Under the pieces are notes generated by a model. The model had not been told where the DNA came from. It was given only the letters and a program-made list of their open reading frames with translations, and did not search any database. Positions 1-64,000 of a DNA stretch of 64,000 nt are shown in pieces. Position numbers and translations under genes: made by a program. Source of the DNA: Nisaea sediminum (GTDB lineage Bacteria; Pseudomonadota; Alphaproteobacteria; Thalassobaculales; Thalassobaculaceae); the NCBI RefSeq assembly GCF_014904705.1, contig NZ_JACZCQ010000001.1, positions 496,001 to 560,000 on the forward strand, written 5' to 3'. The first letter of the stretch is position 1. Each line of letters begins with the position of its first letter.

Positions 1-331
1 CCTGCTGTACCGAACCGGTTAGGTCTCTGTCATAGACGCCTTCGCGGAGCTCGCGCGCCAGATCGCGGCTCAGCGCATCGAGTTGGGCCTCCGGGTCCGC
101 TCCGGCGCGCGCCACATTGTCCTCGCCATAGAGCGCAGCAAAGGCGTCCAGCACCCGGCGGACAGGATCCGCGTCTTCGTCGGCTTCCAGTTCGCGGACT
201 GCCATGGCCAGCGCACTGGCGATCATCAGGCCGAGATATTTGCGGTCGCCCGCCAGCTCCGGAAGGATTTCCGTCTGGAAGCTGTCGAGCGCCGTCTCGA
301 TCAGCGCCTTGCGTCCCGGGGCCTCATACAT
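1..331 (-). CDS. DUF6285-domain protein, 3' end cut off by the window edge
   Basis: About 110 N-terminal residues are visible and the frame runs off the window edge. The start ATG (331-329) overlaps the stop of the upstream phosphotransferase gene by 8 nt, so the two are almost certainly translationally coupled. The protein is small, helical and acidic, with an MIASALAMAVREL segment around residues 39-51 and a YGEDN segment near 71-75. This pattern matches DUF6285, a family of unknown function usually encoded beside kinase-like phosphotransferases and acyl-CoA dehydrogenases. An accessory role for the neighbouring kinase is inferred from that pairing only. The family call rests on pattern recognition and context, with no catalytic motif seen. 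Confidence 0.75.
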   Translation of the reverse strand, partial: MYEAPGRKALIETALDSFQTEILPELAGDRKYLGLMIASALAMAVRELEADEDADPVRRVLDAFAALYGEDNVARAGADPEAQLDALSRDLARELREGVYDRDLTGSVQQ

Positions 332-1358
332 CGCTCTTGCTCCGTTCGATTTCGGCGACCTGTTGCAGGACGTCGAGTTCCATCTCCGCCGCCTTGCGGC
401 CCGTCAGGGCGAGCTCGATCGACCGTTCGGCACCTGAATTGTGGCGTTCGCCCTGCAGCAGCGCGATCGTGCCCCAGCGGACGGTTGCGAGCACTTCCCA
501 GAACGGCACCTGGCTCCAGTCGAGCGCGGCGCCCGCCGTTTCGCTGTAACCTGCATAGAGATCCGCGCGGGCGCCCACACCTCCGGCTTCTCTGTCGTCG
601 ACGCCGAAGCGCCAGCAGCGGGCGCAGAACCAGCCGATATCCTCGAGCGGATCGCTCCAGCCGGCGAATTCCCAGTCGAGCACCGCGGTGAGTCGGCCGT
701 CCGCGACCATGTAGTTACCGGTGCGGAAATCGCGGTGGCAGAGCGCAGAGGGTCCGGCGGCCGGCTTGTTCAGTTCGAGCCAGCGGAGCCCCCATTCGAG
801 CGCGGGGTAGGCTTTTGGTAGGCTGTCGAGGAAACCATAAAGCTCGGCGATTCTCTGGGCGGCGGCATCCGACGGCGGTCTGCCGAGGAAATCGAGATCC
901 GGGCGCGGCGCGCGAATCGCGTGCAGCGTCGCCATCTCGCGGCCGATCTGACGGGCCAGTTCGCCGCGCAGCGGGTCGATTTTCTCGTCGCGCGTCAGTA
1001 TCCGGGGATTGGCGGTGCCGGCAGCGGCGCGCATGACGTAGAAAGGTTTGCCGATAACTGCGCCTTCGGCTTCGAGGATGAGCGGTTCGGGCACCGTCAT
1101 GCCGGCTTCGAACCCGGCGGAGAGGAGGCGGAACTCCTCCGGGCGCCCGTGACTTTCATCGACTCCCGACGCCGCGTCGGTGCGCAGCACGACGCGCTCC
1201 GCGCCGTCGAGGCGCCCGCCGGAAACGTCCAGTTCGAGCAGCCAGTTTTCCTGGATGGCGCCGCCCGAGAGTAGTTTCTGTCCGGTGATCTCTAGCCTGT
1301 CGGCGCCCGTTTCCGTCTGCAGCCACTCGGCCAGCGCGGCGCGCGTTTCCGCTTGCAT
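324..1358 (-). CDS. Aminoglycoside phosphotransferase-fold kinase (ACAD10/11-like), 344 aa
   Basis: A phosphotransferase of the APH/choline kinase fold. The catalytic loop CHRDFRTGN (H-x-D-x4-N) and the metal-binding DWEFAG motif are both present in the C-terminal half, so the enzyme looks active. Antibiotic resistance is unlikely. Family members next to DUF6285 resemble the kinase domain of ACAD10/ACAD11, which phosphorylates 4-hydroxyacyl-CoA for beta-oxidation, and that role is inferred here. The chosen ATG (1358) has GGGA-like upstream purines. An in-frame ATG at 1394 would add 12 residues. The gene is first of an operon with the DUF6285 gene and is divergent from ridA, with about 220 nt between them. 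Confidence 0.82.
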   Translation of the reverse strand: MQAETRAALAEWLQTETGADRLEITGQKLLSGGAIQENWLLELDVSGGRLDGAERVVLRTDAASGVDESHGRPEEFRLLSAGFEAGMTVPEPLILEAEGAVIGKPFYVMRAAAGTANPRILTRDEKIDPLRGELARQIGREMATLHAIRAPRPDLDFLGRPPSDAAAQRIAELYGFLDSLPKAYPALEWGLRWLELNKPAAGPSALCHRDFRTGNYMVADGRLTAVLDWEFAGWSDPLEDIGWFCARCWRFGVDDREAGGVGARADLYAGYSETAGAALDWSQVPFWEVLATVRWGTIALLQGERHNSGAERSIELALTGRKAAEMELDVLQQVAEIERSKSDV

Positions 1359-1578
1359 GTTTCCCGCTTGTCCCTCGCTCCGGCGGGATTGCATCCCGCA
1401 CGTGTCCGGGCCCGATTAAGCCGGGCGAGGCCGGTCATTGCAACGCTCTATTGGGCCTGCCTGCGGGAGTGCCCGCTGTTCCCGCGCCGGCATGGGTGAG
1501 ATTGGCGGATGACGCTATGCGGAAGGTGCCGGGCCCCACTATGCTGCGGGCTCTTTTACAGCTTCAGGAGCGAGGAAT

Positions 1579-1932
1579 ATGGGAATCAAGCGCTATCGCA
1601 CAGGCGACCGGATGAGCCAGGTCGTGGTCCATGGGGACACCGTCTACACCGCAGGGCAGGTCGCCCAGAACGCGCCGGGCGCGAGCGTCGCCGATCAGAC
1701 CAAGGACATCCTGGCCTCGCTTGACGCGCTGCTGGCGGAAGCCGGCACCGACAAGTCGAAGCTTCTCACGGCGACGATCTGGCTGAATTCGATGGACGAT
1801 TTCGCGGAAATGAACGCGGTCTGGGACGCCTGGGTTGCCCCGGGCAACACGCCGTGCCGTGCCTGTGTCGAGTCGCCGCGTCTCGCCAGCCCGAAATACA
1901 CTGTCGAGATCATGGCGATCGCCGCCCTCTGA
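1579..1932 (+). CDS. RidA/YjgF/YER057c/UK114 family protein, 117 aa
   Basis: A small trimeric enzyme family that hydrolyses reactive enamine/imine intermediates released by PLP enzymes such as threonine dehydratase. The GQVAQNAPG loop near the N-terminus and the C-terminal TPCRACVESPRLASP segment carry the family pattern, including the conserved arginine that binds the substrate carboxylate. Length is normal. CAGGAGCGAGGA lies just upstream of the ATG. The window also encodes two threonine dehydratase-type lyases (18,950 and 41,559), which would generate RidA substrates. The subfamily (true RidA or Rid1-7) was not resolved. Confidence 0.9.
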   Translation: MGIKRYRTGDRMSQVVVHGDTVYTAGQVAQNAPGASVADQTKDILASLDALLAEAGTDKSKLLTATIWLNSMDDFAEMNAVWDAWVAPGNTPCRACVESPRLASPKYTVEIMAIAAL

Positions 1933-1941
1933 CTCTAACCT

Positions 1942-2427
1942 CTACGCGGCGCCGGCGCTTCTCGCCCAGTCGAGCTGCGCCGGCGTCTCGATCGTTCCCG
2001 GCCGCGCCGTGCGGACGATCCTGACGGCCTCGTCCGGATCGGTGCCACAGGCCATGAGCAGGCGCGCCGCGATCATGCCGCTACGCCCGAAACCGGCCCG
2101 GCAATGGATCACAATCCGTCCGCCATGTTTCAGCCGTTCCACGAGGATGGTTTCGATCGATTTCCACGCCCTCGTGTCGGCCGCCGAGGGGATGTCGAAA
2201 TCCTTTATCGGAAAGTGCGTCCAGTTGACCATGTGGCTGAGAAAAGCGTCCCGCAGCCCCGGCGTTCCGAGATCGTGCAGCTCCTCGCCGGTTGCGAGCG
2301 ACAGCACAGTGTCGAAGCCCTTCTCGGCAATGACGCGCACGACATCCTCGTCGGCTGGAAGCGGGCCGATGAAGAGGCTTCCCGAAGTGCCGGGAACGGA
2401 AATTTCTGTGAATCCGAGACTGTCCAT
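1942..2427 (-). CDS. Dual-specificity protein phosphatase-like protein, 161 aa
   Basis: A cysteine-dependent phosphatase. The P-loop HCRAGFGRS (C109, R115) matches the C-x5-R-S/T signature, and an Asp in DFDIPS (residues 76-81) is a plausible general acid. The length fits a stand-alone catalytic domain with no signal peptide or membrane segment, so it is cytoplasmic. The fold resembles CDKN3/DSP-type bacterial phosphatases. The substrate (phosphoprotein, phosphoinositide or nucleotide) cannot be told. It converges on ridA with a 9-nt gap and lies downstream of the ABC importer operon on the same strand, separated by a weak hairpin. Confidence 0.83.
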   Translation of the reverse strand: MDSLGFTEISVPGTSGSLFIGPLPADEDVVRVIAEKGFDTVLSLATGEELHDLGTPGLRDAFLSHMVNWTHFPIKDFDIPSAADTRAWKSIETILVERLKHGGRIVIHCRAGFGRSGMIAARLLMACGTDPDEAVRIVRTARPGTIETPAQLDWARSAGAA

Positions 2428-2452
2428 CCGCCTACGTTAGGCTGACAGTCGT

Positions 2453-2480
2453 AAACACAAAATGAACACGAAAATGTTCA
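2453..2480 (-). terminator. Possible weak terminator after the ABC importer operon
   Basis: On the minus strand, a 6-bp inverted repeat TGAACA/TGTTCA with a 6-nt loop begins at the stop codon of the last ABC ATPase gene and is followed by TTTTGTGTTT. The stem is AT-rich and weak, so this may be an attenuating or processing site instead of a strong terminator. Confidence 0.3.
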
Positions 2481-3260
2481 ATCGAACGCGATCATGTTCG
2501 CGGCCGCTTCGCGGTCATAGCCCATGCTGGCGCGCAACAGCTGCCGGGTATAGGCCTCCCGCGGCTCCGAGGCCCGCAGCTGCGCCACGGTCAGTTCCTC
2601 GACGATGCGGCCCGCATTCATCACCGCCAGCCGATCGCACATATGGGCGATGACAGAGAGATCGTGGCTGACCAAGAGGAACGTCAGGCCGCGCTCCTGC
2701 TTCAGGCGTTGCAGCAGGTTGAGGATCTCCGCTTGCACCGAGACGTCGAGCGCCGAGGTCGGCTCGTCAAGGAGCAGGATCTCCGGCTCCAGAACCAGCG
2801 CCCTGGCGATCGCGACGCGCTGGCGCTGGCCGCCGGAAAGCTGGTGCGGAAAGCGGAACCTGAAGGCCGGGCCGAGACCGACGGCGACGAGCACCTCCTG
2901 CACACGGTCCTCGATCCCGGACATGCCATGAATCTGGCACGGTTCGGTCAGGATGCGGTCGACGGTGTGGCGCGGATGCAGAGAGCCGTAGGGATCCTGG
3001 AACACCATCTGGACGCGCTTGTAGAAGGACTTGTCCCGATCGGGGCCGAGCCGCTCGCCGCCGATCTCGATCGTGCCGCTCCAGTCCGGGTTGAGCCCGC
3101 TCATGGCGCGGAGCACGGTCGACTTGCCGGAACCGGATTCGCCGACAAGGCCGAATGTCTCGCCCTGCTCGACGGAGAACGAGACGCCGCGGACGGCATG
3201 CACGCTCTCGTCGCCGGAGCCGAAGCGGACATCGAGGTCGGAAATATCGATCAATGCCAT
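2478..3260 (-). CDS. Peptide-type ABC importer ATPase, DppF/OppF-like, 260 aa
   Basis: The second ATP-binding subunit of a dipeptide/oligopeptide/nickel-type importer. It carries Walker A GESGSGKST, the ABC signature LSGGQRQR, Walker B ILLLDEPTSALD and the switch histidine in LLVSHD, so it should be catalytically competent. The start at 3260 leaves a 10-nt gap after the preceding ATPase gene and has GAGAG upstream; an ATG-proximal alternative at 3287 would overlap that gene by 17 nt. The protein is somewhat short for DppF (often about 320 aa), because the C-terminal oligopeptide/dipeptide domain is brief. It is the last gene of a five-gene operon. Confidence 0.92.
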   Translation of the reverse strand: MALIDISDLDVRFGSGDESVHAVRGVSFSVEQGETFGLVGESGSGKSTVLRAMSGLNPDWSGTIEIGGERLGPDRDKSFYKRVQMVFQDPYGSLHPRHTVDRILTEPCQIHGMSGIEDRVQEVLVAVGLGPAFRFRFPHQLSGGQRQRVAIARALVLEPEILLLDEPTSALDVSVQAEILNLLQRLKQERGLTFLLVSHDLSVIAHMCDRLAVMNAGRIVEELTVAQLRASEPREAYTRQLLRASMGYDREAAANMIAFD

Positions 3261-3270
3261 CGGGCCGCTC

Positions 3271-4149
3271 TCACTTGAAATAGGCATCGACGCCGGGCTC
3301 CGTCTTCCAGCTTTCCTGGCGTTCCAGCACCGGCAACGGCCCGGGCTCGCGGTCGAGCCGGGGCAGGGAGTTCAGCAGCCCGCGGGTATAGGGGTGTTTC
3401 GCCTGGTCCAGTTCGTTCGCCTTACATGTCTCCACGATCTGCCCTGCGTACATGATGATCACGCGGTCGCAGAAGGAGGCGACGAGATTGAGGTCGTGGG
3501 AGACGAACATCAGGCCCATGCCGCGCTGGGTCACCAGATCGTCGATGATCGCCAGCACCTGCATCTGCACGGTGACGTCGAGCGCCGAGGTCGGCTCGTC
3601 CGCAATCATCAGGTCGGGATCGGGGATCAGCATCATCGCGATCATGATGCGTTGGCCCATCCCGCCCGACACCTCGTTCGGATAAAGCCCGAGCACCCGC
3701 TTGGGATCGCGGATCTTCACCGCGGCCAGCATCTCCAGCGTCCGTTCTATGGCCTCGCGTTTCGAGGCGCCGGTATGGACGCGGTAGGCCTCCGCGATTT
3801 GTTCGCCGATGGTCATTACCGGGTTCAAGGAATATTTCGGGTCCTGCATAACCATCGAGATCCGGTCTCCGCGGATCTGCCGCATCTCCTTCTCGGAGAG
3901 TTTCATCAGGTCCTTTCCGTCGAACTCCATCCGTTTCGCCGTCACCACCCCGGGCGGGCGGATGAGGCGCAGCACGGAACGGCCGGTCATGGTCTTGCCG
4001 GAGCCGGATTCGCCGACGATGCCGACCTTCTCGCGTCCGATGGAGAAGCTGATGTCGCGCACCGCGTCGACGATGCCTGTGCGGGTGTGGAAGCGGACGG
4101 AGAGGTCCTCGACCGTCAGAAGCGCCCCGTTGTCGCTGTTACCGCTCAT
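3271..4149 (-). CDS. Peptide-type ABC importer ATPase, DppD/OppD-like, 292 aa
   Basis: The first ATP-binding subunit of the importer. It has Walker A GESGSGKTM, signature VSGGMGQR, Walker B LMIADEPTSALD and the switch histidine in FVSHD. A C-terminal HPYTRGLLNSLP segment is typical of the OppD/DppD peptide-transport C-terminal domain. The ATG (4149) overlaps the stop of the upstream permease gene as ATGA, and this overlap decides the start. The reading frame stays open further upstream, but that part is antisense-like shadow coding inside the permease gene. Confidence 0.93.
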   Translation of the reverse strand: MSGNSDNGALLTVEDLSVRFHTRTGIVDAVRDISFSIGREKVGIVGESGSGKTMTGRSVLRLIRPPGVVTAKRMEFDGKDLMKLSEKEMRQIRGDRISMVMQDPKYSLNPVMTIGEQIAEAYRVHTGASKREAIERTLEMLAAVKIRDPKRVLGLYPNEVSGGMGQRIMIAMMLIPDPDLMIADEPTSALDVTVQMQVLAIIDDLVTQRGMGLMFVSHDLNLVASFCDRVIIMYAGQIVETCKANELDQAKHPYTRGLLNSLPRLDREPGPLPVLERQESWKTEPGVDAYFK

Positions 4150-5075
4150 TGGCCGCTCCTCGGATCGAGGATGTCGCGCAGCCCGTCGCCGAGCAGGTTG
4201 AAACCGAGGCTGACGACGAAGATGGCGAGGCCCGGCATGGTGGCGACCCACCATTGATCGAGCAGGAACTTGCGGCCGGCGGAGATCATTGCGCCCCATT
4301 CCGGAATCGGCGGCTGCGCGCCGAGGCCGAGGAAACCGAGACCGGCTGCCGTGAGGATGATGCCGGCCATGTCCAGTGTGACGCGGACGATTACCGAGGA
4401 CAGGCAGAGCGGTACCACATGCCCCGAGATGATGCGTGCCGGGGAGGCGCCCTGCAGGCGGATCGCGCTGATGAAGTCCTGATTGCGGATCGTAAGGGTC
4501 TCGGCGCGGGCCAGGCGGGCATATGGCGGCCAGGAGGTGATGGCGATGGCGAGCACGGCGTTCTCGATCCCGGGGCCGAGTGCGGCGACGAAGGCGAGCG
4601 CGAGCACGAGGCGTGGGAAGGCGAGGAAGATGTCCGTCAGGCGCATCAGCACGGTATCGACCCATCCGCCGGCATACCCCGCCAGCGTGCCTATCACGAG
4701 GCCGAGCACGGGGGCCGTCGCCGCAACGAGCGCGACGATATAGAGCGTTATGCTGGCGCCGTGGATGATCCGGCTCAGAATGTCCCGGCCGAGTTCGTCC
4801 GTTCCGAATAAATGTCCGGGCGTGCCAGGCGGAAGCAGGCGGTTGTGGAGGTTCTGGGCCAGCGGGTCGTGCGGCGCGATCCAGGGCGCAATCGCGGAGA
4901 CGACAATCAGCGTGACGAGGATTGCGAGCCCGATCATCGCGAGCGGATTGCGCGAGAGCGTCAGCCAGCCGAGATAGAACTGGACCATTCGGGCCTGCCA
5001 GCGCGATTCCGGTGTGTCCGTCGTCAGCCAGGCCTTCAGGCTGGGGGCGCTGGTGCGCGTTGTTTTTGCGATCAT
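4146..5075 (-). CDS. Peptide-type ABC importer permease, DppC/OppC-like, 309 aa
   Basis: An inner-membrane permease subunit. It has an N-terminal OppC_N-type segment with a membrane helix around residues 45-66, the FGTDELGRDILSR motif typical of DppC/OppC, and about five more membrane helices. The EAA-type coupling loop is seen as RLQGASPARIISGHVVP near the middle of the C-terminal half. The start codon is 14 nt from the DppB-like stop. Subunits of this type form the heterodimeric pore with DppB-like partners; the substrate is not readable from the permease. Confidence 0.93.
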   Translation of the reverse strand: MIAKTTRTSAPSLKAWLTTDTPESRWQARMVQFYLGWLTLSRNPLAMIGLAILVTLIVVSAIAPWIAPHDPLAQNLHNRLLPPGTPGHLFGTDELGRDILSRIIHGASITLYIVALVAATAPVLGLVIGTLAGYAGGWVDTVLMRLTDIFLAFPRLVLALAFVAALGPGIENAVLAIAITSWPPYARLARAETLTIRNQDFISAIRLQGASPARIISGHVVPLCLSSVIVRVTLDMAGIILTAAGLGFLGLGAQPPIPEWGAMISAGRKFLLDQWWVATMPGLAIFVVSLGFNLLGDGLRDILDPRSGQ

Positions 5076-5089
5076 GTCTCTGGTCCTGC

Positions 5090-6151
5090 CTAACGGGCGC
5101 GCGGATCGACGAGCCGGTAAAGCAGGTCGGATAGCAGATTGAGGCCGACGAAGACGGCGCCGACCACGACGGTCCCGCCGAGAACGGCGGCCATGTCGGC
5201 CGAAAGCAGTGCGTTGGTGATATAGAAGCCGAGACCCGGCCAGGCGAAAACGGTTTCCGTGAGCACCGAGCCCTCGAGAAGCTGGGCGTAAGAGAGCGCG
5301 ATCACCGTGATCAGCGGCACCAGCACGTTGCCAAGCGCGTGGCGCCAGATCACCTGCGTTTCCGAGATACCTTTGACACGCGCGGTGGTGATGTACTCCT
5401 GGCTCAGTTGCTCCAGCATGAAGCTGCGGGTCATGCGGCTGATATAGGCTATCGAGTAATATCCGAGGACGGCGGCCGGCAGCACGATGTGCGAGACCGC
5501 ATTGGCGAAGATCTCCAGATCTCCGGCGATCAGACTGTCGATCAGGATCGCGCCGGTGACCTGCGGGATCATACCGTCATAGAAGATGTCGAGGCGTCCG
5601 GGGCCGCCGACCCAGCCGAGCACGCCGTAGAAGACCAGCAGCCCGATCAGGCCGAGCCAGAAGACCGGCATGGAATAGCCGAAGAGGCCGAGCACGCGGA
5701 CGACCTGGTCCGGCCAGCGGCCCTGATTGACAGCGGCGAGCACCCCCATCGGAATGCCGAGCACGACCCCGAAGAGCGTCGCGATGGTGGCAAGTTCCAG
5801 TGTCGCCGGGAAGACGCGGGCGATGTCCTCGGCAACCGGGCGCGCGGTCAGCAGCGAGGTGCCCAGATCGCCCTTCAGGACGTCGCCGAGATAATAGGCG
5901 AACTGGACATAAAGCGGCTTGTCGAGCCCCATCGCGAGACGCGCCGCCTGATAGATCTCTTCGCTCGCCTTGTCACCGACTACGGAAAGCACCGGGTCGA
6001 TCGGCATGACGCGGCCGATGATGAAGGTAACGAAGAGCAGGCCGACGAAGGTGACGGCGACGGTCAGAACGGTGTGAATCACCGCCCGTAAAAAACGAGG
6101 GGAGAGGGGCGACGCCCCCCTCCCGACGCTATTGGATGTATTGAGTGCCAT
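5090..6151 (-). CDS. Peptide-type ABC importer permease, DppB/OppB-like, 353 aa
   Basis: An inner-membrane permease subunit with an N-terminal helix at about residues 24-48, then a periplasmic segment containing GLDKPLYVQF and GDLGTS motifs characteristic of DppB/OppB, and five further helices. The coupling loop is ARVKGISETQVIWRHALGN. The C-terminus ends in LVDPRAR, as usual. The length is slightly above typical (about 310-340). It lies 21 nt downstream of the binding-protein gene and 14 nt before the second permease, consistent with one mRNA. Confidence 0.93.
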   Translation of the reverse strand: MALNTSNSVGRGASPLSPRFLRAVIHTVLTVAVTFVGLLFVTFIIGRVMPIDPVLSVVGDKASEEIYQAARLAMGLDKPLYVQFAYYLGDVLKGDLGTSLLTARPVAEDIARVFPATLELATIATLFGVVLGIPMGVLAAVNQGRWPDQVVRVLGLFGYSMPVFWLGLIGLLVFYGVLGWVGGPGRLDIFYDGMIPQVTGAILIDSLIAGDLEIFANAVSHIVLPAAVLGYYSIAYISRMTRSFMLEQLSQEYITTARVKGISETQVIWRHALGNVLVPLITVIALSYAQLLEGSVLTETVFAWPGLGFYITNALLSADMAAVLGGTVVVGAVFVGLNLLSDLLYRLVDPRAR

Positions 6152-6172
6152 ACGGCAGCAGCGCTCCGGCTG

Positions 6173-7780
6173 TTATTTCTTGACCGTCCAGTAATAGACG
6201 GAACTCACGGCGCCGCCGGTATAGAGGCCAGTGACGTTCTTGCGCAAGCCGGTCTGCTCGATTTTCTGCAGCATCACGACGAACGGGCTCGCCATCTGAT
6301 GATCCTTCTGGATCTTGCGATACATCTCGGCGCGGGTGTCGCGATCGCTTTCCTGCACCGCCGCTTCGGTCTCCTTGGACATTTCCGGAATATCCCAGGC
6401 GTTCCGCCAGGCGAGCTTGCCGGTGTTCTTCGCCTCGAACGCGTTGTCCGGGTTGTGCGCGAAGGTGTCGGCATTGGTGTGCGGATCCGGATAGTCCGGG
6501 CCCCAGGCGCCGAGATAGATCTCGTGCTTTCGGGCGCGATAGACGCCGAGCGTCTGCTTGCCGGTCGCGACTTCAAGCGTCGCCTTGATGCCGGCCTGCG
6601 CGAAGGTGTTCTGCAGAGACTGGCCGATTTCCAGACGTTCCTGGGCATTCCGTACGTAAATCTTCACGTCGAAACCGTCGGCTTCGCCAGCTTCCGCCAG
6701 CAGGGCCTTCGCCTTCGCGACGTCGAGCTTGTACGGCTTGTCCTTCAGTTCGCCGAGATAGGTCAGCGGAAGGAAGGCCTGATGCACGGTGTACTGGCCG
6801 CGCAGGAAGGTATTGGCCATGCCTTCGTAATCGACCAGGTACCTCATCGCTTCCTGGACCTTCGGCTTGGCGAGCACCGGCACTTCCTGATTCAGCGAGA
6901 AGTACATGATCCGGCCGCGCAGATCCTCGTCAATGCGCAGATCGCCGTTGCCGGAGATGCCGGCGACATCGTCCGGGGAGAGGTTGCGGGCCACGTCCAC
7001 GTCGCCTTTTTCCAGCAGCAGGCGCTGGGTGGCGGACTCGCTGATATGGCGTACGAAGACACGCTTCATCGCCGGCGCGCCGCGCCAGTAGTTCTCGTTC
7101 GCCTCGAGCACGTAGTTCTCGTTCGGCTTCCAGCCACGCAGGGAATAGGCGCCGGAGCCTGCCGAATTGGTCTTCAGCCACTCGTAGCCCATGTCGCCAT
7201 CCTTCTCGTGCTCCATCGCGAGCTTCATGTCGACGATGTTGCCGATGGTGGCGGTCAGGCAGTTGAGGACGAAGGAGGTGGCGTATTTCTTGTCCGTCTC
7301 GATCGTCAGCGTCATGTCGTCGACGGCCTTGATCTTCTCCTTCGCGTTCTCGGCGGTGAAGCCGAACTGGGTCAGGATGAAGGACGGGGTTTTGTTCAGG
7401 ATCACTGCACGCTGCAGCGAGAAGGCTGCGTCATGGGCGGTCACCGGATTGCCGGAATGGAATTTGACGCCCGGGCGCATCTTGAAGGAGTAGGTCTTCC
7501 CGTCCTCGCTGATGGTCCAGCTTTCCGCCAGACCTGGGACGTAGCCGCCGGAGAGATTGGAGGGCTCGAAGGCGACGAGAGTGTCGTAAACGTTCTGGGC
7601 GAGGTCGCCGCCGGAAAATTCAAAAATTTCCGCCGGATCGAGCGAGACGATGTCGTCGATCCTTGTGGCGATCACCAGCGTGTCCGCCGGGGTCGCCGCG
7701 TAGGACTGCCCGCTTGATAAGGGGAGCGCGACGGATACGGCAAGCGCCGCGACCGCGAAGCTCTTTGCCAATGCGTTCAT
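6173..7780 (-). CDS. Periplasmic solute-binding protein of a peptide-type ABC importer (SBP_bac_5), 535 aa
   Basis: The substrate receptor of the importer. A classic Sec signal peptide (about 27 residues, ending SYA) precedes a mature protein of family 5 (DppA/OppA/NikA type) with the usual LAESWTISEDGKTYSFKMR and MRPGVKFHSG features. The ATG at 7780 follows GAGG at a 6-nt spacing; an in-frame GTG at 7792 would overlap that ribosome-binding site. It is the first gene of the five-gene operon. Family 5 receptors bind peptides, glutathione, nickel chelates, opines or other solutes, so dipeptide specificity is only the default guess. Confidence 0.92.
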   Translation of the reverse strand: MNALAKSFAVAALAVSVALPLSSGQSYAATPADTLVIATRIDDIVSLDPAEIFEFSGGDLAQNVYDTLVAFEPSNLSGGYVPGLAESWTISEDGKTYSFKMRPGVKFHSGNPVTAHDAAFSLQRAVILNKTPSFILTQFGFTAENAKEKIKAVDDMTLTIETDKKYATSFVLNCLTATIGNIVDMKLAMEHEKDGDMGYEWLKTNSAGSGAYSLRGWKPNENYVLEANENYWRGAPAMKRVFVRHISESATQRLLLEKGDVDVARNLSPDDVAGISGNGDLRIDEDLRGRIMYFSLNQEVPVLAKPKVQEAMRYLVDYEGMANTFLRGQYTVHQAFLPLTYLGELKDKPYKLDVAKAKALLAEAGEADGFDVKIYVRNAQERLEIGQSLQNTFAQAGIKATLEVATGKQTLGVYRARKHEIYLGAWGPDYPDPHTNADTFAHNPDNAFEAKNTGKLAWRNAWDIPEMSKETEAAVQESDRDTRAEMYRKIQKDHQMASPFVVMLQKIEQTGLRKNVTGLYTGGAVSSVYYWTVKK

Positions 7781-7823
7781 GTGAAGCCTCACAATTTATT
7801 TTCAAAGCTTGAGTGCTTTTCCA

Positions 7824-7840
7824 CGATCCGGAACGGATCG
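7824..7840. promoter_or_regulatory. Inverted repeat in the leader of the ABC importer operon
   Basis: A perfect 7-bp repeat CGATCCG-GAA-CGGATCG lies 44 nt upstream of the binding-protein ATG, within the 188-nt gap to the thioesterase gene. It could be an operator, an mRNA hairpin, or the 3' end of the thioesterase transcript. It has no T-run, so it is not a canonical terminator. No convincing promoter could be fixed in this gap. Confidence 0.35.
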
Positions 7841-7968
7841 GGTTAACGAAGCCTAATCCGGGCCTCGGGCAATCCACAACACTTGTTGGCGATGGTTTGT
7901 AAAATTATTGCTTTTGAGAGACTTTTGGGGATCCCGAGAAAACGATCCGAGAGCAGTCTCATGCGCGA

Positions 7969-8463
7969 TCAACCCTGTTCCGGGTGATCGAGATCGACGA
8001 TCGCCGTCCGAAGCTCCGGGGAGATCGGTGCCTTCTTCCCCGTCGAGTTGACGATCATGACGAAAAGCTGGGTCGACCAGTTGCAGCACCCTTGCTCGTC
8101 CCAGGTCGCATATTCCATGACCATGCTGGTATTGCGCATGGAGACCGCGCGCCCCGTGACGCAGATCGGCGTGTGGTAGGAGAGGCCCCGGATATACTCG
8201 ATCTCGAGATGTTTCATGACCGGTCCGGGTACGTTCATCGCATGCCGGGGATGGCCGAGGACTTCGAAGTAGATGTTCCTGAGGCTCTCGTACCAGGCGA
8301 GATAGGCGGCGTGGTTCACATGGGCGAAGCCGTCGCAATCCCGCCATTCCACCAGCTTCGGCATCGCGAAGCTCCATTCCTCCGGAATATGGAAGTGCGC
8401 GCGGAGTTCGTCCGTGACCGCGTAGTCGGAGAGGGAGCCGTGTCCGCCGAGAGAGTTGGTCAT
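7969..8463 (-). CDS. Hotdog-fold acyl-CoA thioesterase (4HBT/YbgC-like), 164 aa
   Basis: A probable acyl-CoA thioesterase. The segment VEWRDCDGFAHVNHAAYLA (starting near residue 38) carries the D-x-D-x3-H-V-N pattern of the 4-hydroxybenzoyl-CoA thioesterase family, with the second Asp the likely catalytic residue. One hotdog domain fills the chain, and there is no signal peptide. The gene follows the LysE-type exporter gene with only 4 nt between them, so the two are co-transcribed. The substrate is unknown; short or branched acyl-CoA and aromatic CoA are both possible. Confidence 0.83.
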   Translation of the reverse strand: MTNSLGGHGSLSDYAVTDELRAHFHIPEEWSFAMPKLVEWRDCDGFAHVNHAAYLAWYESLRNIYFEVLGHPRHAMNVPGPVMKHLEIEYIRGLSYHTPICVTGRAVSMRNTSMVMEYATWDEQGCCNWSTQLFVMIVNSTGKKAPISPELRTAIVDLDHPEQG

Positions 8464-8467
8464 CGGC

Positions 8468-9082
8468 TCAGCGCTCCAGGAAGGCGACGCGGATGCCGAG
8501 GAAGATCAGCAGCCCGCCGAAGATCCGGTTCACCAGCTTCTGTCCCCTTTCCAGCACCCGGCGAACCATGCCGGTATCGAGTGTGAAGACGAAGAAGATC
8601 CAGAACAGCGCGCTGACCGCCATCATGATCGCGACGAGCAGCAGCGTGGTTCCGGTCGCGGTCTCCGGCGTGATCACCATGGTGAAGACGCCGAGATAGA
8701 ACAGCGTGCCTTTCGGGTTCAGGATGTTGTTCAGGAACCCCTGCAGGAACCAGCGCTGGTTCGCCGCGCGCGGCTCCAGATCCCTGACCGAGAGCTTGGT
8801 ATCGCTCGCGAAGAAACTCATAACGCCGAGGTAGATCAGGTAGGCGGCGCCCGCATATTTCAGGATGTTGAAGGCGAGGATGCTCTGCGAGATCAGCAGG
8901 CCGATGCCGATCGCACAATAGGTGATGTGCACCAGATTGCCGGTGAGCACGCCGAGAGAGGATTTGAGGCCGGCCGCGCGGCCGCCGATGATCGTGTTGC
9001 GCATCACGATCACCATGTCCGGTCCCGGGCTGATCATGATGAGCGTGGTGATACCGAGAATGACGATGATCTGGTCGAGCAT
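8468..9082 (-). CDS. LysE/RhtB family amino-acid exporter, 204 aa
   Basis: An inner-membrane exporter with about six hydrophobic helices. The N-terminal SPGPDMVIVMRN motif and the GLKSSLGVLTGN segment are hallmarks of LysE/RhtB proteins, which export amino acids or homoserine lactones. The ATG at 9082 follows GGGGA and gives the normal family length; the open frame extends 21 codons further but lacks a better start. It is co-transcribed with the thioesterase gene downstream. Confidence 0.9.
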   Translation of the reverse strand: MLDQIIVILGITTLIMISPGPDMVIVMRNTIIGGRAAGLKSSLGVLTGNLVHITYCAIGIGLLISQSILAFNILKYAGAAYLIYLGVMSFFASDTKLSVRDLEPRAANQRWFLQGFLNNILNPKGTLFYLGVFTMVITPETATGTTLLLVAIMMAVSALFWIFFVFTLDTGMVRRVLERGQKLVNRIFGGLLIFLGIRVAFLER

Positions 9083-9185
9083 GGCGGGTCCCCAACAAAT
9101 GTCCACTGAGGCTAGCGGTAGCCGGGCCGGCTGATCCAGAGGCAAATTGGGCCAGAGGCAAATTGGGAACGTCGAAATTTCCGTG

Positions 9186-9587
9186 TCAGGCGGGATCGGG
9201 CGGGGGAAGCAGCCTGCAGATCACGCCGCGCCGGAAGACCGGGGGCCGCTCCTTCAGCGGTGGAACGCCATGCGGAGAGGCGGCAACGGCTCTTGCCGCC
9301 GCGATAATTTCCTCGACCTGGGTTTCCGGATCGGCATCGCCGATCACATAGCTCCAGAGCCCGGGTCCGCGCAGCGCCAAGGTGACCGGCCGGTCGCACA
9401 CCGCCATGCATTCCACGGGACGCAGGGCGATCCCGGGTTCGCGGGCGCAGGCGTCCTGGAGCCTTTCAAGCAGCAGCTGCCCATTGCGCTTCGATCCATC
9501 GGCGGCGCGGCAGGAGGTGCAGACATCGATTGTGACGGGATGGGGAGGGCGGTTCTCGCCGCCCTCCGTCGCGATATGCTCGCTCAC
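9186..9587 (-). CDS. DUF1636 protein with CxxC and CxxxC metal-site pairs, 133 aa
   Basis: A small soluble protein with VCTSC (C23, C26) and ECMAVC (C60, C64), the four-cysteine layout of thioredoxin-like [2Fe-2S] ferredoxin folds and of the DUF1636 family, which tracks with cobalamin genes. The GTG start (9587-9585) overlaps the cbtA stop as GTGA, so the gene is translationally coupled to cbtA and lies under the same cobalamin riboswitch. Its biochemical role is not established. A redox or metal-handling role in cobalt or B12 metabolism is inferred from context. Confidence 0.85.
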   Translation of the reverse strand: MSEHIATEGGENRPPHPVTIDVCTSCRAADGSKRNGQLLLERLQDACAREPGIALRPVECMAVCDRPVTLALRGPGLWSYVIGDADPETQVEEIIAAARAVAASPHGVPPLKERPPVFRRGVICRLLPPPDPA

Positions 9588-10336
9588 GCGTCTGCGGTGG
9601 CGGAAGATGCCCCGGCCCGCTCCCAGACGAAGCCGGCAACGCAGCCGGTCAGAGCCCAGGTGACGGCGTGCACCACCAGGGACGCCGAGGCGAAATGCCC
9701 CGACAGTTCCGAGGGGACGTTGCTCGTGTAGCCGTCCGCGTGGGGAGCCCCGATCACGTGCGGGAGCGCGATCAGCGCAAGACCGGCGACGATCGCGAGC
9801 AGGCTGGAGACGCGGAGCGCGAGGAACAGGCCCGCCGCGGTGGCGATCGCGGTTCCGATCCACCAGATCTGCCGGTCCTCCAGAACCGCCGCCGCGGAGC
9901 CCGGAAGTTCGGGGCTGAGACCCAGGGCCGGCGCAAGGCCGGTCGCGGCGAACGCCGCAGCCCCCCAGGCGAGGCCTGTCCGGGTGGTGATCTTCGCGTT
10001 GGTCAGGACCATCACGGCGAGCAGGATCAGGGCGAAACCGAATGTGGTTCCGACCGTCGCCAGCGCCGTCGAGAGGCTGCGCTCGATCCCGTCCTCGGGC
10101 GCCCAGGCGTTTTCGTTGCCGTGATCCTCGCCGGCATGGGCGAGATGGACGAACGAATCGCTCTGGATTTCCGACGCATGCGCGACCAGGAAACGTCCCG
10201 CGCTTGCGATCTCACCCGACTCGTATTTTTCCGCTTCGAGGATCAAGGGGGTGGTGGTGACTTCCTGCAGGCCGGCTACAAGCGCGCCCGCAAGAAATCC
10301 GGCCGCGAGTGCGGCCTTCACAAATCTCGTCAGCAT
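9584..10336 (-). CDS. cbtA: CbtA family cobalt transporter subunit, 250 aa
   Basis: A predicted cobalt uptake membrane protein, known as a B12-riboswitch-regulated family. An N-terminal helix (about residues 5-24) is followed by a periplasmic stretch rich in His (HLAHAGEDHGNENAW), then four or five more helices; PHVIGAPHADG near the C-terminus carries further conserved histidines. It sits 9 nt after cbtB and overlaps the DUF1636 gene by 4 nt. The family is assigned to cobalt transport mainly on genomic grounds. Confidence 0.9.
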   Translation of the reverse strand: MLTRFVKAALAAGFLAGALVAGLQEVTTTPLILEAEKYESGEIASAGRFLVAHASEIQSDSFVHLAHAGEDHGNENAWAPEDGIERSLSTALATVGTTFGFALILLAVMVLTNAKITTRTGLAWGAAAFAATGLAPALGLSPELPGSAAAVLEDRQIWWIGTAIATAAGLFLALRVSSLLAIVAGLALIALPHVIGAPHADGYTSNVPSELSGHFASASLVVHAVTWALTGCVAGFVWERAGASSATADA

Positions 10337-10345
10337 GGTGAGGTC

Positions 10346-10525
10346 CTAGTGGCAGGGAAATGCCATGCTGTGACGGGTGTCGTGGGCCGCGTTGTGGACC
10401 GTATCCGACGACGCGAATCCGGTCAGGAAGACGATCCCGAGTCCGCCGAGAAGGGCGAAGGTGGCGATCAGTTTCTTCGAGCTGCCGATGGAAATCGCGG
10501 CGGTCTGCTGAGTGGTTGTCGTCAT
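10346..10525 (-). CDS. cbtB: CbtB family cobalt transporter small subunit, 59 aa
   Basis: A one-helix membrane protein (hydrophobic residues about 18-38) with a His-rich C-terminus: H44, H48, H52 and the terminal FPCH. This is the CbtB signature and probably binds Co2+ on the periplasmic side. The ATG follows GGAGGGACAC, an excellent ribosome-binding site that fixes the start despite a longer open frame. It is the first gene downstream of the cobalamin riboswitch. Confidence 0.9.
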   Translation of the reverse strand: MTTTTQQTAAISIGSSKKLIATFALLGGLGIVFLTGFASSDTVHNAAHDTRHSMAFPCH

Positions 10526-10607
10526 GTGTCCCTCCGACAAGAGCCTGTCCGGGGCGGGCACTCCTGCCATTCCCGGATGTTGCTGTTTCAGACGCCCGGT
10601 CATCCGG

Positions 10608-10775
10608 ACGCCACGTCGGCAGGTCTCCTGGCTCGCGGGTCACTGCTTCGTCCTGCCTTCCCAGTCCCCGGTGGGACCAGTGGCTCACTCCGGACGTCGC
10701 TCGCCGCTCACAGTTGCGGGGGCAGCCACGGATTTGGTCCCTGATGGGTACGCCGCACCGTGTTCCCTTTTAATC
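10608..10775 (-). ncRNA. Cobalamin riboswitch controlling cbtB-cbtA-DUF1636
   Basis: Read on the minus strand, the leader starts with AAAAGGGAACACGGTG, continues with a CCCCCGCAACTGTGAGC segment and GCCACTGG, and ends with the B12 box GCCAGGAGACCTGCC (10632-10618). All these conserved blocks occur in the right order and spacing for an AdoCbl-class riboswitch. It ends about 80 nt before the cbtB ATG. High B12 would be expected to shut down the cobalt importer. Whether control is by transcription termination or start-site occlusion was not resolved; no clear T-run follows it. The limits are approximate. The remaining 10,526-10,607 and 10,776-10,856 bases show no gene. Confidence 0.95.
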
Positions 10776-10856
10776 CTCAGCCGATCTTTCAGCATCGGAG
10801 CCAACATCAGATCAGAATATCGTCCCCTTCGCGCATGAACAAGCGATGATCCGGTC

Positions 10857-11456
10857 TCAGGCGATCCTGCAGCCGAATTCAAGGGCGCCGTCGCGCAACA
10901 TCTCGAACAGATGCGCCGCATAGGAACGGTGAACATAGATGTCGTAGACCGGCTCCGCGCTGCGGCAATCGATCAAAACGGACGCGTGGAACAGACTGGT
11001 CATCCGGCTCGTACCCGGCTGGAAAGCATCGGGGTGAAGGTCGATTCCGCAGCCCTTGGCGAGCAATGTCCGCGCATCGCGGCCGGAGAGACGGAGACAG
11101 ACTCGGGCGTGTGAGAGCCCGGTCACCGCCGCGCTTTCGGGCAGGGCGGCACGGAGATGGGCCGCGAGGTCCCGACTTTCCGGTTCGCTGACGATCCAGC
11201 GCCCGGTGCCGGTTCCGAGGATGCGCGGGCGGCCTGATCCGGTCGCTTCATTGGGCACGCTCGACGGCGCGACGCCGAGTGCCTCGCCAGCCGCAGCGAT
11301 CGGATCGTCGGAGCCTGCCTCGATCTGAACAACGGAAAGAGGTCCGCGTTCCGCGATGAGGATGCCGGGACCGTTGAACGGGGCGGCGCCGAAATCGCCG
11401 GGTATGAGCAGGCCGGCAAGGGCGGAGCGGCGAAGAGGGGATGCAGGATCAGCCAT
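10857..11456 (-). CDS. soxG: Sarcosine oxidase gamma subunit, 199 aa
   Basis: The smallest folate-fold-related subunit of heterotetrameric sarcosine oxidase. The chain has the conserved SHARVCLRLSGRDARTLLAKG-type region and a DLHPDAFQPG segment that match SoxG and the GcvT-like fold. The ATG (11456) overlaps the soxA stop by 8 nt (ATGGCTGA). This is the last gene of soxBDAG in the usual order. SoxG helps stabilise the complex and shape the tunnel between the flavin and tetrahydrofolate sites. Confidence 0.93.
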   Translation of the reverse strand: MADPASPLRRSALAGLLIPGDFGAAPFNGPGILIAERGPLSVVQIEAGSDDPIAAAGEALGVAPSSVPNEATGSGRPRILGTGTGRWIVSEPESRDLAAHLRAALPESAAVTGLSHARVCLRLSGRDARTLLAKGCGIDLHPDAFQPGTSRMTSLFHASVLIDCRSAEPVYDIYVHRSYAAHLFEMLRDGALEFGCRIA

Positions 11457-14400
11457 GGAGGCGCGTTCCTTCCTCGTCATAGACCACGGGCGAGGTCACC
11501 CGGCACTCGACGGCTTCGTTGCGGAGCGGAAAGACCGCCCAGACGGTCTCCCCGATGCGCTCCCGTCCGTTCTTCAGCATGCCGAGCGAGATCGGCCGGC
11601 CGAGATTGGGGCTGAGGTAGGCCGTCGAACTGACATGGCCGAGCTTGGGCACCGGTGGCGGCGTCTTCGGATCGGCCACCAGTACGGATCCGGCGCGGAT
11701 CTTGGTCTTGCCGTCGAGAGGTGTCAGGCCGACGAGTGTCGGGCGCGACGGGTCTGCCATCAGTTCCCGCGCCGCCATCGCATCGCCGACGAAGCGCTTC
11801 TTCGTGCTCATCATGCCGCCGAAGCCGAGGTCGGCGGCGGTGTGGCGACCGTCCACCTCGCTGACCGTCACGTGCCCTTTTTCGATGCGCAGGATACCCA
11901 GCGCCTCCATCCCGTAGGGCAGCAGGCCGTGGTCCGCACCGGCCTCGATGCAGCGTTCCCAGGCGGCCGTACCGTAGTCGGCTGGAACCGCGATCTCGTA
12001 GGCCAGCTCGCCGGAGAAGCTGATGCGGAAGATGCGTGCCGGAATGCCGCCGAGGCTCGCCTCGCGGACCCCCATGAACGGGAAGCCGTCGTTGGAGAAG
12101 TCCATGTCGGGGAAGAGTTCCAAGAGGATCGCGCGGCTGTTCGGCCCAGCGATCGCCATCGCTGCCCACTCGTCGGTGACAGAGGCGACCTTCACGTCAA
12201 GATCCGGCCAGTGCACCTGGAGCAGCACTTCCAGATGCTGCATCACCGGTCCCGCCTCCGCGGTGGTGGTGGTCATGTAGTAATGGTTCTCGCCGATGCG
12301 CGAGGTGGTGCCGTCGTCGAGTGCGATACCGTCCTCGCGCAGCATCACGCCGTAGCGCGCCTTGCCAACGGCAAGCGTCTTCCAGCCGTTGATGTAGACC
12401 CGGTTCAGGAATTCCGCCGCGTCCGTGCCCTGGATATCGATCTTGCCGAGGGTTGAGACGTCGGAAATGCCGGCGGCGTTCCGCACTGCGAGGGTTTCGC
12501 GGATGATCGCCTTGTCCATCGCGGCGCGGGACGGCGTCTCGCCGGGTTGGAGATAATATTGCGGCCGCATCCAGAGTCCCGCCTCGACCATCTTCGCGCC
12601 GTTGGCGAGGTGCCAGTCATGCATCGGCGTGCGCCGCACAGGATGGGCGTGGCGGCCGCGTTCACGCCCGGCGAAGGCTCCGATGGCGACCGGGGTGTAG
12701 GGCGGGCGAAAGGTCGTGGTGCCGACAGCGGCGACATCCATCCCGCGCGCTTCGGCCAGGATGCCGTGACCGTTGACGTTGGAGGTCTTGCCCTGGTCCG
12801 TCCCCATGCCGAGCGTGGTGTAGCGCTTCAGGTGCTCGACGGAGACATAGCCCTCGCTCTCCGCCAGTTTCACGTCCGAGGCGGCGACATCGTCCTGCAG
12901 GTCGACGAAGCTCCGGGCCTTACGGCCGGGCAGGGCCGGGACCTGCCAGAGAGTCATGAAGGCGCCGGTCGCGGGCTCGTTCGTAGCCGGAGTTGCGGGC
13001 GCCGCGCCGACGGCAAAACCAAGTTCCTGAGCCACATCTCTGCCGGCGGAGATACCGTCTGCGAGACACTCGGCGAGTGCGAACCTGCCGCGTGCCGCAC
13101 CGATCGAGCGATCGTTCATGCGTGAGGTGCCGGGCACGAAGGCGGCGATCGCGGGGTCATAGACCGGGCGGCCGCTCTGGTGGCTATGCAGATGGACGTT
13201 CGGGCTCCATCCGCCGCCGGTGGCGAGCAGGTCGCAGGGAATGAACCGGGTCTCGGGCATCCGGCCGGACCGGAGCGTTTCGAGATCCGCAATATCGACC
13301 CCTGCGAGGCCGAGATAGCCATGTGTGCGGGCGACCGCCACGCCTTCGCAAATGTCGATCCCTTGGGCCGCGACCTCGTCTTTCAGCGCGCCCTGTCCGC
13401 CCTTACGCGGATCGATCACGCCGCGAACCTCGATCCCGGCACCAGCGAGGTCCAGCGCGGTCCGGTAGCCGTCGTCATTGTTGGCGAAGATCACCGCCCG
13501 TTTGCCCGCCTGAACGGCAAAACGGTTCGCGTAGGTCCTGGCCGCGCCGGCGAGCATCACACCCGGCCGGTCGTTGCCGTCGAATACCAGCGGACGCTCG
13601 GTCGCACCGGTGGCGAGAAGCACCTTCTTCGCGTGAATGAGCCAGCGGCGCTGACGCACCTTGAACGGCTGCGGCTCCAAGAAGTGATCGGAGACCCGCT
13701 CAACGGCGCCGATGGTGTCGCCGTCATAATAGCCAAAGGCGGTGGTGCGGGTGAGGAGGGTGACGTTCTCCATGTCCTCGAGCGCCGCAACGGTTTCCGC
13801 CACCCACGCCATGGCAGGACGCCCGTCGATGGTTTCCCTCTCGGCGCGGAGACGGCCGCCAGAGCGGTCGTTCTCGTCGATCAGGAAGACCCGCGCGCCG
13901 CTCTCGCCCGCTTGCCGCGCGGCGGCGAGTCCGGCCGGGCCGGCGCCGATCACAAGGATGTCGGCATGGCCGTGCATCTTGTCGTAGCTGTCCGGGTCGG
14001 GGATGTGCTCCGCCGCGCCCATGCCGGCCGCCTTGCGGATGAAATGCTCGTAGAAGTGCCAGCCCGGCATTCCCATGAAGGTCTTGTAGTAGAAGCCCGC
14101 GACGAGGAAGCGGGACGCGAGATCGTTCACGCCCATCAGGTCGAACTTCAGGTTCGGCCAGCGGTTCTGGCTCTTTGCTTCCAATCCGGCGAAAAGCTCG
14201 ATCTGGGTCGCCCGCGTGTTCGGTTCCTGCCGGCCGCCCGACCGCAGATGCACCAGCGCGTTTGGCTCCTCAGGCCCGGCGGAATAGATCCCGCGCGGTC
14301 GGTGATACTTGAAGCTGCGGCCGACAAGCCGGACGCCGTTGGCGAGCAGGGCGGAGGCGAGGGTGTCACCCTGGTAGCCGATGTAGTTCTTTCCGTCGAA

Positions 14401-14481
14401 GCGGAAGCCGAGCGGCTGTGTGCGCTCGATCTCGCCGCCGCTGGAAATTCGGAAGGGCTGCTGTTCCTTGCCGCGGATCAT
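11449..14481 (-). CDS. soxA: Sarcosine oxidase alpha subunit, 1010 aa
   Basis: The large subunit, which binds NAD+ at one end and carries the folate-binding GcvT-like domain at the other. Seen in order: an N-terminal 2Fe-2S-ferredoxin-like domain (NYIGYQGDTLASALLANG, residues about 30-47), a dinucleotide-binding motif VIGAGPAGLAAAR near 170-185, a disulfide-oxidoreductase-like middle part, and a C-terminal aminomethyltransferase domain (about 610-1010). The ATG (14481) overlaps the soxD stop as ATGA; the frame stays open upstream but only as shadow of soxD. The length is normal for SoxA. The product is formaldehyde or 5,10-methylene-THF plus glycine and H2O2. Confidence 0.96.
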   Translation of the reverse strand: MIRGKEQQPFRISSGGEIERTQPLGFRFDGKNYIGYQGDTLASALLANGVRLVGRSFKYHRPRGIYSAGPEEPNALVHLRSGGRQEPNTRATQIELFAGLEAKSQNRWPNLKFDLMGVNDLASRFLVAGFYYKTFMGMPGWHFYEHFIRKAAGMGAAEHIPDPDSYDKMHGHADILVIGAGPAGLAAARQAGESGARVFLIDENDRSGGRLRAERETIDGRPAMAWVAETVAALEDMENVTLLTRTTAFGYYDGDTIGAVERVSDHFLEPQPFKVRQRRWLIHAKKVLLATGATERPLVFDGNDRPGVMLAGAARTYANRFAVQAGKRAVIFANNDDGYRTALDLAGAGIEVRGVIDPRKGGQGALKDEVAAQGIDICEGVAVARTHGYLGLAGVDIADLETLRSGRMPETRFIPCDLLATGGGWSPNVHLHSHQSGRPVYDPAIAAFVPGTSRMNDRSIGAARGRFALAECLADGISAGRDVAQELGFAVGAAPATPATNEPATGAFMTLWQVPALPGRKARSFVDLQDDVAASDVKLAESEGYVSVEHLKRYTTLGMGTDQGKTSNVNGHGILAEARGMDVAAVGTTTFRPPYTPVAIGAFAGRERGRHAHPVRRTPMHDWHLANGAKMVEAGLWMRPQYYLQPGETPSRAAMDKAIIRETLAVRNAAGISDVSTLGKIDIQGTDAAEFLNRVYINGWKTLAVGKARYGVMLREDGIALDDGTTSRIGENHYYMTTTTAEAGPVMQHLEVLLQVHWPDLDVKVASVTDEWAAMAIAGPNSRAILLELFPDMDFSNDGFPFMGVREASLGGIPARIFRISFSGELAYEIAVPADYGTAAWERCIEAGADHGLLPYGMEALGILRIEKGHVTVSEVDGRHTAADLGFGGMMSTKKRFVGDAMAARELMADPSRPTLVGLTPLDGKTKIRAGSVLVADPKTPPPVPKLGHVSSTAYLSPNLGRPISLGMLKNGRERIGETVWAVFPLRNEAVECRVTSPVVYDEEGTRLHG

Positions 14482-14768
14482 CGCTCGGTCTCCGCATCGG
14501 GCATGGCGATCTCGTCGCCGGGACGTCCGGCGCCGAGGATCTCGTGCGTCAGCGTGTTGCGCAGCACTTTCACCACTTCCCGGCAACCGAGCGAATGGTG
14601 CCAGAGCTCGAGATGCGGGCCGCGTGGATTGTCGCGCAGATAGACATAATCGAACCAGGCGGAATCGGATTTCTCCGCGCTGTCGGGCCGCTTCTTCGTC
14701 GCGTCGCCGATATAGGTGAATTCCTCGTGTCCGCGGGAGCCGCAATAGGGGCAGTCGATATAGAGCAT
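14478..14768 (-). CDS. soxD: Sarcosine oxidase delta subunit, 96 aa
   Basis: The small zinc-binding subunit. C6 and C9 (DCPYCG), H57/H58 and C62 (WHHSLGC) match the Cys/His zinc ligands of SoxD. The ATG follows AGGAGG at a good distance, which fixes the start. It lies 11 nt after soxB and overlaps soxA by 4 nt. Confidence 0.95.
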   Translation of the reverse strand: MLYIDCPYCGSRGHEEFTYIGDATKKRPDSAEKSDSAWFDYVYLRDNPRGPHLELWHHSLGCREVVKVLRNTLTHEILGAGRPGDEIAMPDAETER

Positions 14769-14779
14769 GGCGGCGCCTC

Positions 14780-16036
14780 CTAGTGCTTGCCCGGCACGGC
14801 GCCGGTGGCTTCTTCGTCGATCAGGTGACCGCGTTCGAAACGGTCGAGCCGGAGTCCGGCATTCAGCGGATGCGGCGCGTCCTCGGCGATGGTGTGGGCG
14901 AAGACCCAGCCGGATCCCGGTGTCGCCTTGAAGCCCCCGTAGCACCAGCCGCAATTGAGGTAGAGATTGTCGATCGGCGACTTGCCGATGATCGGGCTGC
15001 CGTCCATCGACATATCCATGACCCCGCCCCAGTGACGCAGCAGACGCAGCCGCGAGATCGACGGCACCATGGCGAGGCCGGCACGCATCACGTGGTCGAT
15101 GGTCGGCAGGTTTCCGCGCTGGGCATAGGAATTGTACATGTCGAGATCGCCGCCGAAGACGAGGCCGCCCTTGTCGGACTGGCTGAGGTAGAAATGTTCG
15201 GCGCCGAAAGTCACGACATGGTCGAAGAAGGGCTTCAGCGGTTCCGAGACGAAGGCCTGCAGCACATGGCTTTCGATCGGCAGCTTGAGGCCCAGCCTTG
15301 AGGCGAGATAGCCGGTGTTGCCGGCGACCGCGAAGCCGATCTTGCCGCAGCCGATGGTGCCGCGGCTGGTCTCAACCGCCTCGATCCGGTTCCCGCTACG
15401 CTTGAATCCGGTCACCTCGCAATTCTGGATGATGTCGACGCCGAGCCGGTCCGCGCCGCGCGCCAACCCCCAGGCGACGGCGTCGTGCCGCGCCGTTCCG
15501 CCTCGGGGCTGCAGAAGACCGCCATAGATCGGGAAGCGCGCCTCTTCCGAGAAGTCGAGATGCGGCACCATCTTCTTGACCTGGTTGCGGTCGAGAAGCT
15601 CGGCATCGACCCCGTTGAGGCGCATGGAGTTTCCGCGCCGCGCGAAGCGGTCCATCTGCCCGTCCGAATGGGCGAGATTGAGCACGCCGCGCTGGCTGAA
15701 CATGACGTTGAAATTCAGCTCGTGGCTCAGCTGTTCCCAGAGCTGCAGCGACTTCTCGTAGAAGTGCGAATTATCGTCGAGCATGTAGTTCGAACGCACG
15801 ATCGTCGTGTTCCGCCCCGTATTGCCGCCGCCGAGCCAGCCTTTCTCGAGCACTGCGACATTGCGGATGCCATGCACCTTGGCGAGATAGAAGGCGGTCG
15901 CGAGGCCATGCCCGCCGCCGCCGACGATGACCACGTCATAACTCGGTTTCGGCTCGGGGTCGCGCCAAGCGCGCTGCCAGTTCTTGTGCCCCGTCAGCGC
16001 GTTCCGGACGAGGCTGAAGACGGAATATTCGGCCAT
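14780..16036 (-). CDS. soxB: Sarcosine oxidase beta subunit, 418 aa
   Basis: The catalytic flavoprotein subunit: it oxidises sarcosine at FAD and carries covalent FMN in known homologues. The N-terminal FAD-binding motif VVIVGGGGHGLATAFYLAK begins near residue 34, followed by GWLGGGNTGRNTTI. The C-terminal HWGGVMDMSMDGSPIIG and NCGWCYGGFKATPGSG segments are typical of SoxB. The length is normal. First gene of the operon; its leader has only a weak ribosome-binding site. The operon supports growth on sarcosine or on glycine betaine after demethylation. Confidence 0.96.
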   Translation of the reverse strand: MAEYSVFSLVRNALTGHKNWQRAWRDPEPKPSYDVVIVGGGGHGLATAFYLAKVHGIRNVAVLEKGWLGGGNTGRNTTIVRSNYMLDDNSHFYEKSLQLWEQLSHELNFNVMFSQRGVLNLAHSDGQMDRFARRGNSMRLNGVDAELLDRNQVKKMVPHLDFSEEARFPIYGGLLQPRGGTARHDAVAWGLARGADRLGVDIIQNCEVTGFKRSGNRIEAVETSRGTIGCGKIGFAVAGNTGYLASRLGLKLPIESHVLQAFVSEPLKPFFDHVVTFGAEHFYLSQSDKGGLVFGGDLDMYNSYAQRGNLPTIDHVMRAGLAMVPSISRLRLLRHWGGVMDMSMDGSPIIGKSPIDNLYLNCGWCYGGFKATPGSGWVFAHTIAEDAPHPLNAGLRLDRFERGHLIDEEATGAVPGKH

Positions 16037-16154
16037 GTGAGGATTGCCTTGTCGGCTGAAGCGGAAGTGACAGGTTAACGCCTAGCATCCTGCGCATCGA
16101 TTCGAAAAGCCAGTTTGCGACCCGCACTCGCCGGTTTGCGTCATCGCCGTCCCG

Positions 16155-16814
16155 CTACATCCGCTCGACCCGCTCGGCGATCTGTTCGGTGATGCCGGCG
16201 GAGATCCGGCCCGCCTCGGTTGCCATCGCCTCGATGAAGACGACAAGCGGCTGGCCGAGGTGCTGAATCAGGCTTTCCTGGTCGGGCGGTGGGCCTGCCT
16301 CGTCCAGGGCCTGTTTCAGGATCGCCCGGAAGTCCCGATTGACCTGCTCGACCCTGACTTCACTGCTGGCGAGCCAGCGGGCTGCGGTCTGCCGCACATG
16401 TTTCAGGCTCTCGTCCTTGCGGATGAAGTCCTTCACGTGGCGTCCGCTCGAGTCGGGGCCGAGGCGGGAAATCATCTCGATGCTGATCCAGGCGAACCAC
16501 CAGCGCCAGGGGTCGGCGCGCAGCTCGCCGTCATCATAGACAGTCTGCAGCAGGTGCAGCGTGGTGACGGGAGCATCGGATTTCAGATGGACCAGTTGGG
16601 GCGGCAAGGCGGTCAGGGCGAAAGGATGCAGGCGCTTGTCGGAGGACGCTTTCTTGTTCTTCAGGCCGGCCTTGATCCCGAGATCCCGCATGCGGTCCTC
16701 GGTGTCCGCGACCTCGAACCAGTGCCTTAAAGCCATGGCCACGCCCCGGATCTGATCTGCTTGCCATAGTTTCTCGTCCATGGCCGGGATTTTACCGCGT
16801 TCCTGAAGCGCCAT
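16155..16814 (-). CDS. Unknown soluble protein, 219 aa
   Basis: I do not recognise this protein. It has no signal peptide or membrane helix. A Trp-rich stretch DPWRWWFAWISIEMISR (about residues 100-116) and a C-terminal helical part are the most distinctive features. Two starts are possible: the ATG at 16814 or MDEKLWQ at 16781; neither has a good ribosome-binding site. It is divergent from the M23 peptidase gene, and about 150 nt separate the two. Codon use and GC match the neighbours, so it is probably a resident gene. Confidence 0.7.
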   Translation of the reverse strand: MALQERGKIPAMDEKLWQADQIRGVAMALRHWFEVADTEDRMRDLGIKAGLKNKKASSDKRLHPFALTALPPQLVHLKSDAPVTTLHLLQTVYDDGELRADPWRWWFAWISIEMISRLGPDSSGRHVKDFIRKDESLKHVRQTAARWLASSEVRVEQVNRDFRAILKQALDEAGPPPDQESLIQHLGQPLVVFIEAMATEAGRISAGITEQIAERVERM

Positions 16815-16968
16815 GGTATAATTTCATGTGGTCTTAGAAAGAAGCTGCAGCCTTTTCCACGGCAACTTCCGGACATCCTGCCGCCTTGTTCCCCGGCTTG
16901 CTTTGGGACCGCCTCGCGGGTACTCTTGCTGCGGGGTCGTCGGAGAAAACCTACAAGGCTAATTGCGT

Positions 16969-18435
16969 ATGGAAACGCGCAGCACTTCGCTTGCTAGCAC
17001 CATAACAGCCTGGATCTATCACATTTTTCGCGAACGCGAGGTAATCCTCCGTTCTGATTCCCGTATCCGGTATTTCACCCTCAGCACCCGCATGCAGATC
17101 GGCGTCGTTCTGGTCTGGGTGATGATGGCGGGCTGGCTCGGCTTCGCTTCCGTCGGCGTCTACATGCAGGACGGTCTGCTGCGCGGCAAGGATGTCGCTA
17201 TCCAGCGCAGCCAGGACTCCTACCGGCAGCTGCTCGATCAGGTTTCCGACTATCAGCTCTCCGTCGTCGCCATTACCCGCGACCTGAAGGAGACCCAAGG
17301 CCAGCTGCAGCGCCTGTTCGACCAGAACGAGGGTCTCAGGAGCGACCTGACCTCGACCGAGTCGCGGCTGCGCTACACCCAGGTCGAGCGGGACCGCATC
17401 AATGCCGGACGCAAGGCGCTGAACGACCAGTTCAGCCTGCTCGGGCGCGAGCTGCGGCGGATGACCGCGAAGAACAACGGGCTCGAGACACATATCAGCA
17501 ACCTGCGAACGCATCTCGAGACGCTGGAAGCCGAGAAGAACGAGATCGCGGCCGAGCGCGAGAAGCTCGACGGCCGTCTCTGGCGGCTCAACAACGAGCT
17601 GGCGGAATCGGTGGCGCAGCGCGAGCATCTGACCGACACGATCTCGCAGCTCCGGTCCGACCTCAGGACCGTCATGCTCGAGCGCAGTTCGGGGGCGTCC
17701 GAGAACGACTCCCTGCGGTCCCGTATATCCTCGCTGGAAGCGCGTCTCGCCGATATCGACTCGGAGCACCAGCGCCGCCTGCAGCTGATTTCGGACCGCG
17801 CGCTGAACAACATCCACGCCGTCGAGGCGGTGCTGCGCCGCACGGGTCTGGATCTGGAACGGATCGCACCGATGCCGGAAGGCATGATCATGGGGCAGGG
17901 CGGTCCCTTCATCCCCTACCATCCGGAGCTGCAGCAGGACAGGACGGAAACCGAGTCGACGGAATCCCAGCTGGAACTCCGACTCTCGCGCTGGGAACAG
18001 CTGCGTGACGTCTATCTGTCGGTACCGCTCATCGCTCCGATGAAGGACTATTACTTCACCAGCGGCTTCGGACGCCGCAAGGACCCGATCAACAAGCGCT
18101 GGGCCATGCATGCAGGACTCGACCTGTCCGGGCCGCGCAAACAGGAAATCATGGCCGCGGCACCCGGCAAGGTGATCCGCGCCAAGCGCGAGCCGTTCTA
18201 TGGACGCATCGTCGAGATCGATCACGGCAACGGCATTACCACGCGATACGCTCATATGAGCAGTATTGCGGTCAAACTCGGCCAGGAGGTCGGGCTTGGT
18301 GAAGTGGTTGGACGTATGGGCAATTCGGGGCGGAGCACCGCGCCGCATCTGCATTACGAGATCCGATTCAAGGACAGACCCCTGAATCCGCGAAATTTTC
18401 TGAAGGCGGGACGTTATGTTTTCAAAAAAGGATAG
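16969..18435 (+). CDS. Membrane-anchored M23 metallopeptidase with coiled coil, 488 aa
   Basis: A bitopic envelope enzyme: a membrane helix at about residues 43-65, a long periplasmic coiled coil (about 75-275), and a C-terminal LytM/M23 zinc endopeptidase domain. The zinc motifs HAGLD (H-x3-D) and HLHYE (H-x-H) are intact, so it should cleave peptidoglycan cross-bridges and not merely act as an EnvC-type activator. ATG 16969 is preferred; TTG at 16963 is better spaced from AAGG and is possible. Its 3' end overlaps the bactofilin gene by 20 nt. Bactofilin-M23 pairs (such as LmdC) shape stalks or cell curvature in other bacteria. Confidence 0.92.
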   Translation: METRSTSLASTITAWIYHIFREREVILRSDSRIRYFTLSTRMQIGVVLVWVMMAGWLGFASVGVYMQDGLLRGKDVAIQRSQDSYRQLLDQVSDYQLSVVAITRDLKETQGQLQRLFDQNEGLRSDLTSTESRLRYTQVERDRINAGRKALNDQFSLLGRELRRMTAKNNGLETHISNLRTHLETLEAEKNEIAAEREKLDGRLWRLNNELAESVAQREHLTDTISQLRSDLRTVMLERSSGASENDSLRSRISSLEARLADIDSEHQRRLQLISDRALNNIHAVEAVLRRTGLDLERIAPMPEGMIMGQGGPFIPYHPELQQDRTETESTESQLELRLSRWEQLRDVYLSVPLIAPMKDYYFTSGFGRRKDPINKRWAMHAGLDLSGPRKQEIMAAAPGKVIRAKREPFYGRIVEIDHGNGITTRYAHMSSIAVKLGQEVGLGEVVGRMGNSGRSTAPHLHYEIRFKDRPLNPRNFLKAGRYVFKKG

Positions 18436-18913
18436 CCGAGGTCAGCAGCAATCGCCGCAGAAGCAGGCGGCGCCGTCGATCCTGAGCGCCGATCTGGTCG
18501 TCAACGGCAATCTCGTCAGCGAAGGCGACATGCAGGTCGACGGAACCGTCGAGGGCGATATCACGAGCAAGAAGCTGACGATCAGCGCGACCGCGGTCGT
18601 GCGCGGCTCTATCGAGGCCGAGGCGATCGTGATCGCCGGCGCCGTCACCGGGCAGGTCAAGGCCCGGCATGTCACGCTCAACAAGACTGCGCGGGTTATC
18701 GCCGACGTGGTGCAGGAGCGTCTGACGATCGAGCCGGGCGCGTTCTTCGAAGGCAATTGCCGTCATTTCCCGGAGGAAAAGCCGGGAGAGAAGAAGGCTC
18801 TGGAGCGGATCGGCGCGAAGCCGGACTTGGCGCCGGCAGCTCTTGTCGGAACTTCGAAACCGGCCACGGGTGAGGCGTCTGCCTCCGAAAAGGAAAACCG
18901 CGCCCTGGCCTGA
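18416..18913 (+). CDS. Bactofilin (polymer-forming cytoskeletal protein), 165 aa
   Basis: A DUF583/bactofilin protein. The core (about residues 22-115) is a right-handed beta-helix of short repeats, for example VNGNLVSEGDMQVDGTVEGD, flanked by disordered N- and C-terminal tails. Such proteins polymerise without nucleotide into membrane-associated filaments that recruit cell-wall enzymes. The start lies inside the 3' end of the M23 peptidase gene (20 nt overlap), which implies coupled expression and a shared complex. The length is normal. Confidence 0.95.
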   Translation: MFSKKDSRGQQQSPQKQAAPSILSADLVVNGNLVSEGDMQVDGTVEGDITSKKLTISATAVVRGSIEAEAIVIAGAVTGQVKARHVTLNKTARVIADVVQERLTIEPGAFFEGNCRHFPEEKPGEKKALERIGAKPDLAPAALVGTSKPATGEASASEKENRALA

Positions 18914-18940
18914 TTGCCGGAGCGCGACTCTATCCGGGAC

Positions 18941-18971
18941 GCTTTCCCGTCAGTCGGACTGACGGGAAAGC
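18941..18971. terminator. 31-nt perfect palindrome at the bactofilin / ammonia-lyase convergence
   Basis: A 15-bp arm GCTTTCCCGTCAGTC, one central base, and the exact reverse complement. It lies between convergent genes and contains the stop codon and last codons of the lyase on the minus strand. It can form a very stable hairpin in either transcript. No T-run follows on either side, so it may work with Rho or block read-through and stabilise both 3' ends. Confidence 0.55.
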
Positions 18972-19954
18972 GCGCGCGCGAACATTTCCGTATCCGCATT
19001 GCCGCCGGAGCAGACCACCGCAATCGTCTTGCCTTCGATGTCGAGTTTGCCGCTGAGTGCTGCCGCAAGAGCGACGGCGCCGCCGGGCTCCACGACGATC
19101 TTCAGATATCGGAAGGCGGCGGCCATGGCGTCGAGCGCCTCTTCGTCGCTGACGGCGAGGCCACCGGCGAGCAGGGACTTGCAGATCCCGAAGGTGATCT
19201 GTCCCGGGGTCGGGGTGACGATGGCGTCGCAGATCGAACGCGCTGCGGGATCGTTGCTCTCATGCTTGCCGCTCGCGAGGGAGCGCGCCATGTCGTCGAA
19301 ATTCTCCGGTTCCGCCGAATAGACCGCAACGCCCGGCGCGGCGCCATGGAGCGCCAGCGCGACACCGGAAACCAGTCCTCCGCCGCCGCAGCAGACGATC
19401 ACCGCATCGAGCTTCGCGCCGATCTCGGCCGCCTGCTCGGCGATCTCGAGGCCGATCGTGCCCTGACCGGCGATCACGCCCGGGTCGTCATAGGGCCGCA
19501 CGAGCGTCGCTCCGGTCTCCGCAGCGACGCGCTGACCGATCTCCTCGCGGTTTTCCGAGTAGCGGTCATAGAGAATGACCTCCGCGCCATAGGCCCGGGT
19601 ATTGCCGATTTTCATCTCCGGCGCGTCTTTCGGCATGATGATGCTGGCCTTGATGCCGAGCTGGCTGGCCGCGTAGGCGACGCCTTGGGCGTGGTTGCCG
19701 GAGGAATAGGCGAGGACGCCCTTCGCGCGGTCCGCTTCCGGGATCAGCGAGAGCCGGTTCAGCGCGCCGCGATACTTGAAAGATCCCGTGCGCTGCAGGC
19801 ATTCCGGCTTCACCAGCAGGCGCGCATTCAGCTTCGCATTCAGCAGCGGCGCTTCCAGAAGCGGAGTGCGGACGGCTTTACCGGCAAGACGCGTCGCCGC
19901 GGCCAGGACATCGGCGTAATCGGGCGCGGAAAGCGTTGGCGAAAGCTCGTTCAT
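18950..19954 (-). CDS. PLP-dependent threonine dehydratase/serine racemase-like lyase, 334 aa
   Basis: A fold-type II PLP enzyme. The PLP lysine is in RTGSFKYRG (K60), SSGNHAQG binds the substrate carboxylate, and the CCGGGGLVSG glycine loop binds phosphate. There is no C-terminal ACT domain, so this is a catabolic-type threonine/serine ammonia-lyase, a serine racemase or a hydroxyaspartate dehydratase. The fully regulated paralogue is at 41,559. The final residues are encoded within a strong palindrome. RidA (1579) would handle its enamine product. Confidence 0.88.
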   Translation of the reverse strand: MNELSPTLSAPDYADVLAAATRLAGKAVRTPLLEAPLLNAKLNARLLVKPECLQRTGSFKYRGALNRLSLIPEADRAKGVLAYSSGNHAQGVAYAASQLGIKASIIMPKDAPEMKIGNTRAYGAEVILYDRYSENREEIGQRVAAETGATLVRPYDDPGVIAGQGTIGLEIAEQAAEIGAKLDAVIVCCGGGGLVSGVALALHGAAPGVAVYSAEPENFDDMARSLASGKHESNDPAARSICDAIVTPTPGQITFGICKSLLAGGLAVSDEEALDAMAAAFRYLKIVVEPGGAVALAAALSGKLDIEGKTIAVVCSGGNADTEMFARALSRQSD

Positions 19955-20059
19955 GGCACGCAGGCTCCTGGCTGACAGAGTGGCGGCACCGGAGGCGGTG
20001 CCGCTGCCGGAACGATATGGGCCCGGGTTCAGCGGCGCAATGGCGCGATTGTCATGGGA

Positions 20060-20764
20060 TCAATCGCCGAGAAGGGGCGGCAGCTCGTCCAGCGTCCGGA
20101 GTTCGGCATCGGGTTCGCCCGGGAGCCGCTCGCGCGCCTGTCCGAAGCGGTTGCACCAGGCCACCTTGAACCCGAAGGCCGAGGCGGCGGTCGCGTCCCA
20201 GGCATTGGAACTCTGGAACGAAATGTGGTCCGCATGCACGCCCAGGCGGTCGACGGCGAGCTGGTAGACGGACGGATGCGGCTTGTAGACCCCGACCTCC
20301 TCGACCGAGAGCACGGCGTCCATCAGGGCGCCGACACCGGAACTCTCGCAGACCTTTTCCAGCATCATCGGTGAGCCGTTTGAGAGGATTGCCGTCTTCA
20401 GCCCACGCGCTTTGAGTTTTTCAAGGACGCCGAGCACTTCGGGATAGGCATGCAGCGTGAGATAGCTGTCCATCAGCGCCTCGCGCAGGCCGGACGGACC
20501 GAGATTGCCGAGGACGGATTCGAGGCAAAAATCGAGCGCATCGCCGGTCACCTGCCAGAAATCGGCATGACGGTTCTGCAGCCCCCTCAACCAGGTGTAT
20601 TGAAGCTGCTTCATCCGCCACATCTCGGACGTCCGGTCCGCCTGCGTCTCGGGTTCCGGAAACAGTCCGCGACATTGCGCGACGGCGGAATGGACGTCGA
20701 AAAGGGTTCCGTAGGCATCGAACACGCAGGCTTCGATCCCCGCGAAAGACGGATGGGCCGACAT
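20060..20764 (-). CDS. Haloacid dehalogenase, type II, 234 aa
   Basis: A HAD-superfamily hydrolase. The nucleophile D16 is in VFDAYGTLFD; SNGSP and the later KPHPSVY segment supply Ser and Lys. FQSSNAWDA near residue 185 is the characteristic motif of L-2-haloacid dehalogenases, as opposed to ordinary HAD phosphatases. The predicted reaction is hydrolysis of L-2-haloalkanoates to D-2-hydroxyacids. It is the second gene after the lytic transglycosylase (6-nt gap), with no obvious functional link. Confidence 0.88.
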   Translation of the reverse strand: MSAHPSFAGIEACVFDAYGTLFDVHSAVAQCRGLFPEPETQADRTSEMWRMKQLQYTWLRGLQNRHADFWQVTGDALDFCLESVLGNLGPSGLREALMDSYLTLHAYPEVLGVLEKLKARGLKTAILSNGSPMMLEKVCESSGVGALMDAVLSVEEVGVYKPHPSVYQLAVDRLGVHADHISFQSSNAWDATAASAFGFKVAWCNRFGQARERLPGEPDAELRTLDELPPLLGD

Positions 20765-20770
20765 TGAGCG

Positions 20771-22897
20771 TTACTCCCCGAGTGGCGCCGACGCTTGATG
20801 CGCGTCGAGCAGGATTCCGCAAGCCGTAACGCACCAGACGTCGCGGGGGGAGACTTTATCCCAGGAAATCACGGGACTGTGACGCCCGCCGAGGCGGGCG
20901 CGGTACACGACGAGACCCTCGAGTACGCGTTGCACATAGTTCCGGGTCTCGCCGAAGGGAATGCGCTCGATCCAGTCGATCACGTCGATCCCGCCGTCGC
21001 GCGGGTCGCCGCGCTCGCGCAGCCAGCGGTCGACATTGCCGGGACCGGCATTGTAGGCGGCGATCGCAAGCACGTAATTGCCCGCGAAACGGTCGATCAG
21101 TCCGGAGAGATAGGCACGGCCGAGGCTGATATTGAAATAGGGATCCGCCGTCAGGCGGTTCTGTGAATAGCGCTGGTTCACCGATTTCGAGACCTGTCGG
21201 GCGGTCGCGGGCATAAGCTGCATGAGCCCGCGGGCTCCGGCGCGGCTCTGCGCCTTCTCGTCGAAACCGCTTTCCTGCCGGATGATGGCGAGCATCAGCG
21301 CAGGCTCCAGTGGACCGTGCTCCGTCGCGTAGCGTGTGGGATAACCCGTCTCCGCCAGCACGATGCCCTTGCGCGCGGCGTTCCTTGCGGCGCGGACGGC
21401 GATGTCGAGGTAGCCGAGTTCGCGCGCCAGCCGGGCGACCAGAACAGCCTGCGGCCCATCGTCGGCAAGCCAGGCCAGATGCAGGACGAAATCGCGCGCG
21501 AGCTCGTCCTGTCCGATCCGGCTGAGAGCGGAGGCGACCTGGACGAGTTCCGTCTGCTCGAATTCGCTTCGCATCTCGCGCGTCGGCTGCGGCTCGCGCG
21601 GGAGCTTGAAGTTGTCGGCGCTCAGCCGCGCCTGGGCGAGCTGACCGTAGAAGGTGGCCGGGTGTTCCGAAGCGCGCTTGTACCAGGAGCGCGCCAGGAC
21701 GGTATCCTTGACGGTCTCGGATGCGCGGCCGGCCCAGTAGGCCGCCCGGGCGAGGCTGATCGATGTGCTCACGCCGTCATAGAGTCGGGTGAATGCGGCG
21801 AGCGCTTCCGCCGGCTTGTCGGCGAATCGCAGCGCGATCCAACCCGCATGCCATTCGGCCTCCGCGAAGGTCCGCCCGTCCTGCTGGATATGGGCCGCCG
21901 ACAGCAAGTAGGCGTCCTCACTGCGATTCTCGTCGAGCGCGTAGCGGATCTGACGCGCCCGTTCGCTCCACCAGAGGTCGGCGAATTCCTGTTCCGCCGG
22001 AACCGACCAGAGCAGTTCGAGCGCGGAATCCTTCATGCCTTTCCGGTGGCGCCAGCGAAGCCGTTCATATTGCAGACCCGGATCGGACAGCAGCGCCTCC
22101 GGGACCCGATTGATCGCCCCGTCGACGCCCGGCGACTGGGTGCGGAGCGTCATGCGGGCAAGCGCAAGCTTCTGCTGGTCCTTCCCGACCAGCGGCAGGA
22201 CGCGGCGGGCCGAGGTGATGTATCCGCGCCAGAGCATGCGGTCGAGCCGTATCCAGTGATCGTCGGCCCTGAGAAGGGACCGGTAGCGTTGCAGGAACGC
22301 CCGATGATCGGCCCGGCCGAAAGGCGTCTCGTGCCAGTAGGCGCGGGCGGCGGCGGCCAGGGCCTCCCGGTCGTTGCCGTCTTCAAGGCTACGGAGATAT
22401 TTCAGCCGTCCTGCGGCGGAACGCGGAGCGGTCTCGGCGAACCAGGCGCGCTGTGCGGCAGGCGGAAGATCGTCCGGCATCCGCAGTTCCGCCAGATCGA
22501 TCAATCTGCGCCGGTCCGGCCATGACGGGTTCTTCAGCAAGAAAGACGAGATCTCGTCGAAGCCTGCTCCACCGGCCGTGTCCTTCAGCCGGAGCCAGAG
22601 AAGGACCTTTTCCAGCTCCGGCCGCGCGGGTTCCCTGGCAAGATCAGCAACCGCGTTCCATTTCCCCTGTGTGGCGAAAGCGAAAGCGCGGCGGTATGCG
22701 GTCGAGCTGTCTTTCGGGACCAGCAGGTCGCCGGGGCGCGGCCTCGGCAGGGGCGGAGCCGCGTCCGCCGGCCGGATTTCGGGCAGCGGAACAGTTGCGG
22801 AACCCGCTTCCACCGGCAGGAATGCCACGACACCGCCCAGCAGGAACCCGGCGACGGACAGTGCCGCGCGCGGGATCGATCCATGTCGGAACAGCAT
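20771..22897 (-). CDS. slt: Soluble lytic murein transglycosylase (Slt-like), 708 aa
   Basis: A periplasmic lytic transglycosylase. An N-terminal hydrophobic segment (SVAGFLLGGVVAFLPVEAGSA) acts as signal peptide or anchor; a long alpha-helical superhelix of TPR-like repeats follows; the C-terminal catalytic domain has the glutamate in IIRQESGFD and the GLMQLMPATA motif. The ATG at 22897 is chosen because GGGGGA lies upstream; in-frame starts at 22927 and 23005 have no ribosome-binding site. It cleaves peptidoglycan glycan strands with 1,6-anhydro product. It is divergent from dapA. Confidence 0.93.
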   Translation of the reverse strand: MLFRHGSIPRAALSVAGFLLGGVVAFLPVEAGSATVPLPEIRPADAAPPLPRPRPGDLLVPKDSSTAYRRAFAFATQGKWNAVADLAREPARPELEKVLLWLRLKDTAGGAGFDEISSFLLKNPSWPDRRRLIDLAELRMPDDLPPAAQRAWFAETAPRSAAGRLKYLRSLEDGNDREALAAAARAYWHETPFGRADHRAFLQRYRSLLRADDHWIRLDRMLWRGYITSARRVLPLVGKDQQKLALARMTLRTQSPGVDGAINRVPEALLSDPGLQYERLRWRHRKGMKDSALELLWSVPAEQEFADLWWSERARQIRYALDENRSEDAYLLSAAHIQQDGRTFAEAEWHAGWIALRFADKPAEALAAFTRLYDGVSTSISLARAAYWAGRASETVKDTVLARSWYKRASEHPATFYGQLAQARLSADNFKLPREPQPTREMRSEFEQTELVQVASALSRIGQDELARDFVLHLAWLADDGPQAVLVARLARELGYLDIAVRAARNAARKGIVLAETGYPTRYATEHGPLEPALMLAIIRQESGFDEKAQSRAGARGLMQLMPATARQVSKSVNQRYSQNRLTADPYFNISLGRAYLSGLIDRFAGNYVLAIAAYNAGPGNVDRWLRERGDPRDGGIDVIDWIERIPFGETRNYVQRVLEGLVVYRARLGGRHSPVISWDKVSPRDVWCVTACGILLDAHQASAPLGE

Positions 22898-23110
22898 TCG
22901 CAGAATTGTCCCCCAGTCGGTCAACATGACGCGCAGGATCGCCCAAGGTATCGAGAGACCGTGGGGAGCCCGTGCCCACAACATAATAGCAGGAAATAAG
23001 CGCAACGCTAAGTCACCGCGCGATATGGATGATTGCCGGCGAGGATTGCCGGGCTGCTCGGGCAGAGCCGTCCGGCCCGCGGAAAACCGCCGGGCCCGAA
23101 ATGCTAGTTC

Positions 23111-23139
23111 TTGTCCCTCTGCGGCGCTGGGCGTATGGT
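23111..23139 (+). promoter_or_regulatory. Candidate promoter for dapA-smpB
   Basis: TTGTCC and TATGGT are separated by 17 nt, as in a sigma-70-type promoter, and end about 45-70 nt before the dapA start. This is the only such pair I found in the 22,898-23,206 gap between the divergent slt and dapA genes. The rest of that 309-base gap holds no gene, only a GC-rich imperfect repeat near 23,078-23,099. Confidence 0.3.
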
Positions 23140-23206
23140 CGCCGTCTTTCTAAAACCAATGCCAATCGGCAGGAGACGAGTCGTGGCCTACAATGCTGGA
23201 AATCCG

Positions 23207-24082
23207 ATGTTCAAGGGATCCCTGGTAGCATTGATCACGCCGTTCAAAAACGGCGCGGTCGACGAGGCCGCGTTCCGAAAATTTGTCGACTGGCAGATCG
23301 AGGAGGGAACGGAGGGCCTGATCCCGACCGGGACGACGGGCGAATCCCCCACCCTCAGTCATGACGAGCACAAGCGTGTGGTTGAGCTCTGCATCGAGCA
23401 GGCCGCCGGCCGCGTGCCGGTGATTGCAGGAACCGGTTCGAACTCGACCGAAGAGGCGATCGAGCTGACGCAGCATGCCAAGGAGGCAGGCGCCGACGCC
23501 GCGCTGATCGTCACCCCCTACTACAACAAGCCGACCCAGGAGGGCATGTACCGCCATTTCAAGGCGATTGCCGATGCGGTTGATATTCCGATCATCATCT
23601 ACAATATCCCGCCGCGTAGCGTGATCGACATGTCGGTCGAGACCATGAAGCGGCTGGCGGAGATCCCGAACATCGTCGGGGTCAAGGACGCGACGGCGAG
23701 CGCCACGCGTCCGATCGAGACCCGCCTCGCGATCGGTCCGGACTTCTGCCAGCTTTCCGGCGAGGACGGAACCGTGGTGCCGTATCTCTCCCAGGGCGGC
23801 CATGGCTGCATCTCGGTGACCGCGAACGTGGCACCGGGCCCGCTGTCGCGGATGCACAAGGCCTGGGGCGAGGGCGACCTCGACACCGTGCGGACGATCA
23901 ACGACCGGCTCTATCCGCTGCATCAGGCCCTGTTCTGCGAGAGCAGCCCGGGCCCGGTGAAATATGCGGCGAGCCTGCTCGGCATCTGCGAGGCGACCGC
24001 GCGTCTGCCGATCTGCGAGATCGCCGACAGCAGCAAACAGAAAGTGGAATCCGCCCTCCGGCATGCCGGTCTGCTGAACTGA
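23207..24082 (+). CDS. dapA: 4-Hydroxy-tetrahydrodipicolinate synthase, 291 aa
   Basis: The first committed enzyme of lysine and meso-diaminopimelate synthesis, condensing pyruvate with aspartate semialdehyde. The TGTTGE motif, the tyrosine in IYNIPPRS and the Schiff-base lysine in GVKDAT are all present. The ATG 23207 matches the family N-terminus (FKGSLVALITPF). A GTG at 23183 with AGGAG upstream would add 8 residues and is a real alternative. It is followed by smpB after 42 nt, an arrangement common in alphaproteobacteria. Confidence 0.96.
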   Translation: MFKGSLVALITPFKNGAVDEAAFRKFVDWQIEEGTEGLIPTGTTGESPTLSHDEHKRVVELCIEQAAGRVPVIAGTGSNSTEEAIELTQHAKEAGADAALIVTPYYNKPTQEGMYRHFKAIADAVDIPIIIYNIPPRSVIDMSVETMKRLAEIPNIVGVKDATASATRPIETRLAIGPDFCQLSGEDGTVVPYLSQGGHGCISVTANVAPGPLSRMHKAWGEGDLDTVRTINDRLYPLHQALFCESSPGPVKYAASLLGICEATARLPICEIADSSKQKVESALRHAGLLN

Positions 24083-24124
24083 TCAGCGGGCCGGGACCGG
24101 TCCGGCGGTTGAAGGAAATCTCCC

Positions 24125-24595
24125 ATGTCGGGACAGACATCCGGCGATCACGTGATCGCCAAGAACCGCCGTGCGCGGCACGACTACTTTATCGAGGACA
24201 CCATCGAAGCCGGTCTGGTGCTGACCGGCTCCGAGGTGAAAAGCCTGCGTGACGGCAAGGCGAGCATCGGCGAGTCCTATGCGGGACAGGACCGGGGCGA
24301 GCTGACGCTGTTCAATGCGCATATTCCCGAATACCCCGCGGCCGAGCCGTTCAATCACGAACCGCGCCGGCCGCGGCGCCTCCTGGTGCACAGGAAGGAG
24401 CGGGACCGGCTGCTCGGCCTGATCCAGCGCGAGGGCGCGACTCTCGTGCCGCTGCAGCTCTATTTCAACCGCCGAGGCATCGCCAAGCTCGCGCTCGGCA
24501 TCGCCAAGGGCAAGAAGAAGCTCGACAAACGCGAGACCGAGAAGAAACGGGACTGGCAGCGCGAGAAGGCGCGGCTGATTCGCGATAAGAACTGA
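24125..24595 (+). CDS. smpB: SsrA-binding protein SmpB, 156 aa
   Basis: The RNA-binding partner of tmRNA in trans-translation. The chain has the [15 protein letters not shown] core, the KERDRLLG region and a basic C-terminal tail ([17 protein letters not shown]) that enters the decoding centre. The length is normal. No tmRNA (ssrA) gene is visible in this window. The gene converges on the uracil-DNA glycosylase gene with 9 nt between them. Confidence 0.97.
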
Positions 24596-24604
24596 GGCGG
24601 CGCT

Positions 24605-25255
24605 TCAGCCGCGGTCGACGATGCCGCGGATCGTTCGGAACACATCCTCAAACATCTCTTCGGTGAGCTTGCCCGTGTTCGTGTTGTAGCGCGAGCAATG
24701 GTAGGAATTGACCAGCGTCAGACCGCCGCCGGGTTCGTGCACGCTGTTGTGGCCGAACTTGAAGCGGTTCTTCGGAATACCCAGCGCGGAAAGCACCGCG
24801 CCGTGGGCGAGGCCGCCGAGCGCGAGCACGACGCGGCGCGGACCGCCGAGTTCCATCTGCAGAAACGGCGCGCAGGCCTTCACCTCGGCGCCGATCGGCT
24901 TGTTCTCCGGCGGCACGCAGCGCACCGCGTTGGTGATGCGGCAATCGACGAGTGCGAGATCGTCCAGGCCCTCGCGGTCGTAGCTGCCGCTGGTGAAACC
25001 GAAACGGCCGAGCGTCTGGTAGAGCAGGTCGCCTGCATAGTCGCCCGTGAAGGGCCGCGCGGTCCTGTTGGCGCCGCGCAGACCCGGGGCGAGACCGACG
25101 ATTAGGAAGGCCGCGTCCTTCGGGCCGAAAGAGACGACCGGGCCGTTATGCCAGTCGGGAAACTTTTCCCGGTTGGCTATGCGGAAATCGACGAGACGCG
25201 GGCAGAGCGGGCAGTCGCGTCCCGGCTCGGCAAGAGAGGCAGTCGCTGAGGGCAT
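24605..25255 (-). CDS. Uracil-DNA glycosylase, family 5 (UDGb), 216 aa
   Basis: A base-excision repair enzyme with a 4Fe-4S cluster. The motif GLAPGLRGANRT and FTGD match family 5, where motif 1 lacks the usual catalytic Asp/Asn. The C-terminal motif appears as SYHCSRYNTNTG in place of the more usual H-P-S. C15 and C18 (CPLC) and later cysteines probably bind the cluster. Family 5 removes uracil, hypoxanthine and other deaminated bases. Confidence 0.92.
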   Translation of the reverse strand: MPSATASLAEPGRDCPLCPRLVDFRIANREKFPDWHNGPVVSFGPKDAAFLIVGLAPGLRGANRTARPFTGDYAGDLLYQTLGRFGFTSGSYDREGLDDLALVDCRITNAVRCVPPENKPIGAEVKACAPFLQMELGGPRRVVLALGGLAHGAVLSALGIPKNRFKFGHNSVHEPGGGLTLVNSYHCSRYNTNTGKLTEEMFEDVFRTIRGIVDRG

Positions 25256-25274
25256 GGAATCGGAACGCGTCCGC

Positions 25275-25916
25275 TCAATAGTTCGGGCGCCGCGGCGTCA
25301 CTTCCGCCTCGTCGAGGTCCTCGTAATCGTCGTCCTCGTCGGCATCGTCCTCGAACCGCGCCTGCTGCGGACGCGGCGGACGGTCCTGGTGGCTGCGGGC
25401 GATCTTTGCCTGGAAGTCCTGCAGCTCGAGGAAGTGGTCCGCCTGACGGCGGAGTTCGTCGGCGATCATCGGCGGCTGCGATTTCACCGTAGAGACGACC
25501 GTAACACGGACGCCTTTGCGCTGAACTGCCTCGACGAGTCGGCGAAAATCGCCGTCGCCCGAGAACAGCACCACGTGATCGAGATGTTCGGACATTTCGA
25601 GGACATCGATCGCCAGTTCGATATCCATGTTGCCCTTGATCTTCCGGCGGCCCGATGCGTCTGTATATTCCTTGGTCGGCTTGGTGACCATGGTGTAGCC
25701 GTTATAGTCCAGCCAGTCGACCAGCGGCCGGATCGGCGAGTATTCCTCGTTCTCGATCAGGGCGGTGTAATAGAAAGCCCTGACCAGCCGGCTTTCATCG
25801 GCAAAGACGGAGAGCAGTTTGCGGTAATCGATGTCAAAGCCCAGCGACCGGGCCGCTGAATACAGATTGGCGCCATCGATAAACAGACCGGTTCTCTCCT
25901 GAGGGTAAAAATGCAT
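25275..25916 (-). CDS. NYN-domain protein (LabA/DUF88 family), 213 aa
   Basis: A PIN-like putative ribonuclease. FIDGANLY (D14), the KGNMDIELAID segment and FSGDGDF supply the conserved acidic cluster of NYN domains. The C-terminal about 45 residues are disordered and acidic (DDADEDDDYEDLDEAE). Members are common in alphaproteobacteria; the RNA target is unknown. It follows the uracil-DNA glycosylase gene by position but has its own upstream region (about 200 nt shared with folK). Confidence 0.9.
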   Translation of the reverse strand: MHFYPQERTGLFIDGANLYSAARSLGFDIDYRKLLSVFADESRLVRAFYYTALIENEEYSPIRPLVDWLDYNGYTMVTKPTKEYTDASGRRKIKGNMDIELAIDVLEMSEHLDHVVLFSGDGDFRRLVEAVQRKGVRVTVVSTVKSQPPMIADELRRQADHFLELQDFQAKIARSHQDRPPRPQQARFEDDADEDDDYEDLDEAEVTPRRPNY

Positions 25917-26118
25917 AAAGGTTTTCCTTTGTTTTTATCTGCTCTTCCGCGCAATAGAGCAATGGCTGCGGCTGTCCGCAAGTAACGTCAGGTTGTGATT
26001 GTGCCGCGCCAAATTTCAGAAAAATTGCCGTTCTTTTCTGCCGGACAACTGGCTATACCAAAGTTTCCCCGCTGGCTCAATTTCATTGCTTCCGACCAGA
26101 GACGGTAGAACCTTGCCC

Positions 26119-26619
26119 ATGATATTTTTAGGTGTCGGGGCCAACCTTCCGAGCCCGAGCTTTTCCTCTCCGCGCGAGACCCTGGAGGCGGCGGTGCGCG
26201 ACCTCGGCAGAGCCGGCGTCGTCGCGCGTGCGGTGTCCCGCTGGTACGAGACCGCGCCGGTGCCGATGTCCGACCAACCCTGGTATGTGAACGCGGTCTA
26301 CCGGGTCGAGACCGACCTGGATCCGGTTCGGCTTCTCGAGGTGCTGCACCGGGTCGAGTCGGACTATGGACGCGTGCGCGGAGAGGTGAACGGACCGCGT
26401 GTGATCGATCTCGATCTGCTGGACTATCGCGGGCTGTGCCGAGACGGAGCCGAAGGCGGTCCGGTGCTGCCGCACCCGAGGCTCCATGAACGGGCCTTCG
26501 TGCTGCTGCCGCTGTGCGATCTGGCACCGGGCTGGAAGCATCCTCGGTCCGGAGCGTCAATCGATAGTCTGATCGCTGAGCTGGATCCGGAACAGGCGGC
26601 GCACGTGCTCGGTTCCTGA
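26119..26619 (+). CDS. folK: 2-Amino-4-hydroxy-6-hydroxymethyldihydropteridine pyrophosphokinase, 166 aa
   Basis: HPPK of folate synthesis, which transfers pyrophosphate from ATP to the pterin. The N-terminal FLGVGANL, WYETAPV, the GPRVIDLDLL signature and LPHPRLHERAFVL are all there. The start at 26119 matches the family N-terminus; the frame is open upstream but lacks a ribosome-binding site. It stands alone, without folB or folP nearby, and is followed by rpoZ. Confidence 0.94.
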   Translation: MIFLGVGANLPSPSFSSPRETLEAAVRDLGRAGVVARAVSRWYETAPVPMSDQPWYVNAVYRVETDLDPVRLLEVLHRVESDYGRVRGEVNGPRVIDLDLLDYRGLCRDGAEGGPVLPHPRLHERAFVLLPLCDLAPGWKHPRSGASIDSLIAELDPEQAAHVLGS

Positions 26620-26649
26620 AAGAAGGGCGCGTTTCCTGACCTAAATCGC

Positions 26650-26678
26650 TTGCTCCGGCTCTCTCGAACCAATATATA
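26650..26678 (+). promoter_or_regulatory. Candidate sigma-70-type promoter of rpoZ
   Basis: TTGCTC and TATATA separated by exactly 17 nt, ending 39 nt before the rpoZ ATG, in an AT-rich island between folK and rpoZ. The match to the consensus is fair and the position is right for a short leader. Confidence 0.45.
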
Positions 26679-26717
26679 TCTTCCTTTCCGGTATCTTTTG
26701 AAACGGGACGCAAACCC

Positions 26718-27113
26718 ATGGCACGGGTCACGGTTGAAGACTGCATTTTGGAAATTCCGAACCGGTTCGATCTGGTGATGGTCGCTGGCCAGCGCGCGCG
26801 GGACATCTCCGCGGGCAGCCAGCTGACGGTCGATCGGGATAACGACAAGAACCCGGTCGTGGCGCTGCGCGAGATCGCGGACCGCACGGTCGATATCGAG
26901 GGGCTTCAGGAAGCGCTCGTGAAGGGGCTGCAGCGGATTGTCGAGGATGACGGTCCGGAAGAAGAGGACATGAGCGCGCTCGAAGCCGATGGCGGGGCCG
27001 CCATCGAGGACGCTGCGGACGCGCTGGGCATGCAGATCCAGTCCGCACAGGATGAAAGCGCCGGCGGCGGATTCGAGGACGTTGATGACGAGGTCCTCGG
27101 ACGCGAGGGGTAA
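26718..27113 (+). CDS. rpoZ: DNA-directed RNA polymerase omega subunit, 131 aa
   Basis: The small RNA polymerase subunit that aids beta-prime folding and forms part of a ppGpp site in proteobacteria. The core [19 protein letters not shown] and RARDISAG through [11 protein letters not shown] is intact. The tail beyond about residue 75 is long and acidic; alphaproteobacterial omegas are longer than the 91-aa E. coli form. A hairpin terminator begins at its stop codon, and the ppGpp enzyme gene follows directly. Confidence 0.96.
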
Positions 27114-27136
27114 GCCTCTCCGGCTTCCCGTTTTTT
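27108..27136 (+). terminator. Intrinsic terminator after rpoZ
   Basis: GGG-T-AAGCC and GGCTTCCC pair as an 8-bp stem with one bulged T and a 5-nt loop, followed by GTTTTTT. The 5' arm includes the rpoZ stop codon. Read-through to rel remains possible, since the next gene starts 86 nt later. Confidence 0.7.
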
Positions 27137-27221
27137 GCTCTCTCCACCGCAATGGAGCCGGAGCCGCTCTGTGCGGGTCTGACACCGTGAGCGCGCTCCC
27201 GCATAGTCCCGAGGGGCGCGC

Positions 27222-29369
27222 ATGATCCGCCAATACGAGCTGGTCGAACGGGTCAAGAGCTACGATCCAGGCATGGACGAGGATGCGCTGAACCGCGCCT
27301 ATGTCTATGCCATGAAGATGCACGGCTCGCAGAAGCGGGCGTCGGGCGATCCCTATTTCTCCCATCCGCTCGAGGTCGCCGGAATCCTCACCGACATGCG
27401 CCTCGATACCAGCACCATCATCACGGCGCTGCTCCACGACACTATCGAAGACACCGACGCCACGCCCGAGGATATCAAGCAGCTCTTCGGCGCCGATATC
27501 CTGCGGCTGGTCGACGGCGTCACCAAGCTGACCCGGATCGAGCTCCAGTCCGACCGGACCAAGCAGGCGGAGAATTTCCGCAAGCTTGTCCTCGCCATGA
27601 GCGAGGATATCCGTGTCCTCCTGGTGAAGCTGGCCGACCGCGTGCACAACATGCGGACGCTGCACTTCATTTCCTCCGAGGAAAAGCGCCGCCGCATCGC
27701 CGCCGAGACGATGGATATCTACGCTCCGCTCGCCGAGCGCATCGGTATCCAGTCCATGCGGGACGAGCTCGAGGATCTGGCCTTCGCGGAACTGAATCCG
27801 GATGCGCGGACCTCGATCCTGAAGCGCCTCGACTTTCTCTATGACGAGGGCAGCGACACGGTCGACCGGATCATCGGCGAACTGCTGGAGACGTCGAAAG
27901 GCGTCGGCCTGGAGCCGGATATCTCGGGGCGCCGCAAATCGCCCTATTCGGTCTGGCTGAAGATGCAGCGCAAGGATGTCGGCTTCGAACAGCTCTCCGA
28001 TATCATGGCGTTCCGCCTCGTCGTCGAAAACTTGGGCGAATGCTATCAGCTTCTCGGCGCCGTTCACGGCAAGTACCCGGTCATTCCGGGCCGTTTCAAG
28101 GATTACATCAGCACACCGAAGCCGAACGGCTACCAGTCGCTCCATACCGGCATTATCGGCCCGCTGAAAAAGCGGATCGAGATCCAGATCCGGACCCGCG
28201 AGATGCATCAGGTCGCCGAACTCGGTGTCGCCGCGCACTGGGTCTACAAGGAAGGCCCGGAACATAGCCGCGAAGGCAAGAAGTACCGCTGGATACGCGA
28301 GCTTCTCGAAATTCTCGAGCATGCCTCGGGACCGGAGGAATTCCTCGAGCACACCAAGCTCGAGATGTATCAGGACCAGGTCTTCTGCTTCACGCCGAAA
28401 GGCGACCTGATCTCGTTGCCGCGCGGCGCGACCCCGGTGGATTTCGCCTACGCGGTGCATTCCGAGGTCGGCGACCGCTGTGTCGGCGCCCGGATCAACG
28501 ACCGGCTGATGCCGCTGACCACGCCGCTGAAGAACGGCGACCAGGTCGCGGTCTCTACCTCCAAGACCTCGACCCCGTCGCCGACCTGGGAGCAATTCGT
28601 CGTCACCGGCAAGGCGAAGGCGCGGATCCGGCGTTTCGTCCGGCTGCAGCGGCGCCAGCAATTCGCCGATCTCGGCCGCGCCATCATGCAGAAGGTGTTC
28701 CGCCAGGAGGCGCAGAAATACTCTGACAAGCTGCTGGAACCGATCCTCTCCAAGTTCCAGTCCGAGACCGTCGAGGATCTTCTGGCCGGCGTCGGCGAAG
28801 GTGTGCTGAGCGACCGCGAAGTGCTGCATGCCGCCGTTCCGGAGACCCGTCCGGCGCCCGGCAAGCAGAATGTCGTGCCGATCACCCGGGCGCGCACCAA
28901 GACGCGCAAGGGGTCCGCGGACGCGGTGCCGCTCCGCGGTCTTATTCCTGGCATGGCGGTGCATTACGCGCGCTGCTGCCATCCGCTGCCGGGCGAGCGC
29001 ATCGTCGGGATCGTGACCACGGGCAAGGGCGTGACGATCCACACGATCGATTGCGACACGCTGGAGAATTTCCATGCGACGCCGGAGCGCTGGCTCGACG
29101 TTTCCTGGGATCTCGAGTCGGAAAACGGTATGCATGTCGGCAGGCTCGACGTGGTTCTGGCGAACGAGCCGGGCAGCCTCGGCAGTCTCTCGACCGTCAT
29201 CGGCAAGAGCCGCGGCAATATCATCAACCTGAAGATCGTCAATCGTTCGACCGACTTTTTCGAGCTGTTCATCGATGTTGAGGTGGGCGATGTTCGTCAT
29301 CTGACGGAAATCATCGCGGCTCTGCGCGCAACTCCCGTGATCAATTCTGTGGATCGCGCGCGAGGCTGA
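27222..29369 (+). CDS. rsh: Bifunctional (p)ppGpp synthetase/hydrolase, 715 aa
   Basis: A long RelA/SpoT homologue of the single-enzyme alphaproteobacterial type. The HD hydrolase domain is intact (H48 and LLHDTIED, H72-D73). The synthetase domain has KPNGYQSLHT and EIQIRT with AELGVAAHW. A TGS domain (about 390-450), a zinc-finger-like ARCCHPLPGE segment and a C-terminal ACT domain (about 640-715) follow. Both activities look functional. It sets the stringent response; its neighbour rpoZ encodes a ppGpp-binding polymerase subunit. Confidence 0.96.
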   Translation: MIRQYELVERVKSYDPGMDEDALNRAYVYAMKMHGSQKRASGDPYFSHPLEVAGILTDMRLDTSTIITALLHDTIEDTDATPEDIKQLFGADILRLVDGVTKLTRIELQSDRTKQAENFRKLVLAMSEDIRVLLVKLADRVHNMRTLHFISSEEKRRRIAAETMDIYAPLAERIGIQSMRDELEDLAFAELNPDARTSILKRLDFLYDEGSDTVDRIIGELLETSKGVGLEPDISGRRKSPYSVWLKMQRKDVGFEQLSDIMAFRLVVENLGECYQLLGAVHGKYPVIPGRFKDYISTPKPNGYQSLHTGIIGPLKKRIEIQIRTREMHQVAELGVAAHWVYKEGPEHSREGKKYRWIRELLEILEHASGPEEFLEHTKLEMYQDQVFCFTPKGDLISLPRGATPVDFAYAVHSEVGDRCVGARINDRLMPLTTPLKNGDQVAVSTSKTSTPSPTWEQFVVTGKAKARIRRFVRLQRRQQFADLGRAIMQKVFRQEAQKYSDKLLEPILSKFQSETVEDLLAGVGEGVLSDREVLHAAVPETRPAPGKQNVVPITRARTKTRKGSADAVPLRGLIPGMAVHYARCCHPLPGERIVGIVTTGKGVTIHTIDCDTLENFHATPERWLDVSWDLESENGMHVGRLDVVLANEPGSLGSLSTVIGKSRGNIINLKIVNRSTDFFELFIDVEVGDVRHLTEIIAALRATPVINSVDRARG

Positions 29370-29456
29370 CCCAAATATAAGAGGGCGCCGACGCTCCGGT
29401 GGCAGGAGCTTTGAAACGGCGTCCATTGACTTCGCAGTGGGAAAGGTTCGGCGTCC

Positions 29457-30071
29457 ATGTTCAAGCGCCGGCAAATGCCGGGTATTGGATCGAAGGTCAG
29501 GGAGTTGGTCTGGCCGCGGATGGGGTTTGCGCGTCTCTGGCGCTATCTGCTCCATCGGCTCGGCCGCATGCCCGGGACGCCCTACAGCATTGCCGCCGGT
29601 TTCGCCTGCGGGGCGGCGGCTTCCTTCACTCCTCTGATCGGTTTCCATTTCATTCTGGCGGGCCTTTTCGCCTGGGCGATCCGCGCCAACATCCTCGCCT
29701 CGGCGATCGGAACCGTGATCGGCAATCCCTGGACCTTTCCTTTCATCTGGCTCTGGATCTACAAGGTCGGGGGCTGGATCATGGGCGCGCCGGAAGACGG
29801 ACCGCCGCCGCAATTGACCTTCGATATGGTCGTGGGAATCATTTCAGGAGAAACTCTGGGGCAGAGCCTTGATCTGCTTCTGACCATGATGGTCGGCGGC
29901 CTTCTGACCGGAGCAGGCGTCTGGGTTCTCTTCTACCTGCCCTTGTCGGGGATGATCCACGGCTACCGGGCGCGAAAGATCCAGCGGCGTGCGGACGTCG
30001 TGGCCAGAAAATCCGCGCGGGACCGTCTGCTCGAGGGACAGGTCTCCGAACAGGGAGCGGGAAATCGATGA
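29457..30071 (+). CDS. DUF2062 membrane protein, 204 aa
   Basis: A small inner-membrane protein of unknown function. There are three hydrophobic helices (about residues 44-62, 64-90 and 140-163) and the conserved [11 protein letters not shown] motif of DUF2062. The C-terminal tail is basic. Its stop overlaps the pdxJ start as ATGA, so it is translationally coupled to pdxJ. The arrangement rel-DUF2062-pdxJ is conserved among relatives, which hints at an old housekeeping role. Confidence 0.9.
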
Positions 30072-30823
30072 GTTATCTCAGGCTCGGTGTGAATATCGAT
30101 CACGTGGCGACGATCCGGAACGCCCGGGGCGGTCAGCATCCGGACCCTGTCCGCGCAGCGCGCCTCGCGGCGGAAGCAGGCGCGGACGGCATCACCGCGC
30201 ATCTGAGGGAAGACCGCCGGCATATTTCCGACGGCGATATCGAGCGCCTGACCCGGGAAATCGACCTGCCGCTCAATTTCGAGATGGCGGCGACCGACGA
30301 GATGCTGGAGATCGCTCTGAAACACCGGCCGCATGCGGCCTGCATCGTGCCGGAAAAGCGCGAGGAGGTGACGACCGAGGGCGGCCTGGACGCGGCCGGT
30401 CTGCACAATCATCTCACCCGTTTCTGCTCCGAGCTGAAAGGGGCGGGGATCCGGGTCTCGCTTTTCATCGAGGCGGACAAGCGGCAGATCGACGCCGCGG
30501 TTTCGCTCGGCGCGCCCGTGGTCGAACTGCATACGGGCGCCTATTGCGAGGCCACGACCGACGCGGAGCGGGCGGCGCATCTGGAACGGATCCGCGAGGC
30601 GGCGCGCTATGGCGCCGGACGCGGCATCGAGATGCATGCGGGACACGGCCTTTCCTTCGACACCGTCGGCCCGATCGCGGAGATGCCCGAGTTCCACGAA
30701 CTGAATATCGGACACTTCCTTATCGGAGAAGCGATCTTCGGAGGATTGGACAGCTCGATCCGACGCATGCGCGCGCTGATGGACAAGGCTCGCGCCGGCG
30801 CCTCCGGCAGGGTCGGCGCCTGA
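30068..30823 (+). CDS. pdxJ: Pyridoxine 5'-phosphate synthase, 251 aa
   Basis: The last step of de novo vitamin B6 synthesis: it joins 1-deoxyxylulose 5-phosphate and 3-amino-2-oxopropyl phosphate. [35 protein letters not shown] and [12 protein letters not shown] are characteristic. The length is normal. It overlaps the DUF2062 gene by 4 nt, and acpS follows after 7 nt. Confidence 0.97.
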
Positions 30824-30830
30824 GTTCGGC

Positions 30831-31253
30831 ATGATCCTCGGCATTGGCAGCGATCTCGTCGATATCACCCGCATCGAGCGGTCCATCGAGCGCTTCGGCG
30901 ACCGCTTTCTTGCCCGGATCTTCACCGAGAGAGAGCGCGCGCGGGCAGATGCGAAGGCCAATCGCGCGGCGGTCTACGCCAAGCGTTTCGCGGCCAAGGA
31001 AGCGATCTGGAAAGCGCTCGGCGAGGAAGACCGGGCCGGAATCCAGTGGCGCGAGCTGGAAGTGGTCAATGATGCGTCCGGCAAGCCCTCCTTCGAACTC
31101 AGCGGCGTCGCTGCCGCCCGTCTGAGAGCGATCACGCCGGACGGCTATGTCGCGCGTGTCGACCTCAGCCTGACGGACGAGCCGCCGATGGCGCAGGCCT
31201 TCGTCGTCATTTCAGCCGAAGCTCCCGGTCTGCGGGACAAAGTCCGTGCCTAG
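30831..31253 (+). CDS. acpS: Holo-[acyl-carrier-protein] synthase, 140 aa
   Basis: Transfers 4'-phosphopantetheine from CoA to apo-ACP. The [12 protein letters not shown] motif (D8) and [14 protein letters not shown] supply the magnesium ligands. The length is normal. It sits between pdxJ and lepB, as in many proteobacteria. Confidence 0.96.
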
Positions 31254-31387
31254 GGCGTCCGGCTTGCCGTTGCCGGGCGAATGCGGCATACATGGCGCCT
31301 TGCCCGCCGCTGCCGCGGACGGCCGATGACGGACCCCCGCCATCGATCAGAGATCTGAAAGACCATCACCGCGCCCCCGGGAGTACC

Positions 31388-32104
31388 ATGCGGGAATTTA
31401 TCAAGACTCTCGTCTACGCCATTCTGATAGCGGTCGCCTTCAGGACCGTCGCGTACGAGCCCTTCAATATCCCCTCGGGCTCGATGTTCCCGACTCTCCT
31501 GGTCGGAGATTATCTGTTCGTCTCGAAGCCGTCCTATGGTTATAGCCGGCATTCGCTGCCGTTCTCGCCGCCTCTGTTCGATGGCCGCATTCTCGCCTCT
31601 GCGCCGGAGCGGGGCGACGTCGCCGTGTTCAAGAAGCCGACGGACGAGGCGACGGATTACATCAAGCGGGTGATCGGCCTGCCGGGTGACCGGATCCAGA
31701 TGAAGCAGGGACGGCTCTACATCAACGGCGAGATCGTGCCCCGGCGACGCGTCGAGGATTACGTGATGACCGATCCCTACGGCCGCACGGTGTCGATCCC
31801 GCAATATATCGAAACGCTTCCGAATGGCGTCGAGCACCACATTCTCGAGCAGCTGGGCGACCGCGCGCAGCATGACAACACGCGAGAATTCGAAATCCCC
31901 GAAGGTCTCTATTTCATGATGGGCGACAACCGGGACAACTCCCTCGACAGCCGGGACGGCTCCGTCGGCATGGTGCCGTTCGAGAATTTCGTCGGCCGCG
32001 CCGAGTTCCTGTTCTTCTCCACCGACGGCAGTGCCCGGGGCTACGAGTTCTGGAAGTGGCCGTTCGCGACACGCTACAGCAGGTTGTTCCAGGCCATTGA
32101 GTGA
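31388..32104 (+). CDS. lepB: Signal peptidase I, 238 aa
   Basis: The membrane endopeptidase that removes Sec signal peptides. There is one membrane helix (about residues 7-23), then the catalytic serine in PSGSMFPT (S32) and the general-base lysine in YIKRVIGLPGD (K93), and the GDNRDNSLDSR box E. The start at 31388 puts the helix at the N-terminus, as expected; the frame is open further upstream without support. rnc follows after 7 nt. Confidence 0.96.
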   Translation: MREFIKTLVYAILIAVAFRTVAYEPFNIPSGSMFPTLLVGDYLFVSKPSYGYSRHSLPFSPPLFDGRILASAPERGDVAVFKKPTDEATDYIKRVIGLPGDRIQMKQGRLYINGEIVPRRRVEDYVMTDPYGRTVSIPQYIETLPNGVEHHILEQLGDRAQHDNTREFEIPEGLYFMMGDNRDNSLDSRDGSVGMVPFENFVGRAEFLFFSTDGSARGYEFWKWPFATRYSRLFQAIE

Positions 32105-32111
32105 CCGCACG

Positions 32112-32786
32112 ATGGAAGCCGACCTCGGAGAACTCGAAGACCTTCTCGGCCACAAATTCGGTCATACCGACGTGCTGCGACGTGCGGTCACGCATGCGAG
32201 CGCGGAACCCCGGGCCTGGAACGCTTACGAGCGGCTGGAATTCCTCGGAGACCGGGTGCTTGCGCTGGTGATGGCGGAGCATCTGCTCGACCGGTTCCCG
32301 CATGAGCGCGAGGGCGCGATCGCGAAACGCCATGTCGGTCTGGTGCGCCGCGAGGCGCTTTCCGAGGTCGCGCGGCAGATCGGGCTCGGCCGTTTTCTCA
32401 TCGTCTCGCGCGGCGAGACGGAAGCCGGGGTCCGGGAGAGCGAGACAATTATCTCCGACGCCATGGAAGCGGTGATCGGCGCGCTCTATCTCGACGGAGG
32501 CCTGGAGGCGGCTCGGCGCTTCATCCTGCAATGCTGGAACCCGCTGGTCGAAGCCGAGCGGCGGCCGCCGCAGGACGCGAAGACGACCTTGCAGGAATGG
32601 GTCCAGGCCCGGAAAATACCTCTGCCGACCTACGACACCGTCGGTCGGGACGGACCGGCCCATGCCCCGGAATTTACCGTGCGCGTCTCCGTGGAAGGCT
32701 TCGGCTCGGAGACAGGGACCGGGAAATCGAAACGGATCGCCGAACAGGATGCGGCGGGCAAGATGATGGCAAAACTGGATGACTGA
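32112..32786 (+). CDS. rnc: Ribonuclease III, 224 aa
   Basis: A double-strand-specific endoribonuclease that processes rRNA and mRNA. The signature ERLEFLGDRVL (residues 40-50) carries the catalytic acidic residues. A C-terminal dsRNA-binding domain (about 155-222) follows. Its last 8 nt overlap era (ATGACTGA), a classic rnc-era coupling. Confidence 0.96.
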   Translation: MEADLGELEDLLGHKFGHTDVLRRAVTHASAEPRAWNAYERLEFLGDRVLALVMAEHLLDRFPHEREGAIAKRHVGLVRREALSEVARQIGLGRFLIVSRGETEAGVRESETIISDAMEAVIGALYLDGGLEAARRFILQCWNPLVEAERRPPQDAKTTLQEWVQARKIPLPTYDTVGRDGPAHAPEFTVRVSVEGFGSETGTGKSKRIAEQDAAGKMMAKLDD

Positions 32787-33681
32787 GCAAACCCGCGCGG
32801 GCTTCGTTGCCGTCGTCGGCGCTCCCAATGCCGGCAAGTCGACGCTGGTGAACCGGCTGGTCGGCTACAAGGTCTCGATCGTCACCCGCAAGGTACAGAC
32901 CACCCGTACGCGTATTCGAGGCGTCTGCATGCATGGGGATACGCAGATCGTTTTTGTCGACACCCCCGGCATCTTCGAGCCGAAACACCGGCTCGACCGC
33001 GCAATGGTGCATGCCGCCTGGGAAGGGGCGGGGGATGCCGATCTGGTCGTTCTGATGGTCGATGCCTCGCGCAAGAAGCTCGATGCCGACACGCGGCGCA
33101 TCATCGAAGGGCTGCAGAAGACCGGCCGGAAGGTCATCCTTGTGCTGAACAAGATCGACGCCACCCAGCGCGAGGCATTGCTGCCCTTCGCCGCGGAACT
33201 GGCAGAGACCGGCATTGCCGAGGAGACCTTCATGATCTCGGCGGAGACCGGCGACGGCTGCGGCGACCTGCTGGACTATCTGGCGGGACGGATGCCGGCC
33301 GGGCCCTATCTCTATCCGCCGGACGAGGTGACGGACCTGCCGCTGCGGCTGCTGGCGGCGGAGATCACGCGCGAGGAAGTCTTCAACCGGCTGCACCAAG
33401 AGCTGCCCTATTCGGCGACGGTCGAGACCGAGCAATGGGTCGAGAAGGAAGACGGCAGCGCGGTCGTCAACCAGGTGATCTTCGTCCAGCGCGAAGGCCA
33501 GAAGAAGATCATGCTCGGCAAGAACGGCTCGATGATCAAGGCGATCGGAGCGGCCGCACGGCGCCAGATGCAGGAGATCTTCGACAAGCGGATCCACCTC
33601 TTCGTCTTCGTCAAGGTGCGCGAGAACTGGATCGACGATCCGGAGCGCTACCGCGAATGGGGACTCGATCCGGACGCCTGA
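32779..33681 (+). CDS. era: GTPase Era, 300 aa
   Basis: A ribosome-assembly GTPase that binds the 16S rRNA 3' end. G1 GAPNAGKST, G3 DTPG and G4 NKID are present, as are SAETGDG and a C-terminal KH domain with KKIMLGKNGSMIK. The length is normal. It overlaps rnc by 8 nt; a gap of about 78 nt separates it from the K+ channel gene, which is not usually found at this position. Confidence 0.97.
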   Translation: MTEQTRAGFVAVVGAPNAGKSTLVNRLVGYKVSIVTRKVQTTRTRIRGVCMHGDTQIVFVDTPGIFEPKHRLDRAMVHAAWEGAGDADLVVLMVDASRKKLDADTRRIIEGLQKTGRKVILVLNKIDATQREALLPFAAELAETGIAEETFMISAETGDGCGDLLDYLAGRMPAGPYLYPPDEVTDLPLRLLAAEITREEVFNRLHQELPYSATVETEQWVEKEDGSAVVNQVIFVQREGQKKIMLGKNGSMIKAIGAAARRQMQEIFDKRIHLFVFVKVRENWIDDPERYREWGLDPDA

Positions 33682-33759
33682 ACCCGCGATTGATTTGCGC
33701 GTCCGTTTGTGCCCGACTGAAGGACGTAATGTTCGTCTCTCTGCATAAGGTACTTTGCC

Positions 33760-34593
33760 TTGGATAGCCTCCGGAGCCGGGTCTGGCGTGAACTCGACGT
33801 CGAGGCACAACCCGGGCAGCCAATCTCGCTCAGCAACAAACTGATCATGGTGGCCATCTTTATTTCGGTCGCCGCCGTCGTGCTTGAGAGCGAGCCGACG
33901 ATCCGTGCGCTCGCGCCGGATCTCTTCGGCACACTTGAGTTCGCGTTCGGCTGCCTCTTCGTTGTGGAGTATGTGGCGCGGGTCTGGTGCAAGGCGGAGC
34001 GGCGCGAATTCGCGGGACCGCTCGGGCGTGTGAAATACATGCTGACCCCGGTCGCTTTGATCGACCTGTTGGCGATCCTGCCCTTTCTGCTTCAGCTGGC
34101 CGCCGTTCCGGTTGCCGGACCCTATTTCTACATCCTGCGTCTGCTCCGTGTGCTGCGGCTGCTCACTCTTGCGCGGGCAGGTCCGTTTACCTCTGCGGCC
34201 CGGGAGGTCTGGGAAAGCATCGCCGAACGGCGCCACGAACTGGTCTTCACCAGCATGATCGCCTTCGCGATGATGGTCGGAGCCGCAGCCTTGCTCTATG
34301 TGGCGGAACGCGAGATGCAGCCCGAGGCTTTCGGCAGTATCCCGAGGGCCATGTGGTGGGCGATCGCGACATTGACGACGGTCGGCTATGGCGACGTCTA
34401 TCCCGTCACCACGATGGGAAAGATATTCGCCGGACTGATTTCCCTATCAGGGGTCGGCCTGGTGGCCATGCCGGCGGGTATCTTCGCCTCGGCGCTGTCC
34501 CATGCCTATCAGGAGCGCAAAGCACACAGACAGCACGAGGCCGTGACGCGTCACGCCGGCGAGAGCGAGAGGCACGGCAGTGGAATGGACTGA
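33760..34593 (+). CDS. Voltage-gated potassium channel, 277 aa
   Basis: A six-helix Kv-type channel subunit. S1 lies near residues 28-43, S4 is RLLRVLRLLTLAR (127-139) with regularly spaced arginines, and the pore has the selectivity filter TVGYGD (207-212) followed by S6. The tail is short and basic with no RCK or cyclic-nucleotide domain. The start is a TTG with AAGG upstream; no better start exists. The 3' end overlaps recO by 14 nt, placing the channel inside the era-recO block. Confidence 0.92.
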   Translation: MDSLRSRVWRELDVEAQPGQPISLSNKLIMVAIFISVAAVVLESEPTIRALAPDLFGTLEFAFGCLFVVEYVARVWCKAERREFAGPLGRVKYMLTPVALIDLLAILPFLLQLAAVPVAGPYFYILRLLRVLRLLTLARAGPFTSAAREVWESIAERRHELVFTSMIAFAMMVGAAALLYVAEREMQPEAFGSIPRAMWWAIATLTTVGYGDVYPVTTMGKIFAGLISLSGVGLVAMPAGIFASALSHAYQERKAHRQHEAVTRHAGESERHGSGMD

Positions 34594-35329
34594 TTCGGGC
34601 ATCGTTCTCTCGGTCCGTCCGCATGGCGAATCCGGGGCGATCGCCGTTCTCATGACTGAGGAACACGGGCGTCACGCGGGACTGGTCCGCGGCGGAGCGT
34701 CCTCGAAGCAGAAAGGCGTGCTGCAGCCCGGGAACGCGGTGTGGGCGACCTGGCGTGCGCGGCTGGCGGAGCAACTCGGCAGTTTTACGCTCGAGCTCGG
34801 AGCAAGCCATGCCGCGGTTCATTTCGACGACCCGCTCAAGCTCGCCGGCCTGACCGCCGCCTGTGCCGTCGCCGATAGGGCTCTGCCGGAGCGTGAACCG
34901 CATCCGGCGATCCATGCCGGCCTGCTCGCGCTGATCGGGGCGATGGCGAACGAGGAACTCGGCGATCTCTGGATCGCTGTCTATGTGCGCTGGGAACTCG
35001 GCCTGCTCGCGGAACTGGGATACGGCCTCGATCTTTCCGCATGTGCTGCGACCGGCGGAAACGACGATCTTGCCTATGTCAGTCCCCGAACCGGGCGTGC
35101 CGTCTCGCTTTCCGCCGGCGAGCCCTATCGGGACCGGCTGCTGCCGATGCCGGACTTTCTGATCGGCCGCGGCGGCGGCGACATGGCCGATCTGCTGAAG
35201 GGACTCGATCTCACCGGGCATTTTCTCGAGAAGAACCTGTTCAATACCCAGGGCGAACAGAACCCGGCCGCGCGCACCCGCTTCCGGGAGCGGATCGAAG
35301 GCCGCGCAGTGCCCGATCCGGTGGTTTGA
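34580..35329 (+). CDS. recO: DNA repair protein RecO, 249 aa
   Basis: Loads RecA with RecR onto SSB-coated single strands. The N-terminal OB fold starts MEWTDSGIVLSVRPHGE, and the C-terminal helical part has the usual LLKGLDLTGHFLEKNLF. The GTG start has GAGAGG upstream and lies within the end of the K+ channel gene. No Cys zinc finger is visible, as in several alphaproteobacterial RecO proteins. Confidence 0.93.
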   Translation: MEWTDSGIVLSVRPHGESGAIAVLMTEEHGRHAGLVRGGASSKQKGVLQPGNAVWATWRARLAEQLGSFTLELGASHAAVHFDDPLKLAGLTAACAVADRALPEREPHPAIHAGLLALIGAMANEELGDLWIAVYVRWELGLLAELGYGLDLSACAATGGNDDLAYVSPRTGRAVSLSAGEPYRDRLLPMPDFLIGRGGGDMADLLKGLDLTGHFLEKNLFNTQGEQNPAARTRFRERIEGRAVPDPVV

Positions 35330-35431
35330 AAATCTCCATATCCCGTCTTTGGGGGATTCTCTTTCCTTGGAAGCGCCGACCCGCTCGAATACAATATCTC
35401 GCGTATCGTTAGATGAAGGTCCACAAGATCC

Positions 35432-37638
<2,207 letters not shown>

Positions 37639-37642
<4 letters not shown>

Positions 37643-38127
37643 GCGCGGAGGGGATGCCGAAGGTCCGTCCGGCAGTCCCGGGCGACCTGCGGCGCATCGC
37701 CGAACTGACTGAACTTTCCTATCGTCCCTGGGCAGAAATACTCGGCTATCCGCCGTTTCCCGTGACGGCGGATCACGCGGAATACGTCTCCGCCGGCCTG
37801 ACATGGCTTGCGGAGAACGAGGACGGGGCAATTCCGGCACTGATCGAGATGGAACTCGAACCCGGCGCATGGGGCATCTTCAATGTCGCCGTGGACCCGG
37901 CTTTCCAGGGACGGGGGCTCGGACACCTGATGCTGGATTTCGCCGAACGCGAGGGAATTTCGAGAGGCTTCGCGGCGATCACACTCTACACGAACCGGAA
38001 AATGATCCGGAACATCGAGCTCTATCGCCGCCGCGGCTACGCGATAACGGCTGAGCGGGAAAACCCGAAGCGCCCGGGGCATTTCATCGTCGATATGAAG
38101 AAAAAGTTCGCAGGACCTTCGGCCTAG
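37639..38127 (+). CDS. GNAT acetyltransferase, 162 aa
   Basis: A GCN5-related N-acetyltransferase. The V/I-x-x-x-x-Q/R-G-x-G/A motif is seen as [12 protein letters not shown] (about residues 84-95), with YRRRGY near the C-terminus. The GTG start overlaps parC (GTGA); MPKVRP at 37654 is an alternative. It ends in a 4-nt convergent overlap with the Bpt gene. The substrate is unknown. Confidence 0.88.
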
Positions 38128-38852
38128 TCGGCTGGCTTCGCCTCGACCCAGCCCTTCGGTGTCAGCAGCTCGTAAGGCCGGTATTTCGTCTTGTAGGCCA
38201 TCTTGCGGCAGTCCGGGATCCAGTAGCCGAGATAGACATAGTCGAGCCCGCGTTCGGCTGCCCGCTGGATCATATCCAGCACCATGAAGGTGCCGAAGCC
38301 GCGCGTCGGATCTGCCGTGTCGAAATAGCTGTAGACGGCGGAGAGACCGTCCGCCTGCTCGTCCACCAGCATGATCGCCAAAAGCTTCTGGGCTTCGTCG
38401 CGGTACTCGATCAGATAGGTCTCGATCGGCGAACGCTCGATCATTTCCGCATAATCGGCAAAATCCATCATCGCCATCTCGCCGTCGCCGTGCCGGCCCT
38501 GCTGGTAGGCACGGAAGAGGGCATACTGTTCGCGCGTGGCGATGGCCTGGACCGGGCGCGCCGTCAGGTCCGCGTTGCGCTTCAGCAGCTTGCGGAAGGT
38601 GCGCGACCAGTGGAAATCGGCTGTTCGGACCCGAACCGGATGGCAGGCGTTGCAGCCGGGGCAGGCCGGTCGGTAAGTCAGGTGCTGGGTGCGGCGGAAC
38701 CCTGCCTTGGCCAGGGAGTCGTGCGCGTGCTGGCCCCGCCGGCTCGAAATGTCGGCGATCAGGCGTCGCTCCGTCTTGCCCGGCAGGTAGGGGCAGGGCA
38801 TCGGCAGCGTATGAAAGAACGCCAGCGGGCGGGCTCTGAGATTATTGAACAT
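38124..38852 (-). CDS. bpt: Aspartate/glutamate leucyltransferase (N-degron), 242 aa
   Basis: Adds leucine from Leu-tRNA to proteins with N-terminal Asp or Glu, marking them for ClpS/ClpAP. The YRPACPGCNACHPVRV block and the C-terminal YWIPDCRKMAYKTKYRP are the family hallmarks. An arginyltransferase (Ate) activity cannot be excluded from sequence alone. It is close to motB on the same strand (10 nt). Confidence 0.94.
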   Translation of the reverse strand: MFNNLRARPLAFFHTLPMPCPYLPGKTERRLIADISSRRGQHAHDSLAKAGFRRTQHLTYRPACPGCNACHPVRVRTADFHWSRTFRKLLKRNADLTARPVQAIATREQYALFRAYQQGRHGDGEMAMMDFADYAEMIERSPIETYLIEYRDEAQKLLAIMLVDEQADGLSAVYSYFDTADPTRGFGTFMVLDMIQRAAERGLDYVYLGYWIPDCRKMAYKTKYRPYELLTPKGWVEAKPAD

Positions 38853-38862
38853 CGGCTAAAGG

Positions 38863-39933
38863 TTAGCCTCCGGATCTGACCGGCGGAAGGGCCGAACCGT
38901 TATCGGGCAGAATTGTGGGCAGGGTGGTCTCGGTCGGCTGCACGGCCGGCTCCCGCTGTTGCTGGCCTGCCGCGGCGGCACTTGCGGCCTGATCGCTGAA
39001 GTCCGTCCTCAGCAGAACGATGCTGATCCGCCGGTTGCTGGGAGCGGTCGGGTCGTTCGGCTCGATCGGATCGGTGTCCGCCATGCCGACGACCTGGGCC
39101 ACGCGCTCCTGCGGGATGCCGTTGGCGATCAGGGCGCGGCGGCTGGAGAGCGCACGGTCGGCGGAAAGCTCCCAGTTGGTGTAGGTCGCACCCGGCGGGA
39201 ACGGCCGCGAGTCGGTATGGCCCGAGATCTTGATCTTGTTCGGAAGCTTCGAGATGATCTCGGAAACCTTGGCGAGCAGCTTGCGGGTCTGCTCGAACAT
39301 ATCGGCGCTACCGAGCGGGAAGAGGGCAGTCTTTTCCTGATCGAGCAGCTGGATACGGAGGCCTTCCGGAGACTGGTCGATCTGCAGACCGCCATCCTCG
39401 ACCATCTTCTTGACCTCGGGGTCTTCCGACTGTTCGATCGCCTGGCGCAGCATCTGTTCGGCCGCCTTGAACTGGGCCGCCTCGCGTTCCTCGAGCAGTT
39501 TTTCCAGATCCTCGGCGCTGATCAGGCCCTCGGCGTCGTCGTCGCTGCCAAGGCGGGATTCGATGTTCTCGGGATCGTCGGAGTCGGCATCGAGGCTCTC
39601 GGTCCGCTCCGCCTGGGGGCGGGCCACCTGCGGGGTCGAGATCATCGGCGGGGAGGAGGCGGATTTCAGTGCGCCCGGCACGGTGATCGAGGTGCCGCCG
39701 AGAACGCCGCCGGAACCGCTTCGCGTCGAACGCGAGATGGCAGTCGGGTCGAAATAGTTGGAAATGCCCATTTTCTGCTCTTCGGTGGTCGCGTTCAGCA
39801 ACCAGAGAAGCAGGAAGAAGGCCATCATCGCGGTCACGAAGTCGGCATAGGCCACCTTCCAGGCGCCGCCATGGTGTCCGCCATGGCCGCCCTTCTTGAC
39901 CTTCTTGATGACTATCGTGGCGTGGTTGTCCAA
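38863..39933 (-). CDS. motB: Flagellar motor stator protein MotB, 356 aa
   Basis: A stator component. A single membrane helix (about residues 30-46) carries the essential Asp31 (AYADFVTAMM), which supports proton coupling. An OmpA-like peptidoglycan-binding domain (about 195-310) contains ISGHTDSRP. The linker and tail are long and acidic. The start is TTG; no ATG gives the right N-terminus. It is transcribed after motA (82-nt gap). No other flagellar genes are in the window. Confidence 0.93.
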   Translation of the reverse strand: MDNHATIVIKKVKKGGHGGHHGGAWKVAYADFVTAMMAFFLLLWLLNATTEEQKMGISNYFDPTAISRSTRSGSGGVLGGTSITVPGALKSASSPPMISTPQVARPQAERTESLDADSDDPENIESRLGSDDDAEGLISAEDLEKLLEEREAAQFKAAEQMLRQAIEQSEDPEVKKMVEDGGLQIDQSPEGLRIQLLDQEKTALFPLGSADMFEQTRKLLAKVSEIISKLPNKIKISGHTDSRPFPPGATYTNWELSADRALSSRRALIANGIPQERVAQVVGMADTDPIEPNDPTAPSNRRISIVLLRTDFSDQAASAAAAGQQQREPAVQPTETTLPTILPDNGSALPPVRSGG

Positions 39934-40015
39934 GCTCTCGTATTCCCGATTGGCAGGCGACCGGCATTACGCCAGGCCGCTCTGATTGCGTTCTGCATGC
40001 CCATATCGGTCTGTT

Positions 40016-40876
40016 TTAGACCGGCGGCAAGGCTGCGACAGCCTCCTCGACTTCGAAGAAGGACGGACGGTCCTTGGACATCAGGGTCTTGCGGGCGAAT
40101 TCGACCGACACGGCCGGGGCATAACCGGAGACGTGGGCAAGCAGCCCCGCCTTGATGCAGCCCATGTATTTCGAGTCGGCATTGAAGGTCTGCCCCATCG
40201 TTGCCGCCAGCGGGCTAACGAATCCGTAGGACAGGAGAATACCGAGAAAGGTTCCGACGAGCGCGCCGCCGATGAGCTTGCCGAGCACTTCGGGCGGTTC
40301 GGTGATCGAACTCATGGTCTTGATCACACCGAGCACCGCCGCGACGATGCCGAGCGCCGGGAAGCCGTCGCCCATGGTCTGGAACGCTCCCATGACCGCC
40401 GCATCCTCAGAGTGGTGGGTCTCCAGTTCCTCGTCGAGCAGGTCGGCAAGTTCGTGCGGGTTGTCGGTACCGAGCGTCATCATCCGCAGATAGTCGCAGA
40501 GGAACTCGAGCGCGTGATGGTCGGAGGAAAACTTTGGAAAGGCCTGGAAGAGCGAACTCTCCTCCGGTCTCTCGATATGGGATTCGATCGCGAGCATGCC
40601 CTTTGTCTTCGCGAGCTTGAAGATCGCGTACATCAGGCTGAGCAGTTCGAGGTAATCGTCCTTGTTGTATTTAGGGCCTTTGAGCGCGGCACTGAACCCG
40701 CGCCCGGCCTGGCCCAGCACATGTTTCGGGTTGGCGACGATGAACGCACCGACACCCGCGCCGCCAATGATGACGAGTTCGAACGGCTGCCAGAGCGGGC
40801 CGAGCTTGCCGCCCATGGCCATGTAGCCGCCGATGACGCAGGCGGTGACGACAATCCATCCGATGATCACCAGCAT
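40016..40876 (-). CDS. motA: Flagellar motor stator protein MotA, 286 aa
   Basis: The proton-channel-forming stator subunit with four membrane helices (two near the N-terminus, two near about 170-225). The cytoplasmic loop LAKTKGMLAIESHIERPEES holds the charged residues that contact FliG. It is the upstream gene of motAB, and the ATG start is unambiguous. The divergent 203-nt region to the flavin reductase gene is AT-rich and probably contains both promoters. Confidence 0.95.
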   Translation of the reverse strand: MLVIIGWIVVTACVIGGYMAMGGKLGPLWQPFELVIIGGAGVGAFIVANPKHVLGQAGRGFSAALKGPKYNKDDYLELLSLMYAIFKLAKTKGMLAIESHIERPEESSLFQAFPKFSSDHHALEFLCDYLRMMTLGTDNPHELADLLDEELETHHSEDAAVMGAFQTMGDGFPALGIVAAVLGVIKTMSSITEPPEVLGKLIGGALVGTFLGILLSYGFVSPLAATMGQTFNADSKYMGCIKAGLLAHVSGYAPAVSVEFARKTLMSKDRPSFFEVEEAVAALPPV

Positions 40877-41079
40877 CTGATTCTCCGCGCGGTTACGTTG
40901 CCTGAACGTATATCGAGAAACACCAACGCATAATATCTCTCAAATTTCGGTATTTTGTAAACATCAAGGGGTAAACATTTGATTTACGGTACGGATTGCG
41001 CAATGTCACCACATGGGAGTCGCGCGGCTACGGGGAACCGCTGGCGCCGCAATGCACAGTACCGGGAACGGGGACCGCA

Positions 41080-41556
41080 ATGTCCATAAGCGCCGAACAG
41101 TTCCGCGACGTCATGGGACGATTTGCCAGCGGCGTCACCGTCGTGACTACGGCGGGCGACGGCGGATATGCCGGGTTTACCGCAAGTTCCTTTTCCTCGG
41201 TCTCGCTCGATCCACCGCTTGTGCTGGTCTGTCTTGGCCGTGACGCCGCCTGCCACGAAGCGTTCGTCAGCGGTACAGGCTTTGCCGTGAACATCCTTTC
41301 GGCGAGCCAGGCGGATCTTTCCGTCCGCTTCAGCTCCGAGGTTGGTGACCGGTTCGAGGGCGTGCCCTACAAGACCTGGGTGACCGGTGCGCCTGTCCTC
41401 GATGGTGTGCTTGCCGCGATCGATTGCCGTCTGCGTGCGGTGCATGACGGCGGCGATCACTCGATCCTGGTTGGACGGGTAGAGCGCCTCGGTCCAGTCG
41501 CCGCGGACGCCGAGCCGCTGCTCTATTACAGAGGGGCCTACCAGACCCTCGGCTAG
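41080..41556 (+). CDS. Flavin reductase-like protein, 158 aa
   Basis: An FMN-binding split-barrel (RutF/HpaC-like) reductase that usually supplies reduced FMN to a two-component monooxygenase. MGRFASGVTVVTT and TASSFSSVSLDPPLVLVCL are typical. The ATG at 41080 follows GGGGA and gives the family length. No partner monooxygenase lies nearby. It converges on ilvA with a 2-nt gap. Confidence 0.9.
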   Translation: MSISAEQFRDVMGRFASGVTVVTTAGDGGYAGFTASSFSSVSLDPPLVLVCLGRDAACHEAFVSGTGFAVNILSASQADLSVRFSSEVGDRFEGVPYKTWVTGAPVLDGVLAAIDCRLRAVHDGGDHSILVGRVERLGPVAADAEPLLYYRGAYQTLG

Positions 41557-41558
41557 AG

Positions 41559-42797
41559 TCAGAGCGGTGCCTGTTCCATCGCCATGTTGCTCATCACCCG
41601 GGTTTTCAACCCGGCGGCATTCAGCGCGGCGACGATTTCCAGCACATGGTCCGGATTGCGGGTCTCGATCAGCACTTCCAGCTCGGCCTTCTTGATCGGC
41701 ACGTCCTGGAACATGCGCTGATGGTGGACCTCGACGATGTTCGCTTTCGCCTCGCCGATCACGCCGGCGACCCGGGCGAGGGTGCCCGGCTGGTCCGAGA
41801 TGTCGATGCGCAGTCGGGCAAGGCGGCCGTGGCGTGAGAGGCCGCGCAGCAGAACCGTCGCCAACATCCGCTGATCGATGTTCCCGCCGCAGATGACCGT
41901 CCCGACCTTGCGTCCCCGGAAGCGTTCCGGCGCCTTCAAAATGGCCGCGATCCCGGCAGCGCCCGCGCCCTCGGCGACGAGGTTCTGGTGTTCGGCGCAG
42001 CCGTTCACCGCACGTTCGATCTCCACCTCGCCGACAAGGATGATATCCTCGACGAGGGCACGGCAGATCTCGGTCGTCAGTTTCCCGGGGGTCTTCACCG
42101 CGATGCCCTCGGCCAGGGTCTCGCCGCCGGAGCTCGGCGGCAGGCCGCGCAGGGCCTCGTACATCGAGGGAAACTGTTCCGTCTGCACGCCGACGATCTC
42201 GATCCCGGGATTGAAATGCTTGGCCGCGACGGCGATACCGGAGATCAGGCCGCCGCCGCCGATCGGCACCACGAGTGTGTCGAGATCCGGCATGTCGCGC
42301 ATCAGCTCGAGCCCGGCGGTGCCCTGTCCGGCGATGATGAGGGGATCGTCATAGGGATGGATCAGGATATAGCCGTGTTCGGTAATCAGTTCCTCGACCT
42401 TTTCGCGGCTTTCGGCGAGCGTTGCGCCGTACTGCACGACGTTTGCGCCGAAATTGCGGGTCTTTTCCACCTTGGTGAAGGGCGTGGCGGCAGGCATCAC
42501 GATGGTCGAGCGGATGCCGAGCTGCGTGGCATGATAGGCGACGCCTTGGGCATGGTTGCCGGCCGACATGGCGATGACGCCGCGCGCGCGCTCCGCCTCT
42601 GAAAGGCTCGCGAGCTTCACATAGGCGCCGCGGGCCTTGAAGGAGCCGGTGCGCTGCAGGTTCTCCAGTTTCAGCGAGAGGTCGACGCCGAGCGCGTCGC
42701 CAAGGGCAGGAGCCGCGATCGCCGGTGTCCGCAGGATTTTTCCTGAAAGGCTTTCCGCCGCTTTTTCAATGTCTTCGAAGGAGACGGGTAGGCCCAT
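41559..42797 (-). CDS. ilvA: Threonine ammonia-lyase with ACT domain, 412 aa
   Basis: Converts threonine to 2-oxobutanoate. The PLP lysine is in RTGSFKARG (K54); SAGNHAQG and the glycine loop PIGGGGLISG follow. A C-terminal regulatory ACT domain (about residues 325-405, with RIDISDQPGTLARVAGV) suggests feedback control. The length fits the short ACT-type IlvA/TdcB. This is the second threonine dehydratase-like enzyme in the window; the other, without ACT, is at 18,950. Confidence 0.94.
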   Translation of the reverse strand: MGLPVSFEDIEKAAESLSGKILRTPAIAAPALGDALGVDLSLKLENLQRTGSFKARGAYVKLASLSEAERARGVIAMSAGNHAQGVAYHATQLGIRSTIVMPAATPFTKVEKTRNFGANVVQYGATLAESREKVEELITEHGYILIHPYDDPLIIAGQGTAGLELMRDMPDLDTLVVPIGGGGLISGIAVAAKHFNPGIEIVGVQTEQFPSMYEALRGLPPSSGGETLAEGIAVKTPGKLTTEICRALVEDIILVGEVEIERAVNGCAEHQNLVAEGAGAAGIAAILKAPERFRGRKVGTVICGGNIDQRMLATVLLRGLSRHGRLARLRIDISDQPGTLARVAGVIGEAKANIVEVHHQRMFQDVPIKKAELEVLIETRNPDHVLEIVAALNAAGLKTRVMSNMAMEQAPL

Positions 42798-42995
42798 GTC
42801 GCTGCTCCTGATGGCGTGGCCCCGATCTTGCGTGCCGTTCGGACCACCGAGTCCTATTCACGTGACGCCGATTTGAATTCCCGCATTTGCTAGAGCATGC
42901 TAAGAGTCCGAGCAAGCGGGGAGGCGAGATTCAGCGCCGTTCACGGGAGAAGTAAGGGACTCACCGGGAACGCAGTGTTGTTGGAGGGACTAGAA

Positions 42996-43613
42996 ATGTC
43001 CTGCCTTGACCGTATTGTGATGCCTGCCGTGTTGAGCCTCGCGATCGGGGTATGGACGACTCCGTCCTTTTCCCAGGGAATGACGCCTGAGGCAGGCAAA
43101 CAGTCCCAGAGATCCTGGTATTTCCTTGGTGCCGAGACCGACCGCAACGGGCTGGTTGAGACCGATTCCGCATTCGAGTCCAATGCACGGGACCGCCGCG
43201 GCCTCGACGAATTCCGGGCCGGCGAGCGCTATACCTTTTCCTTCCGCTATTCGGATCTCGGCGCCCCGACGGGCCAGATAGGCCTCGGGCGTGGTCCTGA
43301 TCCGTATGGCAATGGCGATGTCCTCTCGATCTATTTTGATCACGCCTTCGATACTCTCGGGGACAGCGGCGTGCGCCCTCACATGATCGCGGGACTGGGA
43401 TTCGCCTACGGCACCGGGCTCGATCGACAGGACGAGATGTCGCCAGCCCTCGAACTCGGTTTCGGCGCGTCCTATTCGATCAACGAGAACTGGGATTTCT
43501 TCACCGAGTATCGCGCCTTTTATACCGGTCATGCGGAGCCACGGCTTCGCTCGCAGGATGACGTTTCCGGTTTCGCGCAGAACTTCATGCTTGGCGCGCG
43601 GCTGCGCTTCTGA
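42996..43613 (+). CDS. Outer-membrane beta-barrel protein, 205 aa
   Basis: An exported protein with a Sec signal peptide (about 26 residues, ending SFSQG) and a mature chain of alternating aromatic and polar strands ending in the C-terminal Phe (LGARLRF), typical of small outer-membrane barrels. The ATG follows GGAGGG, which fixes the start. It lacks the His-Ser pair of PagL lipid A deacylase, so I do not call that enzyme. Function unknown. It converges with the penicillin acylase gene. Confidence 0.82.
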   Translation: MSCLDRIVMPAVLSLAIGVWTTPSFSQGMTPEAGKQSQRSWYFLGAETDRNGLVETDSAFESNARDRRGLDEFRAGERYTFSFRYSDLGAPTGQIGLGRGPDPYGNGDVLSIYFDHAFDTLGDSGVRPHMIAGLGFAYGTGLDRQDEMSPALELGFGASYSINENWDFFTEYRAFYTGHAEPRLRSQDDVSGFAQNFMLGARLRF

Positions 43614-43624
43614 TCCGAGGGTCG

Positions 43625-46042
43625 CTATTCCGGCCTGAGGATCAGCGTCCGCCCGCCTTGGGACGGCGTTGGTCCCAGCGCGCGATATACGCCGTCCGCC
43701 CAGGGCGTTGCCAGATCCTGATAATGCTCCGAAAACGGATTGCCGGATTGCCCGAAGGCGATGCTGAAACCTGAGGCGTCTAGATCCGAGAGATCGTAGA
43801 CCGCGCGGAAACCGGCGCCGTGGACATGCGGAAAGCTGAAATCCCCGTCCGAGATCCTTTGGCTCGGGCTCCCCCGGTTGACCGAATAGTCGCCGCCGTC
43901 CGTCGCCGGACTTGCGCCGAGCAGATCGCGCAGGAGCGGGACGCGGGACCAGAGCAGATGCCGGAACTCGGCGGTATGTGTTTTCCCCCAAAGCCAGCCG
44001 GTTTGATCGGCCCCGAACTTCGCCGACAGACGGGCGACGGCCTCCTCCAGACTCTCGCGGAGCGCACTCTCGCAAGGTTCGACCACGTCGGTGCGAATAT
44101 CGTCGCACCATTCCGGTGCCTCTATCAGGACCGAGGCGAACATGTGCGGGCGCACCCGGCGGTACTCCCCGATCAGGTGCCCAAGCTCGTCGCCGAAGAT
44201 CTCCCGGTGTAGCAGCGACGTCCAGAGCGTGTAGATCGTCGCCTCGGGGCTGTTGCGATCCATGCGTCCGTCCCAGCTCCGGAGCCGTTCGACCGCTTCG
44301 GCGGCGGGCGCACCGAGTGCGGAAGGCTTCAGACGCGGAAGCAGCAGCCCCAGCATCAGCGGCATATCCAGGGATAGCGTGTCCATCTGCAGATCGCGCT
44401 GCATGCGCGGGCTGGCTTTCGGTTCCATCGTCTCGATCACGGAACGGATCCGCTCTGCACGGAACGGGGCCTCGAACTCGCGGCCGAGGTCGAGATCCGG
44501 GTCCCGCGGCGGGATCCGGTCATTGGCCTGGATAACGAAACCCTCTTCCGGGTTCAGGATCAGCGGCAGGCGGGACCGGTCGATCCAGCCGGCCCAGTCT
44601 CCGTCTGTGCCCGTCCCGTCCGCCGGCGTGAAACCGTCGCTTTCCAGCCGCTCCGGGATGCGGCCGGCGAGCATCAGGGCAATGTTCCCGTCCGTATCCG
44701 CGAGCGTGACGTTCTGCGCCGGACTGGAAAAATCGGAGAGAATATCCAGTGCGTCCGGAACCGACCTTGCGCTGGAGAGCGCGAGAAAGGCCTCCGCGGT
44801 CCTATCGTCGCCGGCGAAAGAGGGAGCGGCGAGGGCGAGGACCGCCTTGTCGTCGGTGCGAGCGGCCGGCGCCCAGATATCGGAGATGACCGGGCCGTGG
44901 CGGGTCGCGCGGAAAGTCTCTGTGATCTCCTTCGAGCCGATCCTGAAACGCTCTTCCCGTGTCTCGAAAGAGAGGGGACCGTCCGGCCCGAGATACCGCG
45001 CGGGATCGTCGGGGTCGATCTGCTCGATAAAGAGGTCCTGGCTGTCTGCATGCGGCGTCGTGAAGCCCCAGGCGATATGTCCGTTATGGCCGAGGACGAG
45101 GAACGGCACGCCGGGAACGGTTCCGCCCGCGCGCACCCCGTCCGGGGTCTCGATGCGGACGAGGTACCAGAGGTTCGGGTTGGTCAGCCGGAGATGCGGG
45201 TCGCTTGCGAGCAGCGGTTTGCCGCTTTCGGTCCGTGTGCCGGCGATGGCCCAGGCGTTCGAGGCGCCCTGCGGCGCGAGGGCGTCCGGCAGCGCGGCGG
45301 CGAAGCGGGCGGCGCGATCGAGCATGTCCGGGGCGATCAGGCCCTGCTTGATCCCGGTCTCGGGCTCCAGCAATTCGCCCGCCTGCTGGAAGAGAAAAGC
45401 GATCTGCTCGGGCCCGAGCCCGGCCTCGGCCATGCTCAGGCGCGTCAGTTCGTCCGGCCAGTTGCTGCCGAGCTGAAACGCCATGAGCTGCTGCCAGACG
45501 AGGCTGTCCGCCGGGCGCCAGGGCTCGGGTTCGTGGAAGAGGGCGACGAATTCCGGCGGTAGCGGGCCTTCGCGGGTGGCGAGATAGGCGTTCACCCCGT
45601 CCGCATAGCGGTCGAGGGCCACCTTCATTTCTGGCGAGGCGCGCTCGTAGACTGCCTCGGCGCGGCGGTAGAAGGCGAGACCGCGGGTGAAACGGTCGAA
45701 GGGAAAGACCTGCTCGCCGAGGGATTCCGAGAGGTTTCCGACGATTTCCGCGAAGCGACCGGCGCCGATGCGCCGCATCGACTCCATTTGCCAGAGCCGG
45801 TCCTGGGCATGGGCGAAGCCGAGGGCAAAAAATCCGTCCTCGAGTGAACCTGCACGGATCAGCGGCACGCCGGCATCGTCACGGTGGATCTCGACCGGTC
45901 CCGCGAGACCGGAGAGGCGCTTTTCCCCCTCAATCTGCGGCACCGAGCCGCCGAGCCAGACCAGCAGTCCGGCGGCCGCGAAATTGACACCGAGGACCGC
46001 GAGGACGAAGCCGACGGCCAGACGTTTACCCCATCCCGGCAT
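43625..46042 (-). CDS. Penicillin acylase family (Ntn) hydrolase, 805 aa
   Basis: An N-terminal-nucleophile hydrolase made as a precursor. An N-terminal hydrophobic segment (about residues 9-30) is followed by the alpha-chain region, then the autocatalytic site APQGASNAWA with Ser261 as the new N-terminal nucleophile, and the beta chain (about 545 aa). The substrate may be an acyl-homoserine lactone, an N-acyl amino acid or a beta-lactam side chain; the sequence does not tell. The SNAWA start of the beta chain suits the PvdQ/PAC type. It is convergent with the barrel gene. Confidence 0.9.
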   Translation of the reverse strand: MPGWGKRLAVGFVLAVLGVNFAAAGLLVWLGGSVPQIEGEKRLSGLAGPVEIHRDDAGVPLIRAGSLEDGFFALGFAHAQDRLWQMESMRRIGAGRFAEIVGNLSESLGEQVFPFDRFTRGLAFYRRAEAVYERASPEMKVALDRYADGVNAYLATREGPLPPEFVALFHEPEPWRPADSLVWQQLMAFQLGSNWPDELTRLSMAEAGLGPEQIAFLFQQAGELLEPETGIKQGLIAPDMLDRAARFAAALPDALAPQGASNAWAIAGTRTESGKPLLASDPHLRLTNPNLWYLVRIETPDGVRAGGTVPGVPFLVLGHNGHIAWGFTTPHADSQDLFIEQIDPDDPARYLGPDGPLSFETREERFRIGSKEITETFRATRHGPVISDIWAPAARTDDKAVLALAAPSFAGDDRTAEAFLALSSARSVPDALDILSDFSSPAQNVTLADTDGNIALMLAGRIPERLESDGFTPADGTGTDGDWAGWIDRSRLPLILNPEEGFVIQANDRIPPRDPDLDLGREFEAPFRAERIRSVIETMEPKASPRMQRDLQMDTLSLDMPLMLGLLLPRLKPSALGAPAAEAVERLRSWDGRMDRNSPEATIYTLWTSLLHREIFGDELGHLIGEYRRVRPHMFASVLIEAPEWCDDIRTDVVEPCESALRESLEEAVARLSAKFGADQTGWLWGKTHTAEFRHLLWSRVPLLRDLLGASPATDGGDYSVNRGSPSQRISDGDFSFPHVHGAGFRAVYDLSDLDASGFSIAFGQSGNPFSEHYQDLATPWADGVYRALGPTPSQGGRTLILRPE

Positions 46043-46081
46043 CGGCTTCCCCTCGGTCCCGGACGTGGATCGCCGAGGCGA

Positions 46082-47611
46082 TCAGGTCTTGTTGAAGATG
46101 ATGGTCTTCTTCTTGGTGAAATGCTCCAGCATCGCTTCCAGCGTGGCTTCCTTGCCGATGCCGGACTGCTTGATGCCGCCATAGGAGAGACCCGGCTGCA
46201 CCACGAGGTTCTGGTTCACCTGCACGAAGCCGGCTTCCAGCTTCTCGGTGAAATTCAGCGCGGCCTTAAGGTCGTTGGTCCAGACCGTCGCGGCCAGGCC
46301 GTAGTCGCTGTCGTTTGCGGCGGCCAGCACTTCCTCCTCGTCGGTCCATTTGAGGACACAGGTGACCGGGCCGAAGATCTCCTCGCGGGCGAGCTTGCTG
46401 TCGTTGGTCATGCCGAGGAAGACGACCGGACGGACGAAGAGGCCGTCCTTGAATTTCGGATCGGTCGGCATGGCGGAACATTCGACCGCTTCCGCGCCTT
46501 TCTCGCCCTTGCCGTGATCGATATAGGCCTTCACCTTGGCGAACTGCTCCGGCGAGATGATGGTGCCGATATCGGTCTTCTCGTCGAGTGGGTCGCCCAT
46601 CACCATGGCGTCGACCTTCTCGCGCAGCTTGGCGACGAATTCGTCATGCACGTCGGCATGGACGAACATGCGGCTCGCCGCGGTGCAGCTCTGGCCCTGG
46701 CGGGTGAAGCGCATGCCGGTCACGGCGCCGCCGATCGCCTTATCGATGTCGGCATCCTTCATGACGATCATCGGGCTCTTGCCGCCGAGCTCCAGCGTCA
46801 CCGGGATCAGCTTCTCGGCCGCGGTCTTGTAGACGATCTTGCCGGTCTCGACGGAGCCGGTGAAGGTCACCTTACCGACCTTCGGATGGGCGACCAGCGG
46901 GGCGCCGCATTCCGGGCCGAAGCCGGAGAGCATGTTGAAGCAGCCGGCCGGCAGCACCGAGGCGAGGATCTGGCAGACGCGCAGCACGGTCAGCGGCGCT
47001 TCCTCGGCGGACTTCACCACCACCGTATTGCCCGCGACCAGAGCTGGGGCGATCTTCAACGCCATCAGCAGCAGCGGCACGTTCCACGGAATGATCGCAC
47101 CGACCACGCCGATCGGCTCGCGCACGGTGATGGTGAGCATGTCCGGATGGTGCGGGACGGTCTCACCCTTCAGTTCGGAGGCGAGGCCGGCATGGAAAAG
47201 GAAGGCGTCGGCGAGGATCGAGGCCTCGACGCGGCTTTCCGTGCGCAGCGCCTTGCCGGTCTCGAGCGCGATCAGGCGTCCGAGTTCCTCGACATGGTCC
47301 ATCAGGACCTCGCCGCATTTGTGGATCAGCGCACCGCGGTCGCGGGCGCGCATCTTGCCCCAGCTCTTCTGCGCGGCGGCGGCATTCTCGACAGCCGCGT
47401 TCACGTCCTCGGCGTCGCCCTCGGCGCCGTAGCCGATGACGGTGCCGGTCGCCGGATCGATGACCTCGAAGCTCTTTCCGGATTGCGCCGGGACCAGCTT
47501 GCCGCCGATCAAGTGGCGGCCCGATAGCGCCTTCGCCAGCGCGTAGGGATCGGTGTTCGGAGTCAGCGGCGGTTCGCTCGAGAAATCGAGCTCGTTGCGC
47601 ATCAGGTTCAT
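46082..47611 (-). CDS. NAD(P)-dependent aldehyde dehydrogenase, 509 aa
   Basis: A soluble aldehyde dehydrogenase. The catalytic cysteine is C309 (GQSCTA), the general base is E274 (LELGGKSP), and the NAD-binding fold includes PWNVPLL and TGSVETGK. The length is slightly above 490-500. The ATG follows AAGGAG and overlaps the CoA transferase stop (ATGA), so the two are translationally coupled. The pair suggests oxidation of an aldehyde to an acid that is then handled as a CoA ester; the actual substrate is unknown. Confidence 0.92.
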   Translation of the reverse strand: MNLMRNELDFSSEPPLTPNTDPYALAKALSGRHLIGGKLVPAQSGKSFEVIDPATGTVIGYGAEGDAEDVNAAVENAAAAQKSWGKMRARDRGALIHKCGEVLMDHVEELGRLIALETGKALRTESRVEASILADAFLFHAGLASELKGETVPHHPDMLTITVREPIGVVGAIIPWNVPLLLMALKIAPALVAGNTVVVKSAEEAPLTVLRVCQILASVLPAGCFNMLSGFGPECGAPLVAHPKVGKVTFTGSVETGKIVYKTAAEKLIPVTLELGGKSPMIVMKDADIDKAIGGAVTGMRFTRQGQSCTAASRMFVHADVHDEFVAKLREKVDAMVMGDPLDEKTDIGTIISPEQFAKVKAYIDHGKGEKGAEAVECSAMPTDPKFKDGLFVRPVVFLGMTNDSKLAREEIFGPVTCVLKWTDEEEVLAAANDSDYGLAATVWTNDLKAALNFTEKLEAGFVQVNQNLVVQPGLSYGGIKQSGIGKEATLEAMLEHFTKKKTIIFNKT

Positions 47612-48762
47612 AGTCCCAGCTCCTTCAGAATGCGTTCGCGGTCCTGATCCAGGTTCGGCGCGGGCACGCGGGTGTTCGGGTCGTCGAATGCAGTCAGCTT
47701 GATCGGGTTGCCGACGATCTTCATCGGCCCGGTGACCGGGTCCTCGACATCGACGATCATGTTGCGGGCGGCCGCCTGCGGATGTTCCGCCGCCTGGCCG
47801 ACATTGTTGATCGGGCCATTCGGCACGCCGGCATCGTCCAGGATCTTGCCCCAATGGGCTGTCGTGTTGGTACCGAGGATCGCCTCGATCTCGACCTTCA
47901 GATAGGCCTGATGCTGCGCCCGGAGATCGTTCGTCGTGTAACGGTCGTCGGTCTTCCAGCCGGGCTTGCCGAGGGCGTCCGCCATCTTGTGGAACAGGCC
48001 GTCATTGCCGGCGGCGATGATGATGTAGCCGTCCTCGGTCTCGAAAGCCTCGAAGGGCGTGATCGAGGGATGCCGGGCGCCGAGCGGTCCCGGCGCGGTG
48101 CCGGAGACGAAATAGCGCATGATGGCGTTCTCCAGCAGCGCGAGCTGGCAGTCGAACATCGAGATGTCGACCTTCGTCGCCTCGCCGGTGGCGCCGCGGT
48201 GGACCAGGGCGGACATGGCGCCGATCGCGGCATAGAGGCCGGAGCCGATATCGCCGATCGAGGTGCCGATGCGGGTCGGCGGCGCGCCCTCGTGGCCGGT
48301 GATGCTCATGATGCCGCCCATGCCCTGCACGACCATGTCATAGGCCGGGCGGTACATGTCCGGGCCGGAATGGCCGAAGCCGGAGGCGGAGACATAGATC
48401 AGCTTCGGGAACTTCTCGTGCAGCCGCTCCCAGCCGAAGCCGAGCTTCTCCATGGTGCCGGGCCGGAAGTTCTCGACGATGATGTCGGCCTTCTCCAGCA
48501 GCTTGTCGAGGATCGCCTTGTCGCCCTCGTCCTTCAGGTTCAGCGCGATGCTTTCCTTGCCCCGGTTGACGGACTGGAAATAGGCCGACTTGCCGTTGAT
48601 GAAGGGGCCGTAATGGCGCGCGTCGTCGCCGGTCTCCGGCGTCTCCACCTTGATCACCCGGGCGCCGAGCTCGGCCATCATCATCGTGCAATAGGGTCCC
48701 GCGAGGATCCGCGAGAGATCGACCACCGTCACCCCGGAAAGGGGACCTCCTGACGCTGCCAT
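47608..48762 (-). CDS. Class III (CaiB/BaiF) CoA transferase, 384 aa
   Basis: A family III CoA transferase. The catalytic Asp is in YRPAYDMVVQG (D142), which forms the anhydride intermediate with CoA. The N-terminal VVDLSRILAGPYCTMMMAE is the family signature. The ATG 48762 has AAGGA upstream. Likely roles are formyl-, succinyl- or acetyl-CoA-dependent activation of a carboxylate. It is coupled by overlap to the aldehyde dehydrogenase gene. Upstream, 48,763-49,003 (241 nt) shows no gene. Confidence 0.92.
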   Translation of the reverse strand: MAASGGPLSGVTVVDLSRILAGPYCTMMMAELGARVIKVETPETGDDARHYGPFINGKSAYFQSVNRGKESIALNLKDEGDKAILDKLLEKADIIVENFRPGTMEKLGFGWERLHEKFPKLIYVSASGFGHSGPDMYRPAYDMVVQGMGGIMSITGHEGAPPTRIGTSIGDIGSGLYAAIGAMSALVHRGATGEATKVDISMFDCQLALLENAIMRYFVSGTAPGPLGARHPSITPFEAFETEDGYIIIAAGNDGLFHKMADALGKPGWKTDDRYTTNDLRAQHQAYLKVEIEAILGTNTTAHWGKILDDAGVPNGPINNVGQAAEHPQAAARNMIVDVEDPVTGPMKIVGNPIKLTAFDDPNTRVPAPNLDQDRERILKELGL

Positions 48763-49003
48763 GCGCTTTTTCCTTGTCGTTCGTCTGCCTTTTTCAGGGG
48801 CCGCCTTTGTAAAATATGGATCGACACGGAGCAAGGAGCGCCGCATTGCGAATTAAGCACCATTGAAGTTTCGCATTTGCCGCCCGTGCGGCCTTTGGCT
48901 TTGACCCAGCGTATCTTGAATTGGGACCTGGATGTTCTCGGGAACCGTATCCCGAGTCCGTCATGGGCCGGAATCCTGTCTCTCCTATGTTTCGCAGCAG
49001 TCG

Positions 49004-50248
49004 CTAGAACGGCAATGTCGAGCCGATTGTGCTCATGAACGCCGGCACGGCGGTCGGCGCGAGCAAGGCCGTCACCTGGGCGAACTGAGCACTCGCGGAG
49101 ATCGTCAGTTTGTTTTCTTTCAGGACCTCTTCCTGCTTCGAGGTACTGTCGTCCGGATACATGGTGCGCACCAGTTTCCATGCCCGTTTTCGCAGGATGA
49201 GGACATTCGGAACCAAGACGACGATCAAGACCATCGAGAAAACGACCCCATATCCCAGCGACAATTCGCCGATACGACCTGTCATCGCTTCGGTGACGTT
49301 GGAGCTCGCTGCGCTGATCGGATTGACGCCGCCGATACCTCCGACGAACTTTTTTTGCTCGGATAGCAAGTAAGTGGGCCAGCTGAGCAAAGCTTTATAG
49401 TGATAGGTTGCGACGCCCAGTAGGATCGATGCCAGATAGACTGCGACCCGAACGCGCTCGAAAGAACGAACAAGGTACTGGATATAGATTGTTCGCTCGG
49501 GACTCAGCTCGCTAGCCGCGTTCTCGTCGGTCAAGTCGATCTTGCCCGCGTCGAATGCTGATTTCCTCCCTGGATGATCCAAGAGCGTTGCAGCCGCTGC
49601 CATGATCAAGGTCAAGAGCGCGATCCAGACGAGCAATCCGGCCCATTCCAGCTTCGTTCCAATGTCGGGCAAGGACTGTTCGTAGGGCTTCAGGACCTGT
49701 TCTTTCAACGTAGGAAGATTTAGGTGCAAGATCGTCGATATATTCGATGTAATGTTGAAAGCGATGAGCCCACTGACTGCCGTTAGTATGGCCGCGAAGC
49801 ACAGATGCGCTGTTGCCTCGCGGAGGAACCGACGTGCGCCATTGCCCGTCATGTCTTCGACGGCGACCACGATCACCCAAATCGCGCCGAACATTGCGAC
49901 CACGCTGACGACGAGCAACAATACATACGCGGTGAACCATTTCGCCTTTCCTGCCGATTGTCGCGCGGCACCGATGGTTCGCCATTCGGCCAATTCCAAT
50001 TTTTTGCTGGCGGGCATCTCCTCCTTTTTGGCTCTGGTGATTCTGACGAGGTCGGCGTGTGTTGCCGCGAGCGAACCCTCCAAGGTGATCGGAGCGCCTT
50101 CGTTTCCACAGGGCTCGCTGCCGGGGCAGGAAAAAGGAGCAGGCCCGAAAGCGCTGGCGATCGAGACGGCCATCACTATGATCAGGGCCGCGAACAGGGG
50201 TGGCAACTGACAGCGCCAATTCCCGTCGGGTTTCGTCGATTGGGACAT
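49004..50248 (-). CDS. Unknown polytopic membrane protein, 414 aa
   Basis: I do not recognise this family. There are about six predicted helices (roughly residues 17-37, 107-131, 148-168, 203-226, 270-290 and 337-357). A periplasmic loop follows the first helix, with an acidic cytoplasmic stretch FDAGKIDLTDENAASELSPE between helices 4 and 5. It is last of a four-gene unit after two lipoprotein genes and a small soluble protein gene, in a region of lower GC. No Shine-Dalgarno site is visible at the ATG (29 nt after the upstream stop). Function unknown; a membrane partner for the lipoproteins is inferred. Confidence 0.75.
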   Translation of the reverse strand: MSQSTKPDGNWRCQLPPLFAALIIVMAVSIASAFGPAPFSCPGSEPCGNEGAPITLEGSLAATHADLVRITRAKKEEMPASKKLELAEWRTIGAARQSAGKAKWFTAYVLLLVVSVVAMFGAIWVIVVAVEDMTGNGARRFLREATAHLCFAAILTAVSGLIAFNITSNISTILHLNLPTLKEQVLKPYEQSLPDIGTKLEWAGLLVWIALLTLIMAAAATLLDHPGRKSAFDAGKIDLTDENAASELSPERTIYIQYLVRSFERVRVAVYLASILLGVATYHYKALLSWPTYLLSEQKKFVGGIGGVNPISAASSNVTEAMTGRIGELSLGYGVVFSMVLIVVLVPNVLILRKRAWKLVRTMYPDDSTSKQEEVLKENKLTISASAQFAQVTALLAPTAVPAFMSTIGSTLPF

Positions 50249-50277
50249 CGTGTGAATTCGACCGCCGGTCGCGCGGG

Positions 50278-50640
50278 TCAGGCGGCGGCTAGCGGGCCAT
50301 TCCCGACGGTCATTTCGGCGATCTCGATCGATGTCGACAGAATAACTTGAGCGGTCGCGTTCTGTGCGTTCAGTTGGACCAGATTCCGGACCGCTTCCCG
50401 GATATCCTTGACATGCTGGTCGGTCGGGGGCGTGAAGGCCTCGCCTTCGGAGATTTGGCGCTGACGTATATCGATTTGTTCCATCCGTAGAAGAATATCC
50501 TGGCGCTCGGTTTGCGTAGAGGCTTTTTCCAATGCGATCTGGAGGCTTTGCAGCTTGCGGCCGAGGGCGTGGAACGCTTTGTACATTTCGGGAAGGCTGG
50601 CGATCTCGTCGTCGGTCAGGAAACCCTGGTCATCGGGCAT
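50278..50640 (-). CDS. Unknown small soluble helical protein, 120 aa
   Basis: Not recognised. It is acidic at the N-terminus (MPDDQGFLTDDEIASL) and mostly helical, with a heptad-like stretch from about residue 20 to 65 and no signal peptide or membrane helix. GGAG sits 7 nt upstream of the ATG. It lies 36 nt after the small lipoprotein gene and 29 nt before the membrane protein gene, so it is part of the same unit. It could be a cytoplasmic adaptor. Confidence 0.7.
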   Translation of the reverse strand: MPDDQGFLTDDEIASLPEMYKAFHALGRKLQSLQIALEKASTQTERQDILLRMEQIDIRQRQISEGEAFTPPTDQHVKDIREAVRNLVQLNAQNATAQVILSTSIEIAEMTVGNGPLAAA

Positions 50641-50676
50641 TTGTCTTCTCCGTCGTCAGGGCGATAAGGGGTAACG

Positions 50677-51267
50677 TTATTTCTCACTTGTACTCTTGGG
50701 TGCCACCGGTGCCGGCGAGACCTCGGACTTGGCCTCCTGAAGCGCTTTGACATCGTCCGCGACATCCTTGGCGAATTTGCCGAAAAACTTCAGAGTCTCC
50801 CGGCCGCTGCGGCCTTCGCGCACCTTCAGATATTGTTTGAGAATCTCATCGTAGGGAGCGGCATCGACCTTCAACTTCGCGAACGTCTTGCCAGGCTCGC
50901 CTAAACCGGTGGCCGCCGGCTTCTGTCCGAACGGATCGTCGCGGAGCCTATCGTCACCTTGTTTATGAATGTCCATTGTCTTCAGGCCCGTATCGCGATC
51001 GCCTCCGGTGAGCGCCCAATTCCGCCGCAACCGAACCTCGTTCTCACGCAGTGTTTGCGCGGTTCCCTCGAGACTTCTGAGCGTGTCTTCGGAGTCATCG
51101 CGCATCGCGTTCCGCGATGTGACGAAGGTTCCAAGCTCCGACTTAATGGACGTCACTTCTTTGATCCCCGTATCCAGTGCAGCGTTCACCTCAACAGGTG
51201 TCTCGCAAGCCGAGAGGCCGAGAAGCAAGGCGACGGACGTGATCATCTTTTTTGCAGAATATCGCAT
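50677..51267 (-). CDS. Unknown lipoprotein, 196 aa
   Basis: A lipoprotein by signal: positively charged N-terminus, hydrophobic core, and lipobox LSAC with Cys21; residue +2 is Glu, so it is not a standard Asp inner-membrane retention signal. The mature part is helical and charged, with an unstructured C-terminus (PAPVAPKSTSEK). The family is unknown. Its ATG overlaps the stop of the 599-aa lipoprotein gene by one base (TGATG), which indicates coupling. Confidence 0.75.
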   Translation of the reverse strand: MRYSAKKMITSVALLLGLSACETPVEVNAALDTGIKEVTSIKSELGTFVTSRNAMRDDSEDTLRSLEGTAQTLRENEVRLRRNWALTGGDRDTGLKTMDIHKQGDDRLRDDPFGQKPAATGLGEPGKTFAKLKVDAAPYDEILKQYLKVREGRSGRETLKFFGKFAKDVADDVKALQEAKSEVSPAPVAPKSTSEK

Positions 51268-53066
51268 CAGTCATTCACTCCATAGGCGGTCACGATCAGG
51301 CCGACAGCCTGAACGAGGCGGGCGATATCGGCGGTTTTGATGCCCGATTCTCCGTAAACCTTGAGCTGCGAGACAATCGGCCTGAGCAAGTCGACCCGCG
51401 CGGCAAAGGCGGCGCCGTCAAGTTCGAGGTTGCGTTCGCGAACGATCTGCAGTTCGCGATAGCGCGACAATTGATCCGGCAGACGCCCGACGTCCCAGGA
51501 CTCTTTCAGTTCGGTCAAGCCATAGACTGCATTGCGTGCCGACGTGGAATTCGGGCTCTTGGTAACCAAGGCATCGTAATTGCCGGCTTCTTCGGGGATC
51601 TTGGCCAATAATTCCTTCGCCCGTTTGAGGTGGACGACTTCACGCACCAAGGCGTCGCGGCGCAAATTGTAGAGTGCAAGAAGCTTCTTCAGCGCGGTTT
51701 CGCTGAACTTCGCCGTATCCGCCTTGAATTGCTGATAAGCGTAGGAAACCAGCGCGATATCCGCATTCGACGCCGGGTCACTCTCGGCGGCGATCTCCTG
51801 GATTTTCATAACCGCGCGGAAAACGGTGAGCAGAATCTTGGCGTTCTTGTCGTCCGGAGTTTTCGACGGATCCGCGATCGCCTCGAAAAGCTCCAACGCC
51901 GTTCCGCTCCGGAACTCGCTAATTGCGGTCTTGAACGCGTCGTCCTTGATGGCGGCGAACTCCAATACGCCATCGAGTCCTTTCCTCGCGTCGTTCAGAG
52001 TGCCGGTATCGATGCCGGCTTTCTCGGCCAATTTTTCAAGCGTGGGAAGTGCCAGATCAGGCTTTTCACACTTTGGCGCCTTTGATTCTTCTTTTTCTTT
52101 GTCGGCTTCTTCTTTGTCGGTTTCGGCTTTCTTCTCTTCGGGCAACGGCTTGCCCTCAAGGAAATCCATGAAAGCGGCAATCAGCGATTGTGCATTTGCA
52201 ATCTCCGTCTCGAGACCGGAGCTTGTCTCCGCCGCCTTCAGCAAGCACTCGTAATGCGCCTTTCTCTTCTTAAGCTCGTCGGCAGCGGCCTTGGCGATCC
52301 CGCTCTGCACTTTCAGGAGAGTCTTTGTTGATTCGATCCTGGCGTTAGCTTCAGAGATATCGCCACTCTTAACCGTATCCAGATTGCTGACTTCGGCCAG
52401 CGCCTCCCATTCCTCTTTCGCCTTTTTCAGGGAAGGGCAGTACGATCGGAGAAGGATGATAGCGCCATTCGCTTCCGCTTTTTTCGACTCTGGAACCTTG
52501 CTCATGTCCGGATTGTCGAGAGACTTGCAAATGTCCTTTCCCTGTCCGCCGGCTCTCAAAAAATTAGCCGCCATGAGATTGACTTGGCTCTGAGCCGTGA
52601 ACAGCCTGCGTTCGGCGTTGACTATTTGCCGACGGAAATCGGCGGCGGAAAGCACCTTGAGGTTGTCGAACGTGGCGGCCGATCCGACCAACTGCTCAGA
52701 TCGGCTCGCAATGTAAGTTCCCATTAAGTCCCAGGATAACAGGGATTGTTTGCCGGGTTCCTCGAAACCGGCGATCCATTCCATGAGGACGGCGTCCCGG
52801 GCCGCCAGAACTCTCTCGACGACGACTTTGTCCGTCTTGGATTTCAGCTCGGCGAGGAATGCCCTCTCCGTGTCCAGGATGGTTTTCGTGTCTATCTTGC
52901 CGAACGCTTCAGCAGCGGCGGTTGTTTGCTTTTCCCGCGCCGGATCATGCAAGTGCGGACTGGCGCAACCGGCCAGAAGACTCGTGACGAGGACCAGGCG
53001 AAGGCTTGAGAGAACAATGCGGCATCGGCTGCTGCGTGCACAGACTGCCTGTGTGTGAGTTCCCAT
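51267..53066 (-). CDS. Unknown large helical lipoprotein, 599 aa
   Basis: A lipoprotein with lipobox LLAGC (Cys34); residue +2 is Ala, so outer-membrane sorting is expected. The ATG 53066 follows GGGGGGAA; an ATG-like alternative lies at 53087. The mature chain is nearly all alpha-helical with many short helices, and an extreme Lys/Glu linker (EKKAETDKEEADKEKEES) lies near residues 305-325. It has only a few cysteines (one in APKCEKPD), and no enzyme motif was found. It is the first gene of the four-gene unit, and the AT-rich upstream region probably carries the promoter. Confidence 0.75.
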   Translation of the reverse strand: MGTHTQAVCARSSRCRIVLSSLRLVLVTSLLAGCASPHLHDPAREKQTTAAAEAFGKIDTKTILDTERAFLAELKSKTDKVVVERVLAARDAVLMEWIAGFEEPGKQSLLSWDLMGTYIASRSEQLVGSAATFDNLKVLSAADFRRQIVNAERRLFTAQSQVNLMAANFLRAGGQGKDICKSLDNPDMSKVPESKKAEANGAIILLRSYCPSLKKAKEEWEALAEVSNLDTVKSGDISEANARIESTKTLLKVQSGIAKAAADELKKRKAHYECLLKAAETSSGLETEIANAQSLIAAFMDFLEGKPLPEEKKAETDKEEADKEKEESKAPKCEKPDLALPTLEKLAEKAGIDTGTLNDARKGLDGVLEFAAIKDDAFKTAISEFRSGTALELFEAIADPSKTPDDKNAKILLTVFRAVMKIQEIAAESDPASNADIALVSYAYQQFKADTAKFSETALKKLLALYNLRRDALVREVVHLKRAKELLAKIPEEAGNYDALVTKSPNSTSARNAVYGLTELKESWDVGRLPDQLSRYRELQIVRERNLELDGAAFAARVDLLRPIVSQLKVYGESGIKTADIARLVQAVGLIVTAYGVND

Positions 53067-53292
53067 AGTAGTTCCCCCCAGCCGCATGCCCGGTTTGATC
53101 CAACTCGACCGACCATTCCAGATTGTTATCTTGTGGTGATCGTAGGGAGGAGATCAACAAAAAATAGAAATAATTTAAATGTTATACATTCTTTGGGGGT
53201 GGGAGATCGCAGCCGGCGTCCTAGATTTCCTCGCTCTCAAGAGGACGGGTGCTCCCGCGGGATAGGGCGGATCGGAGTGCCGAGAAAGTGGA
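53067..53292. other. AT-rich intergenic region upstream of the lipoprotein unit
   Basis: This 226-nt gap lies between the CopD-like gene and the large lipoprotein gene, both on the minus strand. An AT-rich tract at about 53,156-53,195 is the strongest AT island of its neighbourhood and is a likely promoter or border site. I could not fix a promoter with confidence, and no tRNA, repeat or integrase remnant was seen. Confidence 0.4.
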
Positions 53293-53763
53293 TCATCCCC
53301 AATAACGGCCGGTCGCGCCGACGAGGACGGTGATCCAGCCGAGCCAGAGATTGGTGAAGACGATCATGCGGATGCGGTTCAGCCGGCCTCCGGCCGCCGG
53401 GAAGTCCCCGGCGTCGACCGCCTTGCGGAACTTGCTCCATTCGGCGAACCAGAGATGGCCGAAGAGGCCCATCATCAGGAAGCCGGTCAGGTTCATGATG
53501 TGGACATGGATGCCGACCCCCGAGAAGCCGCCATATTCCATGAACACCATCCAGTAGCCGCTGCCGAGCAGCAGCACGATCTCGACGATGACGATGCGGA
53601 AGAAGCGGGCGAAGACCGCGCGCCAGAGCCTCAGCCGGTCCGGCGCCTGTTCCAGCGTGCCCATCGACGGGCGGAGGACGGAATAGGCGAAGAACATGCC
53701 GCCGACCCAGATCACCGCCGAGACGATGTGGATGGCAAGCGCGATAATCATCGTATAGGGCAT
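53293..53763 (-). CDS. CopD-like membrane protein, 156 aa
   Basis: A four-helix inner-membrane protein of the CopD/DUF2269-type superfamily. Conserved histidines occur near H12 (ALAIHIVSAVIWVGGMFF), around 86-88 (GIHVHIMN), and H103 (FGHLWF); such residues may bind copper or heme. The IWVGGMFF motif is typical. Copper transport or resistance is possible, but no other cop gene lies nearby. Confidence 0.83.
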   Translation of the reverse strand: MPYTMIIALAIHIVSAVIWVGGMFFAYSVLRPSMGTLEQAPDRLRLWRAVFARFFRIVIVEIVLLLGSGYWMVFMEYGGFSGVGIHVHIMNLTGFLMMGLFGHLWFAEWSKFRKAVDAGDFPAAGGRLNRIRMIVFTNLWLGWITVLVGATGRYWG

Positions 53764-53796
53764 CGGTCTCTCTCCCGTTCGGTTGAGTTCGGCGGA

Positions 53797-54261
53797 TCAG
53801 CTCTTCGGCGTGTCGCGCTGGTAGAGGATGAAGGGCGTCTTGGTCGCGATCCGGTCATAGGCGGAACGGCCGCGATAGTTGAACTCCTGGGTCAGCCAGC
53901 GGACCATCGGCCAGCCGTTCTTCTGCGCCATCTCGTCCATCGCCGCGAACAGGGCCTCGAACACGCCCTTGCCGCGCGCCTCGGGATCGACGAAGAGATC
54001 GTCGAGGAAGCCGCATTCGGCGCCGGAGAGCGGGCGCGGCATGGCGCGGATATGGGCGAGGCCGATCGGTTTTCCGTCCGAATCCTCCGCGACCAGGCAG
54101 TTCAATACATGCGCCGGATCGTGCAGCCAGCCCCAGACCCGGTCCGCGATCTCATCGGTCATCGGCACCTTGTAGAAGGCGGCATAGCCGTCGTAGAGGC
54201 GGCGCCAGTCCTGCCTGTGCCGCTCCGCCACCGGAACCACCCGGACGTCGCTCTTAGCCAT
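53797..54261 (-). CDS. GNAT acetyltransferase, copy 1, 154 aa
   Basis: A GNAT enzyme. The pyrophosphate-binding loop is PEARGKGVFEALF; AIRAMPRPLSGAECGFLDDLFV is nearly identical in wording to the paralogue at 54,385, and the two share NYRGRSAYDR near the end. Residue identity is high over the full length, so this is a tandem duplication. The substrate is unknown. Confidence 0.88.
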   Translation of the reverse strand: MAKSDVRVVPVAERHRQDWRRLYDGYAAFYKVPMTDEIADRVWGWLHDPAHVLNCLVAEDSDGKPIGLAHIRAMPRPLSGAECGFLDDLFVDPEARGKGVFEALFAAMDEMAQKNGWPMVRWLTQEFNYRGRSAYDRIATKTPFILYQRDTPKS

Positions 54262-54384
54262 GTTTTAGCTCTCCTGCTTTGCGTGACGCCGGACATTAAC
54301 AGCCTAGACGGGCCGGGCAAGATGTCCCTCGCTCACTCTCAGGAAGGAGCGTTCCGTGACACCTTGCGGTATCCGCAGCAGCAT

Positions 54385-54837
54385 TCAGGCCATGTCACGC
54401 TTGTAAAGGACGAAGGGCATCTTGTCGGCGACCCGGTCGTAGGCCGAGCGTCCGCGGTAATTGGCTTCCCGGGTCTGCCACCGCACGCTTTGCCAGCCTT
54501 TTTCCTCGGCAATCTTGTCCATGGCCGCGAAGAGCGCCTCGAAGACGCCTTGACCGCGCGCTTCCGGGGCGACGAAGATATCGTCAAGAAAGCCGCATTC
54601 CGAGCCCGAGAGGGGGCGCGGCATCGCGCGCACATGGGCAAGGCCGATCGCCCGGCCGCTTCCATCCACAGCGATCAGGCCGAGCAAAACATGCGCCGGG
54701 TCCATCAGCCAGCCCCAGACCGCTTCAGCGGTATCGTCGGTCACCGGCAGCTTGCAGGCGTCGCCGTAGCCGTCAAAAAGCCGGCGCCAGTCGGCCTTGT
54801 GCCGCTCCTCGACGTGAACAACCTGCACCTTTGCCAT
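54385..54837 (-). CDS. GNAT acetyltransferase, copy 2, 150 aa
   Basis: The tandem paralogue of the gene at 53,797, with the acetyl-CoA loop PEARGQGVFEALF. The two copies differ most near the N-terminal substrate side (AFYKVP versus DACKLP), which suggests diverged substrates. The upstream region is also duplicated: TTAGCTCTCC lies just beyond both start codons. No antitoxin-like gene is next to either copy. Confidence 0.88.
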   Translation of the reverse strand: MAKVQVVHVEERHKADWRRLFDGYGDACKLPVTDDTAEAVWGWLMDPAHVLLGLIAVDGSGRAIGLAHVRAMPRPLSGSECGFLDDIFVAPEARGQGVFEALFAAMDKIAEEKGWQSVRWQTREANYRGRSAYDRVADKMPFVLYKRDMA

Positions 54838-54961
54838 GTTAGCTCTCCCACTTCACGCGATGGCGGACCTTAGCAGTATGGAAAGGGGGGGCAAGGGGCT
54901 GCGTACTTGACGCGGCTGGGCCGCTCGGGATGATGGCGCGAGGCATTTGAAAGGCGTTTCA

Positions 54962-55870
54962 ATGAGACCGGACCAGGGCAGCTTTCCCTTCAAGGACGAT
55001 CACGGGACGATCTGGCTCGCCTTCACCGACTGGGGCAGGCGCCAGTTGCCGCGCACCCTGATCTGCGCCCACGGCCTGACCCGCCAGGGCCGGGATTTCG
55101 ACGCCTTTGCGCGAATCGTCAGCCGGGATATCCGCTGCATCGAGATCGACGTCGCTGGGCGCGGGCGGAGCGGCTGGCTCGCCAACAAGGACGGTTACAA
55201 TTTCGAGACCTATCTGCGCCATGCCGACGGGCTGCTGAACTATCGCGGCCTGACCGAGGTCGAATGGCTCGGGACCTCGATGGGCGGCATCATCGGCATG
55301 CTTCTGGCGGCGCGCGAGGACGGGCCGATCAAGCGGCTGATCCTGAACGATGTCGGCCCGTTCATTCCGAAGGCAGCGCTGGAGCGGATCGGCGAATACG
55401 TGAAGGATCCGCCGGTCTTCGAGAATCTCAACGCGGCTGCGGCGTATCTGCGAGAGACCCTCGCCGGGTTCGGCGAACTCTCGGATGCGGACTGGTCGGA
55501 AATGACCCAGCACAGCGTCGTGCGCGAGCCGGACGGGACCTACCGGATGCACTACGATCCGGCGATCGGAAACGCCTTCGACGGGCCGATCGAGGATGTC
55601 GATCTCTGGGCGATCTACGATGCCATCAAATGCCCGACCCTGGTCCTGCGCGGCGGGGACTCGGATCTGCTGACGCGGGAGACCGCCGAGGAGATGACGG
55701 AGCGGGGTCCCAAGGCGGACCTGATCGAATTCGAGGGCTGCGGCCATGCGCCGGCGCTGATGGACGAGGCGCAGATCGCCGCCGTGCACGAATGGCTGAT
55801 GCAGTTCGAGCCGGTGGAGGACGAGGACGAAGTCGAAGACGGGGAGGGCGACGCGCCCGATGCTTCCTGA
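54962..55870 (+). CDS. Alpha/beta hydrolase, 302 aa
   Basis: A serine hydrolase with the nucleophile elbow GTSMGG (S106), the HG oxyanion motif (CAHGLT), and the C-terminal FEGCGHAP histidine; a Gly-Gly-Asp (RGGDSDLL) supplies the acid. It looks like a hydrolase or thioesterase. ATG 54962 follows AAAGG; TTG at 54947 is less likely. The C-terminal tail is acidic (VEDEDEVEDGEGDAP). It overlaps the next hydrolase gene by 11 nt. Confidence 0.88.
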   Translation: MRPDQGSFPFKDDHGTIWLAFTDWGRRQLPRTLICAHGLTRQGRDFDAFARIVSRDIRCIEIDVAGRGRSGWLANKDGYNFETYLRHADGLLNYRGLTEVEWLGTSMGGIIGMLLAAREDGPIKRLILNDVGPFIPKAALERIGEYVKDPPVFENLNAAAAYLRETLAGFGELSDADWSEMTQHSVVREPDGTYRMHYDPAIGNAFDGPIEDVDLWAIYDAIKCPTLVLRGGDSDLLTRETAEEMTERGPKADLIEFEGCGHAPALMDEAQIAAVHEWLMQFEPVEDEDEVEDGEGDAPDAS

Positions 55871-56840
55871 CAATCCGGCCTATCCGCCTTTCCGGGCGGC
55901 AATGCCTTGGGTCGGCGCGCATTTGCAAACCCTGAGGAGCTTCCTTGTCGGCGGGACGCCCCGGATCGGTTCGGCCCGCTCGGAACGGCTCACCTTCCCG
56001 ATGGAAGACGGCAGCGGCGATAAACTGAGCGCGGTTCTCGAGCGTCCCTCGTCGCCGCTCGAAGGCGCCCCGCTCGTGGTCGTCATTCACGGCCTGACCG
56101 GCTGCGAGGACAGTTTCCATGTCCGCGACGCGGCGCGCTATTTCGTCTCTGCCGGGCTCCGCGTCCTACGCCTTAACCTGCGCGGTGCGGGACCGACGCG
56201 GGCGGATTGCACGCGCTCCTATCATGCCGGGCGCACCGCGGATCTCGATGCGGTCCTGGCGCAGCTCCAGGCGACCGGCGTGGCCCAGCGCTTCGTGCTC
56301 TACGGCGTCTCGCTCGGCGGCAACATGATGCTGAAATATCTGGGCGAACGGACGCGGCCGCAGGTCGCGGCGGCGATCTCGGTTTCGGCGCCGATCGATC
56401 TCGCCCGGACCTCCGAGCGTTTCATCCAGCCGCGCAACCGGCTCTATCACAACTGGCTGCTGAAGAGCATGAAGCAGGAGGCGCTGGCGACGCCGGGGCT
56501 CTCGGCAAGCGAACAGGCGGCAGTCCGGACCGCGCGCACCACGGTCGAGTTCGACGAGCGGCATATCGCCGCCCGCAACGGCTTCGACGGCGCGCGGGAC
56601 TATTACGCGAAAAGCTCGGCGAAGGGATTCCTGAGGGGGATCTCGGTGCCGACGCTGGTCATCCACGCGCTGAACGATCCCTGGATCCCTGGCGGGATCT
56701 ATCTCGACTTTGACTGGGCGGCCAACCCGCGCCTGACCCCGCTGCTGCCGCTCGACGGCGGCCATGTCGGCTTCCACGATGGCGGCAGCTGGCATCTCAG
56801 GATGGCGGAGCGGTTTCTCGAAGAAACCGGCGTGCTCTAG
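55860..56840 (+). CDS. YheT-type alpha/beta hydrolase, 326 aa
   Basis: A second hydrolase, of the YheT/Abhydro_1 (COG0429) type. IHGLTG, the elbow YGVSLGGN (S151), NDPWIP (Asp) and DGGHVGF (His) form the triad. The PWVGAHLQTLRS N-terminus is characteristic of this family. Its start lies in the 3' end of the upstream hydrolase gene (11-nt overlap), so the two proteins are made together. The substrate is unknown. Confidence 0.9.
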   Translation: MLPDNPAYPPFRAAMPWVGAHLQTLRSFLVGGTPRIGSARSERLTFPMEDGSGDKLSAVLERPSSPLEGAPLVVVIHGLTGCEDSFHVRDAARYFVSAGLRVLRLNLRGAGPTRADCTRSYHAGRTADLDAVLAQLQATGVAQRFVLYGVSLGGNMMLKYLGERTRPQVAAAISVSAPIDLARTSERFIQPRNRLYHNWLLKSMKQEALATPGLSASEQAAVRTARTTVEFDERHIAARNGFDGARDYYAKSSAKGFLRGISVPTLVIHALNDPWIPGGIYLDFDWAANPRLTPLLPLDGGHVGFHDGGSWHLRMAERFLEETGVL

Positions 56841-56928
56841 AATCCGCCGCTGACGCACTTTCGCTGCATTGCAGCAAAACCGCCGCCGTGATTAGAGTTA
56901 ATTCCGCAAAAAATAAAAGGAGGCTTCC

Positions 56929-57747
56929 ATGTGCGATATCTGTGTGATGAACGCTGTGAAGGAGAAGATGCTGTCCCGCCGGGCGCTCTTCAAATCCGCC
57001 GCGATGGCGAGCGTCGCCGCGGTGGCGGGAGCGACGGTCTCGGCGCCTCCGGCGATGGCCAAGGGGCACAATCGTGTCGAGGACATGACCCACACGCTGC
57101 ACCGTGACTTTCCGACTTATTTTGGCGCGCCGCAGTTTTCGATGGAGCAGAAATTCAACTACGCGGAGCACAAGTTCAACCTGTTCGAATACACGGTGAA
57201 TGAGCACACCGGCACCCATATCGACGCGCCGCTGCACTTCTCGGCGGACGGCACCTCGGTGGACGAAATTCCGGTCTCCAACCTCGTCGCGCCCCTTTGT
57301 GTGATCGACATCGCGGCGCGCGCGGCGGACAACCCGGACGCTCAGGTCACGCCGGACGACATTCGCGACTGGAAGGCGAAACATGGCGACATTCCGGAAA
57401 ATGCCTGCGTCGCGATGCATTCCGGCTGGGGTGGGAAGGTGAATACTGATGCCTTCCGTGGTTTCGACGGAAAGGCGCAGCACTATCCGGGCTTCCATGT
57501 CGAGGCGGTGAAGCTGCTGATGGAGGAGACCGGAGCAAGCTCGATCGCCGTGGACACGCTCTCTCTAGACTACGGCATGTCCGGCGATTTCGCGACCCAC
57601 TATGCCTGGCTTCCGACCGGCCGGTTCGGCATCGAATGCATCGCCAACCTGGACAAGGTTCCGGCGTCGGGAGCGACACTTGTCGTGGGCGCCCCGAAGC
57701 ATAAGGGTGGCACCGGCGGCCCCGCGCGCATCTTTGCCATGGTGTGA
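56929..57747 (+). CDS. Tat-exported cyclase-family (kynurenine formamidase-like) protein, 272 aa
   Basis: A metal-dependent hydrolase of the PF04199 cyclase family. A twin-arginine signal SRRALFK (R17, R18) and hydrophobic core end at AMA about residue 44, so the mature enzyme is periplasmic. HTGTHIDAPLHF (H93, H97, D99) binds the metal. AAAGGAGG precedes the ATG. Family members open cyclic amides or formamides; the substrate is open. A strong terminator follows. Confidence 0.9.
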   Translation: MCDICVMNAVKEKMLSRRALFKSAAMASVAAVAGATVSAPPAMAKGHNRVEDMTHTLHRDFPTYFGAPQFSMEQKFNYAEHKFNLFEYTVNEHTGTHIDAPLHFSADGTSVDEIPVSNLVAPLCVIDIAARAADNPDAQVTPDDIRDWKAKHGDIPENACVAMHSGWGGKVNTDAFRGFDGKAQHYPGFHVEAVKLLMEETGASSIAVDTLSLDYGMSGDFATHYAWLPTGRFGIECIANLDKVPASGATLVVGAPKHKGGTGGPARIFAMV

Positions 57748-57767
57748 TGGCTGCAGCTGATTACATA

Positions 57768-57806
57768 GAAAGGCCCGCGCCGGATGACCGGTGCGGGCCT
57801 TTTGTT
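57768..57806 (+). terminator. Strong intrinsic terminator between the cyclase and hemB genes
   Basis: AAAGGCCCGC-GCCGG and CCGGT-GCGGGCCTTTT pair around an ATGA loop as a long GC stem followed by TTTTGTTTT on the plus strand. It is clearly placed after the cyclase gene. On the minus strand it could also serve the convergent hemB transcript, although the T-run is shorter. Confidence 0.9.
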
Positions 57807-57825
57807 TTCCGGGTCCGGAGGTGGG

Positions 57826-58875
57826 CTATCCGGCCTTCAGCCGCTTCGCGACCTCGACGGCGAAATAGGTCAGGACCCCGTCGGCGCCGGCGCGTTTGAA
57901 TCCGAGCAGGCTTTCCATCATGGCGCGGTCGCGGTCGATCCAGCCGTTGAGGCCGGCGGCCGAGATCATCGCGTATTCGCCGCTCACCTGGTAGGCGTAG
58001 GTCGGCATGGCGAAGGTGTCCTTCGCGCGGCGTACGATGTCGAGATAGGGCATGCCCGGCTTCACCATGACCATGTCGGCGCCTTCGGCGATGTCCAGCG
58101 CCAGTTCGCGGATCGCCTCGTCGCTGTTCGCCGGGTCCATCTGGTAGGTCGACTTGCTCGCCTTGCCGAGCGTGCCGGAAGAGCCGACCGCGTCGCGGAA
58201 CGGGCCGTAGAAGGCGGAGGCGTATTTCGCCGAATAGGCCATGATCTGCACGTTCTGGAAGCCGTTCTCGTCGAGCGCCCGGCGGATCGCGCCGATACGG
58301 CCGTCCATCATGTCGGACGGCGCGATGATGTCGCAGCCGGCGCGGGCCTGGGCCAGCGCTTGGCGGACCAGGATCTCGACGCTCTCGTCGTTCAGGATGC
58401 GGTCGTCCTCGAGCACTCCGTCATGGCCGTGGCTGGTATAGGGATCGAGCGCGACGTCGCACATCACGCCGATATCCGGCACGTCCTTCTTGATCGCGCG
58501 CACGGCCTCGCAGACGAGATTGTCGTCGCGCTCGGAATAGCTGCCGGTCGCGTCCTTAAGCTCCGGTTCCGTGAAGGGAAAGAGCGCGACGGCCGGAATC
58601 CCGAGGTCGCGCGCCTCGGCCACCACCTCCGCGATTCGGTCGACGGAATGGCGCATCACGCCCGGCATGGAGGCGACCGGCTCCTCGAGGCCGTGGCCGA
58701 CCCGTACGAAGACCGGCCAGATCAGATCGTCGATCGACAGGCGGTTCTCGGCGACGAGGCGGCGCGACCATTCGGTTTGCCGGTTGCGGCGCATGCGGAT
58801 GGTCGGGAAACCCGGTGCCGTGCTCTTGCTGCTCTGCTCTGCGGCGGCATGCGGGGCGGTTCCGTTGAGGGGCAT
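57826..58875 (-). CDS. hemB: Porphobilinogen synthase (5-aminolevulinate dehydratase), 349 aa
   Basis: Condenses two 5-aminolevulinate molecules in heme, B12 and chlorophyll synthesis. The active-site region is MAYSAKYASAFYGPFRDA, and MVKPGMPYLDI carries the second lysine. The metal loop is DVALDPYTSHGHDG: the zinc cysteines of the E. coli enzyme are replaced by A, D and D, so this is the Mg2+/K+-type. ATG 58875 has AAGG upstream; a GTG at 58920 is less likely. Confidence 0.95.
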   Translation of the reverse strand: MPLNGTAPHAAAEQSSKSTAPGFPTIRMRRNRQTEWSRRLVAENRLSIDDLIWPVFVRVGHGLEEPVASMPGVMRHSVDRIAEVVAEARDLGIPAVALFPFTEPELKDATGSYSERDDNLVCEAVRAIKKDVPDIGVMCDVALDPYTSHGHDGVLEDDRILNDESVEILVRQALAQARAGCDIIAPSDMMDGRIGAIRRALDENGFQNVQIMAYSAKYASAFYGPFRDAVGSSGTLGKASKSTYQMDPANSDEAIRELALDIAEGADMVMVKPGMPYLDIVRRAKDTFAMPTYAYQVSGEYAMISAAGLNGWIDRDRAMMESLLGFKRAGADGVLTYFAVEVAKRLKAG

Positions 58876-59066
58876 TGATATCGGCCTTATTCTTGTCACC
58901 AGCGGGCGATTCTCTCGCACCCGATGTTAGAGCGGAGCCGGTCCGGTGAAAAGACACCGCTTGTCGCAGCCGGGGCGCGGGCATTGAACGCGACAATTTG
59001 CGCCCCTATGATCCGCCGCCCGTGAGGCAAGCTCGACAAAAAACAAACGGGCGAGGGAGACGAGGG

Positions 59067-60218
59067 ATGGATTTTCAGCTCAACGAGGAACAGCGCGCGA
59101 TCCAGGATATGGCCCGCGCCTTCACCGCAGAGCATTTCACGCCCAACGCCGCGCGCTGGGACGAGGAGGAAATCTTCCCGGTCGAGGAGATCCGCAAGGC
59201 GGCGGAACTCGGTCTGGCCGGGATCTATGTCGGCGAGGAACATGGCGGCTCCGGCCTGACCCGGCTCGACGCCGCGATCATCTTCGAGGAGTTGTCGGCG
59301 GGCTGCCCCTCCACGGCGGCCTATATCTCGATCCACAACATGGTTTCCTGGATGGTGGACCGCTTCGGCTCCGACGAGGTGCGGGCGCGTTTCCTGCCGA
59401 AGCTGACGACCATGGAGGCGATGGCGAGCTATTGCCTGACCGAGCCGGGCGCGGGTTCCGACGCGGCCTCGCTCAAGACCAAGGCGGTTCCGGAGGGTAA
59501 CAGCACCTTCCGGATGAGCGGTGCCAAGGCCTTCATCTCCGGCGGCCCGACGAGCGACGTCTATGCCGTTATGGCACGCACCGGCGGCGAGGGGGCGGGC
59601 GGCGTCTCCTGTCTCCTGGTCGAGAAGGGCACGGACGGTCTCTCCTTCGGCAAGAAGGAGCGCAAGATGGGCTGGCACAGCCAGCATACCTCGATGGTGA
59701 ATTTCGAGGACTGCCCGGTGCCGCGGGACAATCTCGTCGGCAATGAGGGCGACGGTTTCAAGATCGCCATGGCGGGGCTCGACGGCGGGCGCATTAATAT
59801 CGCCGCCTGTTCTCTCGGCGGCGCTCGCGCGGCGCTGGAGGCGGCGCTGTCCTATGCAGGGGACAGGGCGCAATTCGGCAAGAAGCTGAACGAGTTTCAG
59901 GCGATCCAGTTCAAGCTCGCCGACATGGCGACCGAACTCGACGCGGCGCGGCTGATGGTGCACCGGGCGGCGGACAGCCTCGACCGGAAGGATCCCCAGG
60001 CGACCAAGCATTGCGCCATGGCGAAACGCTTCGCGACGGATATCTGTTCGAAGATCTGCAACGAGGCGCTGCAGATCCACGGCGGATACGGCTATCTTGG
60101 CGACTTCCCGCTCGAAAGACTGGTGCGCGATCTCCGCGTTCATCAGATTCTCGAGGGCACGAACGAAATCATGCGCGTGATCATCGCGCGCAAACTCCTT
60201 GCGGATTGGACGGAATGA
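59067..60218 (+). CDS. Acyl-CoA dehydrogenase, probably isobutyryl-CoA dehydrogenase, 383 aa
   Basis: A flavin acyl-CoA dehydrogenase. YCLTEPGAGSDAASL binds FAD and CoA, and the catalytic Glu is in ILEGTNEIMR near the C-terminus. The ATG follows a GAGGGAGACGAGGG ribosome-binding site. The gene starts a cluster with 3-hydroxyisobutyryl-CoA hydrolase and mmsB, which points to isobutyryl-CoA in valine breakdown. Its stop overlaps the next start as ATGA. Confidence 0.93.
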   Translation: MDFQLNEEQRAIQDMARAFTAEHFTPNAARWDEEEIFPVEEIRKAAELGLAGIYVGEEHGGSGLTRLDAAIIFEELSAGCPSTAAYISIHNMVSWMVDRFGSDEVRARFLPKLTTMEAMASYCLTEPGAGSDAASLKTKAVPEGNSTFRMSGAKAFISGGPTSDVYAVMARTGGEGAGGVSCLLVEKGTDGLSFGKKERKMGWHSQHTSMVNFEDCPVPRDNLVGNEGDGFKIAMAGLDGGRINIAACSLGGARAALEAALSYAGDRAQFGKKLNEFQAIQFKLADMATELDAARLMVHRAADSLDRKDPQATKHCAMAKRFATDICSKICNEALQIHGGYGYLGDFPLERLVRDLRVHQILEGTNEIMRVIIARKLLADWTE

Positions 60219-61282
60219 CTGACGACGTACGGTTTGATGTCCGGGGCGGCTTCGGCTGGATCACCCTGGACCGGCAGCGTGCCCTGAATGCCCTCACGCT
60301 CGACGTGATCCGGGGCATGCAGAAGCATCTCGACGGCTGGGCCGAGAATCCCAAGGTCGGCGCCTTCCTGGTCGAAGGCGCTGGCGAGAAGGCGTTCTGC
60401 GCCGGCGGCGACGTGGTGGCTGTGCGCCGATCGCGGATCGAGGACGGCGAGGGCAATGCGCCGACGCAGTTCATGCTCGACTTCTTCGGTGAGGAGTACC
60501 GCCTCAACCGCACCATCTCCGAGGTCCCGAAACCCTATGTCGCGCTGATGGACGGGGTGACGATGGGCGGCGGTGTCGGCATCTCGGTTCATGGCGATTT
60601 CCGTGTCGTCACCGACCGCACGCTCTTCGCAATGCCGGAGACCGGGATCGGACTCTTCCCCGATGTCGGCGGCGGCTGGTTCCTGCCGCGCTGCCCGGGC
60701 GAGACCGGCACCTATCTGGCGCTCACCGGCGTTCCCGTAAAGGCTGCGGACTGCCTCTATGTCGGCGCGGCAACTCACTACGTGCCGAGCGAAAAGATCG
60801 ATGCGCTGCGCGACGCCCTGGGGGATCTGCCGTCCGGAGAGAATCTCTCGGACGCGATTTCAGCGGTGCTGGGGAATTTCTCCGAACCCGCCGGCGATGC
60901 GCCGCTGGCGGTACATCGCGAGCTGATCGATTCCTGCTTCCGGCATGACAGCGTCGAAGAGATCCTGGAGGCGCTCAGGGCCGAGGGCAGCGAATTCGCG
61001 TTGAAGACGGCGGAATTGCTCGAATTGCGTTCACCGACCAGCCTGAAGATGACCCTGGAGCTGATGCGCCGCGGGGCGCGCTGCGCCAGCCTTGCCGAGG
61101 ACCTCGAAACCGAGTTCGCTCTGGTGCAGAGTTTCCTGACCGGTGAGGATTTCTTCGAAGGCGTTCGGGCCCTTCTGGTCGACAAGGACCGTTCGCCGAA
61201 ATGGTCGCCGGCGAGCTTGGCTGAAGTGACCGACGAAACGGTCGAGGCCTATTTCTCGCGAGATGGCAAAGCGGGACTCTGA
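60215..61282 (+). CDS. 3-Hydroxyisobutyryl-CoA hydrolase (crotonase family), 355 aa
   Basis: A crotonase-fold hydrolase. The signature regions are FCAGGDVVAV, MDGVTMGGGVGIS and MPETGIGLFPDVGGG, with the catalytic Glu in the PETGIG segment. The length (355 aa) matches HIBCH rather than ordinary enoyl-CoA hydratase. The start ATG overlaps the dehydrogenase stop. It would remove CoA before the MmsB step. Confidence 0.94.
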   Translation: MTDDVRFDVRGGFGWITLDRQRALNALTLDVIRGMQKHLDGWAENPKVGAFLVEGAGEKAFCAGGDVVAVRRSRIEDGEGNAPTQFMLDFFGEEYRLNRTISEVPKPYVALMDGVTMGGGVGISVHGDFRVVTDRTLFAMPETGIGLFPDVGGGWFLPRCPGETGTYLALTGVPVKAADCLYVGAATHYVPSEKIDALRDALGDLPSGENLSDAISAVLGNFSEPAGDAPLAVHRELIDSCFRHDSVEEILEALRAEGSEFALKTAELLELRSPTSLKMTLELMRRGARCASLAEDLETEFALVQSFLTGEDFFEGVRALLVDKDRSPKWSPASLAEVTDETVEAYFSRDGKAGL

Positions 61283-61335
61283 AGCCCGCAATCCAGAAAA
61301 GCGAACGAACACGTTAGGGACAGGGAGCAGGAAAC

Positions 61336-62217
61336 ATGACGACAATCGCCTTCATCGGCCTCGGTAATATGGGGCTTCCCATGGCCAAGAACCTGATCGG
61401 CGCGGGCCATCAGGTCCGCGGCTTCGATCTTTCCGCCGAAAGTCTGGAAAAGCTTGAAGCGGCGGGTGGCACGCCCGCATCCAGCGCGGCCGATGCGGTT
61501 TCAGGCGCGGAAGTCGTCGTCACCATGCTCCCGGCGGGCAAGCATGTCCGGGCGGTCTATGACGAGAGCGTCTTTCCGAGCGCCGCGGCCGGGACGCTTT
61601 TCATCGATTGCTCGACCATCGACGTCGATACAGCCCGCGCGGTGGCGGCGGATGCGGCCGCCAAGGGGTTCGCCATGCTCGACGCCCCGGTCTCCGGCGG
61701 CACCGGCGGGGCGGAGGCGGGAACTCTGACTTTCATGGTCGGAGGTGACGATTCGGCCTTCGCACGGGCCCGCCCGCTACTCGATGTGATGGGGGCGACT
61801 GTGGTGCATGCGGGTTCCAGCGGCAGCGGTCAGGCGGCGAAGATCTGCAACAACATGGTGCTTGGGATTTCGATGATCGCGGTCTCCGAAGCCTTCGCGC
61901 TCGCCGACAAGTTGGGGCTCGACCGCCAGAAGCTCTTCGACATCAGTTCGAAGTCTTCGGGCCAGTGCTGGGCGATGACCAGTTACTGCCCGGTGCCCGG
62001 CCCGGTTCCGACTTCTCCTGCCAACCGTGACTACCTTCCGGGCTTCACCGCGGCGATGATGCTGAAGGATCTCGACCTCGCGCAACAGGCAGCCGATTCG
62101 GCCAAAGCCACAACCCCGATGGGGACAAAGGCCGCCGAATTCTATGCCGCCTTTGTTGACGAAGGCCACGGCGCCCTTGATTTCTCTGCGGTCTTCAAGA
62201 AACTGCGCGGCAATTAG
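61336..62217 (+). CDS. mmsB: 3-Hydroxyisobutyrate dehydrogenase, 293 aa
   Basis: Oxidises 3-hydroxyisobutyrate to methylmalonate semialdehyde with NAD+. The N-terminal FIGLGNMGLPMAKNL binds NAD; DAPVSGGTGGAEAGTL and GQAAKICNNM (catalytic Lys) follow. The length is normal. It lies 53 nt after the HIBCH gene, completing the middle of the valine pathway; mmsA and the enoyl-CoA hydratase step are not in this window. Confidence 0.96.
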   Translation: MTTIAFIGLGNMGLPMAKNLIGAGHQVRGFDLSAESLEKLEAAGGTPASSAADAVSGAEVVVTMLPAGKHVRAVYDESVFPSAAAGTLFIDCSTIDVDTARAVAADAAAKGFAMLDAPVSGGTGGAEAGTLTFMVGGDDSAFARARPLLDVMGATVVHAGSSGSGQAAKICNNMVLGISMIAVSEAFALADKLGLDRQKLFDISSKSSGQCWAMTSYCPVPGPVPTSPANRDYLPGFTAAMMLKDLDLAQQAADSAKATTPMGTKAAEFYAAFVDEGHGALDFSAVFKKLRGN

Positions 62218-62221
62218 GTTG

Positions 62222-62244
62222 CGTATTTGACGTATTTAACGTTA
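62222..62244. promoter_or_regulatory. Tandem 9-mer repeat and palindrome upstream of ldtR
   Basis: CGTATTTGA is followed immediately by CGTATTTAA, and the TAACGTTA palindrome overlaps the second copy. The site lies 48-70 nt upstream of the ldtR ATG in an AT-rich island. MarR-type proteins often bind short repeats near their own start, so autoregulation is possible; this is an inference. Confidence 0.3.
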
Positions 62245-62291
62245 CAAGAATGGCGCTATTGTTGCGAATTCTAATCTAATTCGGAGTTTGA

Positions 62292-62819
62292 ATGCCTATG
62301 CTTGGCATGACGGCACCGAAACAAACCGCGGCGGACCCGTCTGTGATTAAGAACGAGTATCTCGAAGCGATCAAACTCATCGAACGGCTTCATCGTCAAT
62401 TTCTTGAAGTCGTGAAAATGGAACTCGACCGTAAAGGGATCGAGGACATTAACAACATTCAGGCTTTGATCCTCTTTAATATCGGTAGTGAGGAATTGAC
62501 CGTCGGAGAACTGACGAACCGCGGGTATTACCTCGGCTCGAACGTTTCCTACAATGTTCGCAAGATGGTCGAGAACGGCTATCTGGTGCAGGAACGCTCG
62601 GCGCATGACCGCCGGTCGATCCGCGTGAAGCTCTCCGACAAGGGGCTTGAGCTTTGCGGCTTCGTTTCCGACATGTTCGACCGCCACGCGGCGGCGCTTG
62701 GCGAAGCGGGCGGCAGCCCTGACCGGCTGACCGAGTCGAGCCAGACCTATCGGGAACTCGAGCGCTTTTGGATGGGGCTGCTCAACTTCGGAATTCGCGG
62801 CGGTATTCCGCCGGTTTGA
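62292..62819 (+). CDS. ldtR: MarR-type winged-helix regulator, LdtR-like, 175 aa
   Basis: A winged-helix transcription factor. NNIQALILFNIG and ELTVGELTNRGYYLGSNVSYNVRKMVENGYL form the helix-turn-helix and wing region, and RSAHDRRSIRVKLSDKG is the wing. The sequence is close to the LdtR type of alphaproteobacteria, which controls an L,D-transpeptidase and stress tolerance. GGAG precedes the ATG. It is the last gene before a strong terminator, and co-transcription with mmsB is uncertain. Confidence 0.9.
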   Translation: MPMLGMTAPKQTAADPSVIKNEYLEAIKLIERLHRQFLEVVKMELDRKGIEDINNIQALILFNIGSEELTVGELTNRGYYLGSNVSYNVRKMVENGYLVQERSAHDRRSIRVKLSDKGLELCGFVSDMFDRHAAALGEAGGSPDRLTESSQTYRELERFWMGLLNFGIRGGIPPV

Positions 62820-62859
62820 GCCAATCCGGCCGGTTCCGATCCTGAAGACATGGTGAGTG

Positions 62860-62890
62860 CGCGGCCGGCTTTCCGGCCGCGTTTTCGTTT
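62860..62890 (+). terminator. Intrinsic terminator after ldtR
   Basis: CGCGGCCGG and CCGGCCGCG pair perfectly around a CTTT loop, followed by TTTTCGTTT. It is clearly placed 40 nt after the ldtR stop and about 80 nt before proS. Confidence 0.9.
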
Positions 62891-62970
62891 GGACAGCCGA
62901 TAGTCCATTTCATAGAGTGTCGCGGCGTTCAGCCGGGCCCGGGCCCGGATTTCAGACCACAGAGGACTCC

Positions 62971-64000
62971 ATGCGTCTTTCCGCTTATTTTCTGCCGACC
63001 CTCCGGGAAAACCCGAAAGAGGCGCAGATCGTCTCCCACCGCCTGATGCTGCGGGCCGGCATGATCCAGCAGGCCAGCGCCGGGATCTATTCCTGGCTGC
63101 CGCTCGGTTTCAGGGTGCTTCGGAAGATCGAGCAGATCGTGCGCGAGGAGCAGGATGCGGCCGGCGCGCAGGAAGTCCTGATGCCGACGATCCAGTCCGC
63201 AGATCTCTGGCGGGAAAGCGGCCGCTACGACGACTACGGCAAGGAAATGCTGCGGATCGAGGATCGGCACGGGCGCGACATGCTCTACGGGCCGACCAAC
63301 GAGGAGCTGATCACCGATATTTTCCGGACCCATGTGCGCAGCTACAAGGCGCTGCCGCTGATGCTCTATCACATCCAGTGGAAATTCCGCGACGAGGTCC
63401 GTCCGCGGTTCGGTGTCATGCGCGGCCGTGAATTCCTTATGAAGGACAACTATTCCTTCGATACGGACTATCAGGGAGCGGTCGATGCATATAACCGGAT
63501 GTTCGTTTCCTATCTGAAGACTTATGCGCGCATGGGATTGAGTGCGATCCCGATGAAGGCCGATACCGGCCCGATCGGCGGCGACCTCAGCCACGAATTC
63601 ATCGTGCTGGCCGATACCGGCGAGAGCGGCGTGTTCTACGACAAGGCCTGGGAAGCGCAGGACTTCGCCAATATGGACGTGAACTACGCGGACATGGGCG
63701 AAGTGAACGGCATCGTCGACAAATACACCTCGCTCTATGCCGCGACCGACGAGAAGCACGATGCCGCCTCCTGCGGAGTCGCCGAGGCGGACCTGAAGGA
63801 ACGGCGGGGCATCGAGGTCGGGCAGATCTTCTATTTCGGCACGAAATACTCCGCCCCTCTGAATGCGGTCGTGTCCACGCCGGAGGGCGAGGAGGTTCCG
63901 GTGCATATGGGATCCTACGGCATCGGCGTTTCGCGTCTGGTGGGTGCCATCATCGAGGCGAGCCACGACGACAAGGGCATCATCTGGCCGGAGCAGGTTG
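62971..64000 (+). CDS. proS: Prolyl-tRNA synthetase, 3' end cut by the window, 343 residues visible
   Basis: Class II synthetase for tRNA-Pro. The N-terminus [13 protein letters not shown] and the motif 2 region [15 protein letters not shown], followed by [10 protein letters not shown], are intact; motif 3, [10 protein letters not shown], is near residue 312. Between motif 2 and motif 3 there is only a short insertion (about 100 residues) where E. coli-type ProRS has an editing domain of about 180 residues. This is the alphaproteobacterial short form. AGAGGA precedes the ATG. Confidence 0.95.

Follow-up and report, generated by a model that had tools for sequence, protein, structure and literature searches.

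PqiABC of E. coli, in which an inner-membrane protein and an outer-membrane lipoprotein act jointly (PMC10897342), is a described counterpart, in kind of parts, of a four-gene unit that we analyzed in Nisaea sediminum. We found no description of such an operon in the literature. The unit lies in a 64,000-nucleotide stretch of DNA (positions 496,001 to 560,000 of contig NZ_JACZCQ010000001.1), here called the window, and encodes the predicted lipoproteins LP1 and LP2, a small protein, P0003, and a polytopic membrane protein, P0004 (Table 1). In our preferred reading, to which we assign a probability of roughly 45%, it is a horizontally acquired accessory operon for one envelope-associated module of exchangeable parts. 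The locus is a clean example of recent operon gain, with sites empty in four sister species and products that all lack a named family.

The four genes appear to form one transcription unit. They are co-directional, with distances of −1, 36 and 29 nt for LP1/LP2, LP2/P0003 and P0003/P0004, respectively. A first-pass annotation made from the DNA letters had proposed this arrangement, and we confirmed its coordinates, lengths and distances for the four minus-strand ORFs as well as its assignment of two lipoproteins, a polytopic membrane protein and a small protein without a signal. In all four genes, GC content is highest at the third codon position and lowest at the second, a pattern which supports the ORFs as truly coding. 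The LP1 start at 53066 is preceded by GGGGGGAA; an alternative reading of 606 aa from 53087 is possible but less likely. Purine-rich Shine-Dalgarno-like sequences stand 5′ of the LP1, LP2 and P0003 starts, and that of P0004 is weak. Lipobox-like signals are present in LP1 (LLAGC/A) and LP2 (GLSAC/E). The region upstream of LP1 yielded no sigma-70 consensus site, and no supported promoter or terminator was found at the locus.

Table 1. Features of the four-gene unit and its insertion (window coordinates; LP1 is P0001 among the query proteins).
Feature	Coordinates	Strand	Description
LP1	51267..53066	-	Predicted lipoprotein, 599 aa, helical; Lys/Glu-rich linker; conserved C-terminal region (SWD.GR.P..L..YR..Q motif)
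LP2	50677..51267	-	Predicted small lipoprotein, 196 aa; overlaps LP1 by 1 nt
P0003	50278..50640	-	Small predicted cytosolic helical protein, 120 aa
P0004	49004..50248	-	Predicted six-TM inner-membrane protein, 414 aa; first outer loop with two Cys; basic C-terminal tail (RKRAWKLVR)
LP1 upstream region	53067..53292	-	AT-rich stretch; likely site of operon promoter
Genomic insertion, ~4.5 kb	48776..53292		Carries the four-gene unit only; defined by contiguous flanks in sister species, junction alignment, GC and GC3

Beyond what the first-pass annotation had described, the unit coincides with an insertion that is missing from four sister species. A DNA search of the genus found the site empty in all four (G001–G004), where the flanks are contiguous with 34–88 bp between matches. 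The left flank is a CoA-transferase gene and the right flank a CopD-like membrane protein gene, and junction alignment placed the edges near 48768–48820 and 53293–53295. Apart from the four genes, nothing inside the insertion convinced us as a gene. GC content is 56–58% across the unit vs 64–66% around it, and GC3 is 0.67–0.70 in the four genes vs 0.81–0.90 in five flanking genes. The suspicion of a lower GC content was thus well founded. The single line cited for it (52,081–52,140) does have 24 G+C as counted, but it falls in the LP1 Lys/Glu-rich linker, and the real signal is the whole unit.

Because the sites are empty in four sisters and GC3 is low, acquisition of the insertion by horizontal gain is well supported, most simply as an event in the N. 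sediminum lineage. Searches of 97 other genomes for P0004, and of 35 other genomes of the host's order for LP1, found neither protein. A search for traces of entry at the insertion found no integrase, phage gene, tRNA, flanking repeat or target-site duplication, and no Rfam RNA was found. Beside the insertion, two adjacent minus-strand genes for GNAT-type acetyltransferase-like proteins (53797–54261 and 54385–54837) share 69% protein identity, indicating a tandem duplication. Elsewhere in the window, GC content also drops to about 59–60%, at 61001–64000 and 6001–9000.

None of the four proteins matched Pfam, NCBIfam, PADLOC or PHROGs beyond chance, in agreement with the original reading that no gene belongs to a known family. 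The sole weak PADLOC match, BovA for P0003 (E 0.006), is no better than chance would give for a coiled-coil-like protein. Sequence comparison linked P0004, LP1 and P0003 to no solved structure. AlphaFold models of LP1 and P0004 (mean pLDDT 36 and 49) were too poor for interpretation, and Foldseek searches with them returned nothing below E 0.001, the matches being helical-bundle noise. Two single-protein searches of genome contigs, which reach close relatives only, found nothing. Relatives were likewise lacking in a phage collection searched with P0004, in plasmids searched with LP1, P0003, P0004 and the LP1 and P0004 relatives, and in viral contigs. With no relative in these collections and an insertion of four genes only, a reading of the unit as phage or prophage cargo, or as plasmid maintenance, is not supported. 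The counter-case that the first-pass annotation had named, in which each gene would be traced to a family already known from phages or plasmid maintenance, did not arise.

LP1 has relatives in 2 of 385 class genomes (G296 and G072), which belong to one genus of another order. The match is best across the final 200 residues (28% identity, BLASTP E 7e-12) and stands out in shuffle tests (local z 24 and 17), so that LP1 is, by these comparisons, clearly homologous to both proteins. In each genome the LP1 homologue is directly followed, after 12 nt, by a gene for a second lipoprotein of 288–290 aa, and then by a Tat-signal Amidohydro_2 gene. This operon is itself accessory, present in 2 of 17 genomes of its order. 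The second lipoprotein corresponds to LP2 in position and kind, and the similarity in sequence is not significant. A first reading by eye had taken these proteins as homologues of LP2, for which BLASTP (E 4.5), shuffling (z −0.6 to 2.1) and hhalign (E 0.07) gave no support. LP2 thus has no significant relative in the family databases or in this direct comparison, and P0003 has none in the family databases, plasmids, viral contigs or fetched loci. Weak LP1-profile matches in the phylum search lay over unrelated genes in those inspected (L012, L014) and were discarded.

Tat-signal-like Amidohydro_2 proteins were also seen on an Ensifer plasmid (locus L018, 7830–9560 with 3588–8306) and a Microvirga plasmid (L019, 7851–13830). 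Both adjoin class III cyclase, AAA/STAND and TPR proteins, and the Microvirga cyclase, the one scanned, matches Pycsar cyclase models. This amidohydrolase and cyclase/STAND association, recurrent in two genera, may be a system of its own.

Hydropathy of P0004 indicates probable TM segments at residues 17–35, 108–128, 149–168, 204–224, 266–284 and 329–352; the fifth gives a weak hydropathy signal and owes its assignment partly to the family alignment. The strongly basic tail follows the last TM segment, and both Cys lie in the first long loop. From its sequence, P0004 probably has cytosolic termini and a periplasmic, oxidised first loop; this orientation is only probable because basic residues are fairly common in the first loop too (10 K/R vs 8 D/E). 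In the class sample of 385 genomes we found one clear relative, in G410 (E 6e-25), together with a distant stand-alone relative in G359. The G410 relative is split (L033, 7844–9318, minus strand): a 127-aa ORF carries the first TM segment and Cys loop and shares 4 nt with the 364-aa main ORF, which may reflect a frameshift, a sequencing error or a true split gene. A 98-aa ORF and an outer-membrane-barrel-like gene follow. This small ORF was considered as a P0003 counterpart and shows no similarity to it.

Profiles extended these matches to an unnamed family within one other bacterial family; the genomes with P0004 relatives are scattered across its class. A profile built from that family's members alone finds P0004 (E 6e-8) as well as the G410 and G359 proteins, and aligning the two groups with hhalign returns a probability of 97% (E 1e-10). 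The profile match of P0004 to the six-TM family covers the C-terminal half. The P0004 family as listed comprises proteins of G410, G359, G285, G625, G944, G963, G864 and G924. Two further profile matches are not trusted: that in G925 is an ABC-type permease by appearance, and that in G188 (E 4e-4 to 1e-3) lies beside a pentapeptide-repeat protein and transposase-like genes. Neighbours within the family vary. G285 has none that are obvious, and in G944 and G963 an ABC ATPase gene lies about 45 nt upstream. In G625 the P0004-family gene shares 4 nt with the gene for a GDSL + caspase + M15 peptidase protein, which a papain-like gene adjoins; these form a three-gene operon (L066, 8711–15432, minus strand). 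The caspase matches the PADLOC caspase model (E 8e-7), and the papain-like assignment is by motif only.

The complete four-gene set was seen in one genome only. It did not recur among 385 class genomes (LP1 and P0004 queries) or 398 phylum genomes (LP1 and P0004 profiles), both of them samples. Seven P0004-family genomes yielded no LP1 relative, and the two genomes with LP1 relatives yielded none of P0004; an empty answer here is weaker than a positive one. The first-pass annotation had proposed one new four-gene system and a look for the same gene order in other genomes, where we found relatives always apart. Separate occurrence, which it had named as evidence against itself, held in every other genome with a relative. 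Its proposal stands insofar as the genes appear to form a co-inserted operon here and falls insofar as they are not a fixed set; a fixed four-gene system is not supported by these sequence searches.

The membrane locations, complex formation and any activity of the module are inferred, and its parts would be arranged as follows. LP1 and LP2 are probably anchored in the outer membrane, facing the periplasm. P0004 would be an inner-membrane six-TM protein with N and C termini in the cytosol, and its first periplasmic loop, 70 residues long and probably disulphide-bonded, could make contact with the lipoproteins. The soluble, helical P0003 could bind the cytosolic face of P0004, and the four proteins jointly would link both membranes. 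LP1 and its partner lipoprotein may constitute the core, whose output partner would be P0003/P0004 in this genome and, in the other order, a Tat-exported amidohydrolase.

One module is favoured because the genes are a single co-directional unit, the sole gene-like content of the insertion and alike in their aberrant GC3. The same common strand, tight spacing, and similar GC and GC3 within one insertion holding nothing else argue against independent genes that accumulated through successive gains at one permissive intergenic position. The separate occurrence of the LP1 and P0004 families elsewhere, and a P0003 without relatives, would fit such a collection, which we nonetheless consider improbable. 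Because the two families were never found together elsewhere, the basis for joint function is limited to operon structure and co-insertion, and it is from these, not from co-conservation, that the unity of the unit is drawn.

A role in conflict or defence is unlikely, though somewhat less so than mere collection: the lipoproteins would detect a damaged envelope or adsorbing phage, with P0004 as a membrane-side effector or regulator harming or shutting down the cell. Such a role would suit gain as a compact block and a patchy occurrence, LP1 and close P0004 relatives each being found in well under 1% of the class genomes sampled. It would also suit the gene overlap with the caspase protein, next to the papain-like protein, in G625, and cousins of the LP1-side amidohydrolase that adjoin cyclase/STAND-ATPase genes or lie near a Septu-like ATPase on rhizobial plasmids. 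However, PADLOC matched 0 of the 4 proteins and the unit has no nuclease, protease or NTPase domain. The caspase neighbour occurs with one P0004-family relative only, others being solitary or beside an ABC ATPase, and the plasmid amidohydrolases are cousins of a gene outside this window. A conflict role is possible but weakly supported, and a transport role is backed as little. The latter would be a trans-envelope system for transport or lipid handling, comparable to PqiABC, in which P0004 forms the membrane part and the lipoproteins serve for docking in the periplasm or at the outer membrane. The component types match by kind, the P0004-family gene follows an ABC ATPase gene in G944 and G963, and the G410 relative lies near an outer-membrane-barrel-like gene. 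Pfam and NCBIfam nevertheless detected no domain of the MCE, PqiA, PqiC or transporter kinds, an ATPase is missing from the window unit, and the link to an ABC ATPase comes from a distant branch. We rate transport about as improbable as a chance collection. Still more speculative, and in our estimate a long shot, is an undescribed class in which a conserved lipoprotein pair has interchangeable outputs and the six-TM protein also serves caspase/papain-type operons, for example in envelope-sensing conflict or cell suicide.

Our preferred reading thus remains a gained operon for one envelope-associated module. Two families without a name emerge from the analysis, that of LP1 and that of the six-TM P0004, and the partners of both vary. 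Should LP1, LP2 and P0004 form a complex, they would make a small, testable envelope system; should they not, the locus illustrates how envelope genes with no relation to one another end up moving as a group.

Of the operons compared, that of G296 and G072 resembles the window unit in being accessory and in having a large helical lipoprotein, homologous to LP1, with a smaller lipoprotein gene directly after it. It differs in the length and sequence of this second lipoprotein and in its third gene, the Tat-signal Amidohydro_2, with no P0003 or P0004 relative found. Members of the six-TM family share with P0004 a C-terminal half with Y, P and IL-rich motifs, a similar topology and profile homology in both directions, but they occur without LP1 or LP2 and with varying neighbours. 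Similarly, the G625 caspase operon contains a P0004-family gene, here overlapping an enzyme gene, but lacks lipoproteins, whereas the window unit lacks a protease. PqiABC has an MCE domain, which the window unit does not, and bears no sequence relation to it; the resemblance is in kind of parts only, an inner-membrane protein and a lipoprotein.
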